DNA of 33,382 bases from contig CALVUI010000001.1 of assembly GCA_944363565.1 (NCBI GenBank), forward strand, positions 558,350 through 591,731. The letters run 5' to 3'. Below are positions 1 through 33,382 of this stretch, in pieces. Position numbers and translations under genes: made by a program. Positions within the stretch are counted from its first letter, which is position 1, and every line of letters starts with the position of its first letter. The notes under the pieces are model-generated. The model saw only the letters and a program-made list of their open reading frames with translations, was not told the origin of the DNA and made no database searches. Origin of the DNA: an uncultured Bacilli bacterium. GTDB taxonomy: Bacteria > Bacillota_I > Bacilli_A > RFN20 > CAG-826.

Positions 1-190
1 CGACCGTGCGGCCGTAGTAAGACCACGACTTCAGATAGTCTTCGAGGTTCTTTTCGGCCTTGACCAGGGTCTTGCCACCATATTCGAGGTGGCAGATTGA
101 GGCGCCTTGCGCGCACAAAGTGGCCTTCAGCCCTTCCTCTTCCAAAACGACGAAGGGAGTGCCGGCCACAATCAGTCTTTCGATTTTCAT
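1..190 (-). CDS. galM: Aldose 1-epimerase (galactose mutarotase), N-terminal part, cut by window edge
   Basis: Reading down from the ATG at 190, the protein begins MKIERLIVAGTPFVVLEEEG and runs about 63 residues to the window edge. It contains a GASICHLEYGGKTLV segment and then a D-Y-L-K-S-W-S-Y-Y-G-R-T-V stretch. This matches the start of the aldose 1-epimerase fold, where an early G-x-I-x-x-L strand is followed by a Y-(F/Y)-G-x-x-x-G-R motif. The family interconverts alpha and beta anomers of galactose or glucose in the cytoplasm. The catalytic His and Glu lie outside the window. It is the last visible gene of the operon that starts at 5754, and its ATG follows the previous stop by 5 bases. 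No clear Shine-Dalgarno is present, so translation may depend on coupling. The family call rests on a short fragment; another mutarotase-like sugar epimerase is possible. Confidence 0.7.
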   Translation of the reverse strand, partial: MKIERLIVAGTPFVVLEEEGLKATLCAQGASICHLEYGGKTLVKAEKNLEDYLKSWSYYGRTV

Positions 191-195
191 ATGAT

Positions 196-1368
196 TCAAT
201 TAAGTGCCTTAGAAAGTATAGACAAAAGTTCTTCTTTCTTTAAGGGGTGAGGGACGTTGAGGCGCTTGGATTCCCCTTCCGCCTTCTTGGCCACCTCGGC
301 CAGCCTTTCTTTAGTAAAAGAAACTTCCTCCTTCTCCCCTAGTAAACCCAGGCAAAGGGAACGCAGGGCCAGGGCCAGTTCATTGGCCTCGTTGACGGCC
401 TTCCCTTCTTTTCTGAGCCCGGCCGCCGTATAGAGGCGGTTGATCTTTAGGGGCGAACGTTTCCCTTCTTCCTTGATGAATTCCGGGACCAGTCGCGAAA
501 GGAGCCTCGCGTAGGAAGAAAGGTCATCCGCCAGAAAGGAGGACAAATAGGCGGCATAGCCCCCGCGCCCGAGGATTGAAGAGGAGCCCAATAGACACGA
601 GGCCCGTTCCATGTTCTTCCCGGCCGTGAGGTCCGAAAAGTCGATGACGTAGGGTTTGACGGCCCGAAAGGCCAGCGAGACTGCCTCGAGGGCCTCCCGT
701 TTGGTCTTCCCTCCGCCCAAACCGAGGGCCGTTTCGACCGTAAGGGCTAAAGTGGCGACAGAAAGAGCGGCCCGCTTCTCCCGCTCGTAGGGAGTGAGGG
801 AAAACTCATGGGCCAAAGCCCTGGGGACGAGATTTGAAGAAGCCATGAAGGTGGACCTCCCGGCCACCTCGAGATAGGCGACCGGATCACATTCCCCGCC
901 TAATAAGGGTGAAGAGGCGACGAAGGCCATGTAGGGAGGCCTCCTCTTGATCCGGTTATGGCCCAGCATCGCTAGAGGGGAAGCGGCCGGGTCGGCCAAA
1001 AGGGCCCCGCCGGCCTTCAGGAGATCGAGGCAAGGAAGGGAAAGGATCCCGACCAAGGAGTCGCAGTTGCCTTCCTCGTAGGCCCGTTTGAGGGAGATGG
1101 CCTTCGAGAAATCGGGAATGTCATCGGGTTCCAATAGAAATAAGACGTGGCCGAGACCCGCGCCCCGTAGGGACATGAGAAAGGGCTCTAAGAGCCCGGC
1201 CTCCTTGAGGCGGGCGGGAGCGACGATGAGGGGACGAAGGTACCCTTTGGCCAAGAGGTTGCTACTAAGCCACTCGAAGCCCTCCCCCGTTTCCGGCCCC
1301 TTCCCCTTGAAGAGGGAGGCAAGGACATAACGGGCCCGCGAACCGAGATAAGCGCCGAACTTGTTCAT
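196..1368 (-). CDS. Iron-alcohol-dehydrogenase-like protein lacking the catalytic motifs
   Basis: A 390-residue protein. The start at 1368 is chosen because its ATG overlaps the stop of the cardiolipin synthase gene as ATGA. Length and block order resemble group III (iron-containing) alcohol dehydrogenases: a Rossmann-like N-terminal half, then an all-helical C-terminal half. The nucleotide loop, normally G-G-G-S-x-x-D, reads GILSLPCLD (about 107-115). The region expected to hold the D-x3-H metal ligands reads ATLALTVET (about 205-213) with neither Asp nor His. The later block expected to hold two metal His, GRGGYAAYLSSFLADD, has no His. The reading frame is intact and codon use is like its neighbours, so it is probably expressed and not a fresh pseudogene. 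It may be a pseudoenzyme with a structural or binding role. Assignment is by visible pattern only and a distant unrelated fold cannot be excluded. Confidence 0.55.
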   Translation of the reverse strand: MNKFGAYLGSRARYVLASLFKGKGPETGEGFEWLSSNLLAKGYLRPLIVAPARLKEAGLLEPFLMSLRGAGLGHVLFLLEPDDIPDFSKAISLKRAYEEGNCDSLVGILSLPCLDLLKAGGALLADPAASPLAMLGHNRIKRRPPYMAFVASSPLLGGECDPVAYLEVAGRSTFMASSNLVPRALAHEFSLTPYEREKRAALSVATLALTVETALGLGGGKTKREALEAVSLAFRAVKPYVIDFSDLTAGKNMERASCLLGSSSILGRGGYAAYLSSFLADDLSSYARLLSRLVPEFIKEEGKRSPLKINRLYTAAGLRKEGKAVNEANELALALRSLCLGLLGEKEEVSFTKERLAEVAKKAEGESKRLNVPHPLKKEELLSILSKALN

Positions 1369-2933
1369 AGGAAGGGCGAGAACAATGAGAGGAGGCCGAG
1401 GGCGATTTTCTTGCCCCGGTGTTCCTTCTTCCACTCCTCGAGGCTCATCTCGTGGCTGAGGGCAAAGGTATCGAGGAAATCGCGCTTGATCGAGGATAGG
1501 GCGGGGCAGCCGACCATATAGACCCCGTTTTCGAAGTGGAGGTAGAGGGAACGGTAGTCGAGGTTGATGGTCCCGACGCTTCCCATCTTGTCGTCGACCA
1601 GGAAGGTCTTCTCATGGACGAAGCCATGGGTGTAGGTGTAGATCCTCACCCCGTGCTCGAGGAGGGGTCCGCAATTGTAGAGGGTCAATTGGTAGACCAG
1701 CTTCTTGTCGGGGATGCCGGGCAAGAGGATACGGACATCCTTCCCCTCGTCGGCGGCCTGGCAGAGGGCGTTGCGGAGCTCGCTATCGATGAGGAGGTAG
1801 GGGGTGGCGCAGTAGACATAGCTCCGGGATTTCTGGCAGAGGCTAACGTAAAGCCGTTCCCCGACCGGCTCGCCGCTACTGGGGTAATCGGCATAGGGGG
1901 CCACGAAGCCCCGGGTCGGGGGGAAGCCCCCGATCTCGTCGATGAAGGTGACGGGGCGGTAATAATCGAAGTCGATCTTCTTGTCGCGGCCGATGACGAC
2001 CTGGTAGGCGGCTAGGAACATGAGGGTAAGGCCGTAGGTCCCCTGACCCTTGAGCATCACGCAGTTGTCCTTCCAGTGGCCGAACCTCTTCTTGCGGTTG
2101 ATGTACTCGTCGGCCACGTTGATGCCCCCGGTGAAGGAGGTATGGCCGTCGATGACCAAAATCTTGCGGTGGTCGCGATTGTTCATCCTGACGTTGAGGG
2201 TCGGATGGAACTTATTGAAAGCGTAGCATTTGATGCCCTTTTTGCGGAGTTCTTCGTCGAAACCGACCGGAAGGGTCGAAAAGCACCCGAAGTCGTCGTA
2301 GAGGATCCGGACGTCGACCCCTTCCTTGACCTTCTGGTAAAGGATGTTCAAAACCGAATCGAGGAAGACCCCGGGGGCCAAGATGAAGTACTGCATGAAG
2401 ATGTAGTGCTTGGCCTTCTTGAGTTCGCTCAGGATGACGGGGTAGGCACTATCGCCAAGGGGGAAATAGGTGACGTCGGTATTCTCGTAGATGCCGCTAT
2501 GGGAGGAATTTTGGAGGTAACGGGCGATCCCGATGGCCTCCGGATGGTAGGCGGCCAAGCGGTTCTCGGTCTCCGGAAGCGAGAGGTCGTTATGGAAGAC
2601 CTCGGTGAATTTCTTGAGCAGTTTCTGGGACTTCCTGGTCGGCTTCTTGTTGGCGAAGACGAAGTAGAAGACGCTCCCGAAGAAAGGGAGGGCCCCGACG
2701 ATGAAAAGCCAGCTGATCTTATAGGCATCGGGGACCTTGGTATTGACGATGTAGGCCATGAGGACGAGGTCGTAGACGAAGACCAGCAAGAGGAAGGGAA
2801 GGGCCAAGGCCGAGGCCAAGGCCGAACTGGCGAAGAGCCAGATGACGAAGACCAGAAGGATGAATTCCAAAAGGAAAATCAGGCCCATCACGAGCCTCGG
2901 CCAAAAACCTCTCTTCAGGAAATTCTTGATCAT
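1365..2933 (-). CDS. cls: Cardiolipin synthase, phospholipase D superfamily
   Basis: A 522-residue membrane protein that joins two phosphatidylglycerol molecules into cardiolipin plus glycerol at the cytoplasmic membrane. Hydrophobic segments near residues 14-36, 43-63 and 74-94 form the usual N-terminal anchor. Two HKD catalytic motifs are complete: H255-R-K-x4-D262 and H440-E-K-x4-D447, each followed by a G-(G/T)-x-N segment (GGINVADEY and VGTINLDYRSL). Length is typical of bacterial Cls (about 480-520). The ATG overlaps the stop of the upstream small membrane protein (ATGA), and its own stop overlaps the next start in the same way, so it is translationally coupled within the operon. Confidence in the function is high; which Cls paralogue it represents cannot be told. 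Confidence 0.93.
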   Translation of the reverse strand: MIKNFLKRGFWPRLVMGLIFLLEFILLVFVIWLFASSALASALALPFLLLVFVYDLVLMAYIVNTKVPDAYKISWLFIVGALPFFGSVFYFVFANKKPTRKSQKLLKKFTEVFHNDLSLPETENRLAAYHPEAIGIARYLQNSSHSGIYENTDVTYFPLGDSAYPVILSELKKAKHYIFMQYFILAPGVFLDSVLNILYQKVKEGVDVRILYDDFGCFSTLPVGFDEELRKKGIKCYAFNKFHPTLNVRMNNRDHRKILVIDGHTSFTGGINVADEYINRKKRFGHWKDNCVMLKGQGTYGLTLMFLAAYQVVIGRDKKIDFDYYRPVTFIDEIGGFPPTRGFVAPYADYPSSGEPVGERLYVSLCQKSRSYVYCATPYLLIDSELRNALCQAADEGKDVRILLPGIPDKKLVYQLTLYNCGPLLEHGVRIYTYTHGFVHEKTFLVDDKMGSVGTINLDYRSLYLHFENGVYMVGCPALSSIKRDFLDTFALSHEMSLEEWKKEHRGKKIALGLLSLFSPFL

Positions 2934-3388
2934 GCCTTCACGACCTTCCCGACCTCGAGGTCATAGGTCCCCTCTAAGGGGGCCTCGGTCAAAAAAGCCA
3001 CCTGGTCGATATAGGTATAGGAGAAGGGAAAGCGGTACATGTAACGCTCATCCTCGAGGGCCAAGGTCCCTCTTTGGACCACTTCCCCGTCGATGTAGCC
3101 AAGGACCTCGATTTGAGGCCTTTCCTCCCCTTCATAAAGGGCGACTTTGGCAATGACGTCTTCGATTTGCGGGGATATATAGGCAGTCTTGCCTTCGATC
3201 TCCCCCATTTCCCAGTCCCCGTCGGAATAGGAAGAAAGGGTCACGTAGGCCCCGGGATCGTATTCCTTGTCGCGGAGGCCGGGATCGGGATAGAGGCTCG
3301 GCCCCAAGGCGGCCGATAAACCATAAAAAACAAGATAGGCCAAAAGGAGCCCGGAAAAGGAAACGATGAGGGCCTTTTCCTTCTTCAT
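2930..3388 (-). CDS. Small membrane-anchored extracytoplasmic protein of unknown function
   Basis: A 152-residue protein that begins MKKEKALIVSFSGLLLAYLV, a short positive N-terminus followed by one hydrophobic segment (about 7-28). This fits an uncleaved anchor or signal peptide with the remainder outside the cell. The rest is rich in Tyr, Glu and Asp and looks like beta strands (VALYEGEERPQIEVLGYIDG). No family is recognised. It sits between a zinc-dependent phospholipase C-like gene, one base upstream, and cardiolipin synthase, with which it overlaps as ATGA. The tight packing points to a role tied to membrane lipid or envelope processes, but that is context only. Confidence 0.75.
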   Translation of the reverse strand: MKKEKALIVSFSGLLLAYLVFYGLSAALGPSLYPDPGLRDKEYDPGAYVTLSSYSDGDWEMGEIEGKTAYISPQIEDVIAKVALYEGEERPQIEVLGYIDGEVVQRGTLALEDERYMYRFPFSYTYIDQVAFLTEAPLEGTYDLEVGKVVKA

Positions 3389-3389
3389 C

Positions 3390-4328
3390 TCACTCGACCT
3401 TCCAAACCAGATCGAAATGGGTCTTGAGGGCCCCTTCCGAGGTCCCGTCGTGGTTGAGGCCCTTGGTCAGGCCTTTGAGCAAGGAGGTCACGTCCTCCCC
3501 CTCATAGGCCTTATCGATGGCCTCCTTGAAAGAAGCGTAGTCGAGTTCGGCTTCCTTCATCAGTTCGTAGAAGTCGGTATGGTGTTCTTCCCCACTCACC
3601 GGGTCGCGCCAGAGGCCGTGGCTTTCGTTGAGGAAGTCGATATGGGGGATCTTCTCGACCGAGGAAGGATAGGAAAGGGCGCTGGGCTCGCTGGCCGGGC
3701 CAAAGACCTTCGTGATTAAGGCTTTCTTGACACCGTGGCGGCTCAATAAAAACCTTTCCAAGGTCTTGTAGTCCTTGACCCCGCCCGAAAAGGCATCGAG
3801 GGGCAGATCACCGGCGATCTTGGCTTCCTCCTCCGTCTCCATGAAAAGACGCGAGATGGCCAGGGCCTTGTCTTCGCTTAGTTCGAGGCATTCGTCCGGA
3901 TTCTTCTTGAGGTCATAGCGTCTCGCTACCAGGACATCGACAAAGGTCTCGTAGTACATGTGCGAGATGCTATAGAGATGGCTTTTGGAGGGATCGGTGC
4001 TTTGGCCAGACTTATAGAAGATGAAGGGATGGGCCCTCCGATCGAGGCAATAATGGAGGAAGAGACCTTCGAGATAGGGTTTGAGGATCGCGCAGTCTTC
4101 GCTTTTACTGGCCCGCATCAAAAGCTTGGCATAGAAGTCGGCCGGGTCGATGCGGTGCAACAAGGTCCCAAATGAGGGGACGGTCTTGGAGTCCTCCCTT
4201 TTCTTCCAAGGCAGACGTCCGTAGAAAAAGAAGGGATCGGGGCCCTGGGATCCGACGAAGGCCGCTTCGTCGGCGTCTTCCCCGAAGACCTCGAGAGCCA
4301 GGCAATAATGGGTCAAAAGGGCTGGCAT
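3390..4328 (-). CDS. Zinc-dependent phospholipase C-like protein
   Basis: A 312-residue protein with the histidine and acid pattern of the zinc-dependent phospholipase C/S1-P1 type fold: H7 in the N-terminal THYCLA block, D31 in GPDPFFF, H58, then HYCLDRRAHPFIFY (H92, D96, H100) and HMYYETFVDVLV (H123, E127, D131). These correspond to the metal-ligand set of the family. No signal peptide is visible, so unlike secreted clostridial phospholipases it is probably cytoplasmic, as for many short Bacillota homologues whose substrate is unknown. It lies 4 bases after the transporter gene and 1 base before the small membrane protein gene, in an operon with cardiolipin synthase, so a phospholipid or phosphodiester substrate is plausible but unproven. 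Confidence 0.8.
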   Translation of the reverse strand: MPALLTHYCLALEVFGEDADEAAFVGSQGPDPFFFYGRLPWKKREDSKTVPSFGTLLHRIDPADFYAKLLMRASKSEDCAILKPYLEGLFLHYCLDRRAHPFIFYKSGQSTDPSKSHLYSISHMYYETFVDVLVARRYDLKKNPDECLELSEDKALAISRLFMETEEEAKIAGDLPLDAFSGGVKDYKTLERFLLSRHGVKKALITKVFGPASEPSALSYPSSVEKIPHIDFLNESHGLWRDPVSGEEHHTDFYELMKEAELDYASFKEAIDKAYEGEDVTSLLKGLTKGLNHDGTSEGALKTHFDLVWKVE

Positions 4329-4332
4329 TTTC

Positions 4333-5754
4333 CTACTTCTCCGTCACTTCTTCCTTTTGGGCTTCGATGGTCTTTTTCTTCGGCGAGGAGACGAAGAAGA
4401 AGACGGCGAGAGAGACGAACATCAAGACCGTTGAATAGATGGGCAGGGCCTGCCAGGCCTTGGTGGCCGAGAGGACGCCGCCGATGAGGATCGGGGTCAG
4501 GGATTGGGCGCACATCGAGGCGGCGTAGTAGTAGCCGGTGAACTTCCCGACGTGCTTCTTGGAGCAGAGTTCCACCACCATCGGGAAGGAGCAGGTGTTG
4601 ATGAAGGCCCAGCCGATCCCGGCGATGGCGAAGATGAAGTAGAAGGCAATCGGGAAGGTGTAATAGCCATCGGCGGCTTCAACCCCGGTGGGTTGGATGA
4701 AGCAGGCACCGAGCAAGGCCCCGGCAATGAGGGCCAAGCCGATGACGATGGTCCATTTGCGGCCGATCTTCTCGGCGACCCATCCCCCGACCATGAAGGC
4801 CACGAAGCTAGAGAGGGAGAGGACCATGGTGGCGACCGAGACGGAGGAGGAATTGACGTTGAGGTAGAAGATGCCGTAGTTGGCGATGAAGGTTTCGATG
4901 GCGTTGAAACCCATGAACCAGAGGACTTCGGCGACGAGGATGAGAATCAGGGTCCGTTTGTTGGCCCTCGTCATCGGCTTGTCGTCACTGACCTCGTCGA
5001 CGGTCTCGCTGAACTTCTCGCCCCGTTCCATTTCGGGGGCCATTTCCTTTTCGAGTTTGTTCTCGTCGATCTTGAAGAAGAGGAAGAGGCAGGTGGCGAT
5101 CATTAAGACCGAGGCCACCAGGAAGGGGGTTTCAATGATCCAGATGTTCTGGGTGGTCCGGAAGTTGCTATAGGGAAGGAACATCCCAAGCCCCGTCCCG
5201 ACGATGCCGCCGATGAAGCCGACGGAGTTGATGATGGCGTTGGCCCGACCCCTTAATGGCTTGGGGGTGACGTCCGGCATCAAGGCGACGGCCGGATTGC
5301 GGTACATCATCATGAAGAGGACGACGATCCCCATCATGGCGATCATGCCCCCGACCGAGGAGTAGTAATAAAGGACGGGGATGAAGGGGAAGGCGACGGC
5401 CGAGACCAAGGTCCCGACCAGAATGTAAGGCATCCGCTTCCCGATTTTGGTGTGGGTCTTGTCGCTCAGACGTCCGAAGATCGGTAACAGGATGAAGGCC
5501 GCGATGTTGTCGATGGCCATCACGATGCCGACGATGTACTGGACTTCGAGATAGACATCGGGGTTTTGCCTTGGATCGCTACCGATCTCCACCCCTTGGA
5601 GCTTGGCGAAGAGGTCGGTCAGCATCGGCGAGCAGTAGGTGTTGTAGACCTGCCACAAAAGGAGGATGCCGAAGAAGGCGAGGGCGATGACGAAAGTCCG
5701 CTTGTAGTTCAGCTTGAAGCCGGCAGCCGCGGGACCGCTACTTGTCTTTTGCAT
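4333..5754 (-). CDS. MFS transporter, sugar:cation symporter type (GPH/SLC45-like)
   Basis: A 473-residue integral membrane protein with about twelve hydrophobic segments. After TM2 it carries GRLSDKTHTKIGKRMPYILVG (about 94-114), the conserved cytoplasmic G-x-x-S-D-(K/R)-T-x-x-x-x-G-(K/R)-R-x-P-(F/Y) loop of the glycoside-pentoside-hexuronide and sucrose-type symporters. A second half-repeat loop, GGWVAEKIGRKW, follows the central hydrophilic linker. Members import sugars or glycosides with H+ or Na+. Substrate cannot be read from sequence; an aldose epimerase at the end of the same operon fits a sugar. This is the first gene of the six-gene minus-strand operon. No Shine-Dalgarno precedes the ATG; instead a TAGAAT box ends 9 bases upstream, consistent with a leaderless transcript. 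Confidence 0.85.
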   Translation of the reverse strand: MQKTSSGPAAAGFKLNYKRTFVIALAFFGILLLWQVYNTYCSPMLTDLFAKLQGVEIGSDPRQNPDVYLEVQYIVGIVMAIDNIAAFILLPIFGRLSDKTHTKIGKRMPYILVGTLVSAVAFPFIPVLYYYSSVGGMIAMMGIVVLFMMMYRNPAVALMPDVTPKPLRGRANAIINSVGFIGGIVGTGLGMFLPYSNFRTTQNIWIIETPFLVASVLMIATCLFLFFKIDENKLEKEMAPEMERGEKFSETVDEVSDDKPMTRANKRTLILILVAEVLWFMGFNAIETFIANYGIFYLNVNSSSVSVATMVLSLSSFVAFMVGGWVAEKIGRKWTIVIGLALIAGALLGACFIQPTGVEAADGYYTFPIAFYFIFAIAGIGWAFINTCSFPMVVELCSKKHVGKFTGYYYAASMCAQSLTPILIGGVLSATKAWQALPIYSTVLMFVSLAVFFFVSSPKKKTIEAQKEEVTEK

Positions 5755-5763
5755 AGCAGGCCT

Positions 5764-5792
5764 ATTCTAAACCAAGGTCCCGCCCCTAAAAA
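5764..5792 (-). promoter_or_regulatory. Promoter of the transporter/cls operon, leaderless geometry
   Basis: On the minus strand a TAGAAT -10 box (5769-5764) lies 9 nt before the ATG at 5754. A TTTTTA hexamer (5792-5787) lies exactly 17 bp upstream of it. Transcription would begin within about 3 nt of the start codon. The same TTTTTA-17-TAGAAT pair precedes the gene at 6596. Confidence 0.6.
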
Positions 5793-5795
5793 GGC

Positions 5796-6596
5796 CTAGG
5801 ATTTCTCTTTGCTTCCCATAGGGAAAAAGAAGATGAAGGAGAGCATGAGGGAAATGACGCTCGAGGAGGAAAAGAGGAGACCCGAGAGATCGGAGAAGAA
5901 AAAGTCGGTCTCCAAAGCCGAGAGGGGGATGACGGCCCCCGCGTAATAAAGGACCTCGATGGCCCCGAGGAACAGGAATGCCCGGGAGAAGGCCTTCCCC
6001 TTTAAGAAAAACAAGAGGAAACCGATGAGGGCGAACCCTAGATAAGGGATCGTCAGATAGAGGGAAGTCCGGGTCGGGAAGAGACCGTGGGACGTCAACT
6101 CCCCTTCCCGTAGGAGTTCCGAGACCAGATAGGTCAAAAAGAGGGTAGCCTCGATCAAAAGAGCATAAAGGGGAAGCCGGCGGTTGGGCGAAGCGGGAAA
6201 GCGCGGCAAGAGGGGATAAAGGACCAAAAGGACCAGACTAAGGAAATGAATGGCCACGGGAATGATCAGATATCCCAAGAACGTCTTGGGCAATATCCCC
6301 GCAAAAGCGGCATCTCCTTGCAAGATATAAACAACGGAGAGAAGGACGAGATACGGAAGAAGGGAGACAAAAGAAAGGGACAATGAAAGGATGTAGGCGG
6401 GTTTTCCATTAGGCTTAACGAAGCGTTTTACAAGATAAGACAAAAGAAAAAGGAGGCCGCTAACCCCGAAGAAAAAGGCGTTGCCCGCGATGACGTCCCC
6501 AAAGGACATCGAAAGGAAGGAAGACAAAGCAAAAACGAGGCTCAGTAGAAAAACGAGGCCGGAGGCCAGGTAGGGGTAACGGGCGTGGTCTTCCAT
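5796..6596 (-). CDS. Polytopic membrane protein of unknown function
   Basis: A 266-residue, very hydrophobic protein with about eight predicted membrane segments separated by short polar loops (for example YLVKRFVKPNGKPAYIL and RFPASPNRRLPLYALL). No catalytic motif or known family signature is recognised. It follows tag by 10 bases on the same strand but has its own TAGAAT box ending 7 nt before the ATG and no ribosome binding site, so it is probably transcribed separately as a leaderless message. Codon use matches its neighbours. Confidence 0.7.
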   Translation of the reverse strand: MEDHARYPYLASGLVFLLSLVFALSSFLSMSFGDVIAGNAFFFGVSGLLFLLSYLVKRFVKPNGKPAYILSLSLSFVSLLPYLVLLSVVYILQGDAAFAGILPKTFLGYLIIPVAIHFLSLVLLVLYPLLPRFPASPNRRLPLYALLIEATLFLTYLVSELLREGELTSHGLFPTRTSLYLTIPYLGFALIGFLLFFLKGKAFSRAFLFLGAIEVLYYAGAVIPLSALETDFFFSDLSGLLFSSSSVISLMLSFIFFFPMGSKEKS

Positions 6597-6603
6597 GCCG
6601 GCT

Positions 6604-6632
6604 ATTCTACCCTACAATCTCCCCTCTAAAAA
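6604..6632 (-). promoter_or_regulatory. Promoter of the membrane protein gene at 6596, leaderless geometry
   Basis: TAGAAT on the minus strand (6609-6604) ends 7 nt before the ATG at 6596; TTTTTA (6632-6627) lies 17 bp further upstream. The TAG of the -10 box is also the stop codon of tag (6607-6609). Confidence 0.6.
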
Positions 6633-7167
6633 GATAACAACCCGGCTCGTGGGAATCGATGAGGCCGATGGCCTGGAGATAGGAATAGACGATCACCGGT
6701 CCCATGTAGGCAAAGCCCCTTTTCCTCATATCCTTGGACAAGGCGATGGCGATGTCATTGACGGTCAAGCCGTATTCGTAAAGCGGATAATGGTCGAAGA
6801 AAGATAGGAGGTAATTCGCAAAGGAGCCGAACTCCTTTTCCACTTGTAGGAACAAGCGGGCGTTCTTGACCGAGGCCCGGATCTTCCCTTTGTGCCGGAT
6901 GATCCCCTTCTCCCCTAGTAAAGACTGGATTTTCTCTTCGTCAAAGAAGGCGACCCTTTCGGGAATGAAGCCTTCGTAGGCTTTTCGGAAAGCCTCGCGT
7001 TTATGGAGGATGGTGGCCCAGGAAAGGCCGGCTTGGAAACTTTCGAGGATCAGGAGTTCGAAGAGGGGACCCCTCTCGAGATTAAGTTGTCCCCATTCGC
7101 GGTCGTGGTATTCGACGTAGAGGGGATCTTCAATGGGAACGTAGGAACAACGCGGCAATTTATCCAC
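6607..7167 (-). CDS. tag: DNA-3-methyladenine glycosylase I
   Basis: A 186-residue base-excision repair enzyme that removes 3-methyladenine from alkylated DNA. It opens with RCSYVPIEDPLYVEYHDREW, the Tag signature in which C7 and H21 are zinc ligands (the usual R-C-x-W is R-C-x-Y here). FELLILESFQAGLSW follows, with the conserved glutamate and the Q-A-G-L-S-W block. The C-terminus carries H-x3-C (HEPGC) in SHEPGCYLF, completing the zinc snap. Length is normal. The start must be the GTG at 7167: a stop lies in frame five codons upstream and any later start would remove C7. No Shine-Dalgarno precedes it. It is divergent from the Xre regulator gene, with 78 bases between them. Confidence 0.95.
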   Translation of the reverse strand: MDKLPRCSYVPIEDPLYVEYHDREWGQLNLERGPLFELLILESFQAGLSWATILHKREAFRKAYEGFIPERVAFFDEEKIQSLLGEKGIIRHKGKIRASVKNARLFLQVEKEFGSFANYLLSFFDHYPLYEYGLTVNDIAIALSKDMRKRGFAYMGPVIVYSYLQAIGLIDSHEPGCYLFRGEIVG

Positions 7168-7209
7168 CCCAAAATGTTCTCATTAACAGGAGGCCTTCTC
7201 AACGCCCCG

Positions 7210-7238
7210 TGTCCAAAGGCAAAGACCAGGGCTTATAA
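7210..7238 (+). promoter_or_regulatory. Promoter of the Xre regulator gene, leaderless geometry
   Basis: A perfect TATAAT box (7233-7238) ends 6 nt before the ATG at 7246; the hexamer 17 bp upstream, TGTCCA (7210-7215), is a weak -35. Initiation is expected at or next to the A of the start codon. Confidence 0.6.
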
Positions 7239-7245
7239 TGCTTCG

Positions 7246-7581
7246 ATGGACAAGTATGAAAAGGAAGTCCTGGCCCGGGTCAAGAAGATGGTCAAGGAAA
7301 AGGGCTATACCCAGGCCCGTTTGGCCAAGGCCCTCGGCAAGGAGCAATACACCATTTCCCGTTATCTATCCGGGACTCCCTTCCCTTCCCTCAATTTCCT
7401 TCGTCAGCTCGCCGAAACCCTCGATATTTCCCTTTTCTACCTCCTCGGCCTCCAGGAACGGAGCTACCGCGAGCTCTCATCCAAAAGCCTCAGTCTCCTC
7501 GAAGCCTACGAAGAGTCCTCCCCGGAAGTCAAAGGGGTCATCGACAAGATCCTTGATCTTTCCCAAGAAATCCAAAAATAG
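7246..7581 (+). CDS. Xre-family helix-turn-helix transcriptional regulator
   Basis: A 111-residue DNA-binding protein. Residues about 15-65 form an HTH_3 (Cro/CI-type) domain: GYTQARLAKALGKEQYTISR, then YLSGTPFPSLNFLRQLAETL and the usual D-I-S-x-x-Y-L-L-G end. The C-terminal 45 residues are helical and acidic (SLLEAYEESSPEVKGVIDKI) and probably dimerise. The frame is open further upstream, but the ATG at 7246 is chosen because a TATAAT box ends 6 nt before it and because the HTH then starts at the usual distance from the N-terminus. It is divergent from tag and convergent with the HAD phosphatase. Targets are unknown. Confidence 0.88.
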   Translation: MDKYEKEVLARVKKMVKEKGYTQARLAKALGKEQYTISRYLSGTPFPSLNFLRQLAETLDISLFYLLGLQERSYRELSSKSLSLLEAYEESSPEVKGVIDKILDLSQEIQK

Positions 7582-7612
7582 ACCAAGGGAAATGTTTAAA
7601 TCCAAGGACCAA

Positions 7613-8272
7613 CTATCCAAGGATTATCCTAACTATATTTGGGAAATCACTAGGCCCAAGGGCCACCGCTTCGGGGGCCTTGGCTTTCCCAAAGCCATAA
7701 GAGGCATGGACGAAGGGTAAACCGGCCTTATGGGTTTCCTCTTCGTCATGGAGGGTATCGCCGATATAGAGGGCCTTCTCTAGTTTTTCTTCCTTGATAA
7801 GGATAGCGAGGTTTTCGGCCTTGTCCAAATTATCGTCCCCGAAGCAAAGGTGCCTCTTAATGCAGGGGGCAAAGGAAGCGTTGCTTAGCATGGCCTCGAT
7901 GTAGCCGCTTTGGCAGTTGCTCAAAATATAGACCGGATAGCTTTGGGCGATTTCCGGTATCGCCTCGGAGATCCCTTCGAAAAAGCGGCCCGGATGTAAA
8001 CGCAGGTAGGAATTTTCCCCTTCCATCAAACGGGCCATGATCTCCTCCCTCTTGAGGCCTCCTAGGGACGAGGGAACCAGACGCTTGGCAATCTCATCCA
8101 TCGCTAGGCCCATGACCGAGGCCAACATCTGAGGCGTCATCTCATAGGGTCTCCCGGCGATTTGACTAAGGGTCAAAGCCCAGGATTCCGCGACTTCCTT
8201 CGAGCTATTCCAGATGGTGCCGTCGACATCGAAAATGACGGCCTTATAAGGGTTGTAATTCAAATTATCCAT
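7613..8272 (-). CDS. HAD-superfamily hydrolase, phosphoglycolate phosphatase-like
   Basis: A 219-residue phosphatase of HAD subfamily I. Motif I is FDVDGTIW (D-x-D-G-T, about residues 15-22). Motif II is YILSNCQSGY, with the Ser after the hydrophobic strand. Lys in the KAENLAIL region serves motif III, and motif IV is ALYIGDTLHDEE (G-D-x3-D). A helical cap lies between motifs I and II. Such enzymes hydrolyse small phosphate esters such as phosphoglycolate; the true substrate cannot be told. It follows the pyrophosphatase gene by 16 bases in the same direction and has no recognisable Shine-Dalgarno, so it is probably co-transcribed. Its 3' end faces the Xre gene across about 30 bases with no clear terminator. 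Confidence 0.85.
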   Translation of the reverse strand: MDNLNYNPYKAVIFDVDGTIWNSSKEVAESWALTLSQIAGRPYEMTPQMLASVMGLAMDEIAKRLVPSSLGGLKREEIMARLMEGENSYLRLHPGRFFEGISEAIPEIAQSYPVYILSNCQSGYIEAMLSNASFAPCIKRHLCFGDDNLDKAENLAILIKEEKLEKALYIGDTLHDEEETHKAGLPFVHASYGFGKAKAPEAVALGPSDFPNIVRIILG

Positions 8273-8288
8273 GCAAAAGGAAGATCTT

Positions 8289-8828
8289 TTATTGGTATTC
8301 CGGGAAGGTCTCGTCGTAGAGGCGGCGGCACTCGGCGATCACCTCCTGCGCTTCCTTTGGCCCCATATAGCCTTCGACCGAGGTCGACTTCCCGTGTTCG
8401 AGTTCCTTGTAGACCGAGAAGAAGTGGGTGATTTCCTCTTCGACGTGGTCCGGCAGTTCCTGGATCGAGGAGAACTGGCCATAGAAGGGATCGGAGAAGG
8501 GGACGGCCAGGATCTTGGCATCTCCCCTACCCCCATCGACCATCTTGATCATCCCGATCGGCCGGCAATAGACGAGGGCCAAGGGGACGATGGGGCCGCT
8601 GGAAATCACCAGGACATCGAGGGGGTCGCCGTCATCGGCGTAGGTCCTCGGGATGAACCCGTAGTTATGGGGATAATGGGTCGCGGTATAAAGGAAGCGA
8701 TCGAGGATGAGGGCCCCGGATTCGTGGTCGATCTCGTACTTGGCCGAACTCCCGGCCGTGATCTCGATGGCCGCGTAGAAGGCCTCGGGGGTCTGCTTTT
8801 TCTTTTCGACGCTGTGGATCAGGTTCAT
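8289..8828 (-). CDS. ppa: Inorganic pyrophosphatase, family I
   Basis: A 179-residue soluble enzyme that hydrolyses pyrophosphate to two phosphates and so drives biosynthetic reactions. The family I signature D-G-D-P-L-D-V is present as DDGDPLDVLV (D66, D68 and D71 bind metal). It is preceded by the N-terminal core with SSAKYEIDHESGALILDR and YPHNYGFIPRTYADD, which hold the conserved Lys, Glu, Arg and Tyr. EEITHFFSVYKELE completes the fold. Length matches bacterial enzymes (about 175). The ATG at 8828 lacks a Shine-Dalgarno; a TAGACT box lies 14 nt upstream, giving a leader of only a few nucleotides. It is divergent from the membrane protein gene at 8899. Confidence 0.95.
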   Translation of the reverse strand: MNLIHSVEKKKQTPEAFYAAIEITAGSSAKYEIDHESGALILDRFLYTATHYPHNYGFIPRTYADDGDPLDVLVISSGPIVPLALVYCRPIGMIKMVDGGRGDAKILAVPFSDPFYGQFSSIQELPDHVEEEITHFFSVYKELEHGKSTSVEGYMGPKEAQEVIAECRRLYDETFPEYQ

Positions 8829-8885
8829 GTTTGCTCTGCCATAGTCTAACCTTTGGGGGCCCTTTATGCATCTAGGGAAGGAAGA

Positions 8886-8891
8886 TAGAAT
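8886..8891 (+). promoter_or_regulatory. -10 box of the 8899 gene, leaderless geometry with GTG start
   Basis: TAGAAT ends 7 nt before a GTG that is in frame with the open reading frame. The nearest upstream ATG (8890) overlaps the -10 box itself and so cannot be in the transcript. Confidence 0.6.
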
Positions 8892-8898
8892 GGAGCCC

Positions 8899-9609
8899 GT
8901 GAAAAAACCTTACCGTCTCCCCTATGGGGTCCTCTGGGCCATCTCTATTCTTTTCGGCCTCGTCATGCTGGCCGGTTTCGCCGGCCTCTTCGTGGCCGCC
9001 TTCCTTCAAAGCGAACATGATGTCGGGGACCTCGACGACATCATCGGCTTTCTAAGCGTTGGCCTTATGGTCCTTGGCTGCTTCGGCCTTGGCATCTCCC
9101 TCAATTACCTCTACCCCCGTTACCTCGAACGGAAGGAAAGGAAACTGATGGCCCTCAAGGTCAAGAAGGTCCCCCTTCCTTCCATCGAACTCGAAAAGAT
9201 GATCGCCTCTTGGACCCCGATTGAAGGGGAAGATGGGGTCTACCGCCTTAACCTCCCCAAAGGGAGCCTCGACATCGTGATAAAGGAAAACGGGGAAATC
9301 CCCAGCGACGAGGAAATCGACACCTACATCCTCATGAGCGAATATCGGAAAGGCCTGGAAGCCCCCAAGACCGTCCTCTTCCTGGTGAGAAGCGACCTCT
9401 TGGAAGGCCTAAACAAAGACCGCCTCAAGAAGGCGATGGGACGGGTCGCGGCCCTTTACGACGGATGCGATGCCCTCCCCCTCATCTTCTTCCATGCCGA
9501 GTTCGGCGGCCATCTTTATTACGCCTTGCCTAGTCTCAAAAAGAGTTCCTTCCCCCAAGCAGTCCTCAATTACTTCGAGCCAAAGAAAAAGGCCGCCGAA
9601 GCGGCCTAA
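8899..9609 (+). CDS. Membrane protein with two N-terminal helices and a cytoplasmic domain, unknown function
   Basis: About 236 residues from the GTG at 8899. Two membrane segments (LWAISILFGLVMLAGFAGLF and the GFLSVGLMVLGCFGLGISLN region) are followed by the basic stretch YLERKERKLMALKVKK and a soluble domain of about 150 residues with alternating strands and helices. No family is recognised. ATGs at 8866 and 8890 are possible, but a TAGAAT box at 8886-8891 argues for the GTG as a leaderless start. The last codons (KKKAAEAA) overlap the terminator hairpin of the convergent lipoprotein gene. Confidence 0.7.
   Translation: MKKPYRLPYGVLWAISILFGLVMLAGFAGLFVAAFLQSEHDVGDLDDIIGFLSVGLMVLGCFGLGISLNYLYPRYLERKERKLMALKVKKVPLPSIELEKMIASWTPIEGEDGVYRLNLPKGSLDIVIKENGEIPSDEEIDTYILMSEYRKGLEAPKTVLFLVRSDLLEGLNKDRLKKAMGRVAALYDGCDALPLIFFHAEFGGHLYYALPSLKKSSFPQAVLNYFEPKKKAAEAA
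9582..9607 (-). terminator. Rho-independent terminator of the lipoprotein gene
   Basis: On the minus strand AGGCCGC-TTCG-GCGGCCT (9607-9590) forms a perfect 7-bp stem with a stable UUCG tetraloop. A T-rich tail, TTTTCTTT, follows. It lies 16 bases past the lipoprotein stop and inside the 3' end of the convergent gene. Confidence 0.85.
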
Positions 9610-9622
9610 TGTTCTTGGCTTA

Positions 9623-10816
9623 TCAGGCAGTGAGGTCGATGTAGCCTTCGCCCGGAACCCAGTCGTCCTGGGCTTCGGTCCCGCCTTCGAGGGCGAGTTT
9701 CATATCGAGATCGACATCGATGTCCATCGTGCCCTCAGTTCCGAAAAGCGCCGAAGTATCGATGGCGCCCTTGGCGGTAAGCCCGGCCACCTCGAGACCG
9801 AGGTAGGAGCCGTCTTCCTTATAGGAAAGGGCAATCTGGAAGTCGGCGATGGTGAGGTCCTCGAACATCGCTTCGATGCTGGCGATCACCTGTTCGAGCA
9901 TGGCGGAATCGACGGGTTGTCCATCGGGCATCACGGTGAAGACCGTGTTGTAGGCGATTAGGTAAACCATGTCGTCCTTGAAGGCTTCCCCGTCGAAGGC
10001 CACTTCCATGGAGTAGAGGTCCTCGGCCAACTTGTTGTAGGCCACGGTCGCGGACTCGAGGTCCTCGAGGGCGGCCGGAAGTTCCTTCACGAGGGGCAAG
10101 AGAGTTTCGCCGTAATTGGTCGGGATGTGGACGGTGTAATCGACGGCGCCGGGGATCAACAACTGGGTCGGAAGTTCCTCGGGTAGTTGCTGGCCGCCGG
10201 TGAATTCCTCGAGGGCAGCCCGCATGAGGCCTTCGGTCAGATCAAGGTAAACGGTCCCTTCCTTGACGTGGATGGCCTCGTCGAGGGTCAAGGGCCCGAT
10301 GGAGGTTTCGGTGGCCGCAGCGGTTATGTAGTGGATACCATAATCATCAGCGTAGCCGAATTCTTCGACTACCTCATCGGTATTGTGGTTGTAATGGTGG
10401 CTAACGACGTCGAGCTTGATCCCGCCCTTGATGGTGGCAGCCACATAAAGGGGATCGGAGACGGTCGTGCCGGTCGTGTCGCCCGGCAGGTGGTCGAGGT
10501 GGGCATCGACCTTCAGAGTATCGAACTCGAAGGCCATGTTGGAATAGGAATAGACGGGGAAGGTTTCGGCGGCCGGATCGGTCGGATCGAGAGAGCCGTT
10601 CTCCACGACGAGGGCATCTTGAAGGAGCTTCACGTGGCCATCGATCTCGAGGCCGGCGTCGAAGGAATCGAGGTCGAGCTTGCCAACCGCCCCTTCGAGG
10701 GCGGCCATCGCCTCTTCCTTGGTGATCTCGACGGCCGGGGGCGTCGAGGGTTCGGTCGGCCCGCAGGCCGCCAAAAGCATGGCAAGCGGCAGGACATACA
10801 GTAGTTTTTTGTTCAT
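9623..10816 (-). CDS. Secreted lipoprotein of unknown function
   Basis: A 397-residue protein that begins MNKKLLYVLPLAMLLAACGP, a classic lipoprotein signal peptide with an L-A-A-C lipobox (Cys18), so it should be lipid-anchored outside the membrane. The mature part is acidic and has a long run of beta-like segments (for example GLEIDGHVKLLQDALVVENG and DYTVHIPTNYGETLLPLVKE). A second related region appears near the C-terminus (QIALSYKEDGSYLGLEVAGL), which suggests a large lipid-binding-type or beta-sandwich fold. No family is recognised. AGGAG lies 7 nt before the ATG, an unusually clear ribosome binding site for this window. It is downstream of the pho operon on the same strand but has its own promoter region with a dyad. 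Confidence 0.8.
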   Translation of the reverse strand: MNKKLLYVLPLAMLLAACGPTEPSTPPAVEITKEEAMAALEGAVGKLDLDSFDAGLEIDGHVKLLQDALVVENGSLDPTDPAAETFPVYSYSNMAFEFDTLKVDAHLDHLPGDTTGTTVSDPLYVAATIKGGIKLDVVSHHYNHNTDEVVEEFGYADDYGIHYITAAATETSIGPLTLDEAIHVKEGTVYLDLTEGLMRAALEEFTGGQQLPEELPTQLLIPGAVDYTVHIPTNYGETLLPLVKELPAALEDLESATVAYNKLAEDLYSMEVAFDGEAFKDDMVYLIAYNTVFTVMPDGQPVDSAMLEQVIASIEAMFEDLTIADFQIALSYKEDGSYLGLEVAGLTAKGAIDTSALFGTEGTMDIDVDLDMKLALEGGTEAQDDWVPGEGYIDLTA

Positions 10817-10847
10817 GTTTTTCTCCTAAATTGCTGGATGTTGTATA

Positions 10848-10870
10848 CCCCCTTATATCGGATAAGGGGG
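10848..10870. promoter_or_regulatory. Perfect 9-bp inverted repeat upstream of the lipoprotein gene, possible operator
   Basis: CCCCCTTAT, a 5-nt spacer, then ATAAGGGGG: a perfect dyad between phoR and the lipoprotein gene. On the minus strand it ends directly at TATACA, a plausible -10 for the lipoprotein gene, so it covers the -35 region. There is no T-run on either side, so it is a poor terminator and a better candidate for a protein-binding site. Confidence 0.5.
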
Positions 10871-10903
10871 CTGACGTAAAGCAAAATAATTTGCAAAGAG
10901 GAC

Positions 10904-12178
10904 TCAGGGGAGGCTGACCGTGACCTTGGTCCCCTTCCCCAAAGAGCTTTGTATTTCGACCTTGCCCCCGTAACGGAGGACGATGTGCTTGACGATCGAG
11001 AGGCCGAGACCCGTGCTTTCCGATTCCCGGTTATGGGAGGCATCGACCCGGTAGAACCGTTCGAAGACCCGGGGCAAGGATTCCAAAGGAATCCCCTGCC
11101 CGTCGTCCTCGACGTAGAAGCCGTTTTTATTTAGGACCACCGCGACCTTGCCGCCATCCTTCCCGTACTTCAAAGAATTCTCGATGAGGTTCTTGAGCAG
11201 GAAGTAGGCATCCCTCTCTTCCATTAAATAAGAGAAGGTCCCTTCGATGGAGACCTTGGCACGTTTCTTTGCAATTGTCGGTTCCAAGGATAAAAGGCAA
11301 TCGTTGTAGATCTGACGGAAATCGACCACGTTCTTGGGGCTCGGCTTCGTATTCTCGAGGCGGCTCAAGCGAAGCATGTCTTCCACCAGGACCGAGAGAC
11401 GCCGGGCTTCCGACTCGATGTGACCGATGGCCTCATTCAAGGAAGGATCCTTGTTTTGGAGGGAGAGGATTTCCGAAAAGCCGCGGATGGTGGCAAGGGG
11501 CGTCTTCAGCTCATGGCCGAGTGAAGAAGAGAAGGAGGAACGGATGTCCTCCCCCTTGGCCTCGTAGGAGATGTCGGCGACCGCGATGATGAGGCCCTCG
11601 TGGTAAGGGGTCGAAGTCAGTAGATACGTCTTGCCGTTACGGTCGATCGTGGCCCGAAAGCCCTGGACCGCGGCAATCTTCCTCGAGATTTCCTCGGGCA
11701 GCATCAAATCGGTATAGGTCCTCTCGGGCCGTGGGACCAGTTCGAAGTAACGGAGCAAGGCCCCGTTCGCGTAGCCCATCTTCCCGTCTTTGTCGAAGTA
11801 GGCGATCCCCTCCCCGACGTTTTCGAGCATTTCCTCGAGGCTCCGGTTGTCTTCTTCGAGGCTATTTAGACGTTCCCTGGTCTTCCCTTCCTTTTCCTTT
11901 AATTCGGCCAATAACGAGGCGCTGGCCTCATCGAGATCCGAGGGCCTTTCGCCCTTTTCGAGATAGTCCTTGATCTTATTTACGTCCTTCCTTTGCCCCC
12001 TGAGGACCAAATATGGGATCAGATAGGAAACGACGACCAGGACCAAAAGCAAAAAGGCGGCCAGGACGTAGTAACCTACCTCGAGGCCAGGACCCGTCAA
12101 AGCCAAGGCCAAAATGATGGCGAGGCCTAGCAAAAACGACGCCAACGAAGAGAAAAAAGGTAGAAATTTCCGCTTCAT
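10904..12178 (-). CDS. phoR: Phosphate regulon sensor histidine kinase PhoR
   Basis: A 424-residue membrane kinase. Two hydrophobic segments (about 8-28 and 36-58) are separated by a very short loop, so there is no extracellular sensor domain. A helical linker and a PAS-like domain (about 115-205, ENVGEGIAYFDKDGKMGYAN) follow. The HisKA phosphoacceptor is H222 in GHELKTPLATIRGFSEIL. The HATPase domain has the N box (LLKNLIENSLKYG), G1 (YVEDDGQGIP) and G2 (STGLGLSIVKHIV). The ATG at 12178 is chosen because it overlaps the regulator stop as ATGA. Lack of an external domain fits a kinase that reads phosphate status through the Pst transporter and PhoU. It is the last gene of the pst-pho operon. 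Confidence 0.92.
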   Translation of the reverse strand: MKRKFLPFFSSLASFLLGLAIILALALTGPGLEVGYYVLAAFLLLVLVVVSYLIPYLVLRGQRKDVNKIKDYLEKGERPSDLDEASASLLAELKEKEGKTRERLNSLEEDNRSLEEMLENVGEGIAYFDKDGKMGYANGALLRYFELVPRPERTYTDLMLPEEISRKIAAVQGFRATIDRNGKTYLLTSTPYHEGLIIAVADISYEAKGEDIRSSFSSSLGHELKTPLATIRGFSEILSLQNKDPSLNEAIGHIESEARRLSVLVEDMLRLSRLENTKPSPKNVVDFRQIYNDCLLSLEPTIAKKRAKVSIEGTFSYLMEERDAYFLLKNLIENSLKYGKDGGKVAVVLNKNGFYVEDDGQGIPLESLPRVFERFYRVDASHNRESESTGLGLSIVKHIVLRYGGKVEIQSSLGKGTKVTVSLP

Positions 12179-12837
12179 TGGAGGACGAAGCCGACCCCCC
12201 GGACGGTCTTGAGGCTCCCCCCGTGGGAACCTAGCTTCCTCCTGAGGGAAGCGACGTGGACGTCGAGGGTCCGGGTTTCGATTTCCTCGTTGATGTCCCA
12301 AACCGCGGATAGCAAATAGCTCTTGCTAAGGACCTCGCCACGATGGGAATAAAGGTGCTTCAATAGGTCGTATTCCTTGAGGGTCAGCTTCAGGGCTTCC
12401 CCGTCGAGATAGAAGGCGTGTTCGGCTTCCTTTAATACCAAGCCGTCCTCCGTGGCTTCCTTTTGGCTCCTCCTTAGTAGGGCCTTGATCCTGGCGATCA
12501 ACTCGAGGACCCCGAAGGGCTTGGGGAGATAGTCATCGGCCCCGCCTTCGAGGCCGGCAACCTTTTCGCTTTCCTCGCCCTTGGCCGAGACGATGATGAC
12601 CGGGAGTTCTTTGTAGACTGTTTCCTGTCTCAGGCTCCTAAGGATGTCGAGGCCATCCTCCCCCGGCAGCATGAGGTCGAGGAGCAGAAGGTCGGGTTTT
12701 TGCTCTTGAAGGCCCCGGAACAAAGCCTTCCCGCTTTCATAGAGGCGGTATTCGAAACCACCGAGTTTGAGGGCGGCGGCGTAAAGTTCGAGGATCCCCT
12801 TGTCGTCGTCGAGGGCGTAAATCAAAGGCATCTTCAT
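12175..12837 (-). CDS. phoB: Phosphate regulon response regulator, OmpR family (PhoB/PhoP)
   Basis: A 220-residue two-domain regulator. The receiver domain has the acidic pocket (D10-D11-D12), the phosphorylation site D54 in LLLLDLMLPGEDG, and the conserved Ser and Lys in VIIVSAKGEE and YLPKPF. The C-terminal winged helix (about 125-220) includes LTLKEYDLLKHLYSHRGEVL and TLDVHVASLRRKLG, the recognition helix region of OmpR-type proteins. The start at 12837 overlaps the phoU stop as ATGA. It is expected to be phosphorylated by the kinase encoded immediately downstream and to bind the direct repeats found upstream of pstS. Confidence 0.93.
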   Translation of the reverse strand: MKMPLIYALDDDKGILELYAAALKLGGFEYRLYESGKALFRGLQEQKPDLLLLDLMLPGEDGLDILRSLRQETVYKELPVIIVSAKGEESEKVAGLEGGADDYLPKPFGVLELIARIKALLRRSQKEATEDGLVLKEAEHAFYLDGEALKLTLKEYDLLKHLYSHRGEVLSKSYLLSAVWDINEEIETRTLDVHVASLRRKLGSHGGSLKTVRGVGFVLQ

Positions 12838-13475
12838 TTGAGATAACCGGCTCCCGTCACCGAATAATCGACCCATTCCCCGAGGTTGACGGCGTGGTCC
12901 GCCATCCTCTCGAGATACTTGGCGATGAGGGAAGAAACCAAGGCCAGTTCGGGATTTTCCCCGGCCTTGATGTCCTTGATGGCGTCTTCCCTGACCTTTA
13001 GGAAAAGGGCATCGATCTTGTCATCGTCCTTATCAAGGCCCCGGGCCTTTTCCAAATCGGAATTGATGAAGCAATAGACGGCCTGGTGGACGAGGTCGCG
13101 GACGTAGGTGGCAAGAAGTCTTAGGTCTTCGTCGAGATGGACATAGGGAGTCTTGAGGGCCGTGATTTCCTCGGCGATGTCGACGGCGTAGTCCCCGATC
13201 CTTTCAAGGTCGGTCGCCATCTTGAGGGCGCTGCTGACCTGGAGGAAGTCGCTGGCGTAAGGCGAATCGAGTAACAAGATCGAAAAGCACTTCTTTTCGA
13301 GTTCATTGGTCAGGCGGTCGATCTCGTCATCGCCCTTGATGACCTTCTCGGCGTCTTTGCTAAGGCCCTTTTCCAGGGACGCCAAAGCCCCGTCGATGGC
13401 CCCTTCGACCTTGAGGCTCAGGGCGTTGAGGAGGGAGCGGACTTCCCCGATTTGCTCATTGAAGCGTTTCATCAT
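12834..13475 (-). CDS. phoU: Phosphate signalling protein PhoU
   Basis: A 213-residue all-helical protein made of two PhoU repeats. Each carries the metal-cluster motif of the family: [18 protein letters not shown] in the first half and [18 protein letters not shown] in the second. PhoU links the Pst importer to the PhoR kinase and keeps the regulon silent when phosphate is plentiful. Two consecutive ATG codons begin the gene; the first overlaps the pstB stop. The position between pstB and the regulator genes is the standard arrangement. Confidence 0.95.
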
Positions 13476-14263
13476 CCAAACCTCCCGGTGATGTAAGACA
13501 GGGTCCTTTCATCCTGTGGGTGCGAGAATATGGCGGTGGTGGGGGCCTCTTCCACCAGTTCGCCCATCAGGAAGAAGGCCGTGCGGTCGGCGATTCGAGC
13601 CGCCTGTTGCATGTTGTGGGTGACGATGACGATTCCGATTTCCTTCTTCAACTCCCCGATCAGTTCCTCTATTTTCGCGGTTGAGACCGGGTCGAGGGCG
13701 CTGGTGGGCTCGTCAAGGAGGAGGATCGAGGGCGAGGCACTTAAGGCTCTAGCGATGCAAAGGCGCTGCTGCTGGCCTCCCGATAGGGCGAGGGCGCTTT
13801 CCTTCAAGCGGTCCTTGACCTCGTCGTAGATCGAAGCCCTCTTGAGGGAAGATACCACAATCTCGTCCAGTTCGTCCTTCTTTTTTATCCCGAAGGTCCG
13901 GGGGGCATAGGCGATGTTGTCGTAGATGCTCATCGGGAAGGGATTGGGCTTTTGGAAGACCATCCCGACCTTGCGGCGGAGATAAGGGACGTCAAAGCCC
14001 TTCTGGTAGATGTCTTGGCCCCCGATCTCGACCTTGCCTTCGACCCGGCAGCCGTCGATCAGGTCGTTCATCCGGTTCAGGGTCCGTAGGAAGGTCGACT
14101 TCCCGCAACCACTGGGGCCGATGAAGGCCTCGACCTGTTTTTCCTCGATACTAATCGAGACGTTTTTGAGGGCCTGCTTTTCCCCGTAGTAGAGATTGAG
14201 CTCCTCGACTTTGATCTTGAATCCGTCGAAGACGGGTTCGTCGCTGATTCTAGGCTTTCCCAT
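13472..14263 (-). CDS. pstB: Phosphate ABC transporter ATP-binding protein PstB
   Basis: A 263-residue ATPase that powers phosphate import. Walker A is GPSGCGKST (49-57), the Q-loop lies in [20 protein letters not shown], the signature is LSGGQQQR (160-167), Walker B is [13 protein letters not shown] and the H-loop is in [10 protein letters not shown]. The [10 protein letters not shown] block after the Q-loop is characteristic of PstB. The gene overlaps the 3' end of pstA by 14 bases and the start of phoU by 4, indicating coupled translation. Length is typical (about 250-270). Confidence 0.97.
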
Positions 14264-15101
14264 AGCCCTTCCCCCTTAGTAGACGTTCGGCCAATAGGGC
14301 CAAGAGGTTGATGAAGATGACGAGAAGCAAGAGGACGACCGAAGTGGCGGCCGCCTCTTCCGGCATTCCGAAGTTCGAGAAGTAATAGATGTCGAGGGCC
14401 AAACTGGTCCCGGCGCTTAGCATATCCCCCGGAACCTTGTTGACCACCATCCCGATGGTGAGGAGAAGGACGGCGGACTCGCTGATGACGCGGCCCGAGG
14501 CCAAGATGCAGCCGGTGACGATGCCAGAACTTGCCGAAGGCAAGACGACCTTGAAGACGGTCCGTGACTTCTGGGCCCCAAGGGCCAGGGAGGCTTCCCG
14601 AAGGGACTTCGGGACCGAAACCAAGGCCTCTTCGACAGAACGGACGATGAGGGGCAGGATCATGAGGAAGAGGGTCAAGCCCCCACCGAGCAAGGAATAT
14701 CCCCAGCCAAAACCGACCACGAAGACGAGGTAACCAAAGAGTCCATAGACGATCGAGGGAATCCCCGAGAGGGTTTCGGTGGCCAGCCTGATGGCCTTGA
14801 CGAGCTTCGATTCGGATTTGCTGTATTCGGAAAGAAAGATGGCGCTCCCGATTCCGATCGGTAGACCGAGGGCCAAGGCAATGAGCAAGAGTTCCAAAGT
14901 TCCCACGATGGCAGGCCAGATGGAAATCAGATCCGGGGCCCGGTAGGGACCAAAGAGGAAGTCCCAGGTCAGATACCCCATCCCATCGACGAGAATGTAG
15001 ATGATGATACCAAGCAAAGCCACGTTCGAAAGGATGAGGGAGAGATAGGTCACTCCCTTGAGGCTCAGGCCCAGATAACGCGATAGCCCCTTCCTAGACA
15101 T
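14250..15101 (-). CDS. pstA: Phosphate ABC transporter permease PstA
   Basis: A 283-residue inner membrane permease with about six membrane segments. It has the binding-protein-dependent transport (EAA) loop [20 protein letters not shown], which contacts PstB, and the conserved [18 protein letters not shown] segment of PstA/PstC proteins. It pairs with PstC to form the phosphate channel. It overlaps pstC upstream by 8 bases and pstB downstream by 14. Confidence 0.95.
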
Positions 15102-15969
15102 GTTTCATCTTGCTCCTGAAAAGAGCGAAGACCCCGTTGATGAGGAGGGTCAAAACAAAGAGGACGACCCCGCAGGCTACTAAGGCCGTGAGGTCATCGC
15201 CGGTCAATTCCATGGCCCCCATGGCGATGTTGGCAGTAAGGGTCCTTACCGAAACCGTGAGGCCGGTCGGATAATTGACGGAACCGCCGAGGACGAGGAT
15301 GACCGCCATCGTTTCACCGAGAGCCCGGCCGCAACTGAGGACCAAGGCCGCGAAGATACCGCTTTTGGCGGCCGGGACCATGATCTTGAAGACGGCTTCT
15401 TCCTTGGTCGAACCTAGGGCCAAGGCCCCTTCGTAATACATGGGGTCGGTGGCGTTCAAAGCATCGAGGCTCATCGAGACCATGGTCGGAAGGACCATGA
15501 TCATGAGGACGATCGAAGCCGACAGGATCCCATAGCCCGAGGCATTGAGACTGAGGTAGTCGGCGATGAAGGGAACGACCACCGATAGGCCGAAGAGGCC
15601 ATAGATGACCGAGGGGATGCCGGACAACAAATTAATGCAAAACCCGACCGGTTTCTTCAAAAAACGGGGTAGGAACTTGTAGATGCAGATGGCGGTCAAT
15701 AAGCCAAAGACCCCACCGCCCAGGGTCGCCATCGCCGTCAGAACCAGGGTCGTGACCAGCATGGCGGCGATCCCGTAGGAACCGGCATTGAGGTTCCAGA
15801 CCGAGGAGAAAAGGAACTTGTCGATCCCGGTTTGGAAGATGAAGGGCAGGCCGTTGGCGAAAAGATAGACCGTGATGACGATGATGGCGAAGATGGCAAA
15901 AAGGGCGCAGAGGAAGAGCGCCCACTTGATAATCCCTTCTTTTGTTCTAGCGAGGGTTGCCGAGGTCAT
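15094..15969 (-). CDS. pstC: Phosphate ABC transporter permease PstC
   Basis: A 291-residue permease with about six membrane segments. It contains LLSGIPSVIYGLFGLSVVVP and the cytoplasmic EAA-type loop (DPMYYEGALALGSTKEEAVF), followed by CGRALGETMAVILVLGG, the conserved PstC segment with the charged R and E in the translocation path. The ATG at 15969 is chosen since it overlaps the pstS stop as ATGA; an upstream in-frame start would lie inside pstS. Its partner is PstA. Confidence 0.95.
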   Translation of the reverse strand: MTSATLARTKEGIIKWALFLCALFAIFAIIVITVYLFANGLPFIFQTGIDKFLFSSVWNLNAGSYGIAAMLVTTLVLTAMATLGGGVFGLLTAICIYKFLPRFLKKPVGFCINLLSGIPSVIYGLFGLSVVVPFIADYLSLNASGYGILSASIVLMIMVLPTMVSMSLDALNATDPMYYEGALALGSTKEEAVFKIMVPAAKSGIFAALVLSCGRALGETMAVILVLGGSVNYPTGLTVSVRTLTANIAMGAMELTGDDLTALVACGVVLFVLTLLINGVFALFRSKMKHV

Positions 15970-16829
15970 CCGATGACTTCCTCCCAACTCCTGATCGGAT
16001 CTTCGGCCTCGGAGTCGTAGATGGTCTTGAGGTCACTTAGGGAAATGTCCTCGATCGGATTGCTGAGGTTGACGATGATGCCGATCCCGTCCTTGGCCAC
16101 GGTGAAGGGAACACAGCTCGGGGCTTTATCTTGAGCAAACTCCTCGCTGATCATCCCAAAGACCGAGACCCCGTTTTCCCCGTTGCTGTAGCCAACCCCG
16201 GACCCCCCGCCGTTGACTTCGACGCTGACCTTGGGACAGATATCCTCGAATTCCTGGGCCAAGAGGACCATGAGGGGTTGGAGGGAAGTCGAGCCGGAGA
16301 TCGAGATGGTGCCCTCGAGATTATCGGGAACGACGAACTCCTCCCCTTCCCGCATCGAGACGTAGCCGTTTTCGGCGATGATCTCCTGGGCTTGACTAGA
16401 GGCAAGGAAGTCGAGGTAGGCACTATAGAGGGGGTTTCCTTCGACCGTCGCTTCCTTGTAGACGACGTTGAGGGGGCGGGCGATCTTGTAGTCTCCGCTT
16501 TGGATGTTTTCGACCGTTCCTTCGACCCCGTCGACCGAGATCTGTTTGACCTCGTCGGTCAGGTAGCCAAGGCTATCGTAGGCGATGGCGTACATCGAGT
16601 TCTTGACCCCGGCCAAAACCGCCGCCGTCCCTTGCTGGATGATGGCGTTTTGGACATCGGGCTGGCCCTTGAGGCCGATGATTTCCATGAAGGCGGCCTT
16701 GGTCCCCGACCCGTCTTCCCGGGTGATGACCTGGATCGGTTTGCTGCTATCGAATTCCTTGGCTCCGCAGGAACTGAGGGTCAAGGAGGTGAGGAGGGTC
16801 AAGGCGGCGATGGCGGCGATGGATTTCAT
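15966..16829 (-). CDS. pstS: Phosphate-binding lipoprotein PstS with permuted domain order
   Basis: A 287-residue lipoprotein (lipobox L-S-S-C, Cys21) that captures phosphate outside the membrane and delivers it to PstCA. Both PstS signature blocks are present but in reversed order. The phosphate-binding R-x-D-G-S-G-T block (37-43, after PIQVIT) and the G-Y-L...V-E-N-I-x-S-G-x-Y-x-x-A-R-P-L region (to about 120) come first. The SGSTSLQPLMVLLAQEF block (178-194) and GGGSGVG (207-213) come last. The chain ends in RSWEEVIG, the sequence that in ordinary PstS directly precedes the R-x-D-G-S-G-T strand. The simplest reading is circular permutation with a new signal peptide at the break. A ribosome binding site (AGGGGA) precedes the ATG. 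It is the first gene of the operon, downstream of a Pho box. Confidence 0.9.
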   Translation of the reverse strand: MKSIAAIAALTLLTSLTLSSCGAKEFDSSKPIQVITREDGSGTKAAFMEIIGLKGQPDVQNAIIQQGTAAVLAGVKNSMYAIAYDSLGYLTDEVKQISVDGVEGTVENIQSGDYKIARPLNVVYKEATVEGNPLYSAYLDFLASSQAQEIIAENGYVSMREGEEFVVPDNLEGTISISGSTSLQPLMVLLAQEFEDICPKVSVEVNGGGSGVGYSNGENGVSVFGMISEEFAQDKAPSCVPFTVAKDGIGIIVNLSNPIEDISLSDLKTIYDSEAEDPIRSWEEVIG

Positions 16830-16899
16830 GTTTAATTTCCCCTATTTTTCTTCGCGGCCTTAGTTTGGTTCTTCCTAAAGTTCCTAACCACCACGCCTT

Positions 16900-16927
16900 T
16901 TTAAAAGCTTTGTAAAAGGAATGTAAA
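16900..16927 (-). promoter_or_regulatory. Pho box: three direct repeats with 11-bp period
   Basis: On the minus strand TTTACA-N5-TTTACA-N5-TTTAAA (16927 to 16900) reproduces the T-T-(A/T/C)-A-C-A repeats, 11 bp apart, bound by PhoP in Bacillota. It lies about 70 bp upstream of the pstS ATG; a TAGGAA -10-like hexamer (16886-16881) follows 13 bp downstream. The box also abuts the -35 region of the divergent glycosyltransferase gene. Confidence 0.75.
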
Positions 16928-16950
16928 GTCAAACTCCAGCCAATAGGTGC

Positions 16951-16956
16951 TAAAAT
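16951..16956 (+). promoter_or_regulatory. -10 box of the GT-C glycosyltransferase gene, leaderless geometry
   Basis: TAAAAT ends 8 nt before the ATG at 16965, with no Shine-Dalgarno between. No good -35 is seen, and the position where it should be adjoins the Pho box, so activator dependence is possible. Confidence 0.5.
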
Positions 16957-16964
16957 CCTATTTT

Positions 16965-18473
16965 ATGAAGGGGAAAATCGGACGCGCCGTCCTGACCATC
17001 GCCATCGAGGTCATCTTGGCCTTGGCAATCGGCTACCTCGGGACCTATTTCTATTCCTATGCCCTCTCTCCCCTTTATAACGCCCCCAACGGCATCGGGA
17101 CCGATGGGAACATCACCGCCGTCCTCGGCCACTTACTCGCTAACGGGGGCATCCCCTATGTCGATGCCTTGGATCACAAGGGACCCTATGTCTTCTACTT
17201 TGCCTACCTAGCCATCACCATCCATCCAGTTTGGGGCCTCTTCATCCTCCAGGGCCTCGGGAACGCGGTCATCGCCTTCTGCCTCATCGACATCGCCAGA
17301 CGCCTGAAGATCAAGAGGGGCTGGCTCCTTCTATATTCCTGCATCGCCTTTCTCGGCGTCTTCCTCGTCAACGAAGGGGCCGCCACCGACAGTGCCTTCG
17401 CCCCCGTTAGCTACCTGGCAGTCTATCTCTTTTTCTTGGCCTATAGTTCCGGGAAACGCCTCCACCTGGCCCTTGCCGTCTTCTTCGACGGCCTCTTCCT
17501 AGGGATCGCCGCCTTCAGCCGCCTCAGCAACGTCATCCCCGAGGTCGCGGTCGCCATCGGCCTCGTCTGCGTAGCCGTTTGTAGCAAAAGACCGAAGGAT
17601 CTTTTCCTTTATGTCCCCCTCGGTTTTGCGGGGATTTTGATAACTTGCCTCATCCCTATCCTCATTTCCTACTCGGGAGGCTACCTCGAGGAAATGCTCC
17701 TATGGACCTTCGAGAAGAACTTCGTCTACGCCGGAGAGGTCGAGGGCTTCAGCCTCGAAGGGGCGGTCGTTTTCCCCCTGGCCCTCTTCTTCGCCATCCT
17801 TTCGCTTTGTTTCATCATCCCGACCAGGAAGTGGCTCTCCTCCTTCAACAAGGGCCTCTTCCCCTTCCTTCTGATATCTCTCATCCTTCTAACCATCGAC
17901 TTCGGGGTCTTCTCGAACTTTTACCACTACATGGCCCACGGCTATCCCTTCTATCTCCTGGTCTTTGCCTATTTCTGTTCCTATGCCTCGCTCCACTGGA
18001 AAAGAAAGTTCGTGGAACTGAGATGGTTCCTCACTTCCCTAGCCATGATCTCCGCGGTGGCCTATGTCGGCATCATGACCGGTTACTACTACGTCAACGA
18101 CCACGTCTCCTCCTACAACTACGTCCTCAAGGAAAAGGAACTCACGGCCAAGGACTACATCGAAGAGCATTATTCGGGAGAAGGGGATCCCGAAGTCTAC
18201 GCGATTGATTGCAATTGCTCGGTCTATCTCAATCTCGGTTACTACCCCGACTACCCCGTCTTCTCGACCCAGACCTGGTGGCTCAGCAATGGGGTTTTGG
18301 AGGAGAAGCGAGGAATCATCGACTACGTGGACTCGAAGGTCGATTACCTCTTCCTCGGGGTCCATTCCTCCTTCCTCAGGGACCTAGACTTCCAAAGCAT
18401 CCTCGAAGATGGCTTCCAGAAGATCGAAGAACTGACCTGCCCCGACTCCTTCTACTTCTACGAACGGATATGA
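16965..18473 (+). CDS. GT-C fold glycosyltransferase, family 39 (PMT/ArnT-like) membrane protein
   Basis: A 502-residue polytopic membrane protein with about ten to eleven hydrophobic segments. The first extracellular loop has D47 and then GIPYVDALDHKGP (62-74), the G-x-(V/I)-P-Y-x-D-x-x-D-x-K-G-P block typical of GT39-type enzymes, which move sugars from polyprenyl-phosphate donors onto acceptors at the outer membrane face. The C-terminal 110 residues form an extracytoplasmic domain (YIEEHYSGEGDPEVYAIDC). The acceptor is unknown; cell wall polymers, lipids or proteins are all possible. Start chosen by the TAAAAT box 8 nt upstream. It is divergent from pstS and may share the Pho box, which would fit cell envelope remodelling under phosphate limitation, but that is inference. 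Confidence 0.78.
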   Translation: MKGKIGRAVLTIAIEVILALAIGYLGTYFYSYALSPLYNAPNGIGTDGNITAVLGHLLANGGIPYVDALDHKGPYVFYFAYLAITIHPVWGLFILQGLGNAVIAFCLIDIARRLKIKRGWLLLYSCIAFLGVFLVNEGAATDSAFAPVSYLAVYLFFLAYSSGKRLHLALAVFFDGLFLGIAAFSRLSNVIPEVAVAIGLVCVAVCSKRPKDLFLYVPLGFAGILITCLIPILISYSGGYLEEMLLWTFEKNFVYAGEVEGFSLEGAVVFPLALFFAILSLCFIIPTRKWLSSFNKGLFPFLLISLILLTIDFGVFSNFYHYMAHGYPFYLLVFAYFCSYASLHWKRKFVELRWFLTSLAMISAVAYVGIMTGYYYVNDHVSSYNYVLKEKELTAKDYIEEHYSGEGDPEVYAIDCNCSVYLNLGYYPDYPVFSTQTWWLSNGVLEEKRGIIDYVDSKVDYLFLGVHSSFLRDLDFQSILEDGFQKIEELTCPDSFYFYERI

Positions 18474-18475
18474 AA

Positions 18476-18506
18476 AGGCGGAACCATGAGGTCCCGCCTA
18501 TTTATT
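18476..18506. terminator. Bidirectional terminator between the glycosyltransferase and jetC
   Basis: AGGCGGAACC-ATGA-GGTCCCGCCT (18476-18499) forms a 10-bp stem with one mismatch. It is followed by ATTTATT on the plus strand and by TTTTC on the minus strand, so it can end both convergent transcripts. Confidence 0.75.
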
Positions 18507-18517
18507 GATGTGAAGGT

Positions 18518-21500
18518 TTATTCGCCTTGGGTCTCTTCGACCGGGGTTTCGGCCACTTCCTTCTTCCCTCCTTGGTAGCAGGTCAGGCGTTCGTTGCGAC
18601 TGACGAGGACCAAGGTCGAGTCGATGTGGTCGGCCAGGTAGGAGAACCGGGAAGTCGGGACCGAGACCAGGAGTTGGATGTCGAGGGAACGGTAGAATTC
18701 CATCATGTCCTCGATGCGGTCGGAGTCCATGTTGTTGAAGGCCTCGTCGAGCATGACGATTTCGCAGGGCGAGGAACCGCTTCTCTTCTTGAGCTCGAAG
18801 GCCGAGTCGAAGCTGGCGGCGATGAGGACGTAGAACGGAGTCTGGGTCTCACCACCGGACCGGGCCCTGACGTTATCGCTGTAGCGCTTCTCCTGGCCGT
18901 CCGGGGTCGTCTCGACGATGTCGTAGCTTAGGTAGTTACGGTAATCGCAGAAGCGTTCGATCGTTTCGGCACTGGACTCGGAGGGGCTGTCACTCGAGAG
19001 GATCGAGAAGAGGTAATCCATGGTCGAGCGGTTCTCCCCCGAGAGCAAGGAGGAGAGGAGGCCGTTTTGGTAATAGTCCTCGCTCGTATTGACGGCGATG
19101 TCGTAGATCTTCCGGAGTTCCGGATCCCCGGTCGGCTTGACCACGAAGCGGTAGATGGAACGGGCCGAGCCGAAGGGGTGGCGCTTCAGGGTGGCATTGA
19201 GCTTCTTGATCTGGAGTTCGGCCTGTTCGATGTTGCTCCTTAGACCGACCAGGAAGCCGGACTTGAAGTTTTCGACCGCGACCATCGAGGCCTGTTCGGC
19301 TTTGCTCCGGACCGAGACCAAACTATCCTTGGTGATCTTCTGGTAACGTTCGAGGTAAAGCGGGAGGTTTTCGAGGACCGGTTCGATGTCGGAGGAATTG
19401 AACTTGTCATTGTAACTCGACATAAGCCGGACGATCTTCCGTTCGGACTCGGAAAGCAAGCGCTTGTTGGCTTCGTGCTCTTCCTTCATCCGGGAGTAAG
19501 CCGCTTTCCCATAGCCCTTGAGCTTATGCTCGGCCAGGTCTTTGACCAGCGGATCGGCGTGCTCGTAGACGTAGTAGTCATAGGACTTCTTGGCCTCTTC
19601 CTTGGCCTTCATGGCCTGCTCGAGAGCCAAATTGAAGCGGCCCCGTTCTTCGAAGAGCGCATCGCGCTTCCCGAAGAGGGCTTCCTGTTCTTCCCTTAGG
19701 ACCTTTTCCTTTTCCTCGATGGTGGCGATGGCATTGGCGAACTTGGTGAGGTCCTCCTGCTCCATCGAATCCTCGTAGGCCTTGATACGGGAAAGGGTAT
19801 CTTCCTTCTTGGCCTTGAGGTCGTCTTCTTCCTTCCATGAGGAGGCCAGGCCTCTGAGGGCCAAGGGGTCGAGGCGGAGGGACAATGAGTATTTTTCTTC
19901 GATTGGCGTCAGTTCGCCTTCGAGTTCGGCGATCCGCTTGCTGAGGTCGGCATAGCGGTCCTTGAGTTGTTGGAGCTGACGGGAGATCGACTCGGCCCCG
20001 ATGACCGGCATGAAGTCCTTTTCACGCACGATGTAGCGGACCGAGGTCCCGTCGTAATAAAGGCCGTCCTTGGTCAGCCACTTGTACTCTCCTATTCCTT
20101 CCGGAGCCTCCACCGCCTTGATGTCGCCAAGGAGGTAGTCGATGTAGCCGCGGACCAAGGGCAATTCGTCATTGTCGCGGCCCATGACGGCGGAACGAAG
20201 AAGATCCGCCACGGAGTTTTCGACCTTGAAGGGGATGTCGCCTAGAGAAGAGGCATCGATGATGCCGGGGGCATCCTGGCCCCTAAGTTCCGGGTGGAGG
20301 GCGATGAGCCTGGCCGCTTCGGCGTAATAGCGTTGGGGCAAGAAGGCATCGTAACGCCTCCCTCCTAAGAAACACTCGATGGTCTCGTCCCAACTTTCGT
20401 CGGTGATCTCGAGGCAATCGCAAAGGGGCGTCAGGGCGAAATCGCCTTCGAGCTGGAATCGTTCCTTGAGGAGTCGATAGAGTTCTTTTACACCGGCCGG
20501 GAAGTCGCGTTCATGGTTTTGGAGGGTGGCGATCTTCGGAGCCAGGATCTTCAGTTCCTCGAGGAGGTTCTCGCGGTTTTCCTTGATGCCCGCGCCTTCG
20601 GTCCTCAGTTGATTGCGGGCCTGGGTAAGAGCGGCCTCGAAGCCTTCGATGGCCTTCCTTAAAGCGGCCGGATCGCGTTTTTCCAGAAGATTATGGAACT
20701 TGGCGCTTAGGCCCAAGGCCTTGGCCCCTTCATCGAGTTCGAGGGCCACTTCGCCTAGACGCGTTTCATCCGAGGCGATGGTCTCGAGGCGCGAATCGAT
20801 GAGGGAGACGTCGCCACGGAGACGAGAGATCTCGTTTCTTTGGTCACGACTTTCAAGGGCGGCCCTTTCTTGCCGTAAGGAGGCGAGGTTTTCGTTGATC
20901 TCAAGACGCCGGGACTCTAGTTCCTTTTCCTTTTCACGAAGGGAAGAGAGGTCTTCCTCGGCCTTCTTCCGGCCTTTCTCGGCTTCTTCGACGCTTAACT
21001 GGAGGTCGAGGAGTTCGAGGGCTTCCTCTTCCTTGAGGGCGGCGTTTCTTTCTTCGCTGAGGCTAAGAAGGGGCAAGAGGGCCTGGGCCTTTTCCTCTTC
21101 GTGCTTGAGGAGGGTGGCGATATCTTGATAGGCCTTGGCCGCTTCCTTTACCTCGTCGAGGGAGACGTTCCGCTTCTGGAGCAGGAAGTCATTGGTGAAT
21201 TCGAGGAGGTCGGCATTGGGGTCGAAGGCAATCGCCGACGAGAGCAAGGTCTCATATTCATCCGGCAAATCGAGGCTCCTTCTGACCTGGGCATAGGAGC
21301 TCGAAAGGGTCTGGGCCTCGAGGGGGATGAAGGGCAAGCCTTCCGCGGTCGCGACTTTTCTTAAGCCTTCGTAACCCAAAACGGCCTTGCTACCGTCGTC
21401 GCGGGTTTCGAAGAAGAGGGAATCCTTGATTTCCCCACGCAGTTCGTAGAATTTGGCGGGCAGCAAAACCCCGCCGGTGATCTGGAGGACGCAACCTAGA

Positions 21501-21826
21501 GTCACGGGGCTATTGCCATCGAGGAACTCGAGGGCGAGGTGGGTGATGATGTCCCCTTCGGGCCGGAGGTATTCCCGTCCCACTGCCCCGATACGGGCCC
21601 GCATGTAGGTCTCGACCGTTCTCCTGGAGCCCGATAAGCCATTGCGGGAGGCCATGTTGAACTTCCGTTGGGCCAAGCCCCCGGACAGGACGTAATGGAT
21701 GGCGTCGACCAAGGTCGACTTCCCGGAACCGTTGTCCCCGGAAATGAGGAGGTTCCCGCGGATCTCGATCGTCTGGTTGGCAAAGAGGTGCCAGTTAATC
21801 AGCTTGACTCGGGTTAGCTTCTTCAT
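18518..21826 (-). CDS. jetC: JetC/MukB-like SMC ATPase
   Basis: A 1102-residue SMC-family ATPase. Walker A is GDNGSGKST (30-38) near the N-terminus. The C-terminal head has the ABC signature ARSGGETQTPFYVLIAASF and Walker B IVMLDEAFNNMD followed by DSDRIEDMMEFYRSLDIQLL. Between them are long charged coiled-coil arms (about 260-360 and 620-790) around a hinge region. With JetA and JetB it forms the motor of a Wadjet/MukBEF-type condensin that extrudes DNA loops; in Wadjet this recognises small circular plasmids. The ATG at 21826 is chosen over the one at 21832 because GGAGG is 8 nt upstream of it. It overlaps jetB by 32 bases. No jetD follows: the next gene is convergent after a terminator. 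Confidence 0.9.
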   Translation of the reverse strand: MKKLTRVKLINWHLFANQTIEIRGNLLISGDNGSGKSTLVDAIHYVLSGGLAQRKFNMASRNGLSGSRRTVETYMRARIGAVGREYLRPEGDIITHLALEFLDGNSPVTLGCVLQITGGVLLPAKFYELRGEIKDSLFFETRDDGSKAVLGYEGLRKVATAEGLPFIPLEAQTLSSSYAQVRRSLDLPDEYETLLSSAIAFDPNADLLEFTNDFLLQKRNVSLDEVKEAAKAYQDIATLLKHEEEKAQALLPLLSLSEERNAALKEEEALELLDLQLSVEEAEKGRKKAEEDLSSLREKEKELESRRLEINENLASLRQERAALESRDQRNEISRLRGDVSLIDSRLETIASDETRLGEVALELDEGAKALGLSAKFHNLLEKRDPAALRKAIEGFEAALTQARNQLRTEGAGIKENRENLLEELKILAPKIATLQNHERDFPAGVKELYRLLKERFQLEGDFALTPLCDCLEITDESWDETIECFLGGRRYDAFLPQRYYAEAARLIALHPELRGQDAPGIIDASSLGDIPFKVENSVADLLRSAVMGRDNDELPLVRGYIDYLLGDIKAVEAPEGIGEYKWLTKDGLYYDGTSVRYIVREKDFMPVIGAESISRQLQQLKDRYADLSKRIAELEGELTPIEEKYSLSLRLDPLALRGLASSWKEEDDLKAKKEDTLSRIKAYEDSMEQEDLTKFANAIATIEEKEKVLREEQEALFGKRDALFEERGRFNLALEQAMKAKEEAKKSYDYYVYEHADPLVKDLAEHKLKGYGKAAYSRMKEEHEANKRLLSESERKIVRLMSSYNDKFNSSDIEPVLENLPLYLERYQKITKDSLVSVRSKAEQASMVAVENFKSGFLVGLRSNIEQAELQIKKLNATLKRHPFGSARSIYRFVVKPTGDPELRKIYDIAVNTSEDYYQNGLLSSLLSGENRSTMDYLFSILSSDSPSESSAETIERFCDYRNYLSYDIVETTPDGQEKRYSDNVRARSGGETQTPFYVLIAASFDSAFELKKRSGSSPCEIVMLDEAFNNMDSDRIEDMMEFYRSLDIQLLVSVPTSRFSYLADHIDSTLVLVSRNERLTCYQGGKKEVAETPVEETQGE

Positions 21827-22442
21827 CTTCATTTCCTCCGATGTATTTGCTTAGTCTTTCCTCGAGTTCGCTGAGGGAAGAACTGTCGACCAGGACCACG
21901 ATGCTGTTGTAGATGGCGATCTGGGTATCGCCCTTGGCCGGATCGTCCTGGAAGTCGATGACCTTGTAGCGTTTGAGGGTCGATAAGGCCGACTTGAACT
22001 CGGTCATCGTCACCCCGTCGGGATAGATTTCCGTTTCGTTGAGTTTCTTCAGGACCTCGTCGACGGTGACGATCACCGCGTTGTAGGAAGCGACCTTCCT
22101 CTCGCCCCGGTAGGAAAGGGAGCGGAAGAGAAGCAAGAGGACCGTCTCGAGTTTCCTTAGACGGAGGCGGTTCCTTTCGTTGTCCCCCTTGATGTAGCAA
22201 AGGCGCTTTTCCTTGTCGACGATGAAGGAGACGTCGATGAAGCGGAAGTAGTCCTCGAGGACGGCTTTGTAGGAGCCGGTGGCCACGTAGTAATCGTCCT
22301 GGTCCTGCTTCTTGTCTTGGACCAGGAAGGTTTCGTTTAGTAGCCTCATGACGATTTTCGAGAACCGTTCGCATTTCGATTCGGAGGAGGCGAGGACCCC
22401 GAATTTTTCCTGGAAGTCGGAAAGGACATTGAGTTTTCCCAT
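21795..22442 (-). CDS. jetB: JetB/MukE-like KITE subunit (DUF4194 type)
   Basis: A 215-residue protein with the winged-helix KITE arrangement. The N-terminal half includes ERFSKIVMRLLNETFLVQDK and YKAVLEDYFRFIDVSFIVDK. A central block, RLRLRKLETVLLLLFRSLSY, is followed by VTMTEFKSALSTLKRYKVID, a typical winged helix. In Wadjet and Muk complexes this subunit binds the kleisin and DNA. The gene is 3 bases after jetA, has a good Shine-Dalgarno (AAAGGAG), and overlaps jetC. The C-terminal tail is acidic (GGNEDEEANPSQAD). The assignment relies mainly on size, fold pattern and position between jetA and jetC. Confidence 0.87.
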   Translation of the reverse strand: MGKLNVLSDFQEKFGVLASSESKCERFSKIVMRLLNETFLVQDKKQDQDDYYVATGSYKAVLEDYFRFIDVSFIVDKEKRLCYIKGDNERNRLRLRKLETVLLLLFRSLSYRGERKVASYNAVIVTVDEVLKKLNETEIYPDGVTMTEFKSALSTLKRYKVIDFQDDPAKGDTQIAIYNSIVVLVDSSSLSELEERLSKYIGGNEDEEANPSQAD

Positions 22443-22445
22443 CTT

Positions 22446-23819
22446 CTAGTCTCCTTTCTTTTCAATGAGATAGTCGTCGAGGACATAGTCCCCGAGTTCG
22501 AATTTTTCGCCGGTCGGCTCCCCGATGCTATAGCCCTCGGGGGCATAGGCCGGGGCCAGGGACAGCTTGATGAAGCCGTCCAAACCTTCTTGGTGGAGCT
22601 CGGAGGCGTACTCGCTATTAGCGTCCATGCAGGAGGCTAAGAAGTCGATGATCGAGGTCTTGCCGTAACGCCTTTCTTCCCGGAGGAAGCGTTCGGCCCG
22701 TTCGATGGCCTCGGGATCTTCTTCCCCTTCCACGAAGGGAACTTCGCCCGGGGCCTTCTTTTGGAGGAACCGCGGCTTATAGATCGATTCGTTGGAGATG
22801 ATGCTGACGTTATAGGGGGCGAAGGGGGTATCGATCTCCGCGTCCTTCTTGACTTTCTTGAGGAGCTTGAGGGAGCGGTTGAGGGCCCCTTCGATGTCGC
22901 GGAAGTTGTTGAGGCGGAATTCGAGGATGGCCCTGGTGGCCTGGACGTAGCTCGTATTCCGCATCGAGATTTCCTTGATCTGGGACGGCATCCCCTCGAA
23001 GAGATCGAGGACGTTGTCGAGGACTTCGGAGACAAAGGAAGCGGCTTCCTTCCGCCCGTCATCGGTATCGTCGACGTGTTTGGTGGTCAGGTAATCGGCG
23101 ATGAGGCCGGCGTAGACCTCTTCTTCCTTGAGGTGCTCGACCGCCTTGATGATCTCGACGTGGCGGATCTCGGGATTGTGGGGACCTTGGAGGTTGTTGA
23201 GGGCCAAGAGGGCCGGATGCTTCTGGAATTCGACCAGAAGGGTATCGAGGATTTCCTTTTCGGTCTTCCCTTCTTCCTCGAGGGCCTTGGCCACGAAGCG
23301 CTTGATCTGGCTATTGACGGAAAGCAAATGGCGGTAGAGCTGGGCGCACTTGCTGCTGATTTGTTCAAGGGCCGCCGTCGACTTCTGGTAGTCGAAGTTG
23401 ACGAGGGAGCGGTAGATATCCTCGGTAAGGCCGAAGTATTCGTTGCTTCTTTCTTCTTCCTCGGCGATCTCGAGAAGAACCGGGACCGTCTTCATGAAGG
23501 CGTCGCTACGGCTTAAGCGATCGCTGAAGCCCTCCCCTTCTTCCTTATCGAGCCAGCCGTATTCGACCAGCCTCCTAAGGAAGGACCTAGCTTTCTCTAG
23601 CGGGGTCTTGGCCTCGACTTCGAAGTCGTCGATGACGTCCTTCTTCATCTGTTCGGCCAAATAGGAGGCCAGTTCCTCCCTCCCGACGTCGTAACGGAGG
23701 GGCCCGAAATAGTCGTCGATGAGGGCGATGAGGCGATAGCTCTCCTCGACGTTGCCGAGGGCTAAGACGCGGAAAAACTCCTTGGGGAGATTTCGAAATA
23801 GCGGCGGGAAGCGTTTCAT
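22446..23819 (-). CDS. jetA: JetA/MukF-like kleisin subunit (DUF5716 type)
   Basis: A 457-residue, strongly helical and acidic protein that begins MKRFPPLFRNLPKEFFRVLA, the start typical of JetA. It is the kleisin that should bridge JetC heads. Features include helical repeats (YLAEQMKKDVIDDFEVEAKT), the segment RRLVEYGWLDKEEGEGFSDR (wing-like), long helices from 150 to 330 and a C-terminal wing (SIIDFLASCMDANSEYASEL). The ATG at 23819 is preferred to an upstream TTG because a TATACT box lies 8 nt before it and the TTG overlaps that box. It is the first gene of the jetABC operon. Nothing upstream belongs to the system; no jetD is in the window. Confidence 0.87.
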   Translation of the reverse strand: MKRFPPLFRNLPKEFFRVLALGNVEESYRLIALIDDYFGPLRYDVGREELASYLAEQMKKDVIDDFEVEAKTPLEKARSFLRRLVEYGWLDKEEGEGFSDRLSRSDAFMKTVPVLLEIAEEEERSNEYFGLTEDIYRSLVNFDYQKSTAALEQISSKCAQLYRHLLSVNSQIKRFVAKALEEEGKTEKEILDTLLVEFQKHPALLALNNLQGPHNPEIRHVEIIKAVEHLKEEEVYAGLIADYLTTKHVDDTDDGRKEAASFVSEVLDNVLDLFEGMPSQIKEISMRNTSYVQATRAILEFRLNNFRDIEGALNRSLKLLKKVKKDAEIDTPFAPYNVSIISNESIYKPRFLQKKAPGEVPFVEGEEDPEAIERAERFLREERRYGKTSIIDFLASCMDANSEYASELHQEGLDGFIKLSLAPAYAPEGYSIGEPTGEKFELGDYVLDDYLIEKKGD

Positions 23820-23827
23820 CGGCGTTA

Positions 23828-23833
23828 AGTATA
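23828..23833 (-). promoter_or_regulatory. -10 box of the jet operon, leaderless geometry
   Basis: TATACT on the minus strand ends 8 nt before the jetA ATG, with no ribosome binding site between. A second -10-like TAGAAT lies about 16 bp further upstream and could drive a short-leader transcript. Confidence 0.5.
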
Positions 23834-23885
23834 CCAAATACCCATTCTAATAGCGTTCTCCAAATGAGAAATTTTCATACAGCGC

Positions 23886-24020
23886 CTAAGGGAAAAAGAA
23901 GAGGGGACGAAAGAGGGCAATAGACCCTAAAAACATTAAGGCTCCAAAAAGGACGAAAATCCGAACAAATTCCGCCGTTGTTCCCGCGTAGACCCTATTT
24001 CTGCGGGGTTTTCGCCTCAT
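23886..24020 (-). CDS. Possible 44-residue membrane peptide
   Basis: An open frame overlapping the 3' end of the EFR1 gene by 26 bases. It begins MRRKPRRNRVYAG, a highly basic N-terminus, followed by a hydrophobic helix (FVRIFVLFGALMFLGSIALF) and stops shortly after, the layout of a small single-pass protein. GAGG touches the ATG with no spacing, so the ribosome binding site is poor, and codon use is less biased than in neighbours. It fills most of the otherwise empty stretch before jetA. Could equally be chance. Confidence 0.3.
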   Translation of the reverse strand: MRRKPRRNRVYAGTTAEFVRIFVLFGALMFLGSIALFRPLFFFP

Positions 24021-24858
24021 CCTCGAAGGTATGGAAGTAACGGAGATAGGCCTTCCGGCAGTAAGGTGGTATGTCTTTGTCCTTTATGGCCTCGCCTTTG
24101 AATGAATAGGGGCCGTTGACCTTCCAGGCCTTGAAGAGGGAAGGCTGTATCGCCGCCCTAGGGCAAAGGAAGACGCAACCCATGCAGCCGATGCAGTGTT
24201 TGCCAAACTTCGGAAGGCCTTTTTCCAGAGTGATGTTACCGACCGGGCAGGAAGAGGCGCATAAGCCGCAGGAGACGCAGTCGCCGTTGGCCTTGAAGTG
24301 ACGGCCGATCAGAGGCATCGCCACCTGTTCGATCCGTAGAACAAAGGAAACCGGACGGGACCAAAGGGGAATCTTCAGGAAGTGCGGTTCTCCTCCCAAG
24401 ATGGTTTTGGTAACCTCGGGGATCCTTCTTTCCACCACTCCCCACATCCGCCTCGCCATTTCCTCCTTATGACGGAAGATGATGTTGTAAGGCATGACGA
24501 AGGAGAAGCCTCCCAAGACCTCATAGCCTTTCTTTTTAAGAAGGGCCAAGGGCCTACTTTGGGCCGCGAAATTGAGGTGGAGGGGTTCGCCGCTACTTTG
24601 GATGAGGTAGGTTTTGATCGGCTTCGAGGCTTTGGGCAGCCTCTTGATGAAATCGATGATGGGCCTTGGGGCGTTGAAGGCGTGAACAGGATAGCCTATC
24701 AGCAAAGTATCGGACTGACCGATGTTTTCCGCCTTGCTTTTGACATTGTAAAACGAGAACCCATGACCCAAGGAAGAGATGGCTTTTCCGATTTCCTCCA
24801 TTACCTTCCGGGTATTGCCGGACCCGGTTAGGCAATAAGCGGCCACTCTCTTCCCCAT
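23995..24858 (-). CDS. EFR1-type flavodoxin-ferredoxin fusion protein
   Basis: A 287-residue redox protein. The N-terminal flavodoxin-like domain has the FMN phosphate loop TGSGNTRKV (11-19) and the YPVHAFNAPRPIIDFIKRLP segment. The C-terminal part holds two [4Fe-4S] motifs: C194-x2-C-x2-C-x3-C204-P and C222-x2-C-x2-C-x3-C232-P. The family probably transfers electrons in anaerobes; partners are unknown. The middle region (about 125-190) has amphipathic segments that may touch the membrane. A TAAAAT box 9 nt before the ATG and no Shine-Dalgarno suggest a leaderless message separate from the beta-galactosidase gene upstream. Its presence supports an anaerobic lifestyle. Confidence 0.88.
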   Translation of the reverse strand: MGKRVAAYCLTGSGNTRKVMEEIGKAISSLGHGFSFYNVKSKAENIGQSDTLLIGYPVHAFNAPRPIIDFIKRLPKASKPIKTYLIQSSGEPLHLNFAAQSRPLALLKKKGYEVLGGFSFVMPYNIIFRHKEEMARRMWGVVERRIPEVTKTILGGEPHFLKIPLWSRPVSFVLRIEQVAMPLIGRHFKANGDCVSCGLCASSCPVGNITLEKGLPKFGKHCIGCMGCVFLCPRAAIQPSLFKAWKVNGPYSFKGEAIKDKDIPPYCRKAYLRYFHTFEDEAKTPQK

Positions 24859-24867
24859 TTGAGAGGG

Positions 24868-24873
24868 ATTTTA
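24868..24873 (-). promoter_or_regulatory. -10 box of the EFR1 gene, leaderless geometry
   Basis: TAAAAT on the minus strand ends 9 nt before the ATG at 24858. It lies in the 50-base gap after the beta-galactosidase stop; no convincing -35 is seen. Confidence 0.45.
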
Positions 24874-24908
24874 GGAACACCAAAGGGTTGCAGGCAAGGA
24901 GGTATTTC

Positions 24909-28664
<3,756 letters not shown>

Positions 28665-28668
<4 letters not shown>

Positions 28669-28766
28669 AGGCCGCTCCCCCGTTTAAAAAGATGAAGGAG
28701 GAAGATGGGATTCGACCGAAAAGATTCGGACCGACCGAGGGGAATTCGGATCATCGCTTCCTTCAT
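28665..28766 (-). CDS. Possible 33-residue leader peptide upstream of the PH-domain gene
   Basis: ATG at 28766 has a strong Shine-Dalgarno (AGGAG, 7 nt spacing). The frame encodes MKEAMIRIPLGRSESFRSNP and then a short hydrophobic, basic end (IFLLHLFKRG...). Its TGA overlaps the ATG of the PH-domain gene as ATGA, the same coupling used throughout the window. This combination is unlikely by chance and fits a coupled leader or small protein. Confidence 0.5.
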
Positions 28767-28804
28767 GGCTTTTCTCCTAGCACAAGGATAAACCAAGGAA
28801 GGAT

Positions 28805-28833
28805 AGAGAAAAAGGAGGGGGTGACCCCTCCTT
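28805..28833 (-). terminator. Rho-independent terminator after the gene at 28850
   Basis: On the minus strand AAGGAGGGG-TCAC-CCCCTCCTT (28833-28812) is a perfect 9-bp stem, followed by TTTCTCT. It lies 17 bases past the stop at 28850. Confidence 0.85.
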
Positions 28834-28849
28834 CCATCAAGAGGAAAAA

Positions 28850-29386
28850 CTAGTCTTCTTTGCCGTCTTTGGGTTCTTCGGTCTCTTTGGCCTCTTCGGC
28901 TTCTTCGGTCTCTTGGACTTCCTTGGCCTCTTCGACGGCTTCCTTACCGTCCTTGGAAGCGGCCTTCTTCTTTATCTTCCGTTTGGGATAGGGACCGACC
29001 ACGTAGGAGATAATCGGGACCGAAAGGTACAAGACGAGGGCAATCAATAGGAGATAGGCCCCGGCTCCGGGAACCCCGCCCCTCGGACCCGAGAGGTCGA
29101 TGAGGAGATATAGCCCATAGGCCAAACTAGCGAGGATCAAGAGGGCCCCGAGGATGCTCCAATGGGGCCGGTGGAAGAAGGAAAGACCTAGGCCCACCAG
29201 TGGCAAGAGGATGAAGAGATAGACGTAATACTGCTCATTGGGGGCCAAGGCGTCCCCGAAACTCACCTCCGGAGTGACGGAACTGCCTTGGATGAAGGGC
29301 AGGAAAATGGCGATGAGCAGTAGCAAAGTGCCTACGAAGACGATGCCGAGGCAGATGTTATCCCAAAACTTAATCTTCTTTTCCAT
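28850..29386 (-). CDS. Four-helix membrane protein with charged C-terminal tail
   Basis: A 178-residue protein with about four hydrophobic segments in the first 130 residues, including CLGIVFVGTLLLLIAIFLPF. Then comes a basic stretch (YPKRKIKKKAASK) and a tail of about 40 residues made almost entirely of Glu, Lys, Ala and Thr in an E-E-A-(K/E)-E-T-E pattern, probably disordered or a single charged helix in the cytoplasm. No family is recognised. GGAGG lies 10 nt before the ATG. It overlaps the upstream gene by 17 bases and is followed by a terminator, so the two form a unit. Both proteins end in G-K-E-D. Confidence 0.7.
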   Translation of the reverse strand: MEKKIKFWDNICLGIVFVGTLLLLIAIFLPFIQGSSVTPEVSFGDALAPNEQYYVYLFILLPLVGLGLSFFHRPHWSILGALLILASLAYGLYLLIDLSGPRGGVPGAGAYLLLIALVLYLSVPIISYVVGPYPKRKIKKKAASKDGKEAVEEAKEVQETEEAEEAKETEEPKDGKED

Positions 29387-29963
29387 TGAGCAAGGACCTC
29401 CTGGCTTCGGCGTATTCTTCTTCGCTGATCTTTCCGTTGGCCTTGAGGTTCTCTAGTTCGCTCAGGCGTTCGTCGAGGCCCGACCCGTCCTTCTTATGGA
29501 AGAACTTGTACAAGGGCTCGAAAAGATAATTGGAAGTGAGATCGAGAAGGAGAATGAGGATGAGGAAGACCGCGTAGAGGATGAGGATCCACGAGGAATC
29601 GATGACCTTGCCACCGAAGCCATTCAAAAGGTCGGTCGCACTGGAAACCCCGGTCACGAGGTAGAAGGAGAAGGTGATCCCGATCATCTCGACGATGTAT
29701 TCGATGGGTTTCGGAGCCTTCTTCAAATCGATGAAGCAGATGGTCGGGGCAAGGAACAAGACGAAGCAGACGAAGATCGCGGAGAAGAAGTTCACCGACT
29801 CGCCGCTCGCGCCCAAGAGGTCGAAGAGATAGACCTGGCCCGAAGAGACCGAGGTCCCGTTCCCGGTCACCGCTAGCATCGGGACCAAACAGGCGATCAA
29901 GAAAAGGATGATGGACAAAAGGGCTAAGACCTTTTTGATGATATTAAGGACTTTCTGAACCAT
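29370..29963 (-). CDS. Four-helix membrane protein with SHOCT-like C-terminus
   Basis: A 197-residue protein with about four membrane segments (for example VLALLSIILFLIACLVPML and WILILYAVFLILILLLDLTS). A short C-terminal domain reads LDERLSELENLKANGKISEE followed by EYAEARRSLL, the L-x-x-L-x-x-x-G-x-I-(S/T)-x-E-E-(Y/F) pattern of SHOCT domains, which tend to sit at the ends of membrane proteins and may mediate oligomerisation. It has a strong Shine-Dalgarno (AAGGAGG, 7 nt) and a TATAAT promoter about 25 bp upstream of the start. Its function is unknown. It is co-transcribed with the overlapping gene at 29386. Confidence 0.75.
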   Translation of the reverse strand: MVQKVLNIIKKVLALLSIILFLIACLVPMLAVTGNGTSVSSGQVYLFDLLGASGESVNFFSAIFVCFVLFLAPTICFIDLKKAPKPIEYIVEMIGITFSFYLVTGVSSATDLLNGFGGKVIDSSWILILYAVFLILILLLDLTSNYLFEPLYKFFHKKDGSGLDERLSELENLKANGKISEEEYAEARRSLLNGKED

Positions 29964-29987
29964 AGGTTGTCCTCCTTACGGAAAGAT

Positions 29988-29993
29988 ATTATA
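29988..29993 (-). promoter_or_regulatory. -10 box of the SHOCT membrane protein operon
   Basis: TATAAT on the minus strand, about 24 nt before the ATG at 29963, giving a normal short leader with Shine-Dalgarno. The -35 region (TTTTGA/TTGATT) is overlapped by an imperfect dyad, GATCGCGAT-N10-ATCGGGATC (30000-30027, one mismatch). Confidence 0.55.
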
Positions 29994-30039
29994 GGAAGAG
30001 ATCGCGATAATCAAAAAAATCGGGATCAAGTTTATTTGG

Positions 30040-30057
30040 ATTTCTCGAGTGAGAAAT
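30040..30057 (-). terminator. Weak hairpin downstream of rmuC
   Basis: A 7-bp stem, ATTTCTC-N4-GAGAAAT, about 46 bases past the rmuC stop. No T-run follows directly; a T7 tract is about 20 nt further. It may or may not terminate. Confidence 0.25.
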
Positions 30058-30103
30058 AGTTCAACAATAACCCAGCAGAAGTGGCATGTCTCCGCAAATA
30101 CGC

Positions 30104-31288
30104 CTATTCTTCGGGATTGATTTCAATCGCGTCAACCGTATCGATTTTGTCGATGCTCGCACTGGAAATGGCATCGAACTGTTTGGTGATTTTATCGGAG
30201 GTCGTGTTGAGATCGTTCTTGGCTCTTTCGAGTGAATCGATGCGGGTAGCCAAGGTCGTCCACCTCTCCTTGAAGCGTCTGAACTCATCCCCGAGGGCGG
30301 CCAAAGCCTTCTCGATCTCCCCGAGGTTTTCGGCCCGCTTGACCTGCTTGTTGAAGAAGTTGACGGTGGCCAATAAGGGATGGAGGGTCGAAGGCGAGGC
30401 CAGGATGACGTTCTTCGACCGGGCGTTTTCCACCACATCGCTCAAATTGGTATTGATGAACCACATGATGCCGTCACTGGGGACGAAGAGAATGGCAAAA
30501 GGAGCCGTCACATTGGGAACCACGTAACCGGCGACCTTGCCGATATGGACGAGGACTTCCTTCTTGAACTGCTTGAGAGCCGCCTCCTTCTCCCCTTCCT
30601 TGGCGGTCCCGTCCAGCAGGGTCTCGTAGTTGCTGAAGGGGAACTTCGAGTCGATGCAGATCAGGTGGTTGGGTTCAGGCAAGAAGACGACCGCGTCGGG
30701 TCTAATCGTCTCGCCGCTGAGGTTCTTGAAGGTATATTGCTCGCTGTAGCCGTCGGGATAATCGCCGAAGACGCTATTGAGGAGATTCGAGAGGGTCAAT
30801 TCCCCAAAACGTCCCCGGCTTTGGTTGCCCCTAAGGATCTTGGTGAGGTCGAGGACGTTGTCCTCCAAGGATCCGAGGTTCTTCTGGGCCTCGTCGATCT
30901 TCCCGAGCTTCTCTGAGAAATCCTTGAAGAAGTCATTGGAGGTCTTGAGGGAGTTGGTCAGTTGTTCGTTGACGCCTTTGGAAAGGACGTTGATCTTCTC
31001 CTGGAGTTCGGAATCGAGCTTATGCATCTTCTCCCCGAACTCGTTGTTCTGCTTGACGATCTTCTCATTGAGCTCCGCAAAACTCTTGACCATCGCGACA
31101 TTGAGGTCCTGCGAGAGTTTGGCGATGCTTTGCTGCAGTTCCTTGGTATCGTCCGTCGGAACCATCGGAGGATTCACTAATGGCATTCCTTCCTTGTTCT
31201 TTCTAAGCTCACGGAAGGCAAGGAAGCCAAGAAGACCAAAGACCAAGACGGCGAGGATAATGAGAAGGGCGATTTCCAAAGGTGTCAT
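30104..31288 (-). CDS. rmuC: DNA recombination protein RmuC
   Basis: A 394-residue protein of the RmuC family, which has a PD-(D/E)xK nuclease-like core and limits inversion at short inverted repeats. One N-terminal membrane anchor (about 5-25) is followed by a coiled coil (about 45-140, including FGEKMHKLDSELQEKINVLS). The RmuC core contains QSRGRFGELTLSNLLN, IRPDAVVFLPEPNHLICIDS with the catalytic D and D-S-K, YVVPNVTAPFAILFVPSDG and a late helical section. GAGG sits 8 nt before the ATG. It follows kdpD on the same strand after a terminator, so it is probably transcribed on its own; the 250-base gap upstream shows no other gene. Confidence 0.93.
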   Translation of the reverse strand: MTPLEIALLIILAVLVFGLLGFLAFRELRKNKEGMPLVNPPMVPTDDTKELQQSIAKLSQDLNVAMVKSFAELNEKIVKQNNEFGEKMHKLDSELQEKINVLSKGVNEQLTNSLKTSNDFFKDFSEKLGKIDEAQKNLGSLEDNVLDLTKILRGNQSRGRFGELTLSNLLNSVFGDYPDGYSEQYTFKNLSGETIRPDAVVFLPEPNHLICIDSKFPFSNYETLLDGTAKEGEKEAALKQFKKEVLVHIGKVAGYVVPNVTAPFAILFVPSDGIMWFINTNLSDVVENARSKNVILASPSTLHPLLATVNFFNKQVKRAENLGEIEKALAALGDEFRRFKERWTTLATRIDSLERAKNDLNTTSDKITKQFDAISSASIDKIDTVDAIEINPEE

Positions 31289-31481
31289 AACAGTAACCTC
31301 AACTTCGTTGGACTAGATTATGTCCCAAGACGAAAGTGGTATCTATAAAGACTCGAAATCATAATCCAACACGTACATGAAATTCCCCCTTTTTAACAAA
31401 CCATTTGGGAAATCATCGTGATTTGGATCTTCGTTTTCTTAACACATTGAAGGCCAATATCCTCGCAATAACCGGACATAC

Positions 31482-31513
31482 AAAGAAAAAGAGCCAGGAT
31501 TTACGGTCCTGGC
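31482..31513 (-). terminator. Rho-independent terminator of kdpD
   Basis: On the minus strand GCCAGGA-N7-TCCTGGC (31513-31493) forms a perfect 7-bp stem followed by TCTTTTTCTTT. It begins about 27 bases after the kdpD stop. Confidence 0.85.
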
Positions 31514-31539
31514 CCTTCCTTCGATAATGTGGCCCTTAT

Positions 31540-33054
31540 CTACAAGACCAAGCCCAGGAGGGACTTGATCTGACTGAAGACCAGACGGTCGGTGACGGTT
31601 AGTTTCGAGGTCAGGCAGGAGAAGGCCACGACGGCGATCCCCTTCCGGGTCTTGATCGGAAGGTAGATGGCCCGCGCGTCCCTCAGGGTATCGGTCCCCT
31701 TCCCGGCCGGGAGATTGTTCATCTTGACCCACTCTATGACCCCCTGTTCATGGGGGGTATCCCAGAAGGAGCAGTCTTCCTTGTTGTAGATCGACACCGC
31801 ACTGCGTTCCCCATAGACCGCACAGGACCTCAGGAACGAACGCGCCAAGATGTCGGCGATCGTCTGTTCGGGCTGGGTCGATTCGAAGAGCTCGGTCTCG
31901 ATGACGTTATGGATATCCAATATCCGATTCGCCGTCCGGTACTTACGAAGCAGCTTCTTTGGCTGGAAGACGTCGGAAAGGAACTTCAGGATCCCATTGC
32001 TCTTGTAGCCGGTGTGGTTGCCATCGGGGACGATGAGCAACTGGAGATTGGGCATCCGGGCAATGAACTTTTCCTCGAGCCCGCCCTTGCGGCCAGCCGA
32101 TTGCCAGGTTTTTCCGAGGACCAAGTCGGTGATCCCGGCTACCCGGACGTAATCCGCCACGGTCTCGACGATGTCATCGCCATATTTGACAACCAACTCC
32201 CCGCCCAAATCCTTGACCACCTTCATGTGGTTCTTGAGGTAATGGGCGGCCGAGTCGTTGAGTTCCCCATGGGTCTCGACGTAGAGGGCGCTGAACTTGC
32301 AGTGGTAGGCCGAGGCCATCCGGGCCGCGATATGGATATTGCGTTCCGAGGATGGTGATGGAGAAATAAGAACCAGGATCTTGGTCCGACGGAGGCTTCT
32401 GTCGCTCAGTTTTTCGATGCGGTCGGCGTTACGCCGGAGGTACATTTCCCGAAGCGAGGAAAGCTGGTCGGTCTTGAAGAAGTTCTCGAGGGCCACGGCC
32501 GCCCGCGACTTCTTGTAGATCTTCCCTTCCTTCATCCGTTCAATGAGGGCCGAGGGTTCGATGTCGACCAAGACGACCTCGTCGGCATAGTCGAAGATGT
32601 TGTCGGGGACCCGTTCGTTGACGTTGACGTTGGTGGCCCCGTCGACCAGGTCATGGAGGCCTTCGATATGCTGGACGTTGATGGTGGTCCAGACCTCGAG
32701 GCCGTTGTTGACCAGTTCCTGGACGTCGATCCAGCGCTTCTGGTTCTTGCTCCCTTCGGCGTTGGTGTGGGCCAATTCGTCTACCAAAAGGATGTCGGGC
32801 CGCCTTTTGAGGGCGGCGTCGACATCGAATTCATGGAGGGTGATGTTTTTGTATTTGATGGTTTTGAGAGGCAAGACTTCGAGGCCTTCCGCCATCTTCA
32901 TGGTCTCGGGCCGATCGTGGGGTTCGATGTAGCCGATGACGACATCCTTCCCCTCTTTCTTCGCTTCCTGGGCTGCCCGCAGCATGGTGTAGGTCTTCCC
33001 GACACCGGCTGCGTAGCCGAAGTAAATCCTAAGTTTTCCTCTACTCATGGTCAT
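31540..33054 (-). CDS. kdpD: KdpD-type potassium sensor lacking membrane and kinase domains
   Basis: A 504-residue protein. The N-terminal KdpD domain starts RIYFGYAAGVGKTYTMLRAA (Walker A-like, about 9-28) and includes PDILLVDELAHTNAEGSKNQ and VWTTINVQHIEGLHDLV. A Usp-type domain (about 225-345) includes ILVLISPSPSSERNI and ends QLLIVP. A GAF-like domain then runs to the end (ILARSFLRSCAVYGERSAVS). Full KdpD (about 890 residues) has four membrane helices between Usp and GAF and a HisKA-HATPase after it; all are absent and a terminator follows. Start at 33054 overlaps the kdpC fragment stop as ATGA. The intact frame suggests a stable short form that senses K+ or a nucleotide (Usp binds c-di-AMP in Staphylococcus) without phosphorylating KdpE itself. 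Confidence 0.88.
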   Translation of the reverse strand: MTMSRGKLRIYFGYAAGVGKTYTMLRAAQEAKKEGKDVVIGYIEPHDRPETMKMAEGLEVLPLKTIKYKNITLHEFDVDAALKRRPDILLVDELAHTNAEGSKNQKRWIDVQELVNNGLEVWTTINVQHIEGLHDLVDGATNVNVNERVPDNIFDYADEVVLVDIEPSALIERMKEGKIYKKSRAAVALENFFKTDQLSSLREMYLRRNADRIEKLSDRSLRRTKILVLISPSPSSERNIHIAARMASAYHCKFSALYVETHGELNDSAAHYLKNHMKVVKDLGGELVVKYGDDIVETVADYVRVAGITDLVLGKTWQSAGRKGGLEEKFIARMPNLQLLIVPDGNHTGYKSNGILKFLSDVFQPKKLLRKYRTANRILDIHNVIETELFESTQPEQTIADILARSFLRSCAVYGERSAVSIYNKEDCSFWDTPHEQGVIEWVKMNNLPAGKGTDTLRDARAIYLPIKTRKGIAVVAFSCLTSKLTVTDRLVFSQIKSLLGLVL

Positions 33055-33239
33055 AGGAGCCCGTCGAGGGCCAAATTGACGAGCAGGACATTGACGGTCG
33101 GATCGCCGAAGATCCAGAGCCAACGCCCTTCCGTATACTTGCTGATGACGTCTCGGACATAGCCTTCATAGACCTCCTCATCGTAATCGTTGAGGATAGT
33201 ATAGCCCGTCTCGACCTCTCCTTCACCGATTATATCTTT
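33051..33239 (-). pseudogene. kdpC: KdpC C-terminal fragment
   Basis: The frame directly upstream of kdpD reads ...YVRDVISKYTEGRWLWIFGD, then PTVNVLLVNLALDGLL and a stop. This matches the end of KdpC, the accessory subunit of the KdpFABC potassium ATPase, whose C-terminus is (L/V)-I-x-x-(H/Y)-T-E-G-R-x-L-x-x-F-G-E-P-x-V-N-V-L-x-L-N-L-A-L-D. Only about 60 of roughly 190 residues are present. Upstream the frame enters AT-rich DNA, has no start codon and meets a stop near 33271. No kdpF, kdpA or kdpB is visible. Confidence 0.75.
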
Positions 33240-33258
33240 CTTTAAAATTAAATGCTTA

Positions 33259-33264
33259 TATAAT
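33259..33264 (+). promoter_or_regulatory. Possible -10 box of the P-type ATPase gene
   Basis: TATAAT about 32 nt before the ATG at 33297, in AT-rich sequence where such matches are common. The leader contains AAGGGA before the start codon. Confidence 0.35.
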
Positions 33265-33296
33265 ATTTATCCATCGTAAAGAGTTGAAGGGAATTT

Positions 33297-33382
33297 ATGG
33301 ATGAACGTTTAAACAAAATTTATAAAGGAACATCAAGACAAATATATCTAGAATTAGAAACGAGTGCACATGGGTTATCAAA
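33297..33382 (+). CDS. Cation-transporting P-type ATPase, N-terminal part, cut by window edge
   Basis: Only 28 codons are visible, MDERLNKIYKGTSRQIYLEL and then ETSAHGLS. The L-x-T-S-x-x-G-L-S pattern is the N-terminal regulatory segment of P-type cation ATPases (Mg2+ or Ca2+ type), where it is followed by E-A-x-x-R-L-x-x-Y-G. A Shine-Dalgarno (AAGGGA) precedes the ATG. Codons end in A or T (TTA, AAA, ATA, AGA), very unlike the GC-ending codons of every other gene in the window. The family call rests on a short motif. Confidence 0.5.
   Translation, partial: MDERLNKIYKGTSRQIYLELETSAHGLS

Follow-up and report, generated by a model that had tools for sequence, protein, structure and literature searches.

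A type I Wadjet jetABC operon without jetD in an uncultured member of the Bacilli

The jetABC operon and its surroundings

The window analysed here is a 33,382-nucleotide stretch of DNA from an uncultured Bacilli bacterium, whose own genome is designated G000 in all genome comparisons. Three intact open reading frames on its minus strand, transcribed in the order jetA, jetB, jetC, encode type I Wadjet homologues. The jetA gene (22446..23819) specifies a kleisin subunit of 457 aa that matches PADLOC JetA1 (E 5.7e-47, 159 bits) and Pfam JetA (E 7.7e-47, 160 bits), jetB (21795..22442) a KITE subunit of 215 aa (PADLOC JetB1, E 9.4e-39, 131 bits; Pfam DUF4194, 71 bits), and jetC (18518..21832), which overlaps jetB by 38 nt, an SMC ATPase of 1104 aa (PADLOC JetC1, E 1.8e-194, 647 bits). 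These matches confirm the kleisin-KITE-SMC operon in Wadjet order that had been put forward in the original prediction. The ATPase motifs of JetC are intact (Walker A, GDNGSGKST; signature, SGGETQT; Walker B with D1029 and E1030), and the motif residues are invariant across the alignment. In profile comparisons JetC scored 158-163 bits against solved JetC of type I and 60-65 bits against MukB, full-length in each case. The AlphaFold model of JetA (mean pLDDT 82, pTM 0.52) has domain-level matches to MukF and JetA kleisins and a low overall TM-score, and that of JetB (mean pLDDT 86) matches the KITE proteins MukE and Wadjet JetB.

The jetA start is best set at the ATG at 23819, the same start as in relatives. 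A -10-like TATACT (23828..23833, minus strand), assigned by consensus match only, ends about 8 nt before this start codon, and TATAAT is found at a similar distance in six relatives, which suggests that jetABC may be expressed from a leaderless or near-leaderless transcript. At the other end of the operon, an inverted repeat at 18476..18499 (10 pairs, 7 of them G-C, with a T-rich tail on the minus strand) separates jetC from a convergent 508-aa open reading frame and is consistent with the terminator originally proposed there. The neighbouring EFR1 gene was likewise recovered (NCBIfam EFR1, 134 bits), while the gene at 16947-18473, labelled as a glycosyltransferase, had no match to any Pfam, NCBIfam or PADLOC family at E 0.01, which leaves that label unconfirmed. 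No defence island is evident in the window, as had been noted, where the only matches of this kind are weak ones to an HTH protein, a PLD-domain protein and RmuC. A cluster encoding a sensor kinase, a response regulator and phosphate-uptake-like (PstS) functions lies on the same strand as jetABC at 10904-16829.

Searches for JetD and for canonical condensin

We searched for JetD with the Pfam JetD_C profile in the window's own genome and across a set of 61 genomes of its genus and order (G000 included). The jetD gene had been reported as missing from the operon, and none was found anywhere in the window. In G000 as a whole (about 95% complete, 9 contigs) the profile gave a single match below cut-off, a protein of 180-190 aa at C2:257938 that lies between tatD and ksgA and is RNase M5, not JetD. 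The operon has the three type I subunits and lacks the CAP/TOPRIM (DUF2220) subunit both beside it and in the remainder of the assembly, as expected if the Jet complex is nuclease-free. The original prediction would have been refuted by a jetD at another site that accompanies the operon in relatives; this did not hold, as only one of the 61 genomes, G006, had a match over cut-off (E 1.8e-22). That gene directly follows G006's own jetC, whose product is only ~29% identical to the window JetC; the detection of a true jetABCD operon in the same genus shows that the search works there. No JetD was found in the six window-type relatives (53-76% JetC identity), one of which is a single contig of 99% completeness.

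In a public genome collection, 62 of the 80 nearest loci have jetD next after jetC. The other 18 comprise five from the window's genus, 11 from Acholeplasmatales, Tenericutes-labelled genomes or phytoplasmas, one that ends inside jetC, and one in a Eubacterium-labelled MAG (L078); in several of these 18 the contig ends shortly after jetC. The L078 locus (7874-13279) has jetABC with no downstream jetD, and a partial JetD ~7.5 kb upstream, where the locus begins. We also looked in JetB for the JetD-binding 'IFDR' motif, whose loss could have marked a lost contact with JetD, and none could be aligned confidently, even in JetB proteins from JetD-bearing loci.

Canonical condensin was judged by Smc (TIGR02168/SMC_prok_B) and ScpB profiles above cut-off, for which the controls worked. 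Neither cut-off was exceeded in any of the 61 genomes, including the window's own, a result of the genome search originally suggested that strengthens the idea of a nuclease-free complex. The window JetC itself scored 40.7 bits against SMC_prok_B (cut-off 567) and thus falls outside Smc-ScpAB. A search for further SMC-like complexes through the SbcC_Walker_B domain returned only JetC and ATPases of SbcC size or shorter, and in genus members without JetC, where another SMC might have stood in for it, we again found only these SbcC-sized or shorter ATPases and no further one of MukB/JetC type.

Within the window's genus, JetABC is patchy and occurs in about 15 of 37 species. In the remaining ~22, which have no JetC or no complete JetA, no SMC complex can be recognised, even where the genome is 92-97% complete. 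Because the rest of the genus seemingly has no SMC complex, this distribution shows that JetABC is accessory there and not an essential condensin. In the other families of the order, all 24 genomes carry JetA and 23 carry JetC.

Inheritance and distribution of JetD-less JetABC

In the JetC tree the presence of JetD switches at least 10 times. JetD-less clades include an order-wide one, one of Acholeplasmatales, and those of families f26-f28, f10 and f14, and several JetD-less lineages of the window's genus nest among jetD-bearing relatives. Related Bacilli carry the nearest outgroups of the window's clade, and these are jetABCD operons. The JetC proteins of G011 and G022 cluster with that of the window (97%), to the exclusion of G032 and G018, whereas a core gene for a 1950-aa helicase-nuclease and the genes around it put G000 together with G007 and G004, both of which are without jetABC. 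Over 24 three-way ortholog sets, mean identity is 64% between G011 and G032 and 50% between G000 and G011; the corresponding JetC identities are 74% and 76%, and among 87 reciprocal best hits between G000 and G011 no pairs are more alike than those of JetA and JetB. Because JetC relationships thus conflict with those of the genomes, the window jetABC was acquired horizontally within the genus, without jetD, a conclusion drawn from sampled genome parts of ~400 kb each. Its movement into G000 without jetD implies that jetABC by itself performs a function open to selection.

Selection on JetC was measured in close pairs of JetD-less copies. Values of dN/dS were 0.045-0.089 among the window-type copies of G032, G018 and G026, 0.077 for G034/G027 and 0.014 for G038/G050, and such strong purifying selection indicates that these copies are functional and not remnants. 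The values rise to 0.42-0.46 in a more divergent JetD-less group (G012/G002/G019), and for the window copy itself synonymous sites are saturated.

We then turned to a class-wide sample of 198 genomes of Bacilli; with a single exception, completeness was 90% or higher and contamination 5% or lower. Of these genomes, 56 carried JetA, 94 had ScpB above cut-off and 15 carried JetD. JetD was absent from 44 of the 47 genomes with JetA and no ScpB, and an adjacent JetD was absent from three of the nine with both JetA and ScpB. Counted by genome, absence of JetD goes with absence of ScpB (Fisher p = 1.8e-4, a value inflated by relatedness), and a test of Smc loss against JetD loss by independent pairs had only two supported pairs and hence no power; the association rests on few independent lineages. 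Two of the three JetD-bearing, ScpB-less genomes (G141 and G222) also hold a separate JetD-less jetA.

The JetD-less, Smc-less pattern is seen in families f16 (which groups with Acholeplasmataceae on the JetC tree), f28, f27, f26, f10 and f3 and in part of f1, and the JetD-less form of JetABC is almost universal across several families without Smc, Acholeplasmataceae among them. The public-collection loci are in agreement. There, ten genomes from Acholeplasmatales, Tenericutes-labelled records or phytoplasmas, each with a JetD-less jet locus, were searched for canonical Smc, and none had it over cut-off; Haploplasma (Acholeplasmataceae), for example, has jetABC and neither jetD nor canonical Smc. 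Among the other public-collection loci, Smc is present together with jetD in Thomasclavelia, Clostridium manihotivorum and one other, and four Smc-less genomes still keep jetD. JetD-less JetABC occurs beside Smc-ScpAB in G179 and in family f14 (loci L121-L124, from G133, G115, G124 and G084); G133, and by JetD position G115 too, also has a complete JetABCD, an arrangement that resembles the situation of MksBEF in Pseudomonas. Two phytoplasma loci (L065:9385-13276 and L067:1224-5124), from genomes with no Smc, have jetB and jetC and no jetD, and the open reading frame directly upstream of jetB is HAD-hydrolase-like and not jetA; their kleisin may have been lost, have diverged or be encoded elsewhere. 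Finally, 57 of the 198 genomes lack both ScpB and JetA at the thresholds used, several of them at 99-100% completeness (G083, G094 and G123), and bacteria without any SMC complex are possibly among them.

A proposed nuclease-free loop extruder and its alternatives

On balance, we favour the reading that the window encodes a stand-alone, MksBEF/MukBEF-like Wadjet loop extruder that works without a nuclease in cells that lack Smc-ScpAB. The operon would specify a complete and functional type I motor whose JetD nuclease has been permanently lost. JetABC dimers would load onto DNA and, like Wadjet, use ATP to extrude loops, and with the motor intact and no nuclease to act, the cycle would be likely to end in compaction and not in cleavage, as judged from the biochemistry of Wadjet and MukBEF (PMC10586767, PMC10512200). 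JetABC would then serve as an auxiliary condensin for chromosome compaction and sister resolution, like MksBEF and MukBEF, and in several other Smc-less families of Bacilli its JetD-less form probably acts as the main condensin. Its near-universal presence in those families is most simply read as a chromosomal condensin role; in the window's genus, where JetABC is optional and mobile, either an auxiliary condensin or nuclease-free silencing of plasmids would fit. Weighing against a condensin role are the many members of the genus that lack JetABC, its JetD-less occurrence alongside Smc-ScpAB in f14 and G179, the few Smc-less genomes with jetD, and the small number of independent lineages behind the association of JetD with Smc. 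For the window complex itself, we infer a part in chromosome organisation only from the absence of Smc-ScpAB and of JetD.

Plasmid silencing without a nuclease is the main rival, which we regard as credible if rather unlikely: JetABC would sense small circular DNA by extruding it completely into a loop, and would silence or exclude it by compaction without cutting. An analogous silencing by compaction has been proposed for Smc5/6 acting on viral circles. The patchy, horizontally acquired jetABC of the genus is typical of defence genes, and it is through the motor that Wadjet senses DNA shape (PMC10586767), but JetD is required for plasmid cleavage in vitro (same review), the window shows no defence island, and the near-universal occurrence of JetD-less JetABC in the other families would be unusual for a defence system. 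It is very unlikely that a JetD is present and was missed, by lying outside an assembly that is ~95% complete in 9 contigs or by being too divergent for the profile. The true JetD of the same genus was easily detected, all seven window-type genomes lack the gene, the 99%-complete single contig among them, and jetD sits directly after jetC in 62 of 80 loci, the very position at which the window jetC ends with a terminator and a convergent gene. Also very unlikely is a decaying remnant of a Wadjet locus, as the loss of one subunit and the patchy distribution might indicate; all three open reading frames and the ATPase motifs are intact, JetA and JetB are the most conserved of the 87 reciprocal best hits with G011, and the strong constraint on window-type JetD-less JetC (dN/dS 0.045-0.089) refutes decay.

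The original prediction also allowed for a different nuclease encoded elsewhere, which we examined and consider improbable. The candidate is a ~1950-aa DUF4011/SF1 helicase/REase_MTES_1575/DUF3320 protein (PADLOC PDC-S37, Hhe-like), encoded at L147:5604-11573 in G011 and on contig C3 (45047-50770) in G000. Its gene lies directly upstream of jetABC, on the same strand and with a gap of ~50 bp, in G011, G022, G018, G026, G032 and G029. However, the gene belongs to the genus core, and most genomes that lack jetABC have it as well. A hairpin resembling a terminator lies between it and jetA, as does a separate -10-like box, and the window jetABC does not adjoin it, so that it is not favoured as an operon partner; nor is there a common nuclease neighbour at other JetD-less jetABC loci. 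In G012 (L148:2536-5394), a 953-aa ATPase with MAD3/OLD-like matches is convergent to a JetD-less jetC, and it is not conserved beside other JetD-less jetABC.

Taken beyond the window, the data suggest repeated conversion of a defence machine into one that stands alone and folds chromosomes (or plasmids). Whether, in Bacilli without Smc-ScpAB (Acholeplasmatales and the window's uncultured gut order), Wadjet repeatedly and independently lost its nuclease and became the sole SMC condensin is, in our estimation, evenly balanced. If so, there would be, next to the parallel case of MukBEF, a second instance in which a defence SMC took charge of organising the chromosome. The proposed route from a chromosomal SMC to one of defence and back, until now argued on the basis of MksBEF and MukBEF, would become testable by comparison, which several separate nuclease losses within one bacterial class would allow, and Haploplasma offers culturable test organisms. 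Annotation of JetABC alone does not indicate plasmid defence. We found no description of JetD-less JetABC, or of Smc-ScpAB loss in Acholeplasmatales or RF39-like Bacilli, in the open-licence literature, which does not in itself prove novelty.

To place the window operon among known systems, we compared it with three of them. It shares with type I Wadjet (JetABCD) the homology of its subunits, the order jetA-jetB-jetC and overlapping genes, and differs in that its genome has no jetD, so that plasmid cleavage by the known mechanism would not be possible. Like MksBEF of Pseudomonas aeruginosa, it is a nuclease-less SMC-kleisin-KITE operon; however, its proteins are JetC1, JetB1 and JetA1 and fall below the cut-offs of both Pfam MksE (18.7 bits, cut-off 27) and Pfam MukB (18.2, cut-off 23), the MukF and MukE folds matched by the models are also shared with Wadjet, and most JetD-less JetABC cases seen here are in cells without Smc-ScpAB. 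With MukBEF of enterobacteria the parallel is that a complex related to JetABC and MksBEF replaced Smc-ScpAB in a bacterial lineage (PMC10586767), whereas the window JetC, at 1104 aa, is shorter than the 1482 aa of the full-length MukB that it matched, belongs to another phylum, and is part of a tree on which the presence of JetD changes at least 10 times.
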